Source: Arthrobacter sp. QXT-31
Lineage (GTDB): Bacteria; Actinomycetota; Actinomycetes; Actinomycetales; Micrococcaceae
Direction: 5' to 3'
DNA length: 64,000 nt
Assembly (NCBI RefSeq): GCF_001969265.1
Contig: NZ_CP019304.1
Location: 2,976,001-3,040,000, forward strand
Below, one piece after another: positions 1 through 64,000 of the stretch. Position numbers and translations under genes: made by a program. The notes beneath the pieces are model-generated. The model saw only the letters and a list, made by a program, of their open reading frames with translations. It searched no databases and was not told where the DNA came from. The first letter of the stretch is position 1, and each line of letters starts with the position of its first letter.

Positions 1-575
1 CCCCAGGTCAGCATGTCGTTCGGGGCCAGGGACTGGGCGGCGATCCACACCAGCGCGCCGAGTGCGGTGCCGGCAGCGGCGCCGACCATGATCAGCGAGG
101 CCAGCTTGCCCCTCGTGCCGGGGGCTGCGGATTCGGTCAACAGCGTTGCGCCGCCGGACTGTTCCGCGCCAGCGCCGAAGCCCTGGGCTGCACGGCATAC
201 GCAGAGCAGGATCGGGGCGAGCAGGCCGATCTGCTCGAAGGTCGGCAGCACGCCGATGGCCATTGTGGCGCCGCCCATCAGGAGCAGGGTGACCACGAGG
301 ATCCACTTCCGGCCGAGGCGGTCACCGAAGTGGGAGAAGAAGATCCCGCCGAGCGGGCGGAACAGGAAGCCGACGGCGAAGGTGGTGAAGCTGGCGATCA
401 GCGCCGCGGCGGGGGAGACATTGGGGAAGAACAGTTTGCTGAAGACGAGCGCCGAGGCGGTGCCGTAGATGACGAAGTCGTACAGTTCGAGGGTGGTGCC
501 GATAAGGCCGGCGACGGCGGCCTTCCGGACCTTGCTCTGATCGATTTCCCCTGGGGGGACGTGTGCTGTGGTCAT
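1..575 (-). CDS. MHS-family MFS transporter, C-terminus beyond the window
   Basis: This is a proton-coupled 12-TM importer of the metabolite:H+ symporter type, likely taking up the sugar acid handled by the upstream enzymes. About 191 N-terminal residues are visible. The first TM region carries the MHS signature TLELYDFVIYG near residues 28-38, and the MFS loop motif GDRLGRK lies at 84-90. An ATG at 575 is preferred over one at 581 because the AGGAG upstream sits 7 nt from the former and 1 nt from the latter. It follows the zinc dehydrogenase gene after 123 nt on the same strand, so it is probably the last gene of the LacI-controlled operon. The substrate is inferred only from context. Confidence 0.85.
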   Translation of the reverse strand, partial: MTTAHVPPGEIDQSKVRKAAVAGLIGTTLELYDFVIYGTASALVFSKLFFPNVSPAAALIASFTTFAVGFLFRPLGGIFFSHFGDRLGRKWILVVTLLLMGGATMAIGVLPTFEQIGLLAPILLCVCRAAQGFGAGAEQSGGATLLTESAAPGTRGKLASLIMVGAAAGTALGALVWIAAQSLAPNDMLTW

Positions 576-698
576 TTCCATACTCCTTTGAATGGATGCT
601 GCAAGGGCTGAGCCTGGCGCCACGACCGCCGGGTTCCCTGTCCGAGCTTGCGAGGCTAGGGAGCGGTTGGGGAGGGTCGACAAGCTCAACCAGCGGGG

Positions 699-1751
699 TC
701 AGTAGGTGATGAGTACTTTGAGGTTGGTGGGGTCGGTCACCGGTGCCGTGAGGGCGGCGGCGGCGTCTTCGAGCGGGAATGTGCTGGTGATGATGGACCG
801 CAGGTCCACAGTGCCGGAGGAGGCGAGGTCGATCGCCGTCGGGAACGCGTTGGCGTAGCGGAATGCGGTGACGAGGTCGATCTCGTAGCGCTGGAGGAAC
901 CCGAGTGGGATGCCGTCCACCGTGGGCTTGGCCTGGCCGACGACGGTGGCCCGGGCTGCGGGTGCCAGGGTCTGGATGCCGTCTGCGAGGGCCCGGGTGT
1001 TGCCGGAGCATTCGATCAGCCGGTCCATGCCCGCCAGGTCCAGTGGAGTGGCTGCCGTGTTGACCGTGCGGGTGGCGCCGAACTTCGTGGCGACGGCGAG
1101 GCGGTCGTCGTTCACGTCGGTCACCACGATTTCCGCGGCACCCCGGGCTGCGGCGACCTGGGCAACCAGCAGCCCGATGGGTCCGGCACCGGTGATCAGC
1201 ACGCGGTGGCCCCTCCGGATCTGCGCGCGTTCCACCGCCCAGACGGCGACGGCGAGCGGTTCGATCGCTGCCCCGATTTCCGCCGGGATGCTGGCCGGCA
1301 GCCGATGGACGGCGGCTTCCGGCACCACCACGTGGCGGGCGAACAGCCCGTCGGTGGGCGGGGAACCGAAGCAGGTTCCGGCCGGGCAGAGATTGTAGCG
1401 CCCGGACAGGCAGGTGGGGCATTCCCGGCAGGGCAGCGCCGGTTCGATGGCGACGGGGGTGCCGGCGGCGACTTTCGCGGCCGGCCCGGCGGCGATGACG
1501 ACGCCCGCTCCTTCGTGGCCCAGGACGGTGGGCTGGCGCAGCACGTTGGTGCCGTTGCGGCCGTCGGCGAAATAGTGCATGTCCGAGCCGCAGATCCCGC
1601 CGGACCGCATCTCGACAAGTAGGTCGTTGGGGCCGAGGGCAGGCAGCGGCTTGTGTTCGATGCGCAGGTCGCGGGCACCGTGCAGCACGGCTGCCTGTGT
1701 GCCGGTGGGGAGCCCGGCAGTGTTCGTTGCCGGAATGGCTTGGGTAGTCAT
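699..1751 (-). CDS. Zinc-dependent dehydrogenase, L-idonate/L-gulonate 5-dehydrogenase type
   Basis: A 350-residue medium-chain dehydrogenase. Catalytic zinc ligands are seen at C54 in GGICGSDMHY and H79-E80 in LGHE. The structural zinc Cys are C108, C111, C114 and C122, and the Rossmann motif GAGPIG is at 188-193. The GGICGSD(M/L)HY segment resembles E. coli L-idonate 5-dehydrogenase (IdnD). Next to a fructuronate reductase and mannonate dehydratase, the likely reaction is NAD-linked oxidation of L-gulonate or L-idonate at C5 to a keto-acid (D-fructuronate or 5-ketogluconate). A GGAG lies about 7 nt before the ATG. The start overlaps the stop of the upstream gene in ATGA, so translation is coupled. 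The exact substrate is inferred. Confidence 0.85.
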   Translation of the reverse strand: MTTQAIPATNTAGLPTGTQAAVLHGARDLRIEHKPLPALGPNDLLVEMRSGGICGSDMHYFADGRNGTNVLRQPTVLGHEGAGVVIAAGPAAKVAAGTPVAIEPALPCRECPTCLSGRYNLCPAGTCFGSPPTDGLFARHVVVPEAAVHRLPASIPAEIGAAIEPLAVAVWAVERAQIRRGHRVLITGAGPIGLLVAQVAAARGAAEIVVTDVNDDRLAVATKFGATRTVNTAATPLDLAGMDRLIECSGNTRALADGIQTLAPAARATVVGQAKPTVDGIPLGFLQRYEIDLVTAFRYANAFPTAIDLASSGTVDLRSIITSTFPLEDAAAALTAPVTDPTNLKVLITY

Positions 1752-3271
1752 GGCGTGCTCCGTATGGTTTGAAGGGAGGCGGCGTGATCCAGGGCGGTGC
1801 TGGCTTCTGCGATGGCTGCCAGCGGGCCTGCCGCATGGATGATGTCGATGAACTCGCCGGTGCGCAGGATGAAGTCGTCGCGTTCGGCCAGTTCGTCGCC
1901 GAGGAGGTGGTGGTCGCCGAGAACTTTCCGCGCGAGGTCGGCGCCCGAGCGGGAGCCGGAGGCCAGACCGGCGAGCAGGCTGCGGGCCGGGTCCTCCATG
2001 GCGTGGGCCTGGGGGCCCGGATCGAACCCGGGCAGCGGGGCGATGCATGCGAGATACGCGGCGGTGGTGAGGGCCAGCAGCTGTGGCATCCGACCGTCGT
2101 CGAGCATCTGCAGTGCCGGCAGCGGGATGCGCTGCCGGAGTTTGACGGACCCGTCGGAGCCCACCTGGCTGGTGCGGTGGCCCAGGGCCGTGTTGCGCCA
2201 GCGGGAGAAGAGCTGTTCCTCATAGGCGTCCACGTCTACGCCGGATGGCACCGAGACGCTGGGCAGGTACTCGTTCCGCAGGACGGAGCGGGCGGCCAGT
2301 TCGATGTTCGGGTGTGAGACGGATTCCGGGATGGTGACGGCGCCGGTGAGGGCTCCGAGGTAGGCGATGAGGGAGTGCGTGCCGTTGAGCAGGCGGACCT
2401 TCAGCTGCTCGTAGCCGGCTACTTCATCGGAGAACACCGCGCCGCCGGCTTCCCACGTGGGGCGCCCGGCGATGAAGTTGTCCTCGACGATCCACATGGT
2501 GAACGGTTCGGCCGGCACCGGGATCCGGTCGTGGTAGCCGCGCTCGGATGCGACCAGTCTGCGGTAGTGGTCCGTGGTGGCCGGCACGATCCGGTCCACC
2601 ATCGAGGAGGGGAAACTGGTGCGGGTGTCGATGAACGCGAGGGTCTCGGCGGCTTCGGCGGGCGGGAGCAGCGAGGCGAATTCGCGGACCAGCCGCTGCG
2701 TGTGGTGGCCGTTGTCGGCGAGGTTGTCGCAGCTGAGGATGGTCACCGGTTCGCCGTGGCTCCGGGACCGGTGCTGCAGCCCGCGGACGATCTGCCCGAT
2801 CGGCGTCTTCGGGGCGCCGGGGTGCTCGAGGTCGTGCCGGATGGCGGGGTCCTGCAGGTTCAGCGAGCCGGTGGCGGGGGTGTAGTTGTAGCCGTTCTCG
2901 GTGACCGTGAGGGAGACGATCCGGGTCCCGGCCTCGCCAATCGCCTTGACTACGCGCTCCGGGCTGGCGGCGGCCGTGAAGGCGTCCGTGTGGACCCGCG
3001 GAACGGAGAACTTGGAGCCCTCCGGTGAAATTTCCACCACTGTGTAGAGCATGTCCTGGGCGTGCATTGCGTCCGGGATGGCGCTGGACCGGCTGGCGAC
3101 GCCGATGATTCCCCAGTCGCCGCCGTGGGCAGCGACTGCGGCATCGGTGTAGACGGCCTGGTGAGCGCGGTGGAAGTTGCCGAGGCCCAGGTGCACGATC
3201 CCGGCGGCGGGTGCTGCGGCCCGCCGGAGGATGCCGGGCATGGCCGCGGACAGCGGGGGAATGGAGGTCAT
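1748..3271 (-). CDS. Mannitol dehydrogenase family oxidoreductase, probable D-fructuronate reductase
   Basis: 507 residues, the usual length for polyol-specific long-chain dehydrogenases (UxuB, mannitol, tagaturonate reductases). The N-terminal Rossmann region HLGLGNFHRAHQ lies at about 27-38. Catalytic residues of the family are present: N183 in SCDNLADNGH, and K291, N296, H299 in KVRLLNGTHS. Because D-mannonate dehydratase is encoded directly upstream, D-fructuronate to D-mannonate (NAD(H)-linked) is the favoured reaction; mannitol 2-dehydrogenase is the alternative. The ATG at 3271 has AAGGA about 9 nt upstream, and the gene sits 2 nt after the dehydratase stop. It overlaps the next dehydrogenase by ATGA. 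Confidence 0.85.
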   Translation of the reverse strand: MTSIPPLSAAMPGILRRAAAPAAGIVHLGLGNFHRAHQAVYTDAAVAAHGGDWGIIGVASRSSAIPDAMHAQDMLYTVVEISPEGSKFSVPRVHTDAFTAAASPERVVKAIGEAGTRIVSLTVTENGYNYTPATGSLNLQDPAIRHDLEHPGAPKTPIGQIVRGLQHRSRSHGEPVTILSCDNLADNGHHTQRLVREFASLLPPAEAAETLAFIDTRTSFPSSMVDRIVPATTDHYRRLVASERGYHDRIPVPAEPFTMWIVEDNFIAGRPTWEAGGAVFSDEVAGYEQLKVRLLNGTHSLIAYLGALTGAVTIPESVSHPNIELAARSVLRNEYLPSVSVPSGVDVDAYEEQLFSRWRNTALGHRTSQVGSDGSVKLRQRIPLPALQMLDDGRMPQLLALTTAAYLACIAPLPGFDPGPQAHAMEDPARSLLAGLASGSRSGADLARKVLGDHHLLGDELAERDDFILRTGEFIDIIHAAGPLAAIAEASTALDHAASLQTIRSTP

Positions 3272-3273
3272 GG

Positions 3274-4491
3274 TCACCAGTCCTTCATGGAGCCGTCGAG
3301 CTCGCGGGCGATGGGCAGGTAGGCCTGCTTGTAGGGGAACCGGGCGGCAGCGTCCTCGTCCACGTGCACGCCGAGGCCGGGCTCGTCGCCGGGGTGGAGG
3401 TAGCCGTCCTCGAAGCGGAAGCTGGACTGGAAGACCTCGGACACCAGGGGGTCGTAGCCCATGTATTCCTGGATGGCGAAGTTGCTGGTGGCCAGGCCGA
3501 GGTGGAGCGAGGCAGAGAGGTTGATCGGGGAGACATCGGAAGGCCCGTGCGGCGCGCCCTTGATCTGGTAGACCTCGGCGAGGGCGAGGATCTTGCGGAC
3601 GTGCGAGATGCCTCCGGCATGGACGACGGCCGTGCGGATGAAGTCGATGAGGCGTTCGGTGATGAGGTGTTCGCAGTCCCAAACCGTATTGAAGACCTCG
3701 CCGATGGCCAGAGGGATGGTGGTCTGCTGCCGCAGCGTGCGCAGGAGCCGCTGGTTTTCTGCAGGGGTGACGTCCTCGAGCCAGAACAGGTCAACGTCCT
3801 CGAGTGAGCGGGCCAGCCGGGCGGCTTCGGTGGGGTTGAGCCGGTGGTGGACGTCGTGGAGGAGCTTGAGGTCCGGGCCCACGTGCTCGCGGACGGCGGA
3901 CAGGACCTTCGGGGCGTGGCGGAGGTAGGCGGAGGTGTCCCAGTCCTCTTCGACGGGTCCGGCGCCGCGGCCTGCCGGTTCGTAGCTGGCGGCGCCCTTG
4001 GTGACGCCGTAGACCTTGTCCAGCCCGGGCACGCCGGATTGGGCGCGTACGGCGCGGAAGCCCTGCTCGCGGCGACGGTCCACGGAGTCGAGGAGTTCCG
4101 GGACGTCCCAGCCGGTGGCGTGGGTGTAGGTGAGGATCTTGTCCCGGGCGGCGCCGCCCAGCAGCTGGTAGACGGGGACGTCCAGCGCTTTGCCCTTAAT
4201 GTCCCACAGTGCCAGGTCGATTGCGCCGATGGCCGCCATGGTCACCGGTCCGCGGCGCCAGTAGGCGCCGCGGTAAAAGTACTGCCAGGTGTCTTCGATC
4301 CGGTCCGCGTCCCGGCCCAGCAGGGCAGGGGCGAGGTGGTCGCGGAGGTAGCTGGCCACGGACAGTTCGCGGCCGTTCAGGGTGGCGTCGCCCCAGCCGG
4401 TAATCCCGTCGTCGGTGGTGATCTTCAGGGTGACAAAATTGCGGCTGGGACTGGTGACGAGGACGTCGACGTCGACGATTTTTCGGGTCAT
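3274..4491 (-). CDS. manD: D-mannonate dehydratase, enolase superfamily (ManD/RspA type)
   Basis: 405 residues. It belongs to the mannonate dehydratase subgroup of the enolase superfamily, which dehydrates D-mannonate (some members D-gluconate) to 2-keto-3-deoxygluconate using Mg2+. Putative metal ligands are D213 in LHDVHH, E239 in FWLEDVTP and E265 in AIGEVFN. H215 is the subgroup's acid/base position, and the subgroup motif [10 protein letters not shown] starts at 313. Position in an operon with a fructuronate-reductase family gene supports mannonate as substrate. The gene overlaps the upstream 2-hydroxyacid dehydrogenase by ATGA. A low-activity RspA-like relative with another role cannot be excluded from sequence alone. 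Confidence 0.9.
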
Positions 4492-5468
4492 CGGGAAATC
4501 ACTACATTCTTCAGTGGCTGGTTCGCGGACAGGCGGGTGATGTTTTCGGCGATCTCCCGGGCGCGGCCGCGGAAGGTTTCGGCGGTGACGCCGGAGGAGT
4601 GCGGGGTCATGATGACGTTGTCCAGCCGGCCGAACGGCAGGGACGAGGGTTCGCCGCGGCCGTCGGTGCCCGGGTACTGGTACCAGACGTCGATGGCGGC
4701 GCCGGCGATCCGCCGGTCCTTGAGGGCTTCGTAAAGTGCTGTCTCGTCGACGACGGGGCCGCGGGCCACGTTGACGAGCTGGCCGTCGGGGCCGAGGTTG
4801 TCCAGTTCGGCCGCGCCGATCAGTGAGGTGGTTCCGGCGTCGAGCGGGATGCTGACCACGAGCACGTCGGATTCGCTGAGGGCCTCGCCCAGGCGATCCG
4901 TGGCGCCGGTCCAGCGCAGGCCGTGCTCGCCGGCGTTGACGGAGCCGCTGCGGGTGATGGCGATGCCTTCCGCGCCGAAGGCCTGGAGCAGTTTCCAGCT
5001 GGCGCTGCCGATGTGGCCGAAGCCGAGGAAGGTGACCACCGCGCCGCGCAGTGTCTCGGGCTGGCGGATGTCGGGGGAGTAGACCGAGGAGGACCACACG
5101 CCGGTGCGCAGTGCGGCGTCCTGGCCCAGCAGGTTACGGCGGAGGGCCACGAGCACGGTGGCGATGTGTTCGGCGATGGAGCCTTCGTGGTGGAAGGTGT
5201 TGGCGCATACGGCCCCGGCGGGCAGGGCGTCCGCATCGATGCCGTCATAGCCGGCACCGCCCACGTGCACCAGCCGGAGGTTCCCTGCCTTCGCGCCCAT
5301 GGCGGCGGTGAACTTGGGCCCGACATAGACGTCGGCGTCCTTGAGGTCGGTCAGCACGGAGTGCTCGTTCCAGCTGTCGTGCCAGGAGGTGATGGTGCCT
5401 TCCGGCAGCGCCGCCTCGAAGACGGCGCGCTGGGGCATCAGGTTGGGGTCTGCGATGACGATTCTCAT
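4488..5468 (-). CDS. D-isomer-specific 2-hydroxyacid dehydrogenase
   Basis: 326 residues with the NAD-binding motif GFGHIG at 149-154. R236 (NVARGP) and H290 (MTPHSSG) of the catalytic set are present. The Glu that usually completes the triad (the E of xEP) is replaced by Tyr at about 265 in DVWYQYP, a layout closer to formate dehydrogenase (Gln there) than to lactate or phosphoglycerate dehydrogenases. It is encoded between the LacI regulator and mannonate dehydratase, so it may reduce or oxidise a 2-keto/2-hydroxy sugar acid of the same pathway. The substrate is unknown. It starts 2 nt after the regulator stop codon. Confidence 0.85.
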
Positions 5469-5470
5469 GG

Positions 5471-6460
5471 TTACTTTCCCTGGAGGGTCTGGTCGGCGTT
5501 GCGGGCGGCGAAGGTGGAGCCGCGCACGATGAGCTGCGAGTTGAGGTGGACCGCCTCGGTGGCGGTGGGCTTGCCGGCGATCTGCTCGAGGAGGAGTTCG
5601 AGGGCGAGGGAGCCGCTTCGGCTGATGGGGACGCGGACGGAGGTGAGGCCGGGTTCGGCGGCCGCGGCGATATCGAGGTCGTCGATGCCCACCACACTGA
5701 TGTCCTCGGGGCAGTGGTAGCCGAGAGTCCGGGCACCGGCGAGCATGCCGATCGCCACGAGGTCGTTGTAGGCGATGACGGCCGTGGCACCGCTGGCGAC
5801 CACCGAGGCGGCGGCGGCCAGGCCGCCGTCGACCGTGGCGTTCTGGTTGCCCACGGTGACCAGTTCGATGCCCCATTCGTCGCAGAGGCGCGTGATGGCT
5901 GCAAGGCGCTGGCCGTTGGCCCACGAGGAGGCCGGGCCGGGGATGTAGGCAAGCTTGCGGTGGCCGAGGGCGTGCAGGTGTTCGACGGCCTGCCGGATCC
6001 CTTCGCCGGCCTCCATCAGTACCCGGGCGGCCTGGTCCGCCTCGCCGTTGATGACCACGAGGGGCGCGCTGCCGGCGAGGTTGTGGATCTGCTCCGACGG
6101 GAGCCGCGGAGAGCAGAGGATGATGCCGTCCACACCGGTGGCAAACGCTGCAAGGTGGTCGCGCTCGCGGGCTGAGGATTCGCCGGTGTCCGCCAGGACC
6201 ATGCGGTGGCGTCCGTGCCAGGCCTGGTCCTGGATCGCCTTGATGAGTGCGGCGAACACGGCGTTGGAGATGTCCGGGACGACGACGCCGAAGGTTCGGC
6301 TGCCGTTGAGGCCTGGGACGTCATACCCGAGCTGGGCGGCGGCGTCCATGACCTTCTGCCGTGTTTCGGCGGCGAGCCGGCCGGGGTCGCCGAACGCCCG
6401 TGACGCTGTGGCGAGCGAGACGCCAGCGAGCTTTGCGACGTCCGTAAGTTTTGCCGCCAT
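5471..6460 (-). CDS. LacI-family transcriptional regulator
   Basis: 329 residues. The N-terminal LacI helix-turn-helix with hinge (KLTDVAKLAGVSLATASRAF) spans residues 4-23, followed by a periplasmic-binding-protein-like effector domain. It is the first gene of the sugar-acid operon and is separated from the next gene by 2 nt, so it is probably an autoregulated local repressor relieved by a pathway metabolite. A large nested inverted repeat at 6501-6538, some 40-80 nt upstream of the start, is the likely operator. The effector is unknown; a hexonate or 2-keto-3-deoxygluconate would fit. Confidence 0.9.
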   Translation of the reverse strand: MAAKLTDVAKLAGVSLATASRAFGDPGRLAAETRQKVMDAAAQLGYDVPGLNGSRTFGVVVPDISNAVFAALIKAIQDQAWHGRHRMVLADTGESSARERDHLAAFATGVDGIILCSPRLPSEQIHNLAGSAPLVVINGEADQAARVLMEAGEGIRQAVEHLHALGHRKLAYIPGPASSWANGQRLAAITRLCDEWGIELVTVGNQNATVDGGLAAAASVVASGATAVIAYNDLVAIGMLAGARTLGYHCPEDISVVGIDDLDIAAAAEPGLTSVRVPISRSGSLALELLLEQIAGKPTATEAVHLNSQLIVRGSTFAARNADQTLQGK

Positions 6461-6500
6461 CGGTCCTCCAGTTGCTTCGTTGAAACCCTTCTCCTCAAGT

Positions 6501-6538
6501 ATGGAAAAACTTGTACAAGCTTGTCAAGCATTTTCCAT
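6501..6538. promoter_or_regulatory. Nested inverted repeat, probable LacI-family operator
   Basis: ATGGAAAA (6501-6508) and TTTTCCAT (6531-6538) are perfect outer arms. They are centred on the inner palindrome ACAAGCTTGT (6515-6524). A second palindrome, CTTGTACAAG, lies at 6510-6519. The centre of symmetry of the outer arms and of ACAAGCTTGT is identical (6519.5). It lies directly upstream of the LacI gene and its operon. Confidence 0.65.
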
Positions 6539-6580
6539 GAGTTGCATCACAGGGTCGGCGGGGGACGGCGTTAACGCAAG

Positions 6581-6612
6581 AGGACGACGGCGGGAGGTCC
6601 CGCCGTCGTCCT
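6581..6612. terminator. GACGACGGCGGGA-family hairpin terminator
   Basis: Perfect 15-bp arms (AGGACGACGGCGGGA) flank a 2-nt centre. The hairpin lies between the stop of the FAD dehydrogenase gene and the LacI promoter on the minus strand, and would end transcription of the LysR-linked operon. It is a member of a hairpin family repeated elsewhere in the window (for example at 23346, 35451 and 39851). Confidence 0.75.
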
Positions 6613-6623
6613 TCCTTTGTTTG

Positions 6624-6644
6624 GAGTTCTTGTACAGATAATGG
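6624..6644 (+). repeat. Half-copy of the GTACAGATAATGG palindromic repeat
   Basis: Twenty of 21 bases match the left part of the palindrome at 33096 (GAGTT, then C instead of T, then TTGTACAGATAATGG). The matching right arm is absent, so this is an orphan half-element. It ends 4 nt from the stop codon of the minus-strand FAD dehydrogenase gene. Confidence 0.5.
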
Positions 6645-6647
6645 CCG

Positions 6648-8312
6648 CTAAAGCGCCTCGAAGTCGCGATAGGTGGACAAAATCTCCGCCAGGTGCTCGC
6701 CGGCCGTGAAGGCGCGGGTGACGGCGGAGCCGAGGGTCGCCCCGCCTCCCGGGTAGTTGTTGCGGAAGACGCCGGCGGAGACGTTGCCGGCAGCGTAGAG
6801 TCCGGGGATCGGCTGCCGGTGCCGGTCGAGGACCCGGCCGGAGAAGTCGGTGTCCAGGCCGCCGGAGGTTCCCAGCACGCCGGCGGAAATCCGGACGGCG
6901 TAAAACGGGGCGGAAGCGAGCGGGGCCAGGCACGGGTTGGGGGTGTTGGCGGCGTCGCCCAGGAACCGGTCCTGCGGGGTTGCGCCGCGGTGGAACTCCG
7001 TGTCCACTCCATTCGAGGCGTCCGCGTTGAACCGGGCCACCGTGGCCGCCAGCCCGGCGGGGTCGATCCCGACCTTTTCGGCCAGCTCCTCCAGCGAACC
7101 CCCGGCTGTGATCCAACCCGCCGGGGCTCCGGCGGCGGATCCCGCCACCGGATACTTCGCCAGGTACGCCGCATCGAAGACGAGCCATGCCGGGTTGTTC
7201 TGCTGGCGGCCGGTCAGCGGGTCGACGGAGGCGAACACCCGGCACGCATCGTGGTAGTTCAGCGCCTCGTTCACAAACCGCGTCCCGGCAGCATTCACAG
7301 TGATCGAGCCAGGCAGTGTCATTTCCACGTTCCCCATCCGGCCGGAGCGCACGCCGTCATATTCGTGAGATGCCTCGGAAATCACCGGCACTCCCCAGAT
7401 TGCGGTCATGTCCGCCACGGCGGCGCCCGCCTTCAGACCCAGTTCCAGGCCGTCGCCCTGGTTGGACGGCGCGCTGATGGGCGTCACGGGAAACGGCAGG
7501 AATGCCTGGCGGAGCCGCGGATTCCACTCGAAACCGCCGGACGCGAGGACGACGGCGGCCGCGGACACCGTTCTGCCCGATGCAGCACCGCCGAGGGTCA
7601 CGACCCATCTGTCCCCATCGCGGGCCAGATCTTCGAACGGCGCAGAGACCGCGATCTCCACGCCGCGGTCCAGGGCGCTCACCACCAGCGAACCCACCAG
7701 CGCGCCGCCCATGGTCCGCACGCCCGTTGCGGCGCGCCGTGCCAACAGCTCCGGATCCGCCGCCCGGCCGTTGAGCCGGTCGCGTTCAGTCATGGTCAGC
7801 AGCGGAAAATACGACGACGGCCGGATCGCCTCCGCGAGGCCCGGGTACCCCGACATGTCGAAGGCGCCGTTGTCCAAGCTGCGTCCGCCGTCGGCCGCGC
7901 CTTGCCATTCCATGTGGTAGTCCGGGCGGGCGATCGGCGTCAGCGAAACCCTGGTTTCGGCGTCGAGATAGGCGACGGCGCGCGGCGCCGTGCTGACGTA
8001 CCACTCCACCTCCTCGTGGCTCAGCACGTGCCCCGCAGCTTCGGCGAGATACGCAACGCCGTCCTCATGGCTGTCCCCGTAGCCGGCCCGGCGGCCCAGA
8101 TGGTTGTTGGGAGCCCACATCACGCCGCCTCCGGCCGCGGTGGTTCCGCCGAGGAGCTCCGCCTTCTCGGCCACGAGCACCCCCAGCCCGGCGTCGGCCG
8201 CCCGGATGGCCGCCACCAGGCCGGCCGCGCCGCTCCCTGCGACCACCACATCGTAGGTGTCCGAGACATTCCCGGCGGGGGTGAGCAACGGGGTATTCGC
8301 CGCCCGGCTCAT
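6648..8312 (-). CDS. FAD-binding dehydrogenase, fumarate reductase/3-ketosteroid delta-1-dehydrogenase superfamily
   Basis: 554 residues. The FAD dinucleotide motif GSGAAG is at 26-31. A TTAAGGGVMWAP segment and the C-terminal FAD segment GLYAAGNVSAGVFRNNYPGGGATLG match flavoproteins that introduce or reduce a C=C bond next to a carbonyl or carboxylate. There is no signal peptide, so it is cytoplasmic. It overlaps the upstream zinc dehydrogenase gene by ATGA, and the YciI-like gene precedes that one. A second member of the same superfamily is encoded at 20613. The substrate is unknown; the family and context suggest a keto or cyclic acid. Confidence 0.85.
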   Translation of the reverse strand: MSRAANTPLLTPAGNVSDTYDVVVAGSGAAGLVAAIRAADAGLGVLVAEKAELLGGTTAAGGGVMWAPNNHLGRRAGYGDSHEDGVAYLAEAAGHVLSHEEVEWYVSTAPRAVAYLDAETRVSLTPIARPDYHMEWQGAADGGRSLDNGAFDMSGYPGLAEAIRPSSYFPLLTMTERDRLNGRAADPELLARRAATGVRTMGGALVGSLVVSALDRGVEIAVSAPFEDLARDGDRWVVTLGGAASGRTVSAAAVVLASGGFEWNPRLRQAFLPFPVTPISAPSNQGDGLELGLKAGAAVADMTAIWGVPVISEASHEYDGVRSGRMGNVEMTLPGSITVNAAGTRFVNEALNYHDACRVFASVDPLTGRQQNNPAWLVFDAAYLAKYPVAGSAAGAPAGWITAGGSLEELAEKVGIDPAGLAATVARFNADASNGVDTEFHRGATPQDRFLGDAANTPNPCLAPLASAPFYAVRISAGVLGTSGGLDTDFSGRVLDRHRQPIPGLYAAGNVSAGVFRNNYPGGGATLGSAVTRAFTAGEHLAEILSTYRDFEAL

Positions 8313-9394
8313 GCCTTGGCTCCCGTGAAGGCGGGGGTGTCCGTTTCGCAGGCAGCGGACGAGGCGGGCATGTCCACCACGATCTTGCCTACCGGCTCGG
8401 TGCGGCTGCGCATCAGTTCGAAAGCCTGCTGCAGGCTGTCGAAACCAAAGCGGTGCGTCACCAGCGCGCGGGCCTGGTCCCGGTGCCGGGCCAGCAGTTC
8501 CAATCCCGCCGGAATGAGGTTCAGGCTGTTTCGGCTGCCCAACAGGTCGATCTCCTTGAAAGGGATGGCGTTCACGGGAATGGACGCCATCCTCGCCGAG
8601 ATTCCGACCTGGACGACCCGTCCGGCACTCGCCACCAGGCGCACGGCGTTCTCCAGCGAAGACGGAACACCCGTGGCCTCGATGACCAGCTCCGGCCCGG
8701 CTAAATCCGTCAGCGCGTCCAGCCGGGCGGCCTGGGCCGCGCCCGGGAACTCCGTGCGGGGATCCACCTGGAACGTGTCCACGGCACCGAATTTGGCGGC
8801 CAGCTCCAGCCGGTCCGGCTCGGTATCGGCGCAAACCACCCGAACACCGAGGTCCGTCAGGTACAGCGCCGCGAGCAGCCCGATTGGACCGCTGCCCAGC
8901 ACCAGCGCCGTTTCCCCGGCCGACGGCCGGCCCCGGTTCACGGCCTGCATCGCAATCGACGCGGGCTCGGCCAAGGCCGCGAGATCCAGGTCCACGCCGT
9001 CAGGGACCAGGCACAGCTTCTCCACCGGTACGCTAACCAGCTCCACCAGTGCTCCGTCCGAGTAGCAGCCAATGCAGCCGATGTTCTCGCAGACGTTGAA
9101 CCGGCCCATGCGGCACGGGCGGCACTGTCCGCAGTAGACCATCGGGCTGACGGCGACCCGGTCACCGGTGCGGATGCCGGCGCCGTTGGTTCCGATGGCC
9201 TCGACGATGCCGGCGAACTCATGGCCTTGGATGACGGGCAGCCCGGCGGGATAGTCGTCCTCCCAGATGTGCAGGTCGGTGCCGCACAGGGTGACGTTGT
9301 GGACGCGGACCAGGGCGTGGCCGGGTGCCAGGACCGGCTCCGGAACGTCCTCGTACCGGATGGTTTCCTTGGCGACCGTGCGGGCAATCAGCAT
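8309..9394 (-). CDS. Zinc-dependent alcohol dehydrogenase
   Basis: 361-residue medium-chain dehydrogenase. Catalytic zinc ligands are C37 (LCGTDLH) and H58-E59 (QGHEF). Structural zinc Cys are at 88, 91, 94 and 102, and GSGPIG is at 167-172. It resembles threonine/sorbitol/2,3-butanediol-type dehydrogenases. It probably oxidises a secondary alcohol to the ketone used by the FAD enzyme encoded just downstream, with which it overlaps by ATGA. AGGAG lies about 7 nt before the ATG and overlaps the stop codon of the YciI-like gene, 9 nt upstream, implying one transcript. Confidence 0.85.
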   Translation of the reverse strand: MLIARTVAKETIRYEDVPEPVLAPGHALVRVHNVTLCGTDLHIWEDDYPAGLPVIQGHEFAGIVEAIGTNGAGIRTGDRVAVSPMVYCGQCRPCRMGRFNVCENIGCIGCYSDGALVELVSVPVEKLCLVPDGVDLDLAALAEPASIAMQAVNRGRPSAGETALVLGSGPIGLLAALYLTDLGVRVVCADTEPDRLELAAKFGAVDTFQVDPRTEFPGAAQAARLDALTDLAGPELVIEATGVPSSLENAVRLVASAGRVVQVGISARMASIPVNAIPFKEIDLLGSRNSLNLIPAGLELLARHRDQARALVTHRFGFDSLQQAFELMRSRTEPVGKIVVDMPASSAACETDTPAFTGAKA

Positions 9395-9403
9395 GACGCG
9401 CTC

Positions 9404-9712
9404 CTAGTTCCCGGCGGCGCCGGCGGCGGCGTCAGCACCAAAGACGATGTTCCACTGCCGGATGCTGCGGTGCTCCACAAGTCCGTGGCGGAAGAACGGG
9501 TCCTGGTCCATCAATGCTTCGGCGTCGGCCTTCGAGTCCGCCTGGATGATCAGCAGCGCACCCGGATCCTCCCCGGGCCCGAAGGGGCCGCTCTTCACCA
9601 GCCTGCCGTCGTCGAACTGTTCCTGCAGGAATGCCACGTGGCGGGGCCGGTGTTCGTCCCGTCGCGGGGACGTGGCGGCGGAGTAGGCGTAGGTAACAGC
9701 GAAGGTTCCCAT
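9404..9712 (-). CDS. YciI-like (DGPF/YCII-related) protein
   Basis: 102 residues with the ferredoxin-like YciI fold signature: an early hydrophobic strand (TFAVTYAY), an H-x-x-F-L-x-x-x-x-x-G region (HVAFLQEQFDDGRLVKSGPF) and the acidic DPFFRHGLVEHR segment near the C-terminus. Family members often act as small accessory enzymes in ring-degradation operons (for example muconolactone-isomerase-like or dehalogenating roles). Here it is the first gene of the YciI, zinc dehydrogenase, FAD dehydrogenase set. The ATG at 9712 has AGGA about 8 nt upstream. The reaction is unknown. Confidence 0.8.
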   Translation of the reverse strand: MGTFAVTYAYSAATSPRRDEHRPRHVAFLQEQFDDGRLVKSGPFGPGEDPGALLIIQADSKADAEALMDQDPFFRHGLVEHRSIRQWNIVFGADAAAGAAGN

Positions 9713-9783
9713 GGGTGTGTCCTCATCGTTGAGCTGACGGTTGTTCCCTCCATGGTGGGCACCACGATTGTGCCGCGTCCAAC

Positions 9784-9802
9784 ACTTATTCGGTCTATGA
9801 GT
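9784..9802. promoter_or_regulatory. Possible LysR-type binding site
   Basis: An imperfect dyad, ACTTAT-N7-ATGAGT (5 of 6 paired), lies between the LysR gene and the YciI-like gene it probably controls, in a locally AT-rich stretch. Spacing is compatible with a LysR-type T-N11-A site, but no second half-operator was identified. Confidence 0.3.
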
Positions 9803-9871
9803 ATGTTTGGAAAACACATAATGCACGACGGCGGGAGGCCGGGCGGGGTGCCCGGGGGACCGGTGCGGGAC

Positions 9872-10768
9872 TCAGCCGGCAGGTGTGGGGAGGACTTCCT
9901 CTGCGACGGCCAGGGCCACCGCCAGGGCGGGGGAGATGCCTGCCGGATTCCATGCCAGGCCCGATTCCAGCAGCGGTGTGGTGCCCGTCAGAGGAATGAA
10001 CACGGTTCCGCCGGGCATGATGGTGGCGACGGAGGCGGGCATCAGGCTCACCCCGACACCGCCCGCAACGAGCGACAGCGCCGTATAGGGATCGGTGACC
10101 TCCTGCGCCACTCTCGGCCTGAAACCGGATGCGGCGCAGGCGGCAAAGATGGCCTCGCGGAGCGTGGACCCCTGGGCGGCGCGCATAGTGACAAAACCGT
10201 CGTCGGAAAGCTCGGCGAGCGCGATCGCCGGCCGCTCCGCCAGCGGGTGGTCCACCGGCACGGTGGCGCCCAGCTGTTCGAGGGCGATGGTGCGGGTGGC
10301 CAGGGCTGCCGCATCCAGTGGCAGCCCGACAAAGGCAAGGTCCAGTGAACCGCTCCGGAGCTGCTGCAGCGCGTCCTGGGTCAGCAGTCCGCCGGTGAGC
10401 GTGAGGTCCAAGGCCGGGTAGCGGTGCCGGAGCGCCCTGGTCAGCGGCGGAAGCGTCCGGTGGTTCAGGGCGCCGGAGAAGCCGATGCTGAGCCGGCCGT
10501 AGAACGTGCCGGGCTCGGTGACGGCGGAACGCCGGGCGAGATCAAGTTCGTCCATGACCCGGCGGGCGTGGGGGAGAAAGGCGACACCCGCCGTCGTCAG
10601 CGCCACAGAACGGGTGCTGCGCTCAAACAGCTCCGAGCCGAGCTCCTTCTCAAGCTTCCTGATGGTCTGGCTCAGCGGCGACTGGGCCATTCGGAGGCGG
10701 TGCGCTGCCCGGCCGAAGTGCAGCTCCTCGGCCACGGCAAGGAAGGCCTCGATTTGCCGAAGCTCCAT
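9872..10768 (-). CDS. LysR-family transcriptional regulator
   Basis: 298 residues. The N-terminal winged helix-turn-helix lies in the first 60 residues (AVAEELHFGRAAHRLRMAQS), followed by the LysR substrate-binding domain. GGAGG is positioned 6 nt before the ATG. It is encoded on the same strand upstream of the YciI, zinc dehydrogenase and FAD dehydrogenase genes, separated by 159 nt that can hold their promoter, so it is probably the activator of that operon. The inducer is unknown. It resembles aromatic/hydroaromatic catabolism regulators of the BenM/CatR group in its N-terminal region, but this is weak evidence for substrate. Confidence 0.9.
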   Translation of the reverse strand: MELRQIEAFLAVAEELHFGRAAHRLRMAQSPLSQTIRKLEKELGSELFERSTRSVALTTAGVAFLPHARRVMDELDLARRSAVTEPGTFYGRLSIGFSGALNHRTLPPLTRALRHRYPALDLTLTGGLLTQDALQQLRSGSLDLAFVGLPLDAAALATRTIALEQLGATVPVDHPLAERPAIALAELSDDGFVTMRAAQGSTLREAIFAACAASGFRPRVAQEVTDPYTALSLVAGGVGVSLMPASVATIMPGGTVFIPLTGTTPLLESGLAWNPAGISPALAVALAVAEEVLPTPAG

Positions 10769-10807
10769 GCAGTTCCTCCTGTGCCCCGCAGCGGCGGGTC
10801 CGAATAT

Positions 10808-10850
10808 GCAGATAATGCCCTCAAATTAGCAATCTGAGGGCATTATCTGC
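10808..10850. repeat. CAGATAATG-family perfect palindrome
   Basis: Arms GCAGATAATGCCCTCA (10808-10823) and its exact complement (10835-10850) flank an 11-nt AT-rich loop. It lies between the end of the MHS transporter gene and the start of the LysR gene, both on the minus strand. No T-run follows on the minus strand. It shares CAGATAATG with the elements at 6624 and 33096. Confidence 0.7.
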
Positions 10851-10886
10851 TTGTTCGCGCTTGGTTGCTGTGCGTCCAGAAGGAAG

Positions 10887-12215
10887 CTAGCGCACCGGGT
10901 TGCCCAGCTGCCGCAGCGGGGTCTTGTGGGTTTCGCGGGCCCAGTACGCGCCGGCCACGGCCAGCAGCGAGGATGCCGCGACGATCCAGGCGGCAGGGCC
11001 CCAGTTGGCCTTGTCGGCGCCGACCAAGGCAGTGCCCAGCAGGGGGGTGAAGCCGGCGCAGAGGATGCCGACCTGCAGGCCGATGGCCATGCCCGAGTAG
11101 CGGACCTTGACGTTGAACAGCTCGGAGAACCAGGCCGGGTAGATCGCGTTGGACATGGAGTACGTGCCGGCGGTGATCACCGTGCTGGCGAGGAAGATCA
11201 TGGGGATGTTGCCGGTGGAGATGACGGAGAAGTAGACGAAGATCATCAGTCCGGACCCCAGGACGCCGGCGATGAACACCGGGCGCCGGCCGAAGCGGTC
11301 CGAGAGGTGAGCCATCAGCGGCTGGCTGGCGATGGCGATGACGTTGCCGACGATGCTCACCCAGAGCATGGTGGACGCCGGTACGCCGACCGACACGGCG
11401 TAGGCGAGGCCGAAGGACTGCATGAACGTGTTGGTGACGGTCTCAAAGGACATCAGGGCAACCTGGAAGAACTGCGCCGGGTGCGTCTTGAACATCTTGG
11501 CGAACGGAAGCTTGACCAGTTCGCCGTGGTCGTGCTTTTCCTCGAACACCTCGGGCTCCTCGAGGGAACGCCGGACCAGGTAGGCGACGACCAGCACCAC
11601 CAGCGAGAGCCAGAACGGAATGCGCCAGCCCCAGGCGAGGCGGTCCGCCTCGCTCATCGCGGCCACGGGCAGGAAGGCAAGGGAAGCGAGGACGATGCCG
11701 GCGGAGATGCCGCTCATGGCGAAGCTGGCGAAGAAGCCGCGGCGGCCCTCCGGGGCCTCCTCGGTGGACAGGGCTGAGGCGCCTGCGGTCTCCGCGCCGG
11801 CGGACAGGCCCTGCATGAGGCGCAGGACCACCAGCAGGGCGGGTGCCCAGTAACCGACAGCGTTGAAGTCCGGGAGCACGCCGATCAGGAATGTTGCCGA
11901 ACCCATGAGCACCAGGGTCAGTACGAGCGTGTTTTTGCGGCCGATCTTGTCCCCCAAGTGGCCGAAGACGATGGCGCCAAAGGGGCGTGCCACATAGGCA
12001 ACACCGAACGTGGCAAAGGAGGCGATGAGGGCGACAGTTGCATCGCCTGCGGGGAAAAAGATCTTGGAGAAGACCAGTGATGCCGCGGTGGCGTAGATGA
12101 AGAAGTCGTAGTACTCCAGCGCGCCGCCGAGGAAGGCGGCGAGGGCGGCCTTTTTGGCACGCTTCAGCTGGTATTGCTGCGCCTCGGTGCTGACATTAGG
12201 GGCAAGCTCGGTCAT
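10887..12215 (-). CDS. MHS-family MFS transporter
   Basis: 442 residues and 12 predicted TM segments, with the MHS signature GALEYYDFFIYA near residue 30 and the MFS loop motif GDKIGRKN. It is related to shikimate, alpha-ketoglutarate and proline/betaine proton symporters. The ATG at 12215 is chosen because AGGA lies 8 nt upstream; a GTG 18 nt earlier lacks a site. It is divergently transcribed from an IclR gene across a region with two IclR-like boxes (12262-12295), so it is probably regulated by that protein. It is a distant paralogue of the carrier at 14199. Transported substrate unknown; an organic acid of the adjacent catabolic island is likely. Confidence 0.88.
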   Translation of the reverse strand: MTELAPNVSTEAQQYQLKRAKKAALAAFLGGALEYYDFFIYATAASLVFSKIFFPAGDATVALIASFATFGVAYVARPFGAIVFGHLGDKIGRKNTLVLTLVLMGSATFLIGVLPDFNAVGYWAPALLVVLRLMQGLSAGAETAGASALSTEEAPEGRRGFFASFAMSGISAGIVLASLAFLPVAAMSEADRLAWGWRIPFWLSLVVLVVAYLVRRSLEEPEVFEEKHDHGELVKLPFAKMFKTHPAQFFQVALMSFETVTNTFMQSFGLAYAVSVGVPASTMLWVSIVGNVIAIASQPLMAHLSDRFGRRPVFIAGVLGSGLMIFVYFSVISTGNIPMIFLASTVITAGTYSMSNAIYPAWFSELFNVKVRYSGMAIGLQVGILCAGFTPLLGTALVGADKANWGPAAWIVAASSLLAVAGAYWARETHKTPLRQLGNPVR

Positions 12216-12261
12216 TGCAGGGTCCTTCCGCACTGAAAGACGGGGTCCGGATTTTCAAATT

Positions 12262-12295
12262 GTGCGTATCGCGAACAAGCGTACGATATGCGACT
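12262..12295. promoter_or_regulatory. Two candidate IclR-family operator boxes
   Basis: Box 1 (12262-12276), read on the minus strand, is GTTCG-N5-CGCAC, the layout I recall for PcaR-type IclR boxes. Box 2 (12281-12295, plus strand) is GTACGATATGCGACT, a near match. The cores GCGTATCG and CGATATGC also form an inverted pair. They lie between the divergent MHS transporter and IclR genes. Confidence 0.5.
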
Positions 12296-12420
12296 AGAAG
12301 AAGAATAGCGCAGAGTGAAGTGACTCACAATCCGCTTCTGTTTGCCCGCCCTCCGCGTTTGCGGCGGACCTTATCCTTGGTAGGTCAGGAACAGTTCGCA
12401 GCTTGAAGTGCAGGGAGCCC

Positions 12421-13206
12421 ATGGACGAACAGCCGGCCTACTTCGTGAAATCGGTGGAGAAGGCGTTCGATGTGCTCCTGGCGTTCACCCCGAACTCCCC
12501 GCGGCTGACGGTCTCCCAGGTGGCTGCCGCAGCGGACATGACCAGGGCTTCCGCCCGCCGGTTCCTCCTCACCCTCGCCGACCTCGGCTACCTGCGCACG
12601 GACGGGACACGCTTTGAGCTGACGGCCCGTTCGCTGGACATCGGCCGGTCGTACCTGGCCAACCTCGAGCTTCCGGCCATCGCGGACCGGCACCTGAAAT
12701 CCCTCGCCGCCGAGCTGAACGAGACCACCTCGCTCTGCGTGCTGGACGGGGCCGATGTCGTGTATGTGGCGTGCGTGCCCTCGCCGCGGCTGCTCAGCGT
12801 CACCATCACCGTGGGAACCAGGTTCCCGGCCTGGGCGACGTCCATGGGGCGCGTGCTGCTGGGCGGCCTGGCCGAGGAGGGGCTGCAGGCCTACCTCGAA
12901 AACGTCCGGCTGCAGAAACTGACCGAGCACTCGATCGCGAGCCCGGACCAGCTGCGCACGGAGATTGAACGCGCCAGAGCCAGGGGCTGGTCCATGGTGT
13001 CGCAGGAACTGGAGGAGGGGCTGCGCGGCGTGGCCGTGCCGGTCTGGCGCGGCCATGACATGGTAGCGGCCGTCAACGTCTCCCTCCAGACCCACCGTTC
13101 GCCGGCCGACGACATCGAAAAGTCGGTGGTGCCGCGCCTGCAGGAGGCTGCCCGGCAGATCGGCCTGGATTATGGCGGGGACGCGGCCGGGCTGCGGGGG
13201 GCCTGA
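12421..13206 (+). CDS. IclR-family transcriptional regulator (first of a tandem pair)
   Basis: 261 residues. The N-terminal IclR helix-turn-helix (SVEKAFDVLLAF, then VSQVAAAADMTRASARRFL) spans residues 10-50, followed by the effector-binding GAF-like IclR domain (AWATSMGRVLLG in the middle). It resembles the PcaR/PcaU/beta-ketoadipate subgroup. The ATG at 12421 follows GGAG by only 3-4 nt, so the start is a little uncertain; a TTG 18 nt upstream is the alternative. It overlaps the second IclR gene by 1 nt (TGATG). It probably controls the divergent transporter and perhaps the downstream six-gene operon. Confidence 0.88.
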   Translation: MDEQPAYFVKSVEKAFDVLLAFTPNSPRLTVSQVAAAADMTRASARRFLLTLADLGYLRTDGTRFELTARSLDIGRSYLANLELPAIADRHLKSLAAELNETTSLCVLDGADVVYVACVPSPRLLSVTITVGTRFPAWATSMGRVLLGGLAEEGLQAYLENVRLQKLTEHSIASPDQLRTEIERARARGWSMVSQELEEGLRGVAVPVWRGHDMVAAVNVSLQTHRSPADDIEKSVVPRLQEAARQIGLDYGGDAAGLRGA

Positions 13207-14003
13207 TGGCCAACTCGCCCTCCGGCGAATCCGTCATTCAGCGGGTGGTGAAGATCCTCGATGCCTTTTCGAAGGGCCGTCCGCGGATGTCGCTGAGCGA
13301 ACTGGTCCGCGCCACGGGCATGTCCAGCAGCACCGCCCACCGGCTGGCCAACGACCTGGTGGACAGCGGGCTGCTGAACCGCAGCGACGCCGGTGACTAC
13401 GGCGTCGGTATGAAGATGTGGGAACTTGCGTCCCGCAGTAATCCCCTTGAGGAATTCCGGCGGCGGGGCCTGCCGTTCCTGGAAGGGGTACACGCCGCTG
13501 TCCGGGAACAGGTCTCACTCTCCATTCCCGACGTCGATTCCGGCACCGTGCTGTACCTGGAGCAGCTGGACCGGCACGGCACCGTCACCAATCTCGCTGC
13601 AGTGGCCGGCCGGCTCCTGATCCACAACACGTCCTCCGGGATGGCCATGATGGCGCATATGCCGCGTGACGTGCAGGAACGGTTCCTGGCGGGTCCGCTG
13701 GAGAAATCCACCGCCGCCACAGAGACCGACCCCGCCCGCCTGCGCGCCCAGCTCGCCCTGATCCGGGAGCGCGGCTACGTGCGCATGGCGGGCGTGCTGG
13801 TGGAAGAAAACACCGCCTACGCCGTCCCCGTCTTTGGTGAGGGCAACAGCGTGATCGGGGCGATCGCCGTCGTAATTCCGACGGCGGACGAGGATCCCAA
13901 GGTGGTCCTTCCTGTGCTGGTGGCCGCGGGGCGCGGCCTGTCCCGGACCATGGGCGCCGAACGGCGGCCCTACGGCACACGGCCCTGGCTCCAAGGTGCC
14001 TGA
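13206..14003 (+). CDS. IclR-family transcriptional regulator (second of a tandem pair)
   Basis: 265 residues with the IclR helix-turn-helix in the first 60 residues (SVIQRVVKILDAF, LSELVRATGMSSSTAHRLANDL) and the IclR effector domain after it (LIHNTSSGMAMMAH). It is clearly different in sequence from its neighbour, so it is not a recent duplication. It is translationally coupled to the first IclR gene (TGATG). It lies 195 nt upstream of the MHS transporter that opens the plus-strand catabolic operon and may be the dedicated regulator of that operon. The effector is unknown. Confidence 0.88.
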   Translation: MANSPSGESVIQRVVKILDAFSKGRPRMSLSELVRATGMSSSTAHRLANDLVDSGLLNRSDAGDYGVGMKMWELASRSNPLEEFRRRGLPFLEGVHAAVREQVSLSIPDVDSGTVLYLEQLDRHGTVTNLAAVAGRLLIHNTSSGMAMMAHMPRDVQERFLAGPLEKSTAATETDPARLRAQLALIRERGYVRMAGVLVEENTAYAVPVFGEGNSVIGAIAVVIPTADEDPKVVLPVLVAAGRGLSRTMGAERRPYGTRPWLQGA

Positions 14004-14198
14004 CCTGAGGCTCTGAGCTCCTGGCCGGACGGCAGCTTCCCAGCTGCCATCCCATTGAACGGGAAATGGCGCCGCGATGCTTTTCCCTGCTCCTAGTGTT
14101 TTTCCCCAGAGCCACAGGCACCGGACACGGTGCAGGCCAACACTTCCGGCCCCCTGATTTCGGCGGGGCCGCCCTGGAAACTCAATGAGGAGAAACCT

Positions 14199-15569
14199 AT
14201 GGGACACGTCCAACCCCCAACCCCCGCCGGGGAGACCGCCGTCCTGGAACGCGCGGAAAGCCTCCCGGCAAAGACCCCGCGGAAGGCCGCCCTGGCTTCC
14301 TTCCTGGGATCCACGCTGGAGTACTACGACTTCTTCATCTACGGCACTGCCGCGGCGCTGGTGTTCCCGAAGATCTTCTTCCCCGGCGGAGATCCTGTGG
14401 TTGCCCTGCTCGGTGCCATGGCCACATTCGGCGTCGGCTACCTGGCCCGGCCGCTGGGCGGGGTCATCATGAGCCACTTCGGGGACAAGATCGGCCGCAA
14501 GCAGGCACTGATGATCACGCTGGTGATCATGGGCGTGGCCTCCATCGGCATCGGCTTCCTGCCCACTTACGGCCAGATCGGTTACTGGGCCACGGCCCTC
14601 CTGCTGGTGGGCAGGCTGGCCCAGGGATTCTCCGCCGGTGCCGAGGCCGCGGGGGCCTCCACCCTGACCATGGAGCACTCCCCGGAAGGACGCCGCGGCT
14701 TCTTCACCAGCTTTGTGATGACCGGCTACGCCTCCGGCATGGTGCTCTCCACTGTGGTGTTCATCCCGCTGGCCGCCCTCCCGGAGGAGCAGTTGCTGGG
14801 CTGGGGCTGGCGGGTCCCGTTCTGGCTGTCCGCCGTCGTGCTGCTGGTTGCCTACTGGATCCGCACCAGGCTGGAGGAGCCGCCTGTGTTCGAAGAGACC
14901 GTGGAGGCGAAGAAGCCCAAGGGCATTCCGGCGGCTGAGGTGCTGAAAACCCAGTGGCGCGATGTCCTGCGGGTGGCCCTGGTGATGCTGTTCTCCGTCA
15001 TGCAGACCACGTTCACCGTCTACGCCCTGGCCTACGCCACCGGCAAGGGCATCGGGCTGGACCGGACCCTGATGCTCACGGTCAACGCAGTCACCATCGG
15101 CCTGTCCATGTTCACCATCCCGCTGGCCGGCATCATCTCGGACCGCTTCGGCCGCAAGAAGGTGCTGCTGGTGGGTGCCCTCGGCTGCGCCGTCACCTCG
15201 TTCGGGTACTTCTGGGCCATCAGTGAGCACAACATCCCCCTGATCTTCGCCTTCGGGATCCTGAACATGTCCGTTTTCTACTCCTGCTGGAACGGCGTCT
15301 GGACGGTCTTTTTCCCTGAGATGTTCCCGGCGCCGGTCCGCTACTCCGGGATGGCCATCGGCAGCCAGGTGGGCCTGATCCTGACCGGCTTCGCCCCCGC
15401 CATTGCCACCCTCCTGGCCCAGCCCGGACCCGGAGGCTGGGTCCCGGTGGCAGCCTTCACGGTGGCCTGCCTGGCGGTGTCCGCGATCGCCATCGCCACG
15501 GCCCGCGAAACCCACAGAACGCCGCTCGAGGAACTCGGCCTGCCGCGCCAGCGCCGGATGTCCGCCTGA
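14199..15569 (+). CDS. MHS-family MFS transporter, first gene of catabolic operon
   Basis: 456 residues and 12 predicted TM segments. The MHS signature STLEYYDFFIYG and the loop motif GDKIGRKQ are near residues 40-100, with a repeat of the motif in the second half (SDRFGRKK). ATGAGGAG is placed 7 nt before the ATG. It begins a tightly packed plus-strand operon (transporter, Gfo/Idh/MocA, Fe-S flavoprotein, TIM-barrel, aldo/keto reductase, FAD dehydrogenase). It probably imports the substrate of these enzymes by proton symport. A paralogue at 10887 is transcribed in the opposite direction on the other side of the IclR pair. Confidence 0.9.
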   Translation: MGHVQPPTPAGETAVLERAESLPAKTPRKAALASFLGSTLEYYDFFIYGTAAALVFPKIFFPGGDPVVALLGAMATFGVGYLARPLGGVIMSHFGDKIGRKQALMITLVIMGVASIGIGFLPTYGQIGYWATALLLVGRLAQGFSAGAEAAGASTLTMEHSPEGRRGFFTSFVMTGYASGMVLSTVVFIPLAALPEEQLLGWGWRVPFWLSAVVLLVAYWIRTRLEEPPVFEETVEAKKPKGIPAAEVLKTQWRDVLRVALVMLFSVMQTTFTVYALAYATGKGIGLDRTLMLTVNAVTIGLSMFTIPLAGIISDRFGRKKVLLVGALGCAVTSFGYFWAISEHNIPLIFAFGILNMSVFYSCWNGVWTVFFPEMFPAPVRYSGMAIGSQVGLILTGFAPAIATLLAQPGPGGWVPVAAFTVACLAVSAIAIATARETHRTPLEELGLPRQRRMSA

Positions 15570-15614
15570 TTCCCCGTTCCCCGTCCCTTCCCCTCCAGAA
15601 AGAAAGTTGGAACC

Positions 15615-16778
15615 ATGACCCCGCCAGCAACCGCCCGCCGAACGTACAGAGCCGGAATCGTGGGCTGCGGCGCCATCTCCCGCAACCACCTCGAGGCCTT
15701 CGCCGCCCTGGATAACGTCCAGGTGGTGGGTGTGTGCGACATCGACCCGGACCGGGCACGCGCCACCGCCCGTGCCTGGGACGTGCCGAACGCGCTGAAC
15801 ACCGTGGACGAGCTCCTGGCGCTGGGCCTGGACATCCTCTCGGTGGGCACGCCCCACCCCACCCACGAGGAGGTGGTGCTCAAGGCCGCGGCAGCAGGGG
15901 TACATGTGCTGTGCGAAAAGCCCATCGCCACGCGGCTGGAGCCGGCCGAGCGCATGGTGGCTGCCTGCGAGGACGCCGGCGTGCAGTTCGGCGCGCTGTT
16001 CCAGCGCCGCTTCTGGCCGGCGGCGCAGCGGATCCGCTCGGCGATCGACGACGGGACGCTGGGCCGGCCGCTGCTGGCCCAGTGTTCCGTGATGCTGCAC
16101 CGCGCGCCGGAATACTATTCCCGCGACGCGTGGCGCGGCACCTGGAAGAACGACGGCGGCGGCGTCCTCATGACGCAGGCCATCCACCAGATCGACCTGC
16201 TGCAGTGGTACCTCGGCGACGTCGCGGAGGTCTACGGAAAGGTCAACACCTACCGGCACGGCGACTACATCGAGGTGGAGGACTCCGCCACGGCCGTCAT
16301 CACCTTCACCTCCGGCGCCATGGCAACGCTGGAAGCGTCGACGGCGGTGTCCCCCAACCTGGGGATCCAGCTCCGGATCACCGGTGAAACAGGTGCCTCG
16401 GCATCGCTCACTGAATTCCCCGAGGGCAGCGACGGCCGGCTGGACCTGTGGGCCGTGGGGGAGAAGATCACCGTGGAGCCTGTCCACCCCGAGGGCGTGG
16501 AGCCCAACGTGGACCTGTCCACCATCAATGGCCAGTTGATTCCGCACCACACCAGCCAGGTCCGGGACTTCGTGCAGGCGCTGGAGGCAGGCACCGCACC
16601 CGCCATCACCGGCAAGGATGCCCTGAAGTCGCTGCGGATCCTGCTGGCGGTCTACGAATCCGCACGCACCGGGCTCCCGGTCCGCTTCGCTGATGCCGAA
16701 GCTCCGGCGAGAGTCCAGCTGCCCGCCGACGTCGAGGTTTCAAGCGGCACCCGGGTCCCGGCGGAAGCTGCAGGCTGA
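15615..16778 (+). CDS. Gfo/Idh/MocA-family NAD(P)-dependent oxidoreductase
   Basis: 387 residues. The N-terminal Rossmann motif GCGAIS is at 17-22 and the family EKP motif at 101-103 (VLCEKPIAT), with the catalytic-region GGGVLMTQAIHQIDL (the family's G-G-x-x-x-D-x-x-x-H type helix) in the middle. It is related to inositol and glucose-fructose dehydrogenases and other cyclitol or sugar dehydrogenases. Its presence in an operon with a TIM-barrel isomerase-like protein and an aldo/keto reductase suggests oxidation of a hydroxyl on a polyhydroxylated, perhaps cyclic, compound. It starts 45 nt after the transporter and ends 3 nt before the next gene. Confidence 0.88.
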   Translation: MTPPATARRTYRAGIVGCGAISRNHLEAFAALDNVQVVGVCDIDPDRARATARAWDVPNALNTVDELLALGLDILSVGTPHPTHEEVVLKAAAAGVHVLCEKPIATRLEPAERMVAACEDAGVQFGALFQRRFWPAAQRIRSAIDDGTLGRPLLAQCSVMLHRAPEYYSRDAWRGTWKNDGGGVLMTQAIHQIDLLQWYLGDVAEVYGKVNTYRHGDYIEVEDSATAVITFTSGAMATLEASTAVSPNLGIQLRITGETGASASLTEFPEGSDGRLDLWAVGEKITVEPVHPEGVEPNVDLSTINGQLIPHHTSQVRDFVQALEAGTAPAITGKDALKSLRILLAVYESARTGLPVRFADAEAPARVQLPADVEVSSGTRVPAEAAG

Positions 16779-16781
16779 GCC

Positions 16782-18872
16782 ATGAACAACACTCGCCACG
16801 CCGCCCGCCCGCTCACCCTCGGCCGGAACGGCCGCACGCCGCGGACACTCCGCAACCGGCTCGCCTCCGCGCCGATGGAACGCAACTACGGCACCGCCGA
16901 CGGTCACATCACCGAGCAGTACATCGACTACCTCGTCACCCGGGCCAGGGCCGGCCTGGGGCTGGTCACGACTGAAGCCACGTACGTCCGGGCCGACGGC
17001 AAAGGCCGCACACACCAGCTGGGCCTGCACACCGACGCGGTGATTCCCGGGCTGCGCCGTCTCACCGGTGCGCTGCACGCGGAAGGTGCGCTGGCCGCCG
17101 TCGAACTTAACCACGGCGGCCGGACCGCCCAAACAGCGGTGTCCGGGCACAAAAACGTGGCGCCGTCCCCGGTGCCGTGCGAGGTGGCCGGAGGGGAGGT
17201 TCCCCGGGAGCTGACCACCAGCGAATGCCATGAGCTGGTGGCCTCTTACGCCGCGGCCGCCCGCCGGGCGGTGGCCGCGGGCTTCGACGTCATCAACATC
17301 CACGGCGCCCACGGCTACCTGATCCACCAGTTCATGTCGCCGATCTCCAACCACCGCACCGACGAGTTTGCCGCGCCCGAGCACTTCCTCAACCTGGTCA
17401 TCGACGCCGTCCGCGATGCCGCGCCGGATGCCATCATCGGCATGCGGGTCTCCGTCCTGGAGGGCCCGGCGGACGGCATCAGCGCAGAGTTCCAGGTAGC
17501 CATCATGGCCAAGGCGCACCTGGAGCAGCTGGACTTCCTGGACCTGTCCGCCGGCAGCTACGACGCCGGCGAATGGATCGTGCAGCCCGGTGAATGGGAG
17601 CCCGGGCTGCTGCGCGACTACGCAGCGGCCTATCGCCGGTTCGGGCTTCCCCTCGGCATGGCCGGGCGGCTGAACACTCCGGCCGTCATCGAGGAGGTCC
17701 TCGGCGATGGCGTCTGTGACTTCGTCAGCCTGGCCCGGGCCATACACGCCGACCCCGGCTTTGCAGGCGGCGTCCTGCGGGGTGAGGTTTACCGTCCCTG
17801 CATCGCCTGCAACGTCTGCATCGACACCCTCGGCCAGGGGCAGGTTACCTGCACCGTCAACCCTGCCGTCGGGCGCTCGCGGGTGCCGCTTCCCACGCCG
17901 GCCGTGCGTCCGGGAGCCCGGATCACCGTGGTGGGTGCCGGACCGGCGGGACTTACGGCCGCCCGGGAACTTGCCCTGGCAGGTGCGCGGGTCACCGTGT
18001 TCGACGACGGCGCCCGGCCGGGCGGGCAGTTCGCCCTTGCGGAACAGATGAAATCGACGCCGGATTTCCACCGGTTCACCGACTGGGCCGCCGCCGAGAA
18101 TGACCGGCTGGGTATCGAGCTGCGGCTGGGCTGCCGTATCAATACCCGCGACGCAGGGGCGCTGGCCCGGGAAACCGGAGCCGACGCCGTCGTCCTGGCC
18201 ACAGGCGGGACCCGTCCCGGGGCAGACTTTCCGGGCGCCGACCTGCCGGGAGTTATGGACGTGCGGGACTGGCTGGCGGACCATCCGGAAGTGAATGAGT
18301 CAGGCGATGTTCCGGAAGCTGTGACCATCTGGGGCGCCGACTCCGTGGCCATGAGCCTGGCGGATACCCTCGCGGACCGCGGCACCGCGGTGCTGCTGGT
18401 GGGGCCGCAACACGTCCTGGCACCGGAATCCGGACGGCGGGCGAAGATCCTTGCCGTTCCACGGCTCGAACAGAATCCCCGGGTCCGGATCCGGCTGGGT
18501 GCCACGATCGAGGAATACGACGGCGGCCGGATCCGGATCTCGGGACCGGCACGGGACGGGTCCGGAGCCGACGAGTGGCTGGACGCGCCGGGAAGCCTCC
18601 TGGTGTCCCGCTCGGTGCTGCCGCTGGACGCTTCCATCCCGGTGGCTGACCGCGAGGCGGACCTGACCCGGGCTGCCGGCGTGCCGGTGGTGTTCGCCGG
18701 AACCGTGGCGGACCCGGCCCCTGCCATTGCGTCCAACGCCGTGAAGAGCGGCCATGACGCCGCGCAGCGCATCGCCGCAGCCCTCGCCGCCGAAGCCGCG
18801 GGCGGTGCAGAACCTGACCGTCCCGGCATTCCCACAGACAGCGAACTCAGCATGAACGGAGCAGCATCATGA
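16782..18872 (+). CDS. Old-yellow-enzyme family Fe-S flavoprotein reductase (2,4-dienoyl-CoA/2-enoate reductase, TMADH-like)
   Basis: 696 residues. An N-terminal FMN TIM barrel (about 1-330, with HGAHGYLIHQF around the substrate site) is followed by a 4Fe-4S Cys cluster at C340, C343, C346 and C357, and then an FAD/NAD(P) module with GAGPAG at 385-390. The CX2CX2C spacing matches trimethylamine dehydrogenase more than FadH (CX2CX3C). Such enzymes reduce activated C=C bonds or dehydrogenate amines; in this operon reduction of an enoate or enone ring intermediate is more likely. It starts 3 nt after the Gfo/Idh/MocA gene and overlaps the next gene by ATGA. Confidence 0.88.
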   Translation: MNNTRHAARPLTLGRNGRTPRTLRNRLASAPMERNYGTADGHITEQYIDYLVTRARAGLGLVTTEATYVRADGKGRTHQLGLHTDAVIPGLRRLTGALHAEGALAAVELNHGGRTAQTAVSGHKNVAPSPVPCEVAGGEVPRELTTSECHELVASYAAAARRAVAAGFDVINIHGAHGYLIHQFMSPISNHRTDEFAAPEHFLNLVIDAVRDAAPDAIIGMRVSVLEGPADGISAEFQVAIMAKAHLEQLDFLDLSAGSYDAGEWIVQPGEWEPGLLRDYAAAYRRFGLPLGMAGRLNTPAVIEEVLGDGVCDFVSLARAIHADPGFAGGVLRGEVYRPCIACNVCIDTLGQGQVTCTVNPAVGRSRVPLPTPAVRPGARITVVGAGPAGLTAARELALAGARVTVFDDGARPGGQFALAEQMKSTPDFHRFTDWAAAENDRLGIELRLGCRINTRDAGALARETGADAVVLATGGTRPGADFPGADLPGVMDVRDWLADHPEVNESGDVPEAVTIWGADSVAMSLADTLADRGTAVLLVGPQHVLAPESGRRAKILAVPRLEQNPRVRIRLGATIEEYDGGRIRISGPARDGSGADEWLDAPGSLLVSRSVLPLDASIPVADREADLTRAAGVPVVFAGTVADPAPAIASNAVKSGHDAAQRIAAALAAEAAGGAEPDRPGIPTDSELSMNGAAS

Positions 18873-19732
18873 GCGCACCTGGCCGCCTGCTGGGCCTGGC
18901 CCAGCTCTCCCTCCTCAACACCGCCCCGCCGCAGCTCGTGGCCATCGCCGCAGAGGCCGGCTTCGACTTCATCGGCGCCCGCGTCCGCGCCGTCACGCCC
19001 ACCGAGCGGCCCTACGACCTGCAGCCGGGATCGCCGATGCTGAAGGAGACGCTGGCCCGGATGGCCGACACCGGGGTCACCGTCCGCGACATCGAGTTCC
19101 TGCTGCTGGACGGCACCGACCAGCGTGGCTCGTGGCTGGCGATGATGGAAGCCGGGCAGGCGCTCGGTGCCGCGTCCCTGACCGTGGCCGCGTCAGACCC
19201 GGACACCGCCCGCCTGGCGGACACGCTGGCCCAGATGGCGGAGGACGGCCGGAACCACGGAATCGTGCCCACCCTCGAGCCGATCTCTTATCAGGCGGTG
19301 AACTCGATCCCCGCCGCTGTGGTCCTTGCCCGCGCCGCCGGCTGCAGCATTGTGGTGGACGCGCTGCACCTGAACCGCTTCGGTGCGGTCCCGGGCTCGC
19401 AGCAATGGCAGGACCTTGAAGAGAACCTGGATCTGGTGCCGCTGCTGCAGCTGTGCGACGGACCGGCACAGGGTCCGGCCGACCGTGCGGCGCTGGTGGC
19501 GGAATCGCGCTCGGAACGCGGTGTGCCCGGCGAAGGCGGCTTTGACCTCGCCGCCCTGGTGCACCTCTTTCCCGCGGACGTCCCGGTGAGTGTCGAGGCG
19601 CCGTCTGACAGCACGGTGGCACGGCTGGGGGAGCTGGGCTGGGCGCGGCGGCTGAGGGAAGCGGCGCTCGCCGTCCTCGCGCCGGTGTCTACAGAGAGAG
19701 CGTCAGCAGCAGCGAAAGCGGTAAAAGCATGA
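18869..19732 (+). CDS. TIM-barrel sugar phosphate isomerase/epimerase family protein (xylose isomerase-like)
   Basis: 287 residues of the AP-endonuclease-2 fold. Four candidate metal ligands can be followed along the barrel: Glu in PTLEPIS, Asp in VVDALHLNR, Gln in LLQLCDG, and Glu in VSVEAPS. The same E-D-Q-E set occurs in isomerases, epimerases and in 3-dehydroshikimate dehydratases of this fold. In a ring-oxidising operon either epimerisation or dehydration of a keto-cyclitol is possible. It overlaps both flanking genes by ATGA. The C-terminal tail is Ala/Lys-rich and probably disordered. Confidence 0.82.
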   Translation: MSAPGRLLGLAQLSLLNTAPPQLVAIAAEAGFDFIGARVRAVTPTERPYDLQPGSPMLKETLARMADTGVTVRDIEFLLLDGTDQRGSWLAMMEAGQALGAASLTVAASDPDTARLADTLAQMAEDGRNHGIVPTLEPISYQAVNSIPAAVVLARAAGCSIVVDALHLNRFGAVPGSQQWQDLEENLDLVPLLQLCDGPAQGPADRAALVAESRSERGVPGEGGFDLAALVHLFPADVPVSVEAPSDSTVARLGELGWARRLREAALAVLAPVSTERASAAAKAVKA

Positions 19733-20592
19733 GGGAAACAGCAGCAGAAGCAACCGCAACCACGGCGGAAACAGGAACGACGGCGGAACTGGCACCCGGC
19801 GTCGTCATTCCGCTCATAGGACTGGGCACCTGGCCCATGACCGGCGAAGACGCGGCCAGTGCCGTGGACCGCGCCATCGCCAACGGATACCGGCACATCG
19901 ATACCGCGGAGAATTACGGCAACGAGGAGGCCGTGGGGGAGGGGATCCGCCGCAGCGGCATTGACCGCGGGGACCTGTTCCTCACCACCAAGTTCAACCG
20001 GCACTGGCACAGCAAGGCCGGTGTGCGCGAGGCCTTCGGTGCAGCAGCCCGGCGGATCGGCACCGAGTACCTGGACCTCTTCCTCATCCACTGGCCGAAT
20101 CCTGCCCAGGGCCGGTTTGTCGAAGCGGCGGAAGGGCTCACCCGGCTTGCAGAGGAGGGACTGATCCGGTGCTGGGGCGTATCCAACTTCAAGCCTGCCC
20201 ACCTTCGGGAGCTGCAGGCGGCAGGCCTGGACGTTCCGCTCAACCAGGTGCAGGTTGATCCTGAACACCAGCAGTCGGATCAACTGGCCTTCCATGCGGA
20301 GCATGGCATTGCGACCGCCGCCTACAGCCCGCTGGGCCGCGGCGGCGGATTCCTTTCCGACCCTGCCGTCATGGGCCCGGCCGGGGAATATGGCAAGACG
20401 CCGGCGCAGGTGGTGCTCCGCTGGCAGGTCCAGTCCGGCAGGGTGGCCATCCCCAAATCCGCCGACGACGGGCGGCAGCGCGAAAACCTCGACGTCTTCG
20501 GCTTTGCCCTCACCACCCCGGAAATGGCAGCCATCGACGCCCTGAACACCGGAGCGCCGCCGCGGCTGGACTCAGACGAATTCGGACACTGA
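19729..20592 (+). CDS. Aldo/keto reductase
   Basis: 287 residues. The AKR catalytic tetrad is visible as Asp and Tyr in HIDTAENYGNE, Lys in TTKFN and His in FLIHWPNP. The NADP-binding region (IPKSADDGRQRENLDVF) is near the C-terminus. The sequence type is that of 2,5-diketo-gluconate reductase-like AKRs. The first 25 residues are Ala/Thr-rich and unlike the family, so translation could begin later, but the ATG overlaps the upstream stop (ATGA), supporting the start given. It probably reduces a carbonyl intermediate produced by the other enzymes of the operon. Confidence 0.88.
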   Translation: MRETAAEATATTAETGTTAELAPGVVIPLIGLGTWPMTGEDAASAVDRAIANGYRHIDTAENYGNEEAVGEGIRRSGIDRGDLFLTTKFNRHWHSKAGVREAFGAAARRIGTEYLDLFLIHWPNPAQGRFVEAAEGLTRLAEEGLIRCWGVSNFKPAHLRELQAAGLDVPLNQVQVDPEHQQSDQLAFHAEHGIATAAYSPLGRGGGFLSDPAVMGPAGEYGKTPAQVVLRWQVQSGRVAIPKSADDGRQRENLDVFGFALTTPEMAAIDALNTGAPPRLDSDEFGH

Positions 20593-20612
20593 AAGTACCA
20601 CTGGAGTAAAAG

Positions 20613-22403
20613 ATGACTTCCCCGATTGATGCAACAACCCTTTCGCTGAGCTGCGACGTGCTGGTGGTGGGCTCCGGCGCGGGCGGACTGGCCGCCGCCG
20701 TGACGGCCGCCTACCACGGGCTAAGGGTTGTGGTGGTGGAAAAGGCGGACGTGTGCGGCGGTGCCACGGCGTGGTCAGGCGGCTGGGCTTGGGCGCCCGG
20801 CAATCCGTTGGCCAAGGCCGCCGGCGTTAGCGAGGACAAGGAGGCGTTCCGGACCTATCTGCGCGGTGTCCTGGGACCCGACTACCAGGCGGACAGGGTG
20901 GACGCATTCCTGGAAGCCGTGCCGCACATGGTGGGCTTCTTTCACGACAAGACGGCGCTGCAGTTCGTTCCCGGCGCCAACATCAACGACATCTACGGCG
21001 GGCTCCCCGGCGCCGGGACCGGTCACCGCTCCGTGGGGCCCAAGCCCCTGAACGCCCGGCGGATCCGGCCGGAGGTACGCGCCAAGCTGCGGCACCAGCT
21101 GTATGAAACCTCGTTCCTGGGAATGGGCATCATGGCAGGGCAGGACCTGGGCAAGTTCCTGTCCGCTTCCCGGGGCAATCCGCAAGGGATCCTCCATGCG
21201 GGCCGGCGTTTTGGCCTGCACCTCGTGGATCTGCTGACGCACCGGCGCAACATGCAGCTGGTCAACGGCACGGCACTCACCGGCAGGCTGCTGCAGTCGG
21301 CGGACCAGCTCGGTGTCGACATCCGCGTCTCCACGCCTGCCCGCCGCCTCCTGACCGACGCGGCAGGCAAAGTGGCGGGCGCCGTCGTCGAAACTCCAGA
21401 AGGGGAGTTGCGGATCAACGCCTCACGTGGAGTTGTCCTGGCCGCCGGAGGCTTCCCGCGCGACGTAGAGCGCCGGAAGGCGCTGTTCCCGCACGCGCCT
21501 TCCGGGCACGAACACTGGACCTTGGCCCCTGCGGAGGCCAACGGCGACGGAATCAGCCTGGGCCAGTCGGTGGGTGCCCGATTCAGGACCGACGTGAAAT
21601 CCGCCGCTGCGTGGTGCCCGGTGTCGCTGGTGCCGTACCGCAGCGGCCGGACCGGCACGTTCCCGCACATCATGGACCGCGCCAAGCCTGGCAGCATCGG
21701 CGTCCTGCGCAACGGGAAGCGGTTCGTCAATGAGGCCAACGGGTACTACGACTACGTGGCGGCAATGCTCGAGGCCACGCCGGCGGGGGAGCAGGCGGAG
21801 GCCTGGCAGATCGCCGATGCCCGCTTTGTGCGGCGCTTCCCGCTGGGCATGGCCAAGCCGCTGCCCGTGCCGCTCTTCCCCTATCTGCGCTCCGGCTACC
21901 TCAGGAAGGGCCGCACCATCGAGGAACTGGCCGCAAAATGCGGCATCGATCCTGCCGGATTGAAAGAGACGGTGGAGCGGTTCAACCGCCATGCGGCCCT
22001 TGGCGAGGACCCGGACTTTGGCCGGGGTGCCACGGCGTTCAACCGGTACGGCGGCGATGCTGCGGTGAAGCCGAACCCCTCGCTCGGCCCCATCGGGAAG
22101 GGCCCGTTCTACGCCGTGCGCATCGTGCCCGGGAGCTTCGGCACCTTCGCCGGCCTGGATGTGGACGGCCGCTCCCGCGCCCTGGACGACGACGGCCGGC
22201 CGGTCCCGGGCCTGTACGTCGCCGGCAGCGACCAGGCCAGCGTGATGGGCGGGCACTATCCGGCCGGCGGCATCAACCTGGGGCCGGCGCTCGCGTTCGG
22301 GTATGTTGCAGGCCGCGATCTGGCTGGCGTGGTGGAGTACGAGGACGACGGGACCAGACCCGCGGAGGCAGTCGCCGAGGCGGATGCTCTCCAGACCCAT
22401 TGA
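20613..22403 (+). CDS. FAD-binding dehydrogenase, KstD/fumarate reductase superfamily
   Basis: 596 residues. The FAD motif GSGAGG is at 20-25. GGATAWSGGWAWAPGN is typical of 3-ketosteroid dehydrogenase-like proteins. The C-terminal FAD segment GLYVAGSDQASVMGGHYPAGGINLGPALAFG matches the KstD family. It is the last gene of the operon, 20 nt after the aldo/keto reductase. It is homologous in type to the product of 6648-8312 but longer, so the two may act on related intermediates. True steroid substrates are unlikely, as no other steroid genes are present. Its stop codon overlaps the -35 box of the ArsR promoter. Confidence 0.87.
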   Translation: MTSPIDATTLSLSCDVLVVGSGAGGLAAAVTAAYHGLRVVVVEKADVCGGATAWSGGWAWAPGNPLAKAAGVSEDKEAFRTYLRGVLGPDYQADRVDAFLEAVPHMVGFFHDKTALQFVPGANINDIYGGLPGAGTGHRSVGPKPLNARRIRPEVRAKLRHQLYETSFLGMGIMAGQDLGKFLSASRGNPQGILHAGRRFGLHLVDLLTHRRNMQLVNGTALTGRLLQSADQLGVDIRVSTPARRLLTDAAGKVAGAVVETPEGELRINASRGVVLAAGGFPRDVERRKALFPHAPSGHEHWTLAPAEANGDGISLGQSVGARFRTDVKSAAAWCPVSLVPYRSGRTGTFPHIMDRAKPGSIGVLRNGKRFVNEANGYYDYVAAMLEATPAGEQAEAWQIADARFVRRFPLGMAKPLPVPLFPYLRSGYLRKGRTIEELAAKCGIDPAGLKETVERFNRHAALGEDPDFGRGATAFNRYGGDAAVKPNPSLGPIGKGPFYAVRIVPGSFGTFAGLDVDGRSRALDDDGRPVPGLYVAGSDQASVMGGHYPAGGINLGPALAFGYVAGRDLAGVVEYEDDGTRPAEAVAEADALQTH

Positions 22404-22428
22404 CACCCGCGGCGGGCGGCCATATCCT
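22400..22428 (+). promoter_or_regulatory. Sigma-70-type promoter of the ArsR gene
   Basis: A perfect -35 (TTGACA, 22400-22405), a 17-bp spacer and a -10 TATCCT (22423-22428). Transcription should start within a few bases of the ATG at 22437, which gives a leaderless mRNA. The -35 overlaps the stop codon of the previous gene. Confidence 0.75.
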
Positions 22429-22446
22429 ACAACCAAATGGTTGTAG
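22427..22446. promoter_or_regulatory. ArsR operator overlapping the start codon
   Basis: CTACAACCA-AA-TGGTTGTAG is a perfect 9-bp-arm palindrome that covers the end of the -10, the likely transcription start and the first codons of the ArsR gene. Bound repressor would block its own promoter. Confidence 0.8.
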
Positions 22447-22790
22447 ATCAGCTTAGTGATGCCGAACTTGACCGCCTTTTTCAGGCGCTCGCGGACACCA
22501 CCCGGCGGGACATCATGCGCCGGGTGACGGTGGGTGACTACTCGGTGACCGGTCTGGCGGCCCTCTACGCCATGAGTTTTGCCGCCGTTCAAAAGCATGT
22601 GGCGGTGTTGGAACGCGCGTCCCTCGTCACGAAGGAAAAGCGCGGAAGGGAGCAGATCGTGCGGGGCAACCACGATGGCCTGGAGAAAGCCCGCCGCCTG
22701 CTTGACGAGTACGAGGCGATCTGGCGGCAGCGCGTCGCCCGGATCGCAGACATCCTCACTGAAGAAGCGGGCATCCGCACTGAAGAATAG
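22437..22790 (+). CDS. ArsR-family (AHSA1-linked) transcriptional repressor
   Basis: 117 residues with a winged helix-turn-helix (LFQALADTTRRDIMRRV, then GLAALYAMSFAAVQKHVAVLERA). No Cys is present, so it is not a metal sensor; it belongs to the ArsR group that is paired with AHSA1/SRPBCC proteins. The start codon lies inside a perfect palindrome and about 9 nt downstream of a -10 box, with no Shine-Dalgarno, so the mRNA is probably leaderless. It lies 13 nt upstream of the SRPBCC gene in a two-gene autoregulated operon. The ligand is unknown. Confidence 0.9.
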   Translation: MVVDQLSDAELDRLFQALADTTRRDIMRRVTVGDYSVTGLAALYAMSFAAVQKHVAVLERASLVTKEKRGREQIVRGNHDGLEKARRLLDEYEAIWRQRVARIADILTEEAGIRTEE

Positions 22791-22803
22791 GAAGGGTCCG
22801 GCA

Positions 22804-23301
22804 ATGACGGTTATCAGCACCAGCAAGAATCCCGAGGAACTCAGTTTCACCCTCGTGGCAGAGTTCGACGCCGATGTGAAGCGCGTCTGGCAGATCTGGG
22901 AAGACCCGCGGAAGCTCGAGCGCTGGTGGGGCCCGCCCACCTACCCCGCCACATTCAGCCGCTACGAATTCACTCCCGGCGGAGAGGCCTCCTATTACAT
23001 GACCGGCCCGGAAGGCGAGAAGCCCCACGGCTGGTGGCGCATCACCGACATCCAGGCACCGCACCGGCTCGAATTCGACGACGGGTTTGCCGACGACAAC
23101 GGCGCCCCGGTGGAGGCCATGGGCGCCTCCCACGCCACCGTCACGCTCGAGGATATCGGCGGCCGGACCCGGATGACGGTCCGGTCCGTGTTCGAGTCCG
23201 AAGAGCAGATGAACGAGATGATGGAAATGGGCATGGAGGAAGGCATGAAGGAGGCCGCCGGGCAGATTGATGCCCTCCTGGCCGAGCACTCCGTCGCCTA
23301 G
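22804..23301 (+). CDS. SRPBCC domain protein, AHSA1 family
   Basis: 165 residues of the activator-of-Hsp90-ATPase-1-like START fold. The family motif WEDPRKLERWWGPP starts at about residue 34, and the C-terminal helix contains EMGMEEGMKEAAGQIDALL. The fold binds hydrophobic ligands. In bacteria these proteins are regularly encoded after an ArsR regulator, as here, but their function is mostly unknown. A GGAAGGG sequence lies upstream of the ATG. A strong hairpin terminator follows at 23346-23386. Confidence 0.88.
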   Translation: MTVISTSKNPEELSFTLVAEFDADVKRVWQIWEDPRKLERWWGPPTYPATFSRYEFTPGGEASYYMTGPEGEKPHGWWRITDIQAPHRLEFDDGFADDNGAPVEAMGASHATVTLEDIGGRTRMTVRSVFESEEQMNEMMEMGMEEGMKEAAGQIDALLAEHSVA

Positions 23302-23345
23302 CTGATGCCCTGGCCGGGACGGGCTGCCGGCCAAAGGGCAAAAAG

Positions 23346-23386
23346 CAAGAGGACGACGGCGGGAGGTTCCCGCCGTCGTCCTCTTG
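23346..23386. terminator. GACGACGGCGGGA-family hairpin terminator
   Basis: Perfect 19-bp arms starting CAAGAGGACGACGG, with a 3-nt loop. It is placed between the SRPBCC gene (plus) and a small minus-strand reading frame, so it would work in both directions. Confidence 0.8.
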
Positions 23387-23403
23387 CGTTGGATTGGTGC
23401 TGG

Positions 23404-23586
23404 TTACAGCGCAGCCGTGTTCAGGCTGAGCGTGAAGGTGTTCGGACCGGTGAGGTGGACGGCCACGTCATTCTTGTGGGCGTTCGCCCGGCTCGAAAAA
23501 TCGTGCACCAGCGACTCCAGGGTGTGGTCCACAGCGGAGCGGTCCCAGATCTTGATCGTCATTGATTCAGCGTTGTCAAAGGTCAT
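23404..23586 (-). CDS. Small hypothetical protein (60 aa)
   Basis: A 60-residue frame with no recognised domain. The composition is protein-like and mixed (charged first half, then VAVHLTGPNTFTLSLNTAAL), and no Cys is present. An internal ATG 24 nt in (MTIKIW) is an alternative start; neither has a good ribosome site beyond GAGAG directly before the first ATG. The strong bidirectional hairpin just downstream supports a real transcription unit. Base composition is a little lower in GC than its neighbours. Function unknown. Confidence 0.5.
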   Translation of the reverse strand: MTFDNAESMTIKIWDRSAVDHTLESLVHDFSSRANAHKNDVAVHLTGPNTFTLSLNTAAL

Positions 23587-23855
23587 CTCTCAGTGCTTTC
23601 GTGTCTGGGCAAGGCGCCTATGCGATGCCGCGGAACAGGACAGCCCAGGAACGCTCGGAGGCCTAAGGCAGCTCGACGAGCTCACCGGTTTGGCCTCATT
23701 GCGTCCACCAGGATTTTGTTGTGTTTGAACTTCTCAGCAAGTCCGAATCGGAAAGCGTATTCCTACTCGGTCTCACTCCATGATGCACAGGCGCGGAAGG
23801 GCATTTCAACCGATTTGACCCCGAAGGGCGGGTGAGGTTAGCCACACCCCATTAC

Positions 23856-23919
23856 GCGCGAACGTACACTCGGGGCCCTCAGCAAGCGCTTGCCAAGGGC
23901 CACAAGTGTACGTTCGCGC
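23856..23919. repeat. GCGCGAACG long inverted repeat, copy 1 (also terminator)
   Basis: The outer arms GCGCGAACGTACACT pair perfectly, followed by a less perfect GGGCCCT/AAGGGCC part and a GCAAGCGCTTGC palindrome at the centre. It abuts the stop codon of the biotin carboxylase gene. The right arm differs by one base in 28 from the copy at 29042. Confidence 0.75.
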
Positions 23920-25680
23920 TCAGCCGATGACCGCCAGGACTGACCCGGCGGTGACCACCTCGCCTGCTCCGGCGGCGATGCCGGACAGAATGCCGCCCCG
24001 GTGCGCGGGGACGCTGGTCTCCATCTTCATCGCCTCCAGCACCACCACCGGGTCGCCTTCGGCCACCTCGGTTCCCGGCTCCACGAGCCACTTCACCACG
24101 GTGCCGCTCATGGCGGCGCGGAGCTCGGCAGGGTCGGAGGAACCGCCGTCGGACGGGCCTCCGCCGGCGTGAACAGCCGCAACACCGCCGGGAAGTCCCT
24201 GCCCTGAGCGTGCCCAGCCGTCCAGCAGGTCGGCAGGAAGGCCGACGGCGAGCCGGCGTCCGTCCACGTCCACGGTGATGGTGCGGCGCCGGCCTTCGGG
24301 TCCGGTGGGGCTGAAGTCGGGATCGGCCGGAATGCTGTCCGCGAAGTCGGTCTCGATCCAGCGGGTATGCACATTCAGGGCGGCCTCCGAAACGAAGTCC
24401 GGGGCCTCCACTACGGCCCGGTGGAACGGCAGGACGGTGGCCACCCCGGTGATGCTGAGTTCGGCGAGGGCACGGCGGGCCCGCCGCAGCGCCTGCTGGC
24501 GGTCGGCTCCGGTGACAATCAGCTTGGCCAGCAGCGAGTCGAACTGCGGTGCCACGAAAGAGCCGGAGCGGACTCCGGTGTCCAGCCGGATGCCGGGGCC
24601 GGTGGGTGCGGTGAATCCGGTGACGGTGCCGGGGGAGGGCAGGAAGCCGCGCCCCACGTCCTCGGCGTTGATCCTGAATTCGAAGGCATGGCCACGCGGT
24701 GCGGGATCCTCGGTGAAGCGGAGCCGTTCCCCGGCGGCGATGCGGAACTGTTCCTGGACCAGGTCGATGCCCGTGGTTTCCTCGGTGATGGGGTGTTCCA
24801 CCTGCAGCCGTGTGTTCACCTCAAGGAAGGCGACGGTGCCGTCGGCGGCGACCAGGAACTCCACCGTCCCCGCGCCCGAGTAGCCGGCTTCCCGGCAGAC
24901 TGCCTTGGCGGCGTCGTAAATCCGGGCCCGCTGATCCTCGGTGAGGAACGGCGCCGGGGCCTCCTCCACCAGCTTCTGGTGGCGCCGCTGGAGGGAGCAG
25001 TCCCGGGTTCCGACGACGATGACGTTGCCGTGCGTGTCGGCCAGCACCTGCGCCTCCACGTGGCGGGGCCTGTCCAGGTACCGCTCCACGAAGCATTCAC
25101 CGCGGCCGAACGCGGCCACCGCCTCGCGGACGGCTGAATCGAAGGCCTCCTCGACCTCGTCCATGTTCCGGACCACCTTCAGGCCGCGGCCGCCGCCGCC
25201 GAACGCTGCCTTGATGGCGATCGGGAGCCCGTGCTCTTCGGCGAAGGCGTGCGCCTCCGCGGCGGATCCGACCGGCCCGTCACTGCCAGCCACGAGCGGG
25301 GCGCCGGCGCGGACGGCGATCTCGCGGGCGGTGATCTTGTTGCCGAGCTGGCGGATGGCCTCCGGCGACGGCCCGATCCATGCGAGCCCGGCGTCCAGCA
25401 CCGCCTGCGCAAAATCCGCGTTCTCCGACAGGAAACCGTATCCGGGATGGACCGCATCCGCCCCGGCAGCGGCAGCCGCGCCGAGCAGCTTCCCAATGTT
25501 CAGATAGGTGTCCGCCGGCGAGTTTCCGCCAAGGCTGAAGGCCTCGTCGGCGGCGGCAACGTGCAGGGCGTCCGCGTCGATGTCGGCATACACGGCCACG
25601 GAGGCCAACTGCGCGTCGTCGCACGCCCGGGCGATGCGGACGGCGATTTCACCGCGGTTGGCAATGAGGACCTTGTGCAT
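23920..25680 (-). CDS. Biotin carboxylase with BCCP domain, 5-oxoproline-cluster associated
   Basis: 586 residues. Biotin carboxylase N-domain ([15 protein letters not shown] from residue 6), ATP-grasp domain with the glycine loop FGGGGRGLK, the C-domain with [14 protein letters not shown], and a C-terminal biotinyl domain with EAMKM at 549-553 (biotinylated Lys 552). Acetyl/propionyl-CoA carboxylase alpha subunits have this layout. Here it is the last gene of a PxpA, PxpBC operon, with a 1-nt overlap (TGATG). The PxpC half belongs to the family named biotin-dependent carboxyltransferase, so the two may act together, as biotin carboxylase and allophanate hydrolase do in urea amidolyase. A classical acyl-CoA carboxylase role cannot be excluded. 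Confidence 0.85.
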
Positions 25681-27404
25681 CAGTTACTCGCTTTTCGTTC
25701 GGAAATTTCGTCGGAGGGGCCGGCCGGGGCGGCGGCCGATTCGGGGGCGATGCGGAAGCGGATGCTGCCGCCGATCGGGACCTGGGCGGCGAGGTCCAGC
25801 TGGTGGTCCACCACCACGCCGATCACGGGGTAGCCGCCGGTGATGGGATGGTCGGCAAGGAAGAGGACCGGCAGGCCCTCCGGCGGCATCTGGATGGCAC
25901 CCGCCACGGTCCCCTCGCTGGGCAGCTCGCCGGTGCGGCTGCGCTGCAGGGGTGTTCCCTGCAGTCTCATGCCCACGCGGTTGGACTCCGGCTTGACCGT
26001 CCAGTCCTGGCCGCACAGGGAGTCGATCGCGGCCTGGTCGAACCAGTCCGCCCGCGGTCCCGGGACAATGTCCAGCACGGTGACGCCGCCTTGCGGATAG
26101 TCGGGCTGGAGTTCCGGGCTGCCCACGACGCCGGATTCGGATTCGCCCCCGGAGGGCAGCAGTTGGCCGGGCGCCAGCGGCTGCGGTCCGATGCCGGACA
26201 TCGTGTCGGTGGAGCGGCTGCCCAGCTCCGGCTTCACGTCCACACCCCCGCGGACAGCGATATAGCTGCGGAAGCCCGCCTCGGGCACGCCGATGGTCAG
26301 GATTTCGCCGTCGAGGAGGGCGAACGGCGCAGCCATGGGAACGGTGCGCTGACGCGCCCCTGCTCGGGTGTCCGTCGCATCTGCGGTTTCCGTCTTGCCG
26401 GGGGAGTCCGACGGCGTCACAACGGTGAGTGCCGACGGCGCCCCCGTGACGGCCATGACCTGGTCACCAACGGCCTGCAGCCTGAGCCCGCCGGAGACGG
26501 TCTCTATGGCGGCGGCCGACGGCGCGTTCCCCACAATGCGGTTTGCCCGCCGGAGCGAGGCCCGGTCCAGGGCGCCGGCAGCGGAGACACCAAGGGCCGA
26601 ATGCCCCTGCCGGCCCAGGTCCTCGATGAGGCTGTGGAGCCCGGGCGACAGGACACGGAGGCCGTGCGTGGTTGCCGGGGCTGACTGTGTGCTGTTGGCC
26701 TGCTTGCTGTCGGTTGCGCCGTTGTCCGCCGAGGCTTCAGGCGCCATCCGGACCACGTCGCGGACGGCGCGGAACTGAACCCGGTGACCGGGGCTGGCCA
26801 GGGCGGGCTCGGGGCGGTCGAGGTCCCACATCCTGGCTCCGGTGCGGCCAATGAGCTGCCACCCTCCCGGCGACTTGCGCGGGTAGACGGCAGAGTAGTT
26901 TCCGGCGAGCGCCACCGATCCTGCCGGAACAGCGGTGCGCGGGGAACTCCGGCGCGGAACTTCCAAGACCTGGTTCTCACCCACCATGTAACCGAAGCCC
27001 GGCGCGAAGCCCGCGAAGGCGACGGTCCAGACCTGGCCGGTATGGGCCGCGACCACGCCGTCGGCACCGAGGCCGGTGAGCGTCCCCACTTCGGCGAGAT
27101 CCTCGCCGTCGTACACGGTGTCAATGACCACCAGTCCGCCGGCCTGCTCCGCCGGCGCCGTGAGGTCCAGCTCCAGGAGGGCCTGCCCGATCCGCCGGGC
27201 AGCCGCGGGTGATTCCGCCCTGACCATGACGGTTTCGGCGGCGGCCAGGACGTCCTGCTGCCCCGGCAGCGGAGCCTCGAGGAGCGCGGCCTGGAGGGCG
27301 ACCACTTCCTGGGTGCCGGAAACCTCGGCAAGGACGGTGCGCGTTCCCACCGGCCGCACCGAGCGCACCCTGCCCGGGCTGGTTGCAACGTTGGCGTTCG
27401 CCAT
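25680..27404 (-). CDS. pxpB/pxpC: 5-oxoprolinase subunits B and C fused (PxpB-PxpC)
   Basis: 574 residues. The N-terminal half (to about 210) is the allophanate-hydrolase subunit 1/KipI-like domain ([14 protein letters not shown] is its hallmark). The second half (from about 235) is the subunit 2/KipA-like domain ([26 protein letters not shown]). Together with PxpA they hydrolyse 5-oxoproline to glutamate using ATP. The two proteins are separate in E. coli. An Ala/Thr/Ser-rich linker joins the halves. A start at 27404 (AGGA 5 nt upstream) is preferred to an ATG at 27428, which lies 1 nt after the PxpA stop and lacks a close site. Confidence 0.88.
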
Positions 27405-27429
27405 CGGGTCCTGAATCCGCCGCTTCATG

Positions 27430-28188
27430 CTAGGCGAAGGCCCTGATGTTGATTCCGGCGCCGTCCAGCGCGCGCTTCACGGCCACAGCCATGGCCACCG
27501 CGCCCGGGGAGTCCCCGTGGACGCACACCGATTCGGCGTCAATTTTCAGGCTGGAACCGTCGATGGCACGGATGGCCTCCCCGGTGGTCATCTGCAGGAC
27601 GCGGGCCGCAACCATGTCCGGGTCTTCGAGCACGGAACCGGGCTGGGAGCGGGACGTCAGCGTGCCATCCGGGTTGTAGGCGCGGTCCGCGAAGGCTTCG
27701 GTGACGGCCCGGAGCCCTGCGGCCTCCGCGAGGCGCAGGACTTCTGAGCCGGGCAGGCCAAGGATGGGCAGTTCCGGATCCACGGACTTCACCGCGTCCA
27801 CCACGGCGCCCGCCTGAGCGGTGTTGTGGACGATCGCGTTGTAGAGGCCGCCATGCGGCTTGACGTAGCGGACCCGGGTGCCGGCCGTCGCTGCCAGGGC
27901 CTGCAGCGCACCGATCTGGTAGACGACGTCGTCGGCCAGCTCGCGCGGGTCCACCTCCATGTACCTGCGGCCGAATCCGGCCAGGTCGCGGTAGCCCACG
28001 TGGGCGCCGACCACCACGCCGGCCTTGGCGGCCGCCTCGCAGGTGGTTCTGATGACGCTGGGATCGCCGGCGTGGAATCCGCAGGCTACATTGGCGCTCG
28101 ACACGGAGGCCATCATGGCTGCGTCGTCTCCCAGGCTCCATCGCCCGAACGATTCACCGACGTCGCTGTTCAAATCTATTGCGTGCAT
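27430..28188 (-). CDS. pxpA: 5-oxoprolinase subunit A (LamB/YcsF family)
   Basis: 252 residues with the LamB/YcsF signatures [11 protein letters not shown] at the N-terminus, [25 protein letters not shown] and [12 protein letters not shown]. It forms the ATP-dependent 5-oxoprolinase with PxpB and PxpC, which recycles the glutamate lactam. The ATG at 28188 has GAGGG 6 nt upstream; a second ATG lies at 28200. It opens the operon and is divergent from a GntR gene across a 104-nt control region containing direct TTCAACAA repeats. Confidence 0.92.
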
Positions 28189-28243
28189 TGTGACCCTCAT
28201 CTCAACTCGTCCTAACACAAGGATGCACCCTCCGGCAGAAATG

Positions 28244-28259
28244 TTCAACAATTCAACAA
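28244..28259. promoter_or_regulatory. Tandem TTCAACAA repeats, candidate GntR sites
   Basis: Two directly adjacent copies of TTCAACAA lie between the divergent pxpA and GntR genes. The same octamer recurs within the dyad upstream of the MHS transporter gene (29124-29131), which suggests that one regulator controls both. Confidence 0.5.
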
Positions 28260-28292
28260 TCCAATTGTGGTGGATTCGTGTAGATTCGGTGT

Positions 28293-28967
28293 ATGGCCAC
28301 AGTGAACCCGAGCCCAGGCGTCTCCCGGCTGCGCGTGGCTGTGCCGTCGGTGGCCACCCGTGTGGCGAGTGAGCTCCGGCTCCAGATCGCGGAAGGTGCG
28401 CTTCCGCCGGGGACCAAGCTGAAGGAAGAGGCGCTGTCCGAAGAGCTCGGGGTCTCCCGCAACACCGTGCGCGAAGCATTTGCCGAACTGGCCAGCGAGC
28501 GGCTGGTGGTCCGCCAGCCCAACCGGGGCGTCTTCGTGGCGAGCCTTGACGCCAGCGACATCCACGACGTCTATGCCGTCCGCCGGGCCATCGAGGTCAG
28601 CGCCGTCCGCGGCGGCGGAAGCGCCGAGAGTATTGCCGCAGTGCGTGCCGCCGTGGAGGAAGGTAAGCGCGCGGCCGAGGCCGGGGACAGTGAAGGGCTG
28701 GGCAGCGCCAACCAGCATTTCCACGGCGCCCTCGTGGCCATGGCCGGCAGCGAACGCCTGAACACCATCATGTCGCAGGTGCTGGCCGAGATGCGGCTGT
28801 TCTTCCACAAGGCCTCCATCGACGGCGGCTTCTACCAGGACTACCTGGCGGACAACGAGCAGATCTGCAAGGCATTGGAGGCGGGAGAATACGAGCGCGC
28901 CGCCGAGCGCCTCCTGGCCTACCTGGACCGGTCCGAGGAGCACCAGACCGCCGTCCACTCGTCCTAG
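28293..28967 (+). CDS. GntR-family (FCD) transcriptional regulator of the 5-oxoproline cluster
   Basis: 224 residues. The GntR winged helix lies at about 22-85 ([35 protein letters not shown], in which the R-x-T-V-R-E-A tail is diagnostic). An all-helical FCD effector domain follows, with the metal-site His residues in [14 protein letters not shown] and the C-terminal LDRSEEH. It is divergent from pxpA and upstream of the MHS transporter. It probably represses both in the absence of 5-oxoproline or a related amino-acid metabolite; the ligand is inferred from context. No clear Shine-Dalgarno precedes the ATG. Confidence 0.9.
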
Positions 28968-29003
28968 TCACAGCTCGTCCTAGGTACAGCGCGAATTAAG
29001 TAC

Positions 29004-29069
29004 AGCGCGAACGGACACTTGTGGCCCTTGGGAACTGCTTTCCAAGGGCCACAAGTGTCCGTTCGCGCT
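29004..29069. repeat. GCGCGAACG long inverted repeat, copy 2
   Basis: Arms of 28 bp, beginning AGCGCGAACGGACACTTG, are exactly complementary and flank a 10-nt loop. A decayed copy of the left end (TACAGCGCGAATTAAG) lies just upstream. It is related to the element at 23856, and the two copies bracket the 5-oxoproline operon. Confidence 0.8.
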
Positions 29070-29120
29070 TTAAATCCTTGACCGTGTGAACCCTTGACCA
29101 TGTGATCTGGGTCGCGTACA

Positions 29121-29161
29121 TTGTTCAACAAGTTCCGGATTGTTCTACATTTCCACAATCC
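29121..29161. promoter_or_regulatory. Candidate GntR operator upstream of MHS transporter
   Basis: TTGTT-C-AACAA (29121-29131) is followed by a dyad GGATTGT-N11-ACAATCC (29137-29161). Both contain elements shared with the pxpA-GntR intergenic region (TTCAACAA, GGATTGTT). Confidence 0.5.
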
Positions 29162-29310
29162 AACAGAACGCTCCGCTATCGGCGGCTGTCCGGGGGAAGC
29201 CGCCACCCAGCCTCAGCGCCCGCGCCTGTCAACGTCGCAGGCCGGACAGACTGGCGCACCAGTGCATCCGCAGCTAACGGATGCCATCCACACTTTCCAT
29301 GGAGGAACTA

Positions 29311-30672
29311 ATGGCCAACCAATCCGCACTGGCCTCCGCAGGTACCAGGCCCGCCGTCGGGCGCAAGGACATGTACAAGGCATTCGCGGCCAGCCTCACG
29401 GGAACGGCGTTGGAGTTCTATGACTTCGCCGTCTACTCCGCCGCTGCCGCCATCGTTTTCCCGCTGATCTTCTTCCCGGCGTCGGACCCTGTGACGGGGA
29501 CCCTGCTGGCCTTCTCGACGTATGCGGTGGGCTACATCTCAAGGCCGGTCGGCGGCATCATCTTCGGCCGTCTCGGCGACGAAATCGGGCGGAAGAAGAT
29601 CCTGGTCTTCACCCTGATGCTCATCGGCGTGGCCACCTTCCTCATCGGCCTGCTGCCCACTTACGACAACATCGGCATCATCGCCCCGGCCATCCTTGTC
29701 TTCCTCCGGTTTGCGCAGGGCGTCGGTGTTGGCGGCGAATGGGGCGGCGCAGTCCTGCTCTCCAGCGAGTTCGGGGAACCGAGCCGCCGCGGCTTCTGGG
29801 CCTCCGCGGCGCAGATCGGCCCGCCCGCCGGAAACCTGATGGCCAACGGCGCACTCGCCGTCCTCACCCTGGCCATGTCCGAGCAGGCATTCCTGGACTA
29901 CGGCTGGCGGATCGCCTTCCTGATCTCGGCCCTGCTGGTGGCGTTCGGGCTGTGGATCCGCCTGAAGCTCGAGGACACGCCCATCTTCAAGGCCATGGAA
30001 GCCCGCGGCGACCAGCCCAAGGCCCCGATCAGGGAAGTCCTCACCACGCAGCGCAGGCCGCTCCTTGCAGCGATGCTCAGCCGCATCGGCCCGGACGTGA
30101 CCTACGCGCTTTGCACCGTCTTCACCTTGACGTACGGCATCCAGGAACTCGGCTTCGACCGCGGCCAGGTGCTCGTGGCGGTGCTGGTCGGTTCGGCGCT
30201 GCAGCTCTTCACGATGCCGCTCGCTGGCGCCATCTCCGACCGGATCAACCGGCGCCTGGTCTACGGGATTGCCGCAGTGGCGGCAGCAGTCTGGGCCTAC
30301 CTGTTCTTCATCGTCCTCGAAGGGCGCTCCCCGGTGATGCTCGTGGTGGGCACCGTGCTGGGCCTGCTGTGCCACTCCTTCATGTACGGCCCGCAAGCCG
30401 CGTTCGTCGTCGAGCAGTTCACGCCGCGGCTCCGCTCCACGGGCAGCTCGCTGGCATACACCTTTGCCGGCATCATCGGCGGCGCCATCGCACCGTTCAT
30501 GTTCACCCTGCTGCAGAGCACCTTCCACAGCTGGGTTCCGGTGGCCGTCTACCTCAGCGTTGCCTGCCTGCTGACCCTCGTGGGCCTTGCCCTGGGCCGC
30601 GACTCGAACGTGGCCGAGGACGAGGAATACCTGCGGGGATCCGCAGAACCTGCCGAAAGCGCAACCCGATGA
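29311..30672 (+). CDS. MHS-family MFS transporter of the 5-oxoproline cluster
   Basis: 453 residues, 12 predicted TM segments, with [13 protein letters not shown] near residue 30, GDEIGRKK in the first half and SDRINRRL in the second. GGAGG lies 5 nt before the ATG at 29311; an upstream in-frame ATG at 29281 lacks a site. It overlaps the DUF1445 gene by ATGA and follows the GntR gene. It probably imports 5-oxoproline, D-glutamate or a similar compound. It is strikingly similar to the carrier at 33166, so the two are close paralogues under different GntR regulators. Confidence 0.88.
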
Positions 30673-31481
30673 GCAGCGCCCGGGTAAACCAGGCCAACGC
30701 ACTCCTGCCGCCGTCGGAAGCCCGCCTGCAGTTCCGCAACGGCTTGGTCACACCCACCTCCGGCTGGAGCGACGGGTACACCCAGGCCAACCTGATCGCG
30801 GTGACAGCCGACTACGCGGACGAATTCCTCGAATTCTGCCGGCTGAATCCCAAGCCCTGCCCCGTCGTCGACGTTATTCCCGCGGGGCAGTACGAAAGTG
30901 CCCTCGCCCCCGGCTCTGACATCCGGACCGACATCCCGGCCTACCGGGTGTGGAAGGACGGGGTTCTGGCCGCGGAGGTGCCCGACGTCCGGTCCCTGTG
31001 GCGCGACGACATGGTGGGCGTGCTCATTGGCTGCAGCTTCACCTTCGAGGCTGCGCTGGCCGCCGAGGGCATCCCGTTGCGCCACACCGAGATGGGCCGC
31101 AACGTCCCCATGTACCGCACGAACGTCGAGTGCACCCCGGCGGGGCGGATCCATGGCCGCATGGTCGTCTCGATGCGCCCGATGCCGGCCGAACTCGTGG
31201 ACACCGCCATCCGGGTCACTGCGGAAGTGCCCAAGGTCCACGGCGCCCCGGTCCACGCCGGATCGCCGGAAGCCCTGGGCATTGCGGATATCGCCCGCCC
31301 CGACTTCGGGGACCCCGTGGACATCCGGCCGGGGGAGGTCCCGGTGTTCTGGGCCTGCGGTGTCACCCCGCAGAGCGCGGTCATGGCGTCCAGGCCTGCC
31401 TTTGCCATCAGCCACGCTCCCGGACACATGTTCATCACGGACGTTCCGGAGAGCACGTACCGGGTGCCGGCCGGGCAGTAA
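30669..31481 (+). CDS. DUF1445/UPF0317 putative hydro-lyase (YcsI family)
   Basis: 270 residues with the UPF0317 hallmarks [15 protein letters not shown] and [11 protein letters not shown], and the terminal APGHMFITD. The family is genetically tied to 5-oxoprolinase (ycsI sits in the ycsF-kip region of Bacillus subtilis). A domain of this family is also part of mammalian D-glutamate cyclase, which interconverts D-glutamate and 5-oxo-D-proline. A role in supplying or isomerising 5-oxoproline is therefore plausible here. It is translationally coupled to the transporter (ATGA). A terminator follows at 31511. Confidence 0.85.
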
Positions 31482-31510
31482 GGCAGAACGGCAGCAGGGA
31501 AGAACGACGG

Positions 31511-31549
31511 CGGGGCAGGGCCACTCGGTGTGGCCCCGCCCCGCTTTTC
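31511..31549 (+). terminator. Rho-independent terminator after DUF1445 gene
   Basis: 15-bp arms (GCGGGGCAGGGCCAC with one mismatch) around a 5-nt loop are followed by TTTT. The upstream flank ACGACGGCGGGG resembles one arm of the window's GACGACGGCGGGA hairpin family. Confidence 0.7.
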
Positions 31550-31592
31550 GTTGCCCTGCTGTAGTTATGGCCGGGCTGTAGTTGTGGCCGGC

Positions 31593-32387
31593 CTAGAAGC
31601 TCCTGGCGTTCGCCAGCACGGGCAGCTTCCCGCGGACGTCCGGAATGATGGACGGGTCGATGTCGATGACGGCCAGTTCGGGTTTGCCGCCCAGCGCCAC
31701 CAGCGGGGAACCAAGCGGCGAAATCACCGCGCTGTGGCCGATCCCGGTGGGGGCGGTGCCGGCGGACGGCAGCCCCAGGGTGGCCGGGTCGGCCTGGCCG
31801 CAGGCCACCACAAAGGTGGTGCTGTCCACGGCCCGTGCACGGACCAGCAGGTCCCACTGCTCCGCCTTGCCTTCGCCGGCGCCCCACGATGCGCAGACGA
31901 TGTTGATGGCGGCTCCGGCCCGGGCATTGGCCGTGAACAGTGCCGGGAAGCGGACGTCGTAGCAGGTGGCCAGGCCGATGACGGTGCCGTTCAGCTCGAA
32001 GGTCACCGGCGAGGTTCCGGCATCCACCGAATCGGACTCGGCAAATCCGAACGCGTCGAAGAGGTGGATCTTGTCGTAGGACGTGTCGATCCCGGGTCCG
32101 GTCACCAGGAGCGTGTTCCGCACCCGTCCGCCGTCGCCGGGGGTAAACATCCCTGCCACGACGGCGATGTCGAGGTCCCTGGCGATCGACCGCACCGTCG
32201 TGGCCCACGGTCCGTCCAGCGGCTCGGCGATATCCGCCAGCGGGTTGCCGAAGGCACGCATGGCCGCCTCCGGGAAGACCACCAGCTCGGCCGCGGCCTG
32301 TTTTGCCTGCGTGGCGTAGTCTCGGATGAGCTCCAGGTTGGCTTCGGGACTGGCGCCCGTGACGATCTGGGCGACTGCTAAACGCAT
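31593..32387 (-). CDS. Carbon-nitrogen hydrolase (nitrilase/amidase family)
   Basis: 264 residues. The family catalytic triad is visible as Glu in VVFPEAAM (about 41), Lys in YDKIHLFD and Cys in LATCYDVRFP. The sequence type is omega-amidase/deaminated-glutathione-amidase-like, so it probably hydrolyses the amide of a small keto-acid or carbamoyl compound. It is divergent from a GntR gene across 49 nt that contain two GTATAC boxes, so it is likely regulated by that protein together with the transporter at 33166. The substrate is unknown. Confidence 0.88.
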   Translation of the reverse strand: MRLAVAQIVTGASPEANLELIRDYATQAKQAAAELVVFPEAAMRAFGNPLADIAEPLDGPWATTVRSIARDLDIAVVAGMFTPGDGGRVRNTLLVTGPGIDTSYDKIHLFDAFGFAESDSVDAGTSPVTFELNGTVIGLATCYDVRFPALFTANARAGAAINIVCASWGAGEGKAEQWDLLVRARAVDSTTFVVACGQADPATLGLPSAGTAPTGIGHSAVISPLGSPLVALGGKPELAVIDIDPSIIPDVRGKLPVLANARSF

Positions 32388-32406
32388 GTATCTGCTTCTC
32401 TCTGTC

Positions 32407-32429
32407 GTATACACGATCCTGTTGTATAC
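32407..32429. promoter_or_regulatory. Two GTATAC boxes, candidate GntR operators
   Basis: TCGTATACAC and TTGTATACCT share the core GTATAC (32407-32412 and 32424-32429), 17 bp apart, in the short gap between the divergent nitrilase and GntR genes. A related ATGTATACAT lies upstream of the transporter at 34566. Confidence 0.55.
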
Positions 32430-32436
32430 CTGATGT

Positions 32437-33093
32437 ATGCGAAAAAGTTCGGGGACGGCGGCGTCCGGCCGGGAGAAGGCGTACGCCTATCTGCGTGAAA
32501 ACATCCTGACCAACCCGGAGATGCAGGGCCGCTTCCTCAACGAACAGGAGCTGGCTGCCGAGATCGGGGTTTCCCGCACCCCTGTCCGCGAGGCCCTGCT
32601 GCTCCTGGTCTCTGACGGGCTGGTGGAGCTGATCCCGCAGCGCGGCGCCTACGTACCCCCGGTGACCGGCCGGGAAATCTCGGAACTGATGGAACTGCGC
32701 GGCGTGCTGGAAAGCCACGCCGCCCGGCTTGTCATTGAGCACCGGAGCGTGCCGGCCGGCAAGATGCAGGAGACCCTGGACCAGCAGTCCAAACTGCCGG
32801 AAGACCAGAGTGCCGAAGCCGCCCAGGAGTTCATCCGGCTGGACACCCTCTTCCACCAGCACCTCATCGACGCGGCCGGCAACGAACTCATTTCCCGGAC
32901 GTACAGCAAGCTGCACGTCCGGCAGATCGTCGTCGGGGTTTCCGCCCTGTTCCGGACGGGAGGCCGGCGGGAGCAGGTGTGCTCCGAACACCAGGACATC
33001 CTCGATGCCCTGGTGTTCGGAGACGCGGTGAAGGCGCAGGAGGCCATCGACCATCACCTGGCCGTCACCCGCGACATCCTGCTCCGCACCTGA
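32437..33093 (+). CDS. GntR-family (FCD) transcriptional regulator
   Basis: 218 residues. The winged helix contains RFLNEQELAAEIGVSRTPVREALLLL, and the FCD domain includes RLDTLFHQHLIDAAGNELI and the final DHHLAVTRDIL with metal-binding His candidates. The start codon is only 8 nt from the second GTATAC box, so autorepression is likely. It probably controls the divergent nitrilase gene and, through the ATGTATACAT site at 34621, the divergent MHS transporter/DUF2848 pair. Ligand unknown. Confidence 0.9.
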   Translation: MRKSSGTAASGREKAYAYLRENILTNPEMQGRFLNEQELAAEIGVSRTPVREALLLLVSDGLVELIPQRGAYVPPVTGREISELMELRGVLESHAARLVIEHRSVPAGKMQETLDQQSKLPEDQSAEAAQEFIRLDTLFHQHLIDAAGNELISRTYSKLHVRQIVVGVSALFRTGGRREQVCSEHQDILDALVFGDAVKAQEAIDHHLAVTRDILLRT

Positions 33094-33095
33094 CG

Positions 33096-33158
33096 GAGTT
33101 TTTGTACAGATAATGGGACTTCCGGGGCCCTCGGCGGCCAACATCTGTACAAAAACTC
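33096..33158. repeat. GTACAGATAATGG palindrome between convergent genes
   Basis: 16-bp perfect arms (GAGTTTTTGTACAGAT and its complement) surround a 31-nt GC-rich loop. It sits between the end of the GntR gene (plus) and the end of the MHS transporter (minus), so it is well placed as a bidirectional terminator. It shares TTGTACAGATAATGG with 6624-6644. Confidence 0.7.
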
Positions 33159-33165
33159 GGAACCG

Positions 33166-34566
33166 CTAGGCGGATTCGACGCCGGACTGCTGGCGGGCCG
33201 ATGCGGAACCTTCCAGCAGCAGCCGGTAGTCCAGGTCCTCCACGGCGTCGTTGTCCCGGCCGAGGGCCAGACCCAGGAGGGTCACGGCTGCCGCCACGGC
33301 CACGTAGATGGCCACCGGAATCCAGGTTCCGTACTCAGCCAGCAGTACCGTGAACAGCAGCGGCGCGATGGCGCCGCCGATGACGCCGGCGAAGGTGTAC
33401 GCCAGCGAACTGCCGGTGGAGCGCAGCCGGGGGGAGAACTGCTCCACGATGAAGGCGGCCTGCGGGCCGTACATGAACGAGTGCGCCATCAGACCCAGCA
33501 CAATGCCGACGATCAGCATCGGCTGGTTGTTCCCGCCGAGGACGCCGAAGAAGATGAACGTCCAGACCGCTCCCACCGTGGCGCCGACGCCGTAGACCAG
33601 GCGGCGGTTGAAGCGGTCGGAGACGGCGCCTGCCAGCGGGATCATGAACAGCTGGAAAGCGGAGCCGATCAGGACGGCGGTCAGGACCTGGTTGCGCTCG
33701 TAGCCCAGGACCTGGATGCCGTACGTCAGCGTGAAGACGGTGAACAGCGCGTACAGCACGTCAGGTCCAACGCGGCACAGGATCGCGGCGATCAGCGGGC
33801 GGAGTTCCTTACGGAAGACCTCGTGGATCGGGGCGTGCGGCTGCTCGCCGTGGGCCTGGATGGCCTTGAACACCGGAGTGTCCTCCAGCTTCAGCCGGAT
33901 CCAGAGGCCGAAGCCGACCAGCACGGCAGATACCAGGAACGCGATGCGCCAGCCGAAGCTCAGGAATTGCTCCTCGGTGAGTGCGACGGTCAGCACGGCC
34001 AGCGCGCCGTTGGCCAGGAGGTTGCCGGCGGGCGGGCCCACCTGCGCGGCGGAGGCCCAGAAGCCGCGGCGGTGCGGATCACCGTATTCGCTGGAGAGCA
34101 GCACGGCGCCGCCCCACTCGCCGCCGACGCCCACGCCCTGCGCGAACCGCAGCAGGACCAGGATGATCGGGGCGGTGACTCCGATGCTGTCGTACCCGGG
34201 AAGCACGCCGATCAGCACCGTAGCTACACCGATGATCATCAGCGTGGTGACGAGGATTTTCTTACGGCCAATGCGGTCCCCGAGCCGGCCGAAGATGATG
34301 CCGCCCACCGGGCGGGACACGTAGCCCACCGCGTAGGTGGAAAACGCGAGGATGGTGCCGGTCAGGGGATCGGACGCCGGAAAGAAGACGATGGGAAATA
34401 CGACGGCGGCCGCCGCCGAGTAGACGGCGAAGTCGTACCACTCAAGAGCCGTGCCGGTAAGGCTGGCGGCGAAGGCCTTGTACAGGCCCTTGGGGTGAAC
34501 CGTCGGATGCGGCTGCGGGTGCGGGTGCGGCGCTCCACCGGAAGCCGGAACTGGGACGTTAGCCAT
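33166..34566 (-). CDS. MHS-family MFS transporter, paralogue of the carrier at 29311
   Basis: 466 residues, 12 predicted TM segments, with GTALEWYDFAVYS near residue 40 and GDRIGRKK and SDRFNRRL loop motifs. Long stretches are identical or nearly so to the carrier at 29311 (for example [20 protein letters not shown]), so they arose by duplication. It has a His/Pro-rich N-terminal tail. GGAGGA lies 9 nt before the ATG. It is divergent from the DUF2848 gene across a region with GTATAC-type sites and is probably co-regulated with the nitrilase. Substrate unknown. Confidence 0.88.
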   Translation of the reverse strand: MANVPVPASGGAPHPHPQPHPTVHPKGLYKAFAASLTGTALEWYDFAVYSAAAAVVFPIVFFPASDPLTGTILAFSTYAVGYVSRPVGGIIFGRLGDRIGRKKILVTTLMIIGVATVLIGVLPGYDSIGVTAPIILVLLRFAQGVGVGGEWGGAVLLSSEYGDPHRRGFWASAAQVGPPAGNLLANGALAVLTVALTEEQFLSFGWRIAFLVSAVLVGFGLWIRLKLEDTPVFKAIQAHGEQPHAPIHEVFRKELRPLIAAILCRVGPDVLYALFTVFTLTYGIQVLGYERNQVLTAVLIGSAFQLFMIPLAGAVSDRFNRRLVYGVGATVGAVWTFIFFGVLGGNNQPMLIVGIVLGLMAHSFMYGPQAAFIVEQFSPRLRSTGSSLAYTFAGVIGGAIAPLLFTVLLAEYGTWIPVAIYVAVAAAVTLLGLALGRDNDAVEDLDYRLLLEGSASARQQSGVESA

Positions 34567-34620
34567 TTGTGTAGTCCTCCACGAGGTTTTTTATAGTGAC
34601 GCCTGTCACGCTGGCGTTAA

Positions 34621-34650
34621 ATGTATACATTACGCATACTGGATGTACAT
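34621..34650. promoter_or_regulatory. ATGTATACAT palindrome and ATGTACAT, candidate GntR operators
   Basis: ATGTATACAT (34621-34630) is a perfect palindrome with the same GTATAC core as the two boxes at 32407-32429. ATGTACAT (34643-34650) follows. They lie in the divergent region between the MHS transporter and the DUF2848 gene. Confidence 0.55.
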
Positions 34651-34715
34651 TGGCGACCGTTTCCGGTTTCCGATCTGTAAATTTCTTCAGCAGCACTGCA
34701 AAGGATGGATCCACG

Positions 34716-35402
34716 ATGACGACTCTGAGCTTCGAACTACCTGGCGGCCGCACCCAGGACGTGGAGGTCAGGCACCTCCTGAATGCCGGCTACGCCGGGC
34801 GTGAGCAGGATGAGGTCCAGGCCCATATTGCCGAGCTCGCTGAACTTGGCGTTCCGGGACCCACCACTACTCCCGCCTTGTATCCAGTGTCCCCCTATCT
34901 GGCGCAACAGGTATCGGAAGTTCAGGTGCAGCATGGACGGACTTCCGGGGAAGCGGAATGGGCCATGGTCATCACCGGGGACGGGGTGCTGCTCACCGTC
35001 GCCTGCGATCACACCGACCGCGCCCTCGAAGTGCATGGGGTGGCCTGGAGCAAGAACGCCAGCCCTGATGTGCTGGGGCGCAAGGCCTGGCGCCTCGATG
35101 ACGTGCGGGACCACCTGGACCAGATCACCCTGAAGGCATGGGTGGGGGAAGGGGACACCCCGGACACCCTCATCCAGGACAGCTCTCTGGAGGCCCTGCT
35201 GACGCCTGACTACTGGCTGGACGTCCTCACCGAGCGCGGCTTGAACGCCCCCGGAACGGTACTCATTTCCGGAACGGTGGCCATGACCCACGGCGTCAAC
35301 CAGTTCGCCCGCAGCTGGAAGGTGGAAATGACCGATCCGGTGACGGGCGACTCCGTGGACGTCCAGTACGTCGTGGAGCAGATGGCGGAGCCGATCGGCT
35401 GA
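34716..35402 (+). CDS. DUF2848 family protein
   Basis: 228 residues matching the DUF2848 layout: an N-terminal RHLLNAGYAGREQDEVQAHIAELAELGVPGP block, a central TVACDHTDRALEVHGVAWSKNASPDVLG block and a C-terminal ARSWKVEMTDPVTG end. Members resemble the fumarylacetoacetate-hydrolase-like fold and occur beside amidases in catabolic clusters, but no activity is established to my knowledge. AGGA lies about 10 nt before the ATG at 34716. It is divergent from the MHS transporter, and a strong hairpin terminator follows. Confidence 0.82.
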   Translation: MTTLSFELPGGRTQDVEVRHLLNAGYAGREQDEVQAHIAELAELGVPGPTTTPALYPVSPYLAQQVSEVQVQHGRTSGEAEWAMVITGDGVLLTVACDHTDRALEVHGVAWSKNASPDVLGRKAWRLDDVRDHLDQITLKAWVGEGDTPDTLIQDSSLEALLTPDYWLDVLTERGLNAPGTVLISGTVAMTHGVNQFARSWKVEMTDPVTGDSVDVQYVVEQMAEPIG

Positions 35403-35450
35403 CGGTCGTCCTACCCGGGCAGAAGAACAGTGCCGGGTACAGCAACAGAA

Positions 35451-35489
35451 AAGCGGACGACGGCGGGAGCCTCCCGCCGTCGTCCGCTT
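35451..35489. terminator. GACGACGGCGGGA-family hairpin terminator
   Basis: 19-bp perfect arms beginning AAGCGGACGACGG meet around a single base. It is shared by the convergent DUF2848 (plus) and aminotransferase (minus) genes. Confidence 0.8.
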
Positions 35490-35499
35490 GCGCCAGTGC

Positions 35500-36780
35500 C
35501 TAGGCGGTCAGTTCGTCCTGGCCGTGGTGGGCCGCGTTGCCGGACATGGCGCGGGCGCGCCCGGCTTTGGCCCGATACGAGGACAGGAAGGTGGAGATGC
35601 GGCGCACGGCCTCGCGGATGTCGTCCACCGCGGGCAGGATGACGAACCTGAAATGGTCAGTGGCGTGCCAGTGGAACGCCGTCCCGTGCGAGACCAGGAT
35701 TTTCTGGTCCTGCAGCAGGTCAAGGACGAACTGCTCGTCGTCCACGAACGGGTACATCTCAGGATCCAGCTTCGGGAACAGATACATCGCGCCGGCCGCC
35801 GGCACGCAGCTCACACCGGGAATCTCGTTAAGCAGCCGGCAGGCAAGATCGCGCTGCTCCCGCAGCCGGCCGCCGGGCCGGATCAGGTCCGTGATGCTCT
35901 GGTAACCGCCCAGCGAGGTCTGGATCGCGTGCTGCGCAGGAACATTGGGGCAGAGCCGGAGCGAGGCCAGCAGCTCCAGGGACTCCCGGTAGGCGGCGGT
36001 GGCCCAGCGGGGACCGCTCACGGCCACCCATCCGGCCCGGTAGCCGGGCATCCGGTAGGCCTTGGACAGGCCGGAGAAGGTCAGCACCGGGATGTCCCGG
36101 GCCACCGAAGCCATGTGAATGTGGACGTTGTCCTCGAACAGGATCTTCTCGTAGATCTCGTCGGAGAACAGCACCAGGTCATGGCGCCGGGCCAGATCGG
36201 CGAACCCCTCCAGGATGTGCCGGGGATACACAGCCCCGGTGGGGTTGTTGGGGTTGATCAGCACGATGGCCCGCGTGCGCTCGGTGATCTTGGCCTCGAC
36301 GTCCGCCATGTCCGGCCACCAGTTGTTCTCCTCATCGCACACGTAGTGCACGGCGGTGCCGCCGCAAAGCACCGTGGCAGCGGTCCACAGCGGATAGTCC
36401 GGCGAGGGGATCAGGACCTCGTCGCCATCCTCCAGGAAGGCCTGGAGCGTCATGGAAATGAGCTCGCTGACCCCGTTGCCGATGAAGATGTCCTCCACAC
36501 CGATCTCCATCAGGCCCTTGGTCTGGTAGTACTGGGAGATGGCGGTCCGGGCCGAAAAGATGCCCTTCGAGTCGCTGTAGCCCTGCGCCTCGCGGAGGTG
36601 GTGGATCATGTCCACCACGATGGACTCCGGCGCGTGCAGGCCGAACGGCGCCGGATCCCCCAGGTTCATGCGCAGGATGCTGTGGCCTTCCGACTCCATT
36701 TTCTTCGCCGCATGCTGCACCGGACCCCTGAGGTCGTAACGGACTTCTTGCAATCGGCTGGAATTCTGCATGGCACGCAT
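35500..36780 (-). CDS. Pyridoxal-phosphate aminotransferase, alanine aminotransferase (AlaA) type
   Basis: About 426 residues of fold-type I. The N-terminal SSRLQEVRYDLRGPV matches the start of E. coli AlaA closely. INPNNPTGAVYP, SDEIYEKILFE and the PLP-binding Lys in FSGLSKAYRMPG are present. It probably converts pyruvate and glutamate to alanine and 2-oxoglutarate. The start is uncertain: ATGs at 36780 and 36771 and a GTG at 36795 are possible, none with a strong ribosome site; alignment with AlaA favours 36771 or 36780. The C-terminal 40 residues (RAKAGRARAMSGNAAHHGQDELTA) are an unrelated tail. Confidence 0.88.
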   Translation of the reverse strand: MRAMQNSSRLQEVRYDLRGPVQHAAKKMESEGHSILRMNLGDPAPFGLHAPESIVVDMIHHLREAQGYSDSKGIFSARTAISQYYQTKGLMEIGVEDIFIGNGVSELISMTLQAFLEDGDEVLIPSPDYPLWTAATVLCGGTAVHYVCDEENNWWPDMADVEAKITERTRAIVLINPNNPTGAVYPRHILEGFADLARRHDLVLFSDEIYEKILFEDNVHIHMASVARDIPVLTFSGLSKAYRMPGYRAGWVAVSGPRWATAAYRESLELLASLRLCPNVPAQHAIQTSLGGYQSITDLIRPGGRLREQRDLACRLLNEIPGVSCVPAAGAMYLFPKLDPEMYPFVDDEQFVLDLLQDQKILVSHGTAFHWHATDHFRFVILPAVDDIREAVRRISTFLSSYRAKAGRARAMSGNAAHHGQDELTA

Positions 36781-36839
36781 GAGGCATGTTTTCACAGCTC
36801 TACGGGTCCGGACAATGTGAAGACGTCCGGGTCAAACGG

Positions 36840-36857
36840 CGGCGGGACGTCCCGCCG
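36840..36857. repeat. 18-bp palindrome CGGCGGGACGTCCCGCCG
   Basis: A perfect palindrome upstream of the aminotransferase gene and the plus-strand membrane-protein gene. The core CGGCGGGA is the same as in the window's hairpin family, but the GACGA end is missing. Confidence 0.5.
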
Positions 36858-36945
36858 TTGGCGGCCGCCGGCGTTGCCGCGATTTGTGGCAACACGTAAG
36901 TTTCAGGATAGAAATGCCCAGCACACAGCCTGAAGGAGAGCCGGG

Positions 36946-37413
36946 ATGTCCCTGGTCAAAGGACTAGTCAACGGAGCGCTCGCCGGCGCCGCGGGAACCA
37001 CCGCGCTGAATGCCGCCAGCTACCTGGATATGGTGTGGCGGGGCCGCGCCGCGAGCACGACCCCCACCGACTCGGTGGAGCGGCTGGCCGAACGGACGGG
37101 GGTCACCATCCCGGGAACCGAGGCCCAGCGCGGGAACCGGGTGGAGGCCCTTGGACCGCTGCTCGGGATCGCCACCGGCATGGGCCTGGGTGCCGTGCTG
37201 GGAGCTGCAGGGTCGCTGGGCTTGCGCACCGGACCCGTCGCATCGGTGGGCGTGGCGTCCCTTGCAGCCCTTCTCGTCTCCAACGTTCCCATGACCGCGC
37301 TGGGCATCACCGATCCGCGGACCTGGAGCGCCGCGGACTGGGTCAGCGACATCGTGCCGCACCTCGCGTACGGTGCGGTGACGGGGCACCTGCTCGAGCA
37401 CCTGCCCAGGTAA
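36946..37413 (+). CDS. Hypothetical small membrane protein
   Basis: 155 residues with about three or four hydrophobic segments (GALAGAAGTTALNAASYL, GPLLGIATGMGLGAVLGAAG, SVGVASLAALLVSN, and a weak C-terminal one). No known domain. AGGAG is well placed before the ATG. It ends directly before the GTG of the LssY-like gene, so the two form an operon of membrane proteins. Function unknown. Confidence 0.8.
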   Translation: MSLVKGLVNGALAGAAGTTALNAASYLDMVWRGRAASTTPTDSVERLAERTGVTIPGTEAQRGNRVEALGPLLGIATGMGLGAVLGAAGSLGLRTGPVASVGVASLAALLVSNVPMTALGITDPRTWSAADWVSDIVPHLAYGAVTGHLLEHLPR

Positions 37414-38322
37414 GTGGCTATCCCCAAAGATACCCAGGCGCCCCAGGAGCCCAAGCATGCCCGGCCCGTCAGCCGGAAGGCACGCTGGGGCAGCCGCTGG
37501 GCCACCGTCGTCGCCGTGCTCCAGCGGCTGCTCTACGTGGCCACCACCGCCGCCGTGGGCTGGGCCGTCTATTTCTTTTTGCTCGCCCGGCTGGCAAAGG
37601 GGCCGGAACAGGTATGGGTGTTCCTTCCCGTATGGCTGATTGCGGCCTACGCCTTCCTGCCCCGCGTCCACAAGATCCTCAGCAGCCTCTACCTGCCGAA
37701 CTACTTCATCGGGCGAGCCCGCACCGGCGACGGCGTGCTGGGTGATCCGGTCAATCTCGCGGTCATTGGCCCGGCGGAGGAGCTGCGCACCGCGATGCTC
37801 ACGGCAGGATGGACCGAGGCCGACCCCGTGACCCCGGCCACCGCTTGGCGCACCCTGACCTCGACGCTCCTGGGCCGGAGCTATCCGCAGTCGCCGGTCA
37901 GTAACCTGTACGTCTTCGGCAACAAGCACGACATGGCGTTCCAGCGCGAAATCGACGGCAACCCGCGGAAGCGGCACCACGTGCGGTTCTGGAAATGCCC
38001 GGACGGGTGGATGCTCCCCGGCGGTTTCGCCGTCGACTGGGTGGGCGCCGGAACGTACGACAAGAGCGTGGGCCTCTCGCTCTTCACCTTCCAGATCACG
38101 CACAAGATCGCCGACGGCACCGACGAGGAGCGTGACTTCATCATCGGCACGCTGCAAACGGCTCACGCCGTGGAATCCGTGCACGTGATCCGCCACTTCT
38201 CCTCCGGCTACCACCACCGCAACGGCGGCGGAGACAGCATCCGCACCGACGGGCACCTTCCCATCATCGACCTCCGCCCGCGCGGCCAGCACGATCCGGC
38301 ACTGCCGCCGGAAACAGGATAG
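37414..38322 (+). CDS. LssY C-terminal domain membrane protein
   Basis: 302 residues. A basic N-terminal tail is followed by two TM segments at about 35-60 and 68-85, then a soluble domain typical of LssY C-terminal proteins (DPVNLAVIGPAEELRTAMLTAGW, KRHHVRFWKCPDG, HVIRHFSSGYHHRNGGGD). LssY was named from a Legionella secretion-associated locus, but its function is not defined. The GTG start is adjacent to the stop codon of the upstream gene. The thioredoxin gene starts 10 nt after its stop. Confidence 0.8.
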   Translation: MAIPKDTQAPQEPKHARPVSRKARWGSRWATVVAVLQRLLYVATTAAVGWAVYFFLLARLAKGPEQVWVFLPVWLIAAYAFLPRVHKILSSLYLPNYFIGRARTGDGVLGDPVNLAVIGPAEELRTAMLTAGWTEADPVTPATAWRTLTSTLLGRSYPQSPVSNLYVFGNKHDMAFQREIDGNPRKRHHVRFWKCPDGWMLPGGFAVDWVGAGTYDKSVGLSLFTFQITHKIADGTDEERDFIIGTLQTAHAVESVHVIRHFSSGYHHRNGGGDSIRTDGHLPIIDLRPRGQHDPALPPETG

Positions 38323-38332
38323 GAAGGACAAC

Positions 38333-38758
38333 ATGGACAAGGCGATCATCAAATGCCCGCACTGCGGCCAGGCCAACCGTGTGCCGGCTGCGGCTGAGGG
38401 CCGGCCGCGGTGCGGAAAATGCCGCCGCGACCTGCCTTGGGTGGTGGAGGCGGGCGACGACGACTTCGCAGTCATTGCCGAACAGTCCCGCGTCCCGGTG
38501 CTGGTGGACTTCTGGGCGGTCTGGTGCGGGCCCTGCCGCATGGTGAGCCCGGTGTTGGACCAGCTGGCCCACGAGCGGGCAGGCGAGGTCAAGCTCGTGA
38601 AGGTGGATGTGGACAAGGCTCCCCGGCTTTCCGCCCGCTTCGCCATCCAGGCCGTCCCGACGCTGCTGGTGATCGTGGATGGAAAGGTCGTGGCCCGCCA
38701 GGCAGGCGCGGCGCCGGCCCCCGTTCTGGACCGCTGGCTGAAGGAGGCGCTCACGTGA
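38333..38758 (+). CDS. trxC: Zinc-finger thioredoxin (thioredoxin-2/TrxC type)
   Basis: 141 residues. An N-terminal zinc site CPHC (8-11) and CGKC (27-30) precedes a thioredoxin fold with active site WCGPC at 64-68 and the cis-Pro in AVPTLLV. This is the layout of E. coli TrxC, a cytoplasmic oxidative-stress disulfide reductase. GGAAGGA precedes the ATG. It overlaps the ASCH gene by 4 nt (GTGA), so they are co-translated. Confidence 0.88.
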   Translation: MDKAIIKCPHCGQANRVPAAAEGRPRCGKCRRDLPWVVEAGDDDFAVIAEQSRVPVLVDFWAVWCGPCRMVSPVLDQLAHERAGEVKLVKVDVDKAPRLSARFAIQAVPTLLVIVDGKVVARQAGAAPAPVLDRWLKEALT

Positions 38759-39264
38759 GTGAGGACATTCTTCCAGCCGTGGATACTGCCGCAGCCGGGC
38801 TCTTCTGGTCTGACTATGCGGCAGCCTGCCCCGAAGCTGTCCGCATCTGTCCGGACTACACGGTCGAACGCTTTGGGGATTCCGCGGACCTGGCCGATGA
38901 GCTGCTTCGGGCAGTGACGGAAGGAACCAAACGGGCCACTTCCGAGCTTGCCGACGAGTTTCTTGCGGCCGGGGCCGGCCTGCCCCGCATCGGGTCGCAC
39001 TGGATAGCCTGCGATGGGGCCGGTATCCCGCACGTCATCCTGCGCACCGTCGAGCTGCGTCTCGGCCCGTTCGCCAGCGCAGACGAGGCGTTCGCCCGGG
39101 ACGAGGGCGAGGACGACCGCTCGCTCGCAAGCTGGCAGGCCGGGCACCGGAAGTACTGGACCCGGATCCGGGCCCGCCGCGGGATGGAATGGACCGAAGC
39201 CGACGAGATTGTTTTTGAGCGGTTCCGGGTGGTGTGGCCGCCCGCACTGGCGGACCCGGCCTAG
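38755..39264 (+). CDS. ASCH domain protein
   Basis: 169 residues of the RNA-binding-like ASCH/PUA fold. Family traits are the EGTKRATSEL strand-helix (about 60-70), GSHWIACDGAGIPHVILRT and the C-terminal RFRVVWPP. ASCH proteins bind RNA or hydrolyse acetylated cytidine in some bacteria (YqfB). The bulky FARDEGEDDRSLASWQAGHRKYW segment is typical of the larger ASCH subgroup. The GTG start has GGAGG 8 nt upstream and overlaps the thioredoxin stop. Confidence 0.82.
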   Translation: MSEDILPAVDTAAAGLFWSDYAAACPEAVRICPDYTVERFGDSADLADELLRAVTEGTKRATSELADEFLAAGAGLPRIGSHWIACDGAGIPHVILRTVELRLGPFASADEAFARDEGEDDRSLASWQAGHRKYWTRIRARRGMEWTEADEIVFERFRVVWPPALADPA

Positions 39265-39546
39265 GGTCTGCCAGCCGGGACAGCCGGCCCGCGGCGAGTG
39301 CCCAAGTAGCGGGCGGCGTCCAAATTCGAGTACCTGATACGGGTGCCACTGCCCGCGGCAGCCCATAGGGTGGAAGTATCGGGTGGTGGAAAGTGTGCCG
39401 GCACCGTCAGATGCAGGCACACACGGGGCTGGGGACGGCCGCCACGGTTGTTGCCGGACCGGCCGGTCCTCCCCGGCTGATTCGGCACGTCATTGGTTGA
39501 GTATCCGCTCCGGCCTTAAGTTGCCGCCTCACCTGCGAGGGCCCCC

Positions 39547-39804
39547 ATGAAGATTCCGAGGTCTGAACTACCCGTCGTCACGGCGGCTGTGAATACGGCA
39601 CCAGTGAAGGCGGTACCCGACCCCCCTTCCGGTCGGGCCACGGCGGCCGGCGCATCCGGAATGCGGCAGGACAAGGGCATCCGGCAGGACAACGCCACTC
39701 GGCAAGACAACGCCACTCGGCAAGACAGGGGCACCCGGCAGGACAAAGACGCCGCCCCTGCGCCGGCCCGCGCGGATATCGGCAACTGGCCCGACCCCAT
39801 GTAG
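39547..39804 (+). CDS. Hypothetical 85-residue protein with five RQD hexad repeats
   Basis: An 85-residue frame with no known domain. Residues about 40-69 consist of five hexads beginning RQD (RQDKGI, RQDNAT, RQDNAT, RQDRGT, RQDKDA). The N-terminus is Val/Ala/Pro-rich and the C-terminus ends NWPDPM. GAGGG is 5 nt before the ATG. A strong hairpin follows at 39849. The protein is charged and probably disordered. Whether it is translated is uncertain because the repeat also leaves a frame open on the other strand. Confidence 0.45.
   Translation: MKIPRSELPVVTAAVNTAPVKAVPDPPSGRATAAGASGMRQDKGIRQDNATRQDNATRQDRGTRQDKDAAPAPARADIGNWPDPM
39664..39753 (+). repeat. Five tandem 18-bp repeats
   Basis: Units begin at 39664, 39682, 39700, 39718 and 39736 with CGGCARGACAA (the fourth ends in G). 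The spacing is exactly 18 nt, which keeps the plus frame and yields the RQD hexads. Not a CRISPR: units are contiguous with no unique spacers. Confidence 0.75.
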
Positions 39805-39848
39805 GCACAGTTCAGCATATAGGCACCGTTCAGCAGCCCTGATGCAGC

Positions 39849-39890
39849 GGACGACGGCGGGAGGTCCCGCCGTCGTCGTTGTCCGTTTTT
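39849..39890 (+). terminator. GACGACGGCGGGA-family hairpin terminator
   Basis: Arms ACGACGGCGGGA (39851-39862) and complement (39865-39876) flank GG. A GTTTTT tract follows at 39885-39890, giving a rho-independent terminator on the plus strand. Confidence 0.7.
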
Positions 39891-39994
39891 GCCCTGCCTC
39901 CCATCCGTTGGGAGCGGACTTTCGTTGAAGAGTCCGGCACGTGCCGGGAATACTGGAAACGGGACAAACTCCGGCGGCAGGGCGGTGAAAAGCG

Positions 39995-40591
39995 ATGGGT
40001 TCAGCAGGCGGCGACTTCAGGCGGAAGGTGGAGCGCGCGGCCGAACTCCGCGCCCTCCGCTCCTCAGGCGGGACAGCGGAGGAGGATGCGGAGCTCTCTG
40101 CCGCCGAGGCCGAACTGCGGGAGAAACGCCGGAAGGTCAGTGACGCGGCCCGGGCCGATTACCTGGTTCGGGACGCGATGGCGCAGGGAAAGTTCGACAA
40201 CTTGAAGTACTCCGGCAAACCGATTCCTGGCCTGGGGGAAGCCTACGACCCGGACTGGTGGGTCAAGGGCCTTATCCAGCGCGAACACCTCAGCGGCTTG
40301 GGGCCAAAGGCGATCCTGCTGCGCGCCGAGGATGCGGAACTGGATGCCAGGCTGGACGCCCAGTTCACGGAAAAGCAGGTGCGCGACATTGTCGAGGACT
40401 TCAATGCCCGCATCATCGACGCCCGCCGCCAACTGCAGGGCGGACCGCCGGTGGTCACGAAAACGCGTGACGCCGACATCGAGGTGCAGCGCTGGCGCGA
40501 GCGGTGGGCAGCGGCGGCCGCGGCCGCACCGGATCCGCTTCCGGAAGCCAAGGCGCCGTGGTGGCGGCGCCGGCGCAAGCGCTCCTCCTGA
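39995..40591 (+). CDS. DUF1992 (DnaJ-homologue subfamily C member 28 conserved domain) protein
   Basis: 198 residues. The conserved domain includes RDAMAQGKFDNLKYSGKPIPG at about 58-78 (the family's hallmark, I..A...G.FD.L.g.GKPL) and DPDWWVKGLIQRE. A basic C-terminal end (WWRRRRKRSS) and an N-terminal coiled-coil of charged residues flank it. The role in bacteria is unknown; the name derives from eukaryotic homologues. No good ribosome site beyond GGTGAAAAGCG is seen, but this ATG is the only one before the conserved region. Confidence 0.82.
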   Translation: MGSAGGDFRRKVERAAELRALRSSGGTAEEDAELSAAEAELREKRRKVSDAARADYLVRDAMAQGKFDNLKYSGKPIPGLGEAYDPDWWVKGLIQREHLSGLGPKAILLRAEDAELDARLDAQFTEKQVRDIVEDFNARIIDARRQLQGGPPVVTKTRDADIEVQRWRERWAAAAAAAPDPLPEAKAPWWRRRRKRSS

Positions 40592-40617
40592 AGCCTTGCA
40601 GGTGGCACGATAAAGGA

Positions 40618-41502
40618 ATGGTGGCTGTTCTGCTGGGCTGGAACCCGGGCGTAGGCGATACCTGGCCGGGCTATTCGCGCGTGGTGGATGAACTGGCCAC
40701 CGCCGGCGTGCACCGGCGCGCGTGGCCTGTCGGGACCGGGGCCCGGCCCACGCCGGGAACGGACGCCTGGCTCGTGCTGCACGGAAAGACAGGCAGCGGG
40801 CTGATTGGCCATGGCGTGGTTGTTTCCGCTCCGTATCTGGCCGCCGGGCCGGATCTGCCGTATCCGCCGTTGTCTCAGCTGCCGGGCGAAGCCTGCGTTG
40901 ACGTTGACTTTGACATGCTGTTGCCGCTCGGAGACCAGATCCCGGTGGACATTCTGGCAGCGCGCGCGCCGCTGACCGACTGGGCGGCCGCACCTGTAGC
41001 GGGCGGATGCCAGCCGGTTCCCGAGGAGCAGTCACGCGCCATCCGGGAGCTCTGGGCCGAGTGCCTGCCTGCCGACGAGATCGATCCCGTCCTTCCGGTG
41101 CCCGGCACACTGCCCCAGGACGCCATGATCCGGGTGGGCGTGAACCGGTACGAGCGGAACCCGTACGCCCGCCGCGTTTGCCTGGCGCACCATGGCACCT
41201 CCTGCGCCGCCTGCGGGTTTTCCTTCGAGGCCGCGTACGGCCCGGAAGGCGAAGGGTTCATCCAGGTCCATCACCTGGTGCCGGCAGCCCAGCTGGGCCC
41301 CGGCTACGAACTGGACCCTGTGGGGGACCTTGTGCCGTTGTGCTCCAACTGCCATGCCATGGCGCACAGACGCCGGATCCCGTACACGGTGGCTGAACTC
41401 CGGGCCATGAGGTCCCGTGCGGGGTACATCAGCGGATCCGTGGTGACCCAGCAGGAGCTGGACGCCCAGGCCGACGCCCGCCGCATCCTGGGCAGCACCT
41501 AG
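40618..41502 (+). CDS. HNH endonuclease domain protein
   Basis: 294 residues. The C-terminal third is an HNH nuclease: CAACGFSF supplies one zinc CxxC pair, QVHHLVPAAQLG is the HH catalytic motif, and LCSNCHAMAHRR gives the second CxxC-H. The N-terminal 160 residues (starting VAVLLGWNPGVG) have no recognised domain and could be a specificity or restriction module, since HNH domains of this type are frequent in modification-dependent restriction proteins such as McrA. AAGGA lies very close to the ATG, and the adjacent GTG at 40621 is an alternative. No methylase is nearby. Confidence 0.82.
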   Translation: MVAVLLGWNPGVGDTWPGYSRVVDELATAGVHRRAWPVGTGARPTPGTDAWLVLHGKTGSGLIGHGVVVSAPYLAAGPDLPYPPLSQLPGEACVDVDFDMLLPLGDQIPVDILAARAPLTDWAAAPVAGGCQPVPEEQSRAIRELWAECLPADEIDPVLPVPGTLPQDAMIRVGVNRYERNPYARRVCLAHHGTSCAACGFSFEAAYGPEGEGFIQVHHLVPAAQLGPGYELDPVGDLVPLCSNCHAMAHRRRIPYTVAELRAMRSRAGYISGSVVTQQELDAQADARRILGST

Positions 41503-41524
41503 AACAACGGCTGGTCCCCTACCG

Positions 41525-41881
41525 TCAGGGGGACCAGAGCCAGTCCCGGTTGAAGTCCGGATGGTCACTGTAGGGGACCGCCAGCGCGTTGAGGGACAGT
41601 GTGGTCCATTCCAGCGCCTGCGGAATCCACTCGGTCCCGTCCCCGAAGGGATCACGCACGAGCGTGGCAAGGGCGGTCTGCCTGGCAGACTCCACGATGC
41701 CGATCAGCCGCCGTTTGGCTTCGCATTCCAGCAGCAGGCGCCGTTCGTACCACTTGCCTGATTCCGACGTCGTGCGGTCCTCGAGCAGCTTGCGCGCCAC
41801 GGCCTCGTCCTCGGCGATGCGCGCGGACAGGAACTCCACAATGTCCACTGTCTGAGCGTACGCCCGCCGCAACGCCTGCAC
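41525..41881 (-). CDS. DUF6221 family protein
   Basis: 118 residues with the DUF6221 opening VDIVEFLSARIAEDEAVARKLLED and the central helix CEAKRRLIGIVESARQ. These proteins are common in actinobacterial genomes, often in prophages or beside small hypotheticals, and have no known function. The C-terminal part is specific (DPFGDGTEWIPQALEW). The GTG start has GGAG about 10 nt upstream. It is convergent with the HNH gene and lies just downstream of the chimeric ABC gene on the same strand. Confidence 0.7.
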   Translation of the reverse strand: MQALRRAYAQTVDIVEFLSARIAEDEAVARKLLEDRTTSESGKWYERRLLLECEAKRRLIGIVESARQTALATLVRDPFGDGTEWIPQALEWTTLSLNALAVPYSDHPDFNRDWLWSP

Positions 41882-41905
41882 ATGGGCTACACTCCGGGAC
41901 GCCGG

Positions 41906-43750
41906 CTACACGGCAGCGGGGAGGTCCAGCGCGCCGCGGAGCTCCGCTGCCCGGCTCAGCTCTACGGCGGTGCTGAGGTCCGCCGGGGACAGCGGCAGGT
42001 AGTAGGCGGAGCGGTAGCGGGTCCGGTCGCCGGTCACCACCCAGGCAGACCCCTTTCGCACGCGGAACCGCTTGGTCAGGACCGTCCGGTCGCGGTGTAC
42101 GAGGTGGGCCAGGACATCTGCCATGACGTCCTCGTGGGTGCACAGGACAGTCCCCGTTCCGCGGGCCTTGGCCACAAGGTTCAGAGTGCCCGCCAGGCTG
42201 CCGCCCGCCAGGTGCTCTGAACGCTCCACTTCGAGGGATTCCCGCCGCGCGAGTTCGGCGACGGTTTCGATGCAGCGGGGTGAGGGTGCGGCGAGGATGC
42301 GTTCGATGTCGAACATGGCTCCCAGTGAGGCGAGTGACCTGGCGGCCTGCTCACCGGCCGGTGCCAGCGGCCGGGCGCCCGCCTCCGGGTCCCAGGCGTC
42401 CCGTTTCGTCATTTCGGCCCCGCGCACCAGCAGCAGCATTTTTTCCCGCCGCGGGGCAGGCCGGACGCCCAGTTCAAGCTGGAGCCTGGCGCCCAGGGCA
42501 AGAATCGCGGGCCTGTCCCGCGGTTCTGTCACCGTGCGCAAGGCTGCCGGCAGCGAAAGCCACCTGATCAGGCTGACGACGGACGACTTGCCGGCACCCG
42601 TCGGGCCGGTGATCGCCACGACGCTGCCCGGCTCCGCCTTCAGGTCAATCCCGTGCAGCACATGCCGGTCGCCCTGGTAGCCGAAGCTCACCCGCCGCAG
42701 TTCCACCGCACCGGCCAGCCGCGGCGCCGGCCTCGCGCCGGGCCGGTCCGAGATGGCCGGCGCGGTGTCCAGGATCTCCTGGATGCGTTCTGCGCTGGCC
42801 TGGCCGCGGCTGATGACGGTGGTGAGCTTGGCCAGGGACTTCATGGGGGAGTACAGGGCCTTGAGGTAGGCGAGGAAGACCAGCAGCAGGCCCAGCGTCA
42901 GGGTTCCGTCCAGCACGCGCTGCGCGCCGATCCAGATGACCAGCACCGTGCCCAGGGTTGCGATGATGTCCACCAGCGGCGAGAACATGGACTGCAGCCG
43001 GATGACCCTCAGGCCGGCGTCGCGGCGTCCGTCATTCCGGGTGCGGAAGTCCTCCTCGTGGTGCGCCTCGCTCGTGTACGTCTGCATCACGCGCACCGAG
43101 GCGAACGTCTCCGACATCGCCGCCGCGATGTCGCTGTCCCTGCTGCGGGCCTCCTTCGACGCGCCCTTGATGCGCCGCCGGTAAAACAGCACCGTCATGA
43201 ACAGCAGCGGAGACACCGCAAAGGTGGGGTCGATCAGCATGCAGATGGTGATGACGAATCCCAGGATGAAGATGTTGGGCAGCAGCACCGACAGGATCGA
43301 CACCATGAGGGCTCGCACGTAATCGACGTCGGTGGTGGTCCGGGTGACCAGGTCGCCCAGCCGCTGCTTGTCGTGGAAGGCCAGTGACAGCCGCTGGAGA
43401 TGGGTGAAGACTTCGGCCCGGATCGTGGCCATGGCCCGCTCACCCACGCCGTTGAGGAGCCGGGTGCCGAGGTAATCCGCTCCGGCGTTAAGTACTGTCA
43501 TGGCGAGCAGCGCGGACGCGGCGAGCAGAAGCAGCTGGAGCTGGCTCAGGCCGGCCAGGCCGAGGAAGGCGGGCATCTCGTGGAGCTGGGAGCTGCCCGA
43601 GGGCTGCAGCACGTCGTCGACTATGACCTTCATGGGCCACGGCACCGCCACCTCCATGGCGGCGACGAACACCACCAGCAGCGCGCCGATCCCCAGCGCC
43701 CAGGCATGCGGGACTATCGCCCCGCGGAACCGCCAAAAGGTTTGAAACAT
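41906..43750 (-). CDS. Chimera: ABC exporter truncated after Walker A, fused to a histidine-phosphatase-like domain
   Basis: 614 residues. Residues 1-330 form a six-helix type IV ABC exporter membrane domain. The start of the nucleotide-binding domain follows (VELRRVSFGYQGDRHVLHGI, Walker A GPTGAGKSS with Lys near 388). The sequence then leaves the ABC family at about 395-400, with no Q-loop, signature LSGGQ, Walker B or H-loop. From 438 a SixA/phosphoglycerate-mutase-like domain begins, similar to the C-terminal half of mycobacterial MutT1 (RPLAPAGEQAARSLA, APSPRCIETVAELA, LCTHEDVM). Its catalytic RHG is RGA: His is replaced by Gly. An in-frame deletion fusing two genes is the simplest origin. 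The nucleotide-binding domain cannot hydrolyse ATP, so it may be a pseudogene. Confidence 0.8.
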   Translation of the reverse strand: MFQTFWRFRGAIVPHAWALGIGALLVVFVAAMEVAVPWPMKVIVDDVLQPSGSSQLHEMPAFLGLAGLSQLQLLLLAASALLAMTVLNAGADYLGTRLLNGVGERAMATIRAEVFTHLQRLSLAFHDKQRLGDLVTRTTTDVDYVRALMVSILSVLLPNIFILGFVITICMLIDPTFAVSPLLFMTVLFYRRRIKGASKEARSRDSDIAAAMSETFASVRVMQTYTSEAHHEEDFRTRNDGRRDAGLRVIRLQSMFSPLVDIIATLGTVLVIWIGAQRVLDGTLTLGLLLVFLAYLKALYSPMKSLAKLTTVISRGQASAERIQEILDTAPAISDRPGARPAPRLAGAVELRRVSFGYQGDRHVLHGIDLKAEPGSVVAITGPTGAGKSSVVSLIRWLSLPAALRTVTEPRDRPAILALGARLQLELGVRPAPRREKMLLLVRGAEMTKRDAWDPEAGARPLAPAGEQAARSLASLGAMFDIERILAAPSPRCIETVAELARRESLEVERSEHLAGGSLAGTLNLVAKARGTGTVLCTHEDVMADVLAHLVHRDRTVLTKRFRVRKGSAWVVTGDRTRYRSAYYLPLSPADLSTAVELSRAAELRGALDLPAAV

Positions 43751-43821
43751 TTCTCCCCCTAGAATCCGGCGGTCGCGAGCATCGTCCGAACACTGGATGC
43801 CGGGCGATGCTCTGAGACCGT

Positions 43822-43837
43822 CCAGGGATATCCCTGG
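43822..43837. repeat. 16-bp palindrome CCAGGGATATCCCTGG
   Basis: A perfect palindrome midway between the divergent ABC chimera and the 122-residue hypothetical gene. An outer GACCG/CGGTC pair extends the symmetry with a small mismatch. It could be an operator; no regulator is adjacent. Confidence 0.45.
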
Positions 43838-44016
43838 TCCGGTCCACTCTTCCCTGAAGAGCTTTGGGAAAACCCTGCCGGAGCTTGGGGAAAACCTGCT
43901 GGCGGGCTAGGGCCGACGGCGGTCAAAACCGTTTGGGGGGCTTACAACCGGGCTGTCACGGACTACCGTTTGCAAGTAGAGGCATATTTCCCGCCCGCAG
44001 CAGCAAAGGAGTCGCA

Positions 44017-44385
44017 ATGGGTGACGTGTGGATCCGCACGATCAGCCACAGCCTGGTGCGGGCCGACAGGGTCACGGAGATCGCCTCATCCCGCGGATCG
44101 GTCCATGAGGAGCGCGGGTACTCGATCAAAGCGGTGGCCGAAGGCAAGGCGTACATCCTCATTGACAACAGCGACCTTGAAGGGACCACGAAGGCACGGT
44201 TCGCGCATGCCGGCCGGATGCAGGCGGGACTGCTGCTGGCCGTGGACGAGGCAAGTACTGCCGCCGAGCCCACGGTTATCAGCTATGAACAGGACGGGGA
44301 ACGCTGGGTCATAACCCCGGCGTCCGATATTGCGGGGGTGTCCCTGCCAATTGCACCTGCCGTAGGTGCCGCCTATACGGAATGA
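44017..44385 (+). CDS. Hypothetical protein (122 aa)
   Basis: 122 residues, soluble, with no recognised domain. Alternating short strands (DVWIRTISHSLVRADRVTEI, KAYILIDNSD) suggest a small beta-rich protein. AAAGGAG is well placed before the ATG. It is separated by 17 nt from the convergent monooxygenase gene. Function unknown. Confidence 0.75.
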   Translation: MGDVWIRTISHSLVRADRVTEIASSRGSVHEERGYSIKAVAEGKAYILIDNSDLEGTTKARFAHAGRMQAGLLLAVDEASTAAEPTVISYEQDGERWVITPASDIAGVSLPIAPAVGAAYTE

Positions 44386-44402
44386 CCCTGGACGGAAGCC
44401 AG

Positions 44403-44702
44403 TTAGATTTTGGCCGCCAGGTCATAGTCGGCGCCGCGCATGTTCTCACACAGGGCCACGCACGCACCGATGCGGGTCTTGAAATCGGGTGACTGCTTCC
44501 ACGCGTCACGGGACGCCTCGTCGGTCCATTCCGAGAAGGAAACGTAGTGCCCGGCCGTGCCCCGGTCCCGCAGCAGGTTCGCCTCGACCATGGCCGGGAA
44601 GTTTTCCCGGGACCATTGGAGGAACTCCTTCCAGCGCTCCACGAATTCCTCGTCCTTGCCCTCCTTGACCTGCCAGACCCCGGAGGCGTAATGCTCTGCC
44701 AT
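44403..44702 (-). CDS. Antibiotic biosynthesis monooxygenase (ABM) domain protein
   Basis: 99 residues of the dimeric alpha-beta barrel ABM fold. YASGVWQVKEGKDEEFVERWKEFL is the family's first strand-helix, and HYVSFSEWTDEASRDAWKQSPDF its central strand and helix. Members act as quinol/aromatic monooxygenases or heme-degrading enzymes, or are stress proteins. The heme-contacting Asn of IsdG is not evident, so heme oxygenase activity is unlikely. The start at 44702 follows GAAAGG by about 11 nt. Confidence 0.82.
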   Translation of the reverse strand: MAEHYASGVWQVKEGKDEEFVERWKEFLQWSRENFPAMVEANLLRDRGTAGHYVSFSEWTDEASRDAWKQSPDFKTRIGACVALCENMRGADYDLAAKI

Positions 44703-44772
44703 CGGTCTCACACCCTTTCCCAGATGCCGGATAGTCATCATTTTAGGACTGGGCACCATTTATGGGAGGTGC

Positions 44773-44994
44773 CTAGCGTGCCACCCCGTTGGCGTCCTCC
44801 GGGCCCACAAAATCGCATGAGCCCTGATGGCGTTCGGGCAGGATGCAGGTCCGGCCGGTAGCCAGGTGCACATTGCCGCAACGGCCGGCCAGTGCCACAT
44901 CTTCCCGGACATGAAGGCTTCTAAGATCAGGGCGTTCGCCGCCGCGTACCGGCGAGGTTGCAGGCATTGGTGCGTCGTCGTCGGAATAATTCAT
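44773..44994 (-). CDS. Small hypothetical Cys/His-containing protein
   Basis: 73 residues. The second half reads CGNVHLATGRTCILPERHQGSC when the pieces are followed, with three Cys and two His spaced as a possible small zinc site. GAGGAG lies about 10 nt before the ATG. No known family. Lies on the same strand as the ABM gene, 70 nt upstream. Function unknown. Confidence 0.65.
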   Translation of the reverse strand: MNYSDDDAPMPATSPVRGGERPDLRSLHVREDVALAGRCGNVHLATGRTCILPERHQGSCDFVGPEDANGVAR

Positions 44995-45122
44995 GCTGGC
45001 GAACTCCTCGTCGAGTGGCTGCCCCTGATGTGCCAGGCCAGTCGTGTGGATCCAATGGTCCCAGTCTCCCGCCCCCGTATTAACGGCGGGTTACGGCGCT
45101 GTTAGATCCGATTGGCGAAGTT

Positions 45123-45149
45123 GTCCGGTCATGCTGCGCATGACCGGAC
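45123..45149. terminator. Hairpin with 12-bp arms
   Basis: GTCCGGTCATGC pairs with GCATGACCGGAC around a TGC loop. It lies 50 nt downstream of a 43-codon minus-strand gene ending at 45199 and probably terminates it. Confidence 0.6.
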
Positions 45150-45198
45150 GGCCCCCAGGGCAGGAAGTGCCGGGACGGGTGCGTTGCGGCCGCGGGGG

Positions 45199-45330
45199 TC
45201 AGTCAGGGGTGTCCGCGCCCTCTGCCGGATCCTGCGAGTGCATCCGGATGTCCGTGGGGTCGGCCGTTTCATCCCCTTCGGCGGGGGCTTCGCTGTGGAT
45301 GCGCTGCAGCGCCTCCGGGGTTTCGCTCAT
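45199..45330 (-). CDS. Very small acidic hypothetical protein (43 aa)
   Basis: A 43-residue frame (MSETPEALQRIH... ending GADTPD) with a well-placed AGAGGAG 8 nt before the ATG and a hairpin downstream. It is acidic, rich in Glu, Asp and Pro, and lacks hydrophobic segments, so it is likely disordered. No recognised family. The large plus-strand frame that covers the region has no ribosome site and merges with the FMN reductase gene, so it is less likely. Confidence 0.6.
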   Translation of the reverse strand: MSETPEALQRIHSEAPAEGDETADPTDIRMHSQDPAEGADTPD

Positions 45331-45552
45331 GACTGCCGCTCCTCTGTTGGGCTGTGTGCTGCGCTTAACCTTCATCTAGCTACCGCACCGCTCACGCTGT
45401 CAAGAACCGGCTCCCCGCTCTGGCCGGGTGAAAGGTTCTGTGTTGAACTGTTGGGGTTGCACCCGATATGCCTCCGCGGCTGCCAGCCGCAGCACTGCCT
45501 CTGCACCGTCGGCCCAGCCGGTTCGCGCCGGCTGCCGGGAAGGAACACAACC

Positions 45553-46164
45553 ATGGCAAAGCACAAGATCGGCTATTTCGTAGGGAGCCTGGCCAGCGGC
45601 TCCATCAACCGGACCCTCTCCAAGGCACTCATCAGGCTCGCGCCCGAGGACCTCGAGTTCACCGAGATCCCCATCAAGGACCTTCCCCTGTACAGCTACG
45701 ACTACGACGCCGACTTCCCGCCGGAAGGCCGTGCACTGAAGGAGGCCATCGAAGCGTCCGACGGCATCCTCTTCATCTCCCCGGAATACAACCGTTCGAT
45801 TCCCGGCGCCCTCAAGAACGCCATCGACTGGGGCTCCCGTCCATGGGGCACCAACTCGTTCGCCCGCAAGCCCACCGGCATCATCGGCGCCTCGCCGGGA
45901 AGCATCGGCACGGCGGTGATGCAGTCCTCCATGCGCGCTGTGCTGAGCTTCCTCGACGCCCCGCAGCTGAATGCGCCCGAGGCCTATGTGAAGTTCAACC
46001 CCGACGTGTTCGGCAGCGACGGCGAGGTCAAGAATGAATCAACCGCAGCCTTCCTGCGCCACTACATGGAGGAATACGGCGCCTTCGTCCAGCGGGTCCT
46101 GGCCGCCAACGCGCCGGGCCACATCGGCGACCGGGAACCCGACGCCCAGAAGCTCTCCCGGTAG
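45553..46164 (+). CDS. NADPH-dependent FMN reductase family protein
   Basis: 203 residues of the flavodoxin-like fold. GSLASGSINRTLSKAL near the N-terminus is the phosphate-binding loop, SPEYNRSIPGALKNAIDW is the family's FMN-contacting motif, and a C-terminal tail is present. Members are azo-, quinone- or chromate-reducing flavin reductases. GGAAGGA lies 8 nt before the ATG. It is transcribed alone, convergent with the carboxyltransferase gene 7 nt downstream. Confidence 0.88.
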   Translation: MAKHKIGYFVGSLASGSINRTLSKALIRLAPEDLEFTEIPIKDLPLYSYDYDADFPPEGRALKEAIEASDGILFISPEYNRSIPGALKNAIDWGSRPWGTNSFARKPTGIIGASPGSIGTAVMQSSMRAVLSFLDAPQLNAPEAYVKFNPDVFGSDGEVKNESTAAFLRHYMEEYGAFVQRVLAANAPGHIGDREPDAQKLSR

Positions 46165-46171
46165 GCACCTC

Positions 46172-47695
46172 CTAGAGGGGGAGGGGGACGAGGCCGCCGA
46201 GGGTGCGGTACTTCTCGAGCCGCAGCGGAAGGAGCTCCGCCACGCCGGCGGCCGAGAGCGCGGCCAGCTCATACTCGATGGCCTGGCCCAGGCGCTGGCA
46301 GAACGCCCTGCCCTCGACGGCGGCGTCACCGCGTTCGTCCACGATGTGCTCCACCATGCCGTGGGCGTACAGCGACGCCACGTTGACTCCCTGCGCCTCG
46401 GACATGGCCGGGGCGAACTCCGTGCTGCGGTGCACGATGGCGCTCGCGCCTTCGGGCGGCAGCGGGGACAGCCAGGCATGCTGTGCTGCGATGGTGCGGT
46501 CGGCCGGGAACAGCGCCAGCGCACCGCCTCCGGTCCCCTGGCCCATGAGCACGGACACCGTGGGGGAGTTCAAACCGATGAGGTCGTGCAGCGACCTCGC
46601 GATTTCACCGGCGAGCCCGCCTTCCTCCGCCTCTTTGGAGAGCGCCGCGCCGCCGGTGTCGATCACCGTCACCAGCGGCAGGCCGAGTTCCTCGGCCAGC
46701 CGCATGCCACGCCGGGCCTCGCGCAATGACGCCGGGCCCATGGCCGTCTGCTGGGAGGGGCGGGGCCGGGTGTGCCCGATCACCACGCAGGACTTCTGCC
46801 CGAACCGGGCAAGTGCCAGCAGCAGCCCCGGGTCCTTTTCACCTTGGCCGGTGCCGTTGAGCGGCAGCACATCCCGGGCCCCGTAGGCCAGCAGCTGCCG
46901 CAGGTCCGGACGCCGGGGGTTCCGGGAGATTCCGATCGATTCCCAGGCGCCGGCGTCGGACGGTTTGACGGACAGCGTCCGCGGCGGACGGACACGTGCG
47001 TGCGGCCCGGCGACCAGGATGCTCAAGGCGCGGTCGACGACGTCGGACAGCTGCCACGGCGGGACAACCGCGTCCACCAGCCCCTTGTCGAAGAGGTTCT
47101 CGGCCACCTGGACGTTCTCAGGGAACGGTGCACCGTACAGCGCCTCGTAGACGCGCGGCCCCAGGAAGCCGAGGAGGGCACCGGGCTCGGCCACGGTGAT
47201 GTGTCCAAGCGAGCCCCAGGAAGCCATGACACCGCCGGTAGTCGGGTGGCGCAAATACACGAGGTAGGGCAGGCCCGCTTGCCGGTGCGCCCGCACCGCC
47301 GCGCTGATTTTCACCATGGAGAGGAAGGCGATGGTGCCTTCCTGCATCCGGGTGCCGCCCGACGCCGGCCCGGCGAGCAGCGGCAGGCCTTCCCGGGTGG
47401 CCCGTTCCACGGCGTTCACGATCCGTTCCCCTGCGGCGAGGCCGATGGACCCGGCGAGGAAACGGAATTCGCTGACAATGACGGCCACGCGCCGCCCGCG
47501 GATGAGCCCTTCGCCGGTGAGGACGGACTCGTCCACGCCGGTCTTTTCCCGGGCCGCTGCCAGTTCCTGCCGGTATTCCGGGCTGGGGTCGGGGTCCGCC
47601 ACGGGCGAGTCCCAGCTGCGGTAGGAGCCGGGGTCGAGCACGGCGGCGATGAGTTCGGTGGCGTCCAAGTGCCGGACCTTCTGGGTTTCAGGCAT
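46172..47695 (-). CDS. Fused acyl-CoA carboxyltransferase (AccD-AccA type)
   Basis: 507 residues. The first half is an AccD-like crotonase-fold domain (SGGTRMQEGTIAFLSMVKISAA, PTTGGVMASWGSLGH). The second half is AccA-like (PLVTVIDTGGAALSKEAEEGGLAGEIARSL, GQGTGGGALALFPAD). The Cys4 zinc ribbon of E. coli AccD is missing. It transfers CO2 between carboxybiotin and an acyl-CoA. It is encoded with a CoA-transferase and a MatC-like carrier, which suggests it decarboxylates or transcarboxylates malonyl-CoA rather than serving fatty-acid synthesis. No biotin carboxylase or BCCP is adjacent; the one at 23920 is over 20 kb away. Confidence 0.85.
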   Translation of the reverse strand: MPETQKVRHLDATELIAAVLDPGSYRSWDSPVADPDPSPEYRQELAAAREKTGVDESVLTGEGLIRGRRVAVIVSEFRFLAGSIGLAAGERIVNAVERATREGLPLLAGPASGGTRMQEGTIAFLSMVKISAAVRAHRQAGLPYLVYLRHPTTGGVMASWGSLGHITVAEPGALLGFLGPRVYEALYGAPFPENVQVAENLFDKGLVDAVVPPWQLSDVVDRALSILVAGPHARVRPPRTLSVKPSDAGAWESIGISRNPRRPDLRQLLAYGARDVLPLNGTGQGEKDPGLLLALARFGQKSCVVIGHTRPRPSQQTAMGPASLREARRGMRLAEELGLPLVTVIDTGGAALSKEAEEGGLAGEIARSLHDLIGLNSPTVSVLMGQGTGGGALALFPADRTIAAQHAWLSPLPPEGASAIVHRSTEFAPAMSEAQGVNVASLYAHGMVEHIVDERGDAAVEGRAFCQRLGQAIEYELAALSAAGVAELLPLRLEKYRTLGGLVPLPL

Positions 47696-47697
47696 GG

Positions 47698-48969
47698 TCA
47701 GCGGCCTTCCCCTGCAGAGCCGGCGGCGGCATTGGCCGGGACAAGCCCGAGCCACTGCCTGATCTGCTCGCCGTCCTGGTCCAGCAGCGGCGGAGCAGTA
47801 TGTGCCTTGAGCGTGGTCTCGGCGGTGTCCGCGGCGCTGAAGAAGCGCAGCGGCGGCCCCGGCAGGGTGACGTTCCCGAGGATCTTGTGGTCGACGTCGA
47901 TCACCAGCCCCTGCGAATGGACCTGTTCCCATGCGTAAACCTCGTCCAGGGTGCGGACCTTGCCCGCCGGGACGCCCGCCTCGTTCAGTTTGGCGAGCAG
48001 CGGCTCAGCCTCGTAGTCGGCGAAGACGCGCTCCACCTCCTCGATGACCTTTTCCCGGTTGCGGACGCGCTCAGCGTTGGTGGCGAACTCCGGGCGGTCC
48101 GCAGCAATGCCGAACGCGGCAGCAAACGTCCGCCACAGTTTCTCGCTGCCCACGCTGATCTGTACCCGTCCCTGCCGGCAGTGGAACAGCCCGTACGGCG
48201 CGATGGACGGGTGGTGGTTGCCCTGGGCTTTCGGCACCTCGCGCGCGACGGTGGCGCGGGTTCCCTGGAAAGCATGCACACCGATCAGCGCTGCGAGCAG
48301 CGAGGTCCGCACAATCTGGCCCTGTCCCGTCCGTTCGCGCTGCAGCAGCGCAGCCAGCGTGCCGAACGCCCCGTACATGCCCGAGAGCAGGTCCGCGATG
48401 GGCACCCCCACCCGCTGTGGATCGTCGGGGCCGGAACCGGTCAGGGACATCAGCCCGGCCTCGCCCTGCAGGATCTGGTCGTAGCCGCTGCGGCGCGATT
48501 CCGGGCCGTCGTGGCCGAAGCCGGTGATGGACAGGACCACCAGCGACGGGTTCAGCGCATGCATCTGCGCGGCCGAGAATCCCAGCCGGGCCAGCACGCC
48601 GGGCCGGAAGTTTTCAATCACGACGTCGGCCCGTTCCAGCAGTTCGCGCAGAACCGTCCGCCCGTCGTCGCTCTTCAGGTCCAGGGCGATGGATTCCTTG
48701 TTGCGGTTGCAGGAGAGGAAGTATGTCGCCTGGGGATCGTCCTCGGGGCCAACGAAGGGCGGCCCCCAGCCGCGGGTATCGTCGCCGGTGCCGGGGTTCT
48801 CAACCTTGATGACCCGTGCGCCGAGGTCCGCGAGCATCATGCCGGCATGCGGTCCGGCCAGGGCGCGGCTCAGGTCCACCACGAGGTAACCGGCGAGGGG
48901 GCCTTGGGGCTGGGACGTACCTTGGGGCTGGGGCAGGCTTTCCGACTGGGAGGTGGATTCATGGTTCAT
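47698..48969 (-). CDS. Class III CoA-transferase (CaiB/BaiF family)
   Basis: 423 residues. Family marks are VVDLSRALAGPHAGMMLADLGARVIKVE near residue 30, SCNRNKESIALDLK and the catalytic Asp region GYDQILQGEAGLM. These enzymes move CoA between carboxylic acids through an aspartyl-CoA. Between a MatC-type carrier and a carboxyltransferase it would activate an imported dicarboxylate (malonate is the leading guess). A Ser/Gln-rich 25-residue N-terminal tail precedes the domain. AAGGA lies before the ATG. It is 2 nt upstream of the carboxyltransferase. Confidence 0.88.
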   Translation of the reverse strand: MNHESTSQSESLPQPQGTSQPQGPLAGYLVVDLSRALAGPHAGMMLADLGARVIKVENPGTGDDTRGWGPPFVGPEDDPQATYFLSCNRNKESIALDLKSDDGRTVLRELLERADVVIENFRPGVLARLGFSAAQMHALNPSLVVLSITGFGHDGPESRRSGYDQILQGEAGLMSLTGSGPDDPQRVGVPIADLLSGMYGAFGTLAALLQRERTGQGQIVRTSLLAALIGVHAFQGTRATVAREVPKAQGNHHPSIAPYGLFHCRQGRVQISVGSEKLWRTFAAAFGIAADRPEFATNAERVRNREKVIEEVERVFADYEAEPLLAKLNEAGVPAGKVRTLDEVYAWEQVHSQGLVIDVDHKILGNVTLPGPPLRFFSAADTAETTLKAHTAPPLLDQDGEQIRQWLGLVPANAAAGSAGEGR

Positions 48970-49021
48970 GCTGGGTGTTCCTTCTCTTGCTTGCGGGGCT
49001 GCTGGTGCTCTTCCGGCCGGC

Positions 49022-50422
49022 TTACATCCAGCCGGGGAGGACCATGACCAGCCAGGCGATGGCGGGGCCGGCGATGACGACGACGCCGCTGTAGGCCAGG
49101 ATCTGCTTGTAGAACTTGTCCTTGTCCACGTCCTCCGGAGCGTTGGCGAGGACCAGGGCGCCGTTGGTGGAGAACGGCGAGACGTCCACGATCGTGGCGG
49201 CGACGGCCAGGGCGGCGATGACGCCGACGGCACCGATTTCGCCGGTGGACAGGAACGGGACGGCCAGCGGGATGAGGGCGGCCAGGATGGCGGTGGAGGA
49301 GGCGAAGGCCGAGACCACGGCGCCGATGTAGCAGATCAGCAAGGCCGCCAGCAGCGGCATCCCGAGCTGGGCGACGCCGTCGGACACGAACTTGATGGTG
49401 CCGGCTTCCTCGAGGACGCCCACGAAGGTGAGCATGCCGCAGATGAGCAGGACGGTGGACCAGCTGATCTTGTTGACCGCGCCCTTCTGGGCGGCGGGGG
49501 AGACGAGGGCCAGGACCATGGCGATGGTGATGGAGACGAACCCAACGTCCACCTTGAAGCCGAGCGAGATGACGGCGAGGGCGATCAGTCCGGCGATGGT
49601 GACCAGCTGCGGAACGGTGGCGCGTGCACCGCCGGCCTCCGCCCCGTCCGTGGTGGCAGGTGAGGCCGGGGAGCAGCCGGACGTTCCCTTGCGGGCGACG
49701 CCGGAGGGGGAGATGTCGGAACCGGAGCCCTGCAGGGTGACGCCGGCGGCGCGGGCTCCGACGCTGACGGCCATTCTGGACTCGGCAGCCTGCTCCACGA
49801 GCCGGCCGGTCTTGGTGGAGAGCAGTTTGCTGCCGCCCAGCACGATGAAGAGCACCACGGCGATGGCGAGGTTGAAGACAAAACTGGCGAGGAAGATCAT
49901 CATGGGGCTGGCTTCGAGGTCCGTTTTGCCGATGATGCCGTTGACCGTGACGCCGTAGACGGCAATCGGGGAGAAGCCGCCGGCCTGAGCCCCGTGGATC
50001 ACCATCATGCCCATCATCAGCGGGTTGATCTTGTGCTTCGCGGCAAAGCTCAGGGCGATCGGCGCGATGATTGCGACGGCGGCCGGAGACAGGGCGCCGA
50101 CGGCGGTGATGACCGCCGTGATGGCGAACATGACCCAGGGGATGAGCGCTACCTTGCTGCCCACCATCCGGACTGCGCCGCGCACCAGCAGGTCGATGGT
50201 TCCGTTGTTCTGGGCAATCGCGAAGAGATACGTGACACCGACGATGGTCAGGAACAGACCGCCGGGAAAGTTGGCGAGGATGTCGCTGGTGGACATCCCC
50301 AGGACCACCGAGCCGAGCAGGAAGGCACCCACGAAAGCCAGGGCGCCCATGTTGAGAGGCAGCACCGTGGCCAGCAGGAACATCACCGCCAGGATGATGA
50401 TGGACAGGACAGGAGCGGACAT
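49022..50422 (-). CDS. SLC13/MatC-type dicarboxylate carrier
   Basis: 466 residues and about 11-12 predicted TM segments. The first 150 residues (LPLNMGALAFVGAFLLGSVVLGMS, NFPGGLFLTIVGVTYLF, GALSPAAVAIIAPIALSFA) match the MatC N-terminal domain of malonate carriers. A long hydrophilic Ser/Gly/Ala-rich cytoplasmic loop at about 215-265 divides the protein into two halves. The likely substrate is malonate or a similar dicarboxylate, judged by family and the adjacent CoA-transferase. GGAGG precedes the ATG. It is divergent from a GntR gene across a CCTAG-ACA-CTAGG site. Confidence 0.85.
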   Translation of the reverse strand: MSAPVLSIIILAVMFLLATVLPLNMGALAFVGAFLLGSVVLGMSTSDILANFPGGLFLTIVGVTYLFAIAQNNGTIDLLVRGAVRMVGSKVALIPWVMFAITAVITAVGALSPAAVAIIAPIALSFAAKHKINPLMMGMMVIHGAQAGGFSPIAVYGVTVNGIIGKTDLEASPMMIFLASFVFNLAIAVVLFIVLGGSKLLSTKTGRLVEQAAESRMAVSVGARAAGVTLQGSGSDISPSGVARKGTSGCSPASPATTDGAEAGGARATVPQLVTIAGLIALAVISLGFKVDVGFVSITIAMVLALVSPAAQKGAVNKISWSTVLLICGMLTFVGVLEEAGTIKFVSDGVAQLGMPLLAALLICYIGAVVSAFASSTAILAALIPLAVPFLSTGEIGAVGVIAALAVAATIVDVSPFSTNGALVLANAPEDVDKDKFYKQILAYSGVVVIAGPAIAWLVMVLPGWM

Positions 50423-50482
50423 CGTTGTTCCTCCGGGATGAGAGTTGATGTGATGTGGCTTACAGGCTCACTGGCCTAGCCT

Positions 50483-50495
50483 CCTAGACACTAGG
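50483..50495. promoter_or_regulatory. CCTAG-ACA-CTAGG, candidate GntR operator
   Basis: Perfect 5-bp arms with a 3-nt spacer, in the gap between the divergent MatC-type and GntR genes, preceded by another CCTAG at 50475. An AT-richer stretch follows it toward the GntR start. Confidence 0.55.
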
Positions 50496-50550
50496 TGACT
50501 TTGTCAATACTCCTCCGCTAAGCTGGACCCAGAACGCCGGAAGGATGCGC

Positions 50551-51252
50551 ATGCCAAGGAAGACTGCAGCCCAACAGATTTCCCGAGTCGCCCGCCCGCG
50601 CCTCTACGAGCAGCTCGTGGAGCAGCTGATGGACTTCATCGAGTCCGCGCAGCTGGGCCCCGGCGACACCCTCCCCGCCGAGCGGGACCTGGCCGAACGG
50701 CTGGGCGTCTCGCGGGCAACGCTTGCCCAGGCGCTGGTGGCACTCGAGGTCCTCGGCGTCATCGACGTGCAGCACGGGACCGGCGCGGTCCTCGTCTACC
50801 GCCCCAACGTTCCCTCCGTACTCAAGGGACTGCGGGAGCACCGGAGCCGCCTCCCCGAGATTGCGGAGGCCCGCAGCACCCTCGAAGTGAAGCTGGCCGA
50901 GCTTGCCGCCGAGCGGCGCACCGACGAGGACATGCAGGCGATTGACAAGGCGCTGGACGCCATGGCGGAAGAGGTGGCCTCGGGCGCAAAGGGGGCGCAC
51001 GGCGATGAGCTGTTCCACCAGGCCATCACTGCCGCGGCGCACTCCGGCGTATTGGCCCAGCTTATGACCTTCATTGCGGAGATGATCCTGGAAACGCGGC
51101 TGGAGTCGCTGGGGCAGCCCGGCCGGCCTGAACAGTCCCTGGCATCCCACCGCAAGATCGCCGATGCCATCCGGGCCCAGGATTCGGAGGCAGCCGCGGC
51201 AGCGATGCTGGACCACATCACCCTCGTGTCCGACGTCGCCCTGCTGAAGTAA
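50551..51252 (+). CDS. GntR-family (FadR/FCD) transcriptional regulator
   Basis: 233 residues. The winged helix includes LPAERDLAERLGVSRATLAQALVAL, followed by an FCD domain (ARSTLEVKLAELAAERRT, GDELFHQAITAAAHS, ASHRKIADAIRAQDSEAAAAAMLDH) with three metal-site His candidates. The ATG at 50551 has GGAAGGA 5 nt upstream, better than the ATG at 50545. Divergent from the MatC-type carrier, it probably represses the carrier, CoA-transferase and carboxyltransferase genes. It lies 4 nt upstream of the amidotransferase gene. Confidence 0.9.
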   Translation: MPRKTAAQQISRVARPRLYEQLVEQLMDFIESAQLGPGDTLPAERDLAERLGVSRATLAQALVALEVLGVIDVQHGTGAVLVYRPNVPSVLKGLREHRSRLPEIAEARSTLEVKLAELAAERRTDEDMQAIDKALDAMAEEVASGAKGAHGDELFHQAITAAAHSGVLAQLMTFIAEMILETRLESLGQPGRPEQSLASHRKIADAIRAQDSEAAAAAMLDHITLVSDVALLK

Positions 51253-51256
51253 GCCC

Positions 51257-51988
51257 GTGAAGCCGTTTCTGCTGCTCGCCTCACGGGCCGAGGACGTCGC
51301 CGCGGAGGACGAATACGAGGCGTACCTGCGCTTTGGCGGGCTGGAGCCGCACCAGCTGAAGCGGATCCGGATGGAGCGCGAACCACTGCCGGAGCTGGAC
51401 TTGGACGACTACTCCGGCGTCATCGTGGGCGGCAGCCCGTTCACCTCAAGCGACCCGCCCGAAAAGAAGAGCGAAGCCCAGCACCGCGTGGAGCGTGAAC
51501 TGTCCGGGCTGCTGGACCGGATCGTGGCGGAGGACTTCCCCTTCCTGGGCGCCTGCTACGGCGTCGGCACCCTTGGCCTGCACCAGGGCGCGGTGATCGA
51601 CCGGACGTACGGCGAGCAGTTGGGCGGCGTGACCATCAGCCTCAGCCCCGAGGGCCTGCGGGATCCCCTGCTGGCCGGCCTTCCCGCACAGTTCACGGCA
51701 TTCACGGGCCACAAGGAAGGGTGCACGGTGCTGCCCCCGCACGCCGTGCTGCTGGCGAGCTCCGCCGCCTGCCCGGTCCACATGTTCCGGATCAAGCAGA
51801 ACCTGTATGCCACCCAGTTTCATCCGGAACTCGACGCCGAGGGCCTGGTGACCAGGATCGACATCTACCGCCACGCCGGGTACTTCCCGCCGGAATCCGC
51901 TGAAGAACTGATGGCGCAGGCCCGGACCTTCACCGCCACCGAACCGATGAAGATCCTGCGGAATTTCGTGAAGCTCTACGGACGGTAA
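51257..51988 (+). CDS. Class I glutamine amidotransferase-like protein
   Basis: 243 residues. The GATase triad is complete: Cys 100 in GACYGVG, His 189 and Glu 191 in QFHPEL. VIVGGSPF forms the oxyanion-side strand. This is a stand-alone type similar to GMP-synthase-like amidotransferases, used in glutamine/gamma-glutamyl hydrolysis or unknown amidation. The GTG start lies 4 nt after the GntR stop, so it may be co-transcribed with the regulator, which is an unusual pairing. Substrate unknown. Confidence 0.88.
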   Translation: MKPFLLLASRAEDVAAEDEYEAYLRFGGLEPHQLKRIRMEREPLPELDLDDYSGVIVGGSPFTSSDPPEKKSEAQHRVERELSGLLDRIVAEDFPFLGACYGVGTLGLHQGAVIDRTYGEQLGGVTISLSPEGLRDPLLAGLPAQFTAFTGHKEGCTVLPPHAVLLASSAACPVHMFRIKQNLYATQFHPELDAEGLVTRIDIYRHAGYFPPESAEELMAQARTFTATEPMKILRNFVKLYGR

Positions 51989-52098
51989 CTCCGGCGTCCG
52001 TCCGGGCTGTCCCGGGAAGGGGTATGTCCTTACAGGCGGGCCGGTGCTAGCGTCGGGGAATCCACAATCCGGCTTGGGCTTTCAAGGGAGAAATAGCC

Positions 52099-53325
52099 AT
52101 GCTGTCAGATTCTTCATTCCCGGTGGTTAAGGCAACGCTGCCCGTCGTGGGCGAGCACATCCACGAGATTGCAACCCGTTTCTATCAGCACATGTTCCAG
52201 GAGCACCCCGAATTGCTCGACGGGCTGTTCAACCGCGGCAACCAGGCCGACGGGAAGCAGCAGCAGGCGCTCGCCGGATCAGTCGCGGCTTTCGCAGGCT
52301 TCCTCGTCAACGATCCCACCCACCTTCCCGACCATCTGCTGTCCCGCATCGCCCACAAGCATGTGTCGCTGGGGCTGAGCCCCGACCAGTACGACATAGT
52401 CCACGACAACCTGATGTGGGCGATCGTGGACGTCCTGGGTGATGCCGTCACGCCGGAAGTGGCCGCGGCCTGGGATGAGGTGTACTGGCTCATGGCCAAC
52501 ATGCTCATCAACAAAGAGCGCGGGCTTTACAACGCGGTGCGGCTCACTCCCGATACGGTCTGGCGCACATGGCGGGTGGCCGAAAAGATCCGGGAGACCG
52601 ACGACGTCATCACCTTCGTCGTGGAGCGCACCGATGAGCGCGAGGTCAAGCCGTCCCTTCCGGGCCAGTACGTGACGGTCAAGATGAAGATGCCCGACGG
52701 CGTACACCAGCCCCGCCAGTACAGCCTGACCCGGGCAGACGACGGGCAGCACAGGCACTTCGCGGTCAAGCGGGTGAGGGCGGAAGGCGCGCCGGATGGC
52801 GAAGTGTCCAACTTCCTGCACGACAACGTGCACGTAGGGGACGACATTACGCTGTCCGCCCCCTTCGGCGACGTTGTCCTGGAGTACACGGACCGGCCTC
52901 TCGTCCTGGCCAGCGCGGGAATCGGCGTTACGCCCATGGCCGGAATGCTGTCCCACCTGGCCAAGTCGGGATCGCAGCGGAAGGTACTGTTCCTCCACGC
53001 GGGCGAGTCGCTGGCGTCATTCGCGCTCCGGGACCAGGTGACAGCGGACCTCGCGAAGCTGCCCGATGCATCCATGGCCACGTGGTTCCTGAACCAGGAA
53101 GACGCCGGTACCCAGGGGCAATTGCACGGTGCCTTGGGGCCGGTGCACAAGGGGTTCATGGATGTCCGGGCAGTGGACCTGCCGGACGACGCCGAGTACT
53201 ACCTGTGCGGTCCCATGGCCTTCATGCAGGCTGTCCGGACTGCGCTCGTTGCCTCCGGCGTGCCGGCGAAGGACATTCAGTACGAGGTGTTCGGTCCAGA
53301 CCTGTGGCTGGCCGACTACCAGTAG
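52099..53325 (+). CDS. hmp: Flavohemoglobin (nitric oxide dioxygenase)
   Basis: 408 residues. A globin domain (1-140) with the proximal His 88 in AHKHVSLG and a distal region is followed by an FAD domain (RQYSLTR) and an NAD domain (ASAGIGVTPM; CGPMAFMQ), with the C-terminal VFGPD typical of Hmp. It converts NO and O2 to nitrate using NAD(P)H, and protects against nitrosative stress. A GGGAG lies before the ATG. It is transcribed alone. No NO-responsive regulator is adjacent. Confidence 0.93.
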   Translation: MLSDSSFPVVKATLPVVGEHIHEIATRFYQHMFQEHPELLDGLFNRGNQADGKQQQALAGSVAAFAGFLVNDPTHLPDHLLSRIAHKHVSLGLSPDQYDIVHDNLMWAIVDVLGDAVTPEVAAAWDEVYWLMANMLINKERGLYNAVRLTPDTVWRTWRVAEKIRETDDVITFVVERTDEREVKPSLPGQYVTVKMKMPDGVHQPRQYSLTRADDGQHRHFAVKRVRAEGAPDGEVSNFLHDNVHVGDDITLSAPFGDVVLEYTDRPLVLASAGIGVTPMAGMLSHLAKSGSQRKVLFLHAGESLASFALRDQVTADLAKLPDASMATWFLNQEDAGTQGQLHGALGPVHKGFMDVRAVDLPDDAEYYLCGPMAFMQAVRTALVASGVPAKDIQYEVFGPDLWLADYQ

Positions 53326-53535
53326 GCCGGCCACCCCGGTCCATTGCGTTCCGGTCCATTGACTTCGGCCTGCAGAGGTCTAACGTTGAACTACGTCAAC
53401 ATTGGATCTGTTGCGTGCGCGTGCGGCGAGGGGGTATGCCGCACCAGTTCATGCGGCTGTTGCCCGGTCACGCCTCCGGTGGCAGTCCGCACGCCTTCAA
53501 TTTTTAGGTCTCAACCAAATCTGCAGGTGCCGTCC

Positions 53536-53934
53536 ATGACCGCCAATTTCATCACCGCCCTCGCCGTCAAATCCTTCGATGAACCGGACAAGAAGAGGTG
53601 CCCGGACAAAGCCGAGGTGGACCTGGTCAGCGTCAACGACTTCTCCGTTGCCCGGCTCATCCTCGCTCCCGGCTGGCGCTGGTCCGAGTGCACCAAGCCC
53701 ACGGAACAAACACCCTTCTGCCAGCACAGCCACCTCGGCTTCTGCGTGTCCGGGGTCATGGAGGTGGAGACGCCTGAGGGTGGCCGCTCCTCCATCCGGG
53801 CCAACGACACCTACGCGATTCCGCCGGGGCACGATGAATGGGTGGTGGGGTCCGAACCGTTTGTGGCTGTGGAATTCCTCGGCGCGGCGTCGTTCGGGCG
53901 TCCCGTCAGCAGGGGGCTGCACGCCCGCATCTGA
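53536..53934 (+). CDS. Cupin-domain protein
   Basis: 132 residues of a single cupin barrel. Metal-site residues appear as His-x-His in CQHSHLGFCVSGVMEVE and a later His in AIPPGHDEWVVG. It may be a small dioxygenase-like or sensor protein. An ATG at 53536 has AGGTG 7 nt upstream. The 210 nt before it show no gene. It lies 48 nt upstream of CorA on the same strand. Function unknown. Confidence 0.78.
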   Translation: MTANFITALAVKSFDEPDKKRCPDKAEVDLVSVNDFSVARLILAPGWRWSECTKPTEQTPFCQHSHLGFCVSGVMEVETPEGGRSSIRANDTYAIPPGHDEWVVGSEPFVAVEFLGAASFGRPVSRGLHARI

Positions 53935-53982
53935 AAGCCCCCGGACCAGAGCGTCTGCCGGTCCACCTGAGGAGTCGCTGCC

Positions 53983-54999
53983 ATGGCCATCATCGACAAT
54001 GCCGTGTACGTGGCAGGACGCCGGACTGCGGATCCGGAAGGCCTGGAGGAGACATACTTCCTGCTGCGGCAGCGCGAGGGAATGGCCTGGATCGGCCTCT
54101 ACCGTCCCGATCCCCACGAGTTGCGGTCAGTGGCGGACGAGTTCCAGCTCAGCTCCCTGGCGGTCGAGGACGCACTCACCGGGCACCAGCGCGCCAAGCT
54201 TGAGCATTACGGTGAAACGCTCTTCCTGGTCCTGCGCCCGGCACGGTACCTTGACGACGTCGAAAAGGTGGAGTTCGGCGAGATCCACGTCTTTGCCGGA
54301 CCGGATTTCGTGGTCACCGTCCGCCGCGCGGAGTCGCCGGACCTGGCCCGGGTCCGCCGCCGCATGGAATCCCGGCCGGAGTTCCTGGCCCTGGGCCCGG
54401 ACGCCGTGCTGTACGCGATCCTGGACCAGGTGGTGGACGAGTATGAGCCTGTGGCGGCCGGACTCGAGAATGACATCGACGAGATCGAGGATGAGCTGTT
54501 CGGCGCGGACCCGGAGGTGTCCCGGCGCATCTACGAACTGTCCCGCCAGGTCATCACCGTGCAGCGTGCCACCGGGCCGCTGGCGGGAATCCTGCAGGCC
54601 CTGATCAGCGGGACGCCGGAGCACCATCCCGGACCCGAGCTCCAGGACCACCTCCGCGATGTGCTGGACCACGTCCTGCGGCTCAATGACCGGATCGCGT
54701 CCTTCCGGGCGCTGCTGCAGAACGCGCTCGCGGTCAATGCAGCCCTCGTTGCCCAGCGCCAGAACGACGAGATGCGCCGCCTCACCGAGTCCAGCTTCGC
54801 TCAGAGTGAGCAGGTCAAGAGGATCTCCGCCTGGGCGGCGATCCTCTTCGCCCCCACGCTCATCGGCACCATCTATGGGATGAATTTCCGCACTATGCCC
54901 GAACTCGACTGGATCTTCGGCTATCCCATGGCGATCGGCCTGATGATTGGCATGGCGCTGATCCTGTACGCCACCTTCAAGCGCAACAACTGGATCTAG
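53983..54999 (+). CDS. corA: CorA-family magnesium/cobalt transporter
   Basis: 338 residues. A long soluble N-terminal domain with the coiled helices (EDELFGADPEVSRRIYELSR) is followed by two C-terminal TM segments. The selectivity signature YGMNF follows the first of them, and NNWI is at the end. It forms a pentameric Mg2+ (Co2+, Ni2+) channel. GAGGAGT lies before the ATG. It is probably monocistronic or paired with the cupin gene. Confidence 0.92.
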   Translation: MAIIDNAVYVAGRRTADPEGLEETYFLLRQREGMAWIGLYRPDPHELRSVADEFQLSSLAVEDALTGHQRAKLEHYGETLFLVLRPARYLDDVEKVEFGEIHVFAGPDFVVTVRRAESPDLARVRRRMESRPEFLALGPDAVLYAILDQVVDEYEPVAAGLENDIDEIEDELFGADPEVSRRIYELSRQVITVQRATGPLAGILQALISGTPEHHPGPELQDHLRDVLDHVLRLNDRIASFRALLQNALAVNAALVAQRQNDEMRRLTESSFAQSEQVKRISAWAAILFAPTLIGTIYGMNFRTMPELDWIFGYPMAIGLMIGMALILYATFKRNNWI

Positions 55000-55189
55000 G
55001 GCGGCGCCGGCCGCTTCAGCCGGCGTTTCAGTCCAAAGGCGCAGGATTAAGCCGGTTTTACCGCAGCAGGCGAAGCTTCATCCAAGCTTCCGTGCAGTTC
55101 GGGCCGGGCGCAGGGCCGCGGAAAATACACTGGAATCAGCCTTCCAGTGGATTCACCCGCCGCCCTCAGCTCTCCGAAGGAACCCCAAA

Positions 55190-57325
55190 ATTCGCGCTTC
55201 GTCTGTTCTCCGTCCTGCCCTGGCCTCGTTGCTGCTGACGGGCTGCACCGCCGTCTTCACGGGAGTCTCGCCGGGCATTGCCGCCCCAGATGCCCGGGAG
55301 GAAACTCCTGCCCGCTACATCGTGCGCTATTCCACCGGGACCGATGTTTCCTCGGCCGTGCGGAGCCTGCGCTCGAAGAACATCGCAGTCGGACGCACCT
55401 TCGCCAAAGCCATCCGCGGTGCCGTGGTGACGGCAACGCCGGCGCAGGCGGCGGAACTGAAGCGTTCGGCGGGTGTGTCCGCCGTCGAACCCGATGCCCG
55501 GGTGACGGCCAGCGATACCCAGCAGTCCGCAACGTGGGGGCTGGACCGCATTGACCAGCGGTCGCTGCCACTGTCCGGGACCTACACCTCGGCGTCCTCC
55601 GGCGCCGGCGTGAGCGCCTACGTGATTGACTCCGGCGTGCTGTCTGCGCACGCGGAGTTTGGCGGCCGCGCTGCCTCCGGATGGACCGCAATTTCCGACG
55701 GGCTGGGCACCGGCGACTGCAACGGCCACGGCACCCACGTTGCCGGCACCATCGCGGGAAAGACCTACGGCGTGGCCAAGGCGGCCACCGTCATCCCCGT
55801 CCGCGTGCTGGACTGCAGCGGCTCGGGCTACAACTCCGGTGTGATTGCCGGGCTGGAGTGGGTCGCCTCCCACCACCAGGCCGGAACCCCGGCCGTGGCC
55901 AACCTGAGCCTCGGCAGCACCGCCAGCGCCATGGTGGACGCCGCGGTGCAGGGCATCATCAACGACGGCGTCACCGCAGTGGTTGCCGCCGGCAACTCGG
56001 CCACCGATGCCTGCAACAGTTCCCCGGCCCGCCTTGCCGGCGCGCTGACCGTTGCCGCCAGCGACTCCACGGACAAACAGGCCACGTTCTCCAACTACGG
56101 AAGCTGCGTCGACCTGTACGCTCCGGGTGTCAGTATCAGGTCCGCCTCCCCGGCCGCGACCACCGCGACAGCCCTGATGAGCGGCACCTCGATGGCCTCT
56201 CCGCATGTGGCGGGCGCGGCAGCCGTGATGCTGTCCCGCTCGCCGGGGCTGCCGCCGGCGGACGTGGCGTCGACGCTGCTGTCCGCCGCCACCGCCGGCA
56301 AGGTTTCCGCCGCCACCGCGGGAACGCCCAACCGCCTGCTGTACGCCGACCCTGCCGCGGCGGCCCTTGCCGCGCCGGCCGTGACGGCACTCAGCCCGGC
56401 GGCGAATGCCTCCGGCGCCGCCGTTGCAGCCAACGTCACCGCCACCTTCGGCACCACCGTCCAGGGCGTGGACGACTCCACCTTTGTCCTTCGGAACGCC
56501 GCCGGAACAACCGTCCCGGCTGTGGTCAGCTACGACGCCGCCACGCGTAAGGCAACGCTGAACCCTGAGGGCCTCCTGGCCGCATCCCAGAAGTACACCG
56601 CCACACTGACCGGCGGAGCCTCGGCCATCCGTGACGCCGCAGGCACCCCCTTCGTGACGGGCAGCTGGTCCTTCACCACGGCCGCGGCCCCGACGGTCAG
56701 CGCCCGCACGCCCGGCGCGAACGCCACTGCCGTTTCCGCCGGAAGCAACGTCACGGCCACCTTCAGCACGGCGGTGCAGGGCATCAACGGCAGCAGCTTC
56801 GTGCTGCGCGGCCCGGGCGGCACCCTCGTTCCGGCGGCCGTCACCTACAGCGCCACCACCCGGACCGCCACCCTGGACCCCGCGGCCAACCTCGCCAACG
56901 ATGCCAAGTACACGGTCACCCTGACAGGCGGAGCCGCGGCCATCCGCGACACTGCAGGCACCCCGCTGGCCACCGCCAGCTGGACGTTCACCACCGGTCC
57001 TGCCCCTGCCATCACCGCCATGACACCGCGTCCCGGCGCCACGCTGGTGCGGCGCGCCAACAACATTGCCGTGACTTTCAGTGAGGCCATCCAAGGCGCC
57101 GGCACCGCCACGGTCAGGCTGAAGAACACCGCCACCGGCGCCAGCGTGACCGCCACTGTTTCCCGCTACGGCACCACGAACCAGTGGATCCTGAACCCCT
57201 CGGCCAACCTGGCCGCGCGGACCAGCTACACGGTGAGCGTGACCGGAGGCGCCACGGCGGTCCGCGACCTGGCGGGCAACCCGCTGAAATCAGCCAGCTG
57301 GACGTTCACTACCGGCTCGCTCTGA
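55190..57325 (+). CDS. S8 subtilisin-family protease with three Ig-like domains, probable lipoprotein (ATT start)
   Basis: About 711 residues if begun at ATT (55190). This is favoured because GAAGGA lies 8 nt upstream and the result is a signal peptide with Arg residues, the hydrophobic run ALASLLL and a lipobox L-T-G-C at Cys 19. The first ordinary alternative, TTG at 55229, would remove the signal's basic end. An inhibitor I9-like propeptide follows at about 35-115. The S8 triad is Asp 147 (VIDSG), His 180 (GHGTHVAG) and Ser 334 ([11 protein letters not shown]). Three repeats of about 100 residues follow, each ending S-W-x-F-T-T, of the Big_5/SbsA-like Ig type. It is likely a secreted or membrane-anchored protease. 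Confidence 0.85.
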
Positions 57326-57350
57326 GTGACCGGAAGACCTGGGCACAGCA

Positions 57351-57398
57351 AAACAGAGGACGACGCCGGCACCCAAGTGCCGCCGTCGTCCTCTGTTT
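57351..57398. terminator. GACGACGGCGGGA-related hairpin terminator
   Basis: 22-bp arms (AAACAGAGGACGACG at the outer end, one mismatch) surround a 4-nt loop. It serves the convergent S8 protease (plus) and Lys-rich secreted protein (minus) genes. Confidence 0.8.
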
Positions 57399-57440
57399 CA
57401 GTTAGTTAGATGAAGGGCCGGCCCGAAACGCCTGGCCGTG

Positions 57441-57971
57441 TCAGTACTTGCGGCCGAAATCGACCGTCCCATCGGCGCTGTCTTTCTTGGTTACGGTGTG
57501 GGACTTCTTGCCGTCCTTGTCCTTGAAGCTGATCTTGACGACGTGGTACACCTTCTCCTCGCCACCCTTGCGGCCAGTGTCCTTGACCTCAGCCTTGGTG
57601 TGCTTGGTGACCTTGTCCTTGACGTTCTCAATCTTGCCGTGGCGGTCCTTGATCAGGACCCACTTGCCGTGCTTCTTCTGGAAGATCCAGTGGTCAAACT
57701 TCACATCGGTCTTCTTGTCGCACCAGACTTTGAACTCGAACTTTACGTCCACGGACTTCTTTGTGTACTTGCCGTAGTTCACTTTCTCATCTACGGTCTT
57801 GGCCTTGACCCAGCACTCGATCTTTTTGTCCGGCTTATTGTCGTAGGCTGCAGCCGACGCCGGTCCGGCGACCGCCAGGGAACCCCCTATAAGGCTCAGG
57901 GATGCTGCGGATACCAGTGCGAGTCGGGCTGCCACAGGGCGCCGCTGCCGTGATGGCATGGTAGTTGTCAT
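57441..57971 (-). CDS. Secreted lysine-rich hypothetical protein
   Basis: 176 residues with a signal peptide: basic RQRRP start, hydrophobic ALVSAASLSLIGGSLAVAG, and cleavage likely near ASA-A. The mature 135 residues have many Lys (KKIECWVKAK, KVTKHTKAEVKDTGRKG) and two Cys, one in each half of the first part, that may form a disulfide (ECWV, WCDKK). No known domain. Codon use and GC are lower than in the neighbours because of AAG-rich Lys codons. GGAGA lies close before the ATG. Function unknown. Confidence 0.8.
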   Translation of the reverse strand: MTTTMPSRQRRPVAARLALVSAASLSLIGGSLAVAGPASAAAYDNKPDKKIECWVKAKTVDEKVNYGKYTKKSVDVKFEFKVWCDKKTDVKFDHWIFQKKHGKWVLIKDRHGKIENVKDKVTKHTKAEVKDTGRKGGEEKVYHVVKISFKDKDGKKSHTVTKKDSADGTVDFGRKY

Positions 57972-58294
57972 TGTTTCTCCCGCGAGGTGTGTTCGGGCAT
58001 CGCTGGCCGATCACGTGACGCGTGGAGACCTATCAACCACTTCTGCCCGCTTTTATGATCGTCCACCCGGACTGGCCGGGTGGCCCTGAATCCGGAACCG
58101 CGTTGAAGGCAACTGCCCGGGTCCGGTGTTCAAATTTTACTCCCAGAAGTGGGTGTCAACCCTTATTTACCGGAACTGTCAACCAATGGCGGTTGTTTCA
58201 CAGGCAGCGGTCGGGGTTTCACAGACAGGGGCTGGGTGTGTAAAGGCGGCTGGCGGCGGGACCGTCCGCCGCCAGCTGTCCTCCCATCCGCGGG
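57972..58294. other. 323-bp gene-free region
   Basis: No supported gene. It is AT-richer than average, contains the control region of the Lys-rich secreted protein gene, and has short frames on the plus strand that lack ribosome sites. No convincing dyad seen. Confidence 0.5.
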
Positions 58295-60320
<2,026 letters not shown>

Positions 60321-60403
60321 CTGCGGCGGTCCTAGTCGCCGCGGTTCCGTTCTCTGTGCCTAGACTGGGACGTGACCGGCATTTCCCAGTGAAAGGCAGT
60401 GGC

Positions 60404-60649
60404 ATGACTGACAGCAAGCGCAACGCGCACGAGCCCAGCGACCTTCGGGGCCCTGGCGACCCGGACGCCGTCGAGCAGGAGCAGCCCCAGCCCGAGGCCG
60501 GGACGGCGCACAACATCCGCGAGGAACAGATGACACAGCCGGGTGGGACGGTGCCCGCCAGCTATGTGGGCAGCGGAGCGCCGGAGGGCGGACCCAAACC
60601 GGAAGAAGCCGCGGACGAATCCGGCATGTGGGATGCCGGGGACAGGTAG
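60404..60649 (+). CDS. Small acidic hydrophilic hypothetical protein (81 aa)
   Basis: 81 residues rich in Glu, Pro, Gly and Asp (DAVEQEQPQPEAG, EEAADESGMWDAGDR), with no hydrophobic segment, so probably disordered. AAAGG lies 8 nt before the ATG, and a weak candidate promoter region precedes it. It abuts the kinase gene on the opposite strand with no gap. Function unknown. Confidence 0.65.
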   Translation: MTDSKRNAHEPSDLRGPGDPDAVEQEQPQPEAGTAHNIREEQMTQPGGTVPASYVGSGAPEGGPKPEEAADESGMWDAGDR

Positions 60650-61315
60650 CTAAAACCAGGGGATAACCCTGCTGGCACGGGAACGCGTGGCTTCGATCAG
60701 GCGGGCATTGGCTGCGTCCGGCCCGTTGGCCCACGCCTCGGCCGCCGCCCGGTCCATGCCGTAGAACATGTGCCGTTCCACGAGGCGGGCAAGGCGCACG
60801 TCATGCGGTGTGTCGATGAACCACACCTCGTCCAGCTGTGCCCGCACCTGCTGCCAGCGGGGATCCTCATTGAGCAGGTAGTTTCCCTCGGTGATGATGA
60901 CGGGGACGGTGGCCGGGATGGCAAGCGATGCGGCAACGGGCTCATCGATTGTCCGCCGGAAGTCCGGCGCATACACCACATCCTCGTCCCGCCGCGCAAG
61001 CCGCTGCAGGAGCGAGAGGTAGCCGCCGACGTCGAACGTGTCCGGCGCGCCCTTGCGCTGCCGCAGCGGAGTGCCGTCAATGATGGCGTTGCCCAGGTGG
61101 AAGCCGTCCATGGGGACAACGAGGGCGGAACCCGTGCCGAGGGCGTCTGCCAGGCAGGCCGAGAAGGTGGACTTGCCGGACCCGGGGGAACCGGCAACGC
61201 CCAGCAGAAACCGCCGGCGGGACGTCAGCCTGCTGCGCAGTTCGGCCACTGCCTGCTGGATTTCCACGGACTCGAAGGCCCGGACAGCCGGAGGCTCAAC
61301 GTTCGGAAGGGTCAT
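60650..61315 (-). CDS. P-loop nucleoside/nucleotide kinase family protein (uridine kinase/pantothenate kinase-like)
   Basis: 221 residues. Walker A AGSPGSGKST is at 41-50, the Asp-rich substrate loop is VPMDGFHLGN, and TFDVGGYLSLL and IITEGNYLLNEDPRW follow, typical of the uridine kinase/phosphoribulokinase superfamily. It phosphorylates a nucleoside, pantothenate or sugar; the exact substrate is unknown. The ATG at 61315 has AGGA 8 nt upstream, better than an ATG at 61324. Confidence 0.87.
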   Translation of the reverse strand: MTLPNVEPPAVRAFESVEIQQAVAELRSRLTSRRRFLLGVAGSPGSGKSTFSACLADALGTGSALVVPMDGFHLGNAIIDGTPLRQRKGAPDTFDVGGYLSLLQRLARRDEDVVYAPDFRRTIDEPVAASLAIPATVPVIITEGNYLLNEDPRWQQVRAQLDEVWFIDTPHDVRLARLVERHMFYGMDRAAAEAWANGPDAANARLIEATRSRASRVIPWF

Positions 61316-61381
61316 GCACAGCATCCTAGGCGAGGGGGCGCGGACTGTGCTCCGATGCGCCGGGATTCAGCCGTGGGGACC

Positions 61382-61855
61382 TCAGTCCAGCGGAATGGTG
61401 ATGGTGACGGCCGTGCCGGTGCCCGGAGCCGAGATGATATCCACGGTCCCGCCTGCCTCCTCGACAGCCTGTGAAATCGTCCTGAGTCCGTGGCCGGTGA
61501 CTTCTCCTGCCGCGGGCAGAGCCGATTCGAAGCCGGCGCCGTTATCGGCGACCATGAGGCGGATCCCGTGGAAGACTGCGGCAAGCCGGACCGTGACGTC
61601 CGTGGCGTGCGCATGCTTGAACGTGTTGCTCAGCGCTTCCTGCGCGGACTGGTAGAGCAGGGAGGCGCAACCGGACGAGATCTCCACCCCGTGGCGGGGC
61701 GTCTCCCAGCGGACGCAGGTGCCTTGGCGCCGCAACGGGACTGTGAGCCTGTCGATGCACCCGGCGAGCCCCAGCCGGTGAAAGTCCACGGGCCGGCTGT
61801 CGGTGATGACGCCGCCGATTTCGACGACTTCCTCGAGAGTTGCTGACTGGTTCAT
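61382..61855 (-). CDS. Orphan HATPase domain of sensor-kinase (NarL/NreB) type
   Basis: 157 residues: only the C-terminal catalytic part of a HisKA_3 sensor kinase. Visible are VDFHRLGLAGCIDRL (the helix after dimerisation), the N-box YQSAQEALSNTFKHAHATD, DNGAGFE and GHGLRTISQAVEEAGG. There is no sensory domain and no H-box His, so it cannot autophosphorylate. It may be a remnant, a phosphatase or an anti-sigma-like partner. No response regulator is adjacent. An alternative start is the ATG at 61888. Confidence 0.72.
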   Translation of the reverse strand: MNQSATLEEVVEIGGVITDSRPVDFHRLGLAGCIDRLTVPLRRQGTCVRWETPRHGVEISSGCASLLYQSAQEALSNTFKHAHATDVTVRLAAVFHGIRLMVADNGAGFESALPAAGEVTGHGLRTISQAVEEAGGTVDIISAPGTGTAVTITIPLD

Positions 61856-62002
61856 GACGCCCCCGCTTCCCTGCGGTCCCTTGTGCATACTGTCCCCGGA
61901 AGGATCGCTCCTCCAGGGGCTGACGCTCTAAGGGTGGCGCGGCCCCATCAAACTTGCCGCAGGTTTACCCTTGGATCCACTCAGGTTTCCGCAATATGTT
62001 CG

Positions 62003-62027
62003 GGGGCTACGGGGCTACGGGGCTACG
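62003..62027 (+). repeat. Three tandem copies of an 8-bp GGGGCTAC unit
   Basis: GGGGCTAC is repeated three times head-to-tail, followed by a degenerate GAGCTAT, in the gap before the 78-residue hypothetical gene. Length variation by slippage is plausible. Confidence 0.6.
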
Positions 62028-62054
62028 AGCTATGCGGCTCACGGGGCCAGGCGG

Positions 62055-62291
62055 CTACGGAGCGAGCATCCAGGGCTGCAACGACTGCTGCGGATATGTC
62101 GCAGCGTCGGCCGCGTCGAGGACTTCCAGCGCCGTCATGTGCGCTGCGGCTGCGACCTCGCGGATCGGCTTGCCGTGGGTTACTGCCGCCGCGACTGCGT
62201 GCTGCAGGGTTTCCGCCGCGGGATCGTGCTCTACTGCTGCGGATTCCAGCGTCGCCACGGCCTCTTCCACGGCGCGAATGTCGTCGTCCAT
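62055..62291 (-). CDS. Small hypothetical protein (78 aa)
   Basis: 78 residues, mostly helical (MDDDIRAVEEAVATLESAA at the start; HGKPIREVAAAAHMTALEVLDAAD resembles a helix-turn-helix). GGAGG lies 6-7 nt before the ATG, which supports translation. It is divergent from the TetR gene, with which it may share the control region. No recognised family. Function unknown. Confidence 0.68.
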   Translation of the reverse strand: MDDDIRAVEEAVATLESAAVEHDPAAETLQHAVAAAVTHGKPIREVAAAAHMTALEVLDAADAATYPQQSLQPWMLAP

Positions 62292-62383
62292 CTGTGCCCT
62301 CCAGTTTCTGCCCCATTGCAGTGACACCAACGCCCGGGAGCCGCAACTGCCCCAAGACGAAGTGTCATGTTCCTAAAACAATA

Positions 62384-62401
62384 AGACAGACAGGTCTGTC
62401 T
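62384..62401. promoter_or_regulatory. AGACAGAC-AG-GTCTGTCT, TetR operator
   Basis: A perfect 8-bp-arm palindrome with a 2-nt centre lies 31 nt before the TetR start and 93 nt before the divergent small gene. The ACAGAC..GTCTGT core is a common TetR-family operator type. Confidence 0.75.
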
Positions 62402-62431
62402 CTGCCAGTGCCAAGGTACACTGAATTTCTG

Positions 62432-63046
62432 ATGAGTGCTCCTGATGCAACCGGGGATGCCTTGCTGCCTGAAGAGGTGCGGACCGGCCATAGTGAACCA
62501 GTGGACCGGATCCTCGCCACCGCCTACGAGCTTTTTTCCCACCGCGGGGTCCGCGACGTCGGCATCAATGAGCTGATCGAGCGCTCTGGAGTGGCCAAGT
62601 CCACGTTTTACCGCCACTTCCCGTCCAAGGACGCGCTGGTCCTGGCATTCCTCGCACTGCGCGACCAGGTATGGACCGTGGACCTGATCGTCTCCGAGGC
62701 CAGGCGCAGGGGAACCACCCCCGAAGGGCGGCTGCTGGCCATCTTCGATGTCTTTGGCGACTGGTTCCAGCGGGACGACTTCGAGGCATGCACGTTCATC
62801 AACGTCCTGCTCGAGATGGGCCCCGGGCATCCGCTGGGTGAGGCCAGCATCGGCTACCTCGCCAGAATCCGCGGCCACATCCAGGCGCTTGCCGAGGAGG
62901 CGGGGCTGGAACACACTGATGAATTCGCCCGCTCCTGGCACATTCTGATGAAGGGTTCCATCATTTCCGCGACGGAAGGCGACTTCCTCGCTTCCAAGCG
63001 GGCGCAGCAGATGGCCGGCTGGCTGATCGAGCACCACAGGAGCTGA
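62432..63046 (+). CDS. TetR-family transcriptional regulator
   Basis: 204 residues. The N-terminal helix-turn-helix (ILATAYELFSHRGVRDVGINELIERSGVAKSTFYRHFPSK in separate helices, about 26-66) is followed by a TetR C-terminal ligand domain (FINVLLEMGPGHPLGEAS). The AGACAGAC-type operator upstream suggests autorepression and control of the small divergent gene. It may also act on distant genes. The ATG at 62432 is the first before the helix-turn-helix. Ligand unknown. Confidence 0.9.
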   Translation: MSAPDATGDALLPEEVRTGHSEPVDRILATAYELFSHRGVRDVGINELIERSGVAKSTFYRHFPSKDALVLAFLALRDQVWTVDLIVSEARRRGTTPEGRLLAIFDVFGDWFQRDDFEACTFINVLLEMGPGHPLGEASIGYLARIRGHIQALAEEAGLEHTDEFARSWHILMKGSIISATEGDFLASKRAQQMAGWLIEHHRS

Positions 63047-63077
63047 CAGCGCTCCTGACCCGCCGCCGTCGTCCTTG

Positions 63078-63536
63078 CTAATCAATCCGCAGCAGGTTCC
63101 GCAGCGGAGCCGGCACCCACTTCGCCCTTGGTCCGTCCTTTAGGTTCCCGCCTTCGTTTGCGCCGTCACTGGGTCCGGCCGTGAAGTAGTCTCCGCCCGC
63201 CGGGAGGTAATCCTCGGCCGGGAGGTTGCCGGGGCCCGTTGCCGGCGGGAGGCAGGCATTCTCACTCAGGTGGCACAGCAGTGCCTGCTCAGGGGACCCC
63301 GGATGCGAGGCCAGGTGCTGCAGCAGCCGGTGCCGGGATTCCGACCGGACATCGGTGGTGGCGAGGATGTCCAGGATGAGTTCGATGACCTGGGCGCGCA
63401 TCACTGTCCTGTCGATCGACCTCAGCGAGTCGCTGCAGAAGATCTCCAATGCTTCCGCCTCATCCTGGGCGCATCCCGGGCCGGTGGCAGTCTTCAGCCA
63501 TTCGGGTTCACCAGGGGTGGGGACACTAGCGTCCAT
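63078..63536 (-). CDS. Hypothetical protein (152 aa)
   Basis: 152 residues. The central part is a helical region with Arg/Asp clusters (SDSLRSIDRTVMRAQVIELILDILATTDVRSESRHRLLQHLASH), and the C-terminal part is Pro/Gly-rich. GGAGG lies 6 nt before the ATG at 63536. No known domain. It is convergent with the TetR gene. Function unknown. Confidence 0.6.
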   Translation of the reverse strand: MDASVPTPGEPEWLKTATGPGCAQDEAEALEIFCSDSLRSIDRTVMRAQVIELILDILATTDVRSESRHRLLQHLASHPGSPEQALLCHLSENACLPPATGPGNLPAEDYLPAGGDYFTAGPSDGANEGGNLKDGPRAKWVPAPLRNLLRID

Positions 63537-63941
63537 CGGGACCTCCGTGACGGTTCGCGTTTTCCGCCGGGAAAACGGCTTTGGCTGAAGGCATGCTTCT
63601 TTGCATGGTGCCAATGTGCGGCAGTGCTCCTGTGAAAAGCTCGGCGCGTGGACCCCTCGATGGGCCGTTCCGGGTGGAAACGGGGGGACCCATGATGCGA
63701 AAAGGCCTCTTCCTGCCTGTTTTGGGAGGAATTCCCCGGGAAGGTCCCGGCTTTTCATAAGGAAACTCTCGGGAATCCTGCGGCCGGCTTTGCCCTTGCC
63801 GGAGCTGTTCCGCCACCCGCGGTTGGCTTCCAACGCCGCCTTAACAAGCGTTGCGCAAGGGCGTAGCTTTGTTGGTGTTGGGACCCGTACCGGTCCTTCG
63901 CATCCTGCAATGGGGCCGGAAGCTGACAGGAGGTAACAGCG
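63537..63941. other. 405-bp gene-free region
   Basis: No supported gene. It would hold the promoters of the 152-residue hypothetical (minus) and of the gene starting at 63942 (plus). A longer minus-strand extension of the hypothetical frame has no ribosome site. No CIRCE- or HAIR-type heat-shock element was found. Confidence 0.5.
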
Positions 63942-64000
63942 ATGACCAACATTTTCAGGCGTGCCGGGGTGGACATCCCCGAACCGTTCCGCCGTTTCCT
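63942..64000 (+). CDS. Start of a gene, possibly Hsp20 family
   Basis: Only 19 codons are visible (MTNIFRRAGVDIPEPFRRF). AGGAGG is 7 nt before the ATG, so the start is secure. The opening recalls N-termini of actinobacterial Hsp20 proteins, but this is too little to identify it. Confidence 0.45.
   Translation, partial: MTNIFRRAGVDIPEPFRRF

Follow-up and report, generated by a model that had tools for sequence, protein, structure and literature searches.

The window, the whole stretch of 64,000 nucleotides of Arthrobacter sp. QXT-31 analysed here, carries on its minus strand one long open frame, in which the front part of an ABC exporter is joined to the rear part of a MutT1-like protein. The features of this locus are as follows:

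41906..43750, minus strand: chimeric open frame, 614 codons plus stop
42567..43750, minus strand: 5′ part, ABC exporter membrane domain and start of the nucleotide-binding domain (NBD), to Ile395
43219..43220 (about), minus strand: private 15-base in-frame deletion, between Phe177 and Ala178
42566..42567, minus strand: junction of the 956-base deletion relative to relatives
42440..42565, minus strand: remainder of the Nudix domain (about 20 last residues, RWLSLPAALRTVTEPRDR...) and linker, residues 396–437
41909..42439, minus strand: MutT1-type histidine-phosphatase-like C-terminal domain and C-terminal tail, residues 438–614
42419..42421, minus strand: Gly444 codon (GGG)
41525..41881, minus strand: DUF6221, the next gene downstream of the chimera

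As the original prediction had stated, the frame runs uninterrupted; all 614 codons were read without a break. The exporter part matched PF00664, the six-helix ABC_membrane domain, at residues 20–303 (E 7.7e-40) and, under the equivalog cut-off, the MsbA model TIGR02203 at residues 5–396. The ABC_tran model (PF00005) matched residues 365–398 only, which are positions 1–34 of the 137 in the profile. Walker A reads GPTGAGKSS; its lysine, expected near 388, is Lys388. Exit from the ABC family had been placed within about ten residues, and Ile395, seven residues past Lys388, is indeed the last ABC-like one. The NBD after Walker A is gone: the chimera contains neither the LSGGQ signature nor Walker B, and LSGGQ and ILDEPT are both present in 17/17 related loci, read in three frames. 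The Q-loop and H-loop presumably belonged to the lost part, according to the NBD order that we assume; the names of the ABC motifs are likewise our own assignment.

The segment that follows (residues 396–437) had been described as of no obvious family; it is in fact the Nudix end and linker of the MutT1-like protein. The Nudix box (GX5EX7REUXEEXGU) is deleted in the window and is kept in all 17 related loci. A domain like the MutT1 C-terminus had been recognized further on, in agreement with one match to Pfam His_Phos_1 (PF00300, residues 461–514, 25.5 bits, above the cut-off of 21.7) and one partial match to the NCBIfam model of mycobacterial MutT1 (residues 392–585, 48.3 bits, far below the cut-off of 475). 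The motifs of this domain are VRGA 442–445 (Arg443-Gly444-Ala445), PSPRC 489–493 (Arg492) and CTHE 537–540 (His539). The profile match, Arg492 and His539 are features of the histidine phosphatase superfamily branch 1 fold; at the position of the catalytic His, Gly444 is found instead. RHG thus reads RGA through one GGG codon, with the second Arg and the second His kept, exactly as claimed. Judged by alignment, the chimera is no chance open frame, because both halves align with conserved proteins over hundreds of residues.

In related genomes, the locus consists of two whole genes. A scan of one-per-species genomes yielded seven related loci, six from Arthrobacter and one from Pseudarthrobacter; in Arthrobacter relatives, an ABC exporter (606–630 aa) is followed by a Nudix plus histidine-phosphatase-like protein. 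This is the arrangement, an intact ABC gene and then a separate phosphatase-like gene at the same locus, that the original prediction had proposed to look for. In the L006 locus, the exporter gene is located at 5971–7827 and the gene of the 305-aa protein at 7824–8741, overlapping by 4 bases; the 305-aa protein contains one Nudix domain (17–125) and one His_Phos_1 domain (148–223), and a frame like that of DUF6221 lies downstream of the pair (8792–9115).

A search of 206 genomes of the genus gave matches in 36 at E ≤ 1e-60. The exporter is at least 67% identical in 18 of the 36 (the window's genome included), whereas the other 18 contain different exporters of 33–36% identity. From 16 of the 17 other gene-bearing genomes we read 17 loci, G020 having two copies: 13 are unbroken two-gene loci, one is an unbroken fusion (G077) and three carry single-base frameshifts. 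The overlap between the genes is exactly 4 bases in all 13 unbroken two-gene loci. G001 stands outside this count because its two genes sit on the ends of two contigs (L089 and L090); it does not have the deletion, as its exporter extends beyond the deletion point (1–575) and the Nudix gene is present (4–305). In the three frameshifted loci, L049 (first copy of G020), L051 (G022) and L065 (G074), the exporter or the Nudix gene contains one or two frameshifts of a single base, each next to a short run of G or of C; the second copy of G020 (L052) is intact. These frameshifts may be sequencing errors and were therefore not counted as decay of the gene family.

Across the order, the Nudix-phosphatase protein as query found matches in at least 2 out of 396 genomes (E ≤ 1e-50), with G000 and G027 among the matches listed; the other gene-bearing genomes of the genus are probably absent from this sample, because they should have matched. 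When the fusion protein was used as the query of one family-wide search, 395/395 genomes matched, mostly through generic exporters. Among the matches listed, the nearest one outside the genus is from G260 (48%), and no Nudix gene was found at this exporter in the 5.2 kb read.

In alignments with each of L001, L002, L003, L005 and L006, a single gap of 956 bases appears in the window. The gap opens in the codon that follows Leu394 and closes within the one preceding the Arg of RWLSLP in the Nudix gene; lost with it are the remaining NBD, the stop and start codons of the overlap, and all but about the last 20 residues of the Nudix domain. A read-through near 42560 had been suspected, and the junction is at 42566/42567. 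The flanks are collinear with the window, with some gaps, in these same five of the seven loci; no flank match was found in L004 and L007, both of which are short contigs. Separate intact genes are thus found at the relatives' locus, and the DNA between the joined ends is missing from the window. Of the two origins first proposed for the chimera, the comparison therefore bears out the deletion that joined neighbouring genes in frame. The ancestral genes are in different frames, so the loss of 956 bases would have put both into one frame by chance.

The two ends of the deletion have one base (T) in common, in register, in 4/4 relatives tested. No flanking repeat beyond chance was found at the break in these four: in each of them, words shared between the 150-base surroundings of both ends are at most 9 long, and controls at equal spacing (30 spots each) gave mean shared words of 8.6–9.3 and maxima of 10–13. 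Ordinary repeat collapse therefore does not apply, and repeat-mediated collapse at the junction was rejected. The window's genome contains one Ku gene, so end joining is possible.

It could still be argued that the strain possesses both intact genes and that 956 bases were dropped through an assembly or sequencing error, as the junction is seen in one assembly alone, considering the 206 genus genomes and the database matches listed. We regard such an error as improbable, and as less likely than a strain-specific deletion. Besides the absence of any repeat beyond chance, the genome is one contig and 99.99% complete; some 650 bases from the junction, the window has another deletion of its own, which suggests that the locus has really diverged, although that deletion could also be an error. 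No second copy of the gene was found in the window's genome, where the next best match is 28% identical over residues 19–404.

Recurrence of the chimera in several species had been named as a further check, and the chimera was found in the window's genome alone among the genomes searched. Its junction is absent from the other 17 of the 18 gene-bearing genomes in the 206 searched, and a chimera shared within the genus was rejected on this ground. Database searches covered 5.8 billion proteins. With residues 398–614 as query, no chimera of fusion-sized length is among the matches listed; at least three matches above the cut-off are Nudix-phosphatase-like proteins of 338–389 aa, without the exporter part. 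With residues 1–395, the phosphatase-like motif occurs in none of the 46 proteins listed above the cut-off; among them is one fragment, P0024 (447 aa), which stops within the NBD.

The second private deletion lies in the membrane domain. The window reads DPTFAVSPLLF, and the relatives are five residues longer, e.g. DPTFALIGLAVSPLLF; the five residues are present in 17/17 related loci, and all 46 database proteins listed for residues 1–395 have the complete TM4 stretch. Based on the exporter topology that we assume, we take the missing residues to belong to TM4. The membrane domain of the window is probably not intact, because the removal of five residues from one helix should disturb it. The original prediction of a full exporter membrane domain thus stands as far as the PF00664 match is concerned, but not for its completeness, with 15 bases missing. 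Compared to type IV (ABCB/MsbA-like) exporters such as MsbA and Sav1866, the window lacks the NBD after Walker A and these five helix residues. The intact L006 exporter matches the solved structures of Sav1866 (2hyd, residues 86–600 of 618) and MsbA (3b5w, 92–600); eukaryotic ABCB transporters rank higher than both.

The glycine at the phosphatase motif is a different matter. The first motif is RGA or RGG in 17/17 related loci (RGG in G186) and in all five database proteins with the domain (P0003, P0004, P0005, P0007 and P0008). All these loci and proteins retain the second Arg, and the second His motif is CTHE throughout except in P0003, which has STHE. As Gly is found in all 17 related loci, Gly444 is not private to the window's strain, and the idea that His was replaced by Gly in the course of the fusion was rejected. 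The exporter-linked MutT1-like protein would therefore have been without the catalytic His before the deletion. The window's genome also encodes one separate MutT1-like protein of 323 aa with intact RHA (L018:1357–2328, minus strand; also given at G000:C1:3603722–3604246); its flanking frames are, as we take them, thymidylate-synthase-like and polyphosphate-kinase-like.

Mycobacterial MutT1 (PDB 9cxx, 5gg5) consists of one Nudix domain and one RHG histidine-phosphatase domain. Both domains of 9cxx match the intact neighbour gene of L006 (E 3.5e-30, residues 8–290), which, like MutT1, keeps the Nudix box; different from MutT1, RHA/RHG is replaced by RGA/RGG in all 17 related loci. Compared to MutT1, the window retains only the Nudix end and the C-terminal domain. 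Changing the RHG His of mycobacterial MutT1 is reported to have no effect on NDK dephosphorylation, which requires the Nudix Glu; structural support for the Nudix domain comes from the C-terminal one (PMC11784022). By analogy, a C-terminal domain without the His would be compatible with a useful Nudix protein in the relatives, since the MutT1 His is described as dispensable and the domain as structural. Different from the relatives, the window has lost the Nudix part.

In sister Arthrobacter lineages, the exporter and the MutT1-like protein are joined into one unbroken protein. At least three unbroken ABC exporter-Nudix-pseudophosphatase fusions of 916–918 aa were found: the G077 fusion (P0006; L050:1481–4234, minus strand), P0007 (916 aa, full length, Arthrobacter sp. 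Hor0625) and P0008 (918 aa, full length, from one cluster of 20 sequences). P0007 and P0008 are among at least four matches listed for the G077 query, and both have RGA. Like in the chimera, the three parts of these fusions follow the same order, the end of the exporter being joined to the start of the MutT1-like protein. Different from the chimera, they have preserved the NBD motifs, the complete TM4 and the Nudix box, all of which the window lost by deletion. As unbroken fusions exist in sister lineages, their sequences suggest that the exporter and the MutT1-like protein work together. A literature search that covered few subscription journals found no publication on a Nudix/ABC-transporter fusion; the publications listed for pseudophosphatases concern amoebae. 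Two other proteins were listed with the fusion query: P0009 (512 aa), perhaps a genuine fusion and perhaps a misjoined prediction, has an ABC ATPase domain of a different layout behind its Nudix domain; P0010 (527 aa) contains a Nudix domain and unrelated domains.

Because such fusions occur in sister lineages, the chimera might be imagined to have arisen from a natural full-length fusion through an internal deletion. The fused form, however, is just 67% identical to the window over residues 1–398. Among the nine nearest copies (92–95%), seven are separate genes with the 4-base overlap, and the other two (the first copy of G020, and G022) carry the single-base frameshifts. Descent from one fusion is thus extremely improbable.

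For the selection analysis, 14 sequences were compared, namely the window and those 13 of the 17 loci that are neither fused nor frameshifted, and values were taken for the three nearest neighbours of each. Between the window and its three nearest relatives, pairwise dN/dS is 0.066–0.089 in the exporter part (394 codons) and 0.186–0.207 in the phosphatase-like part (193 codons). Among themselves, the relatives gave 0.059–0.142 and 0.160–0.303, respectively, and the window pairs are inside both ranges. As dN/dS is low, no decay is visible beyond the two deletions, and the large deletion would therefore be recent compared with the divergence of the species. The low values of the window mostly reflect time before the deletion, and they also leave room for a retained product.

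Such a product could be a membrane-anchored pseudophosphatase, which binds phosphorylated ligands or one NDK-like partner at the membrane, without ATP hydrolysis. Consistent with this are the open frame, kept by both deletions, the low dN/dS, the preserved Arg443, Arg492 and His539, and, in mycobacterial MutT1, the structural role of the C-terminal domain and the dispensable His in NDK dephosphorylation (PMC11784022). Nevertheless, the chimera was found in one genome alone, one helix is short of five residues, nothing of the NBD is left beyond the P-loop, and the C-terminal domain has no Nudix domain left to support. Low dN/dS speaks mostly of the time before the deletion, and positive support comes down to the open frame. 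We therefore consider a retained new protein very unlikely. The new kind of membrane protein, offered in the original prediction as the other origin, is not supported: no second chimera was found in the genomes searched or among the proteins listed, and the post-Walker A NBD, the Nudix box and part of one helix are lost.

Taken together, these observations indicated that the chimera is very probably what one recent deletion left behind, namely a fusion pseudogene that lost its function but is still free of stops. The ancestor would have carried a pair of overlapping genes expressed as a single unit, the first encoding one type IV ABC exporter half-transporter and the second one MutT1-like protein with a Nudix domain and a histidine-phosphatase fold lacking the catalytic His. 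One deletion of 956 bases, probably by end joining, would then have eliminated everything in the NBD past Walker A, the stop and start codons of the overlap, and the greater part of the Nudix domain; what remained would have been joined in frame, as is expected by chance in one case out of three. The chimeric protein should be unable to export, because most of the NBD is gone and one membrane helix is shortened; it should not hydrolyse nucleotides either, because the Nudix box and the phosphatase His are absent. What counts against a pseudogene is that the chimera has no stop or frameshift and that both private deletions kept the frame. The chimera is of little importance, save as a warning that one deletion can yield a clean long open frame.

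What lies behind the scar may be of more interest. Tentatively, it could be a coupled system that has not been described before, in which a type IV exporter is coupled by translation, and in sister lineages by covalent fusion, to a MutT1-like Nudix enzyme with a phosphatase domain turned non-catalytic and used for phosphate binding or docking; the two might process a nucleotide-linked substrate during export or flipping. We consider this possible, but rather less likely than its absence. If it is true, nature has knocked out both genes in the strain of the window. The constant 4-base overlaps and the outright fusions make the functional link between the exporter and the Nudix enzyme directly testable.

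Apart from this locus, the window contains one carboxyltransferase frame at 46172–47932 (minus strand), which matched both the Carboxyl_trans and the ACCA models; it is adjoined by one CoA-transferase family III gene at 47698–49233 (minus strand). At 36964–39420 (minus strand), one 818-codon open frame runs antisense to several plausible genes; it is probably a by-product of high G+C content.
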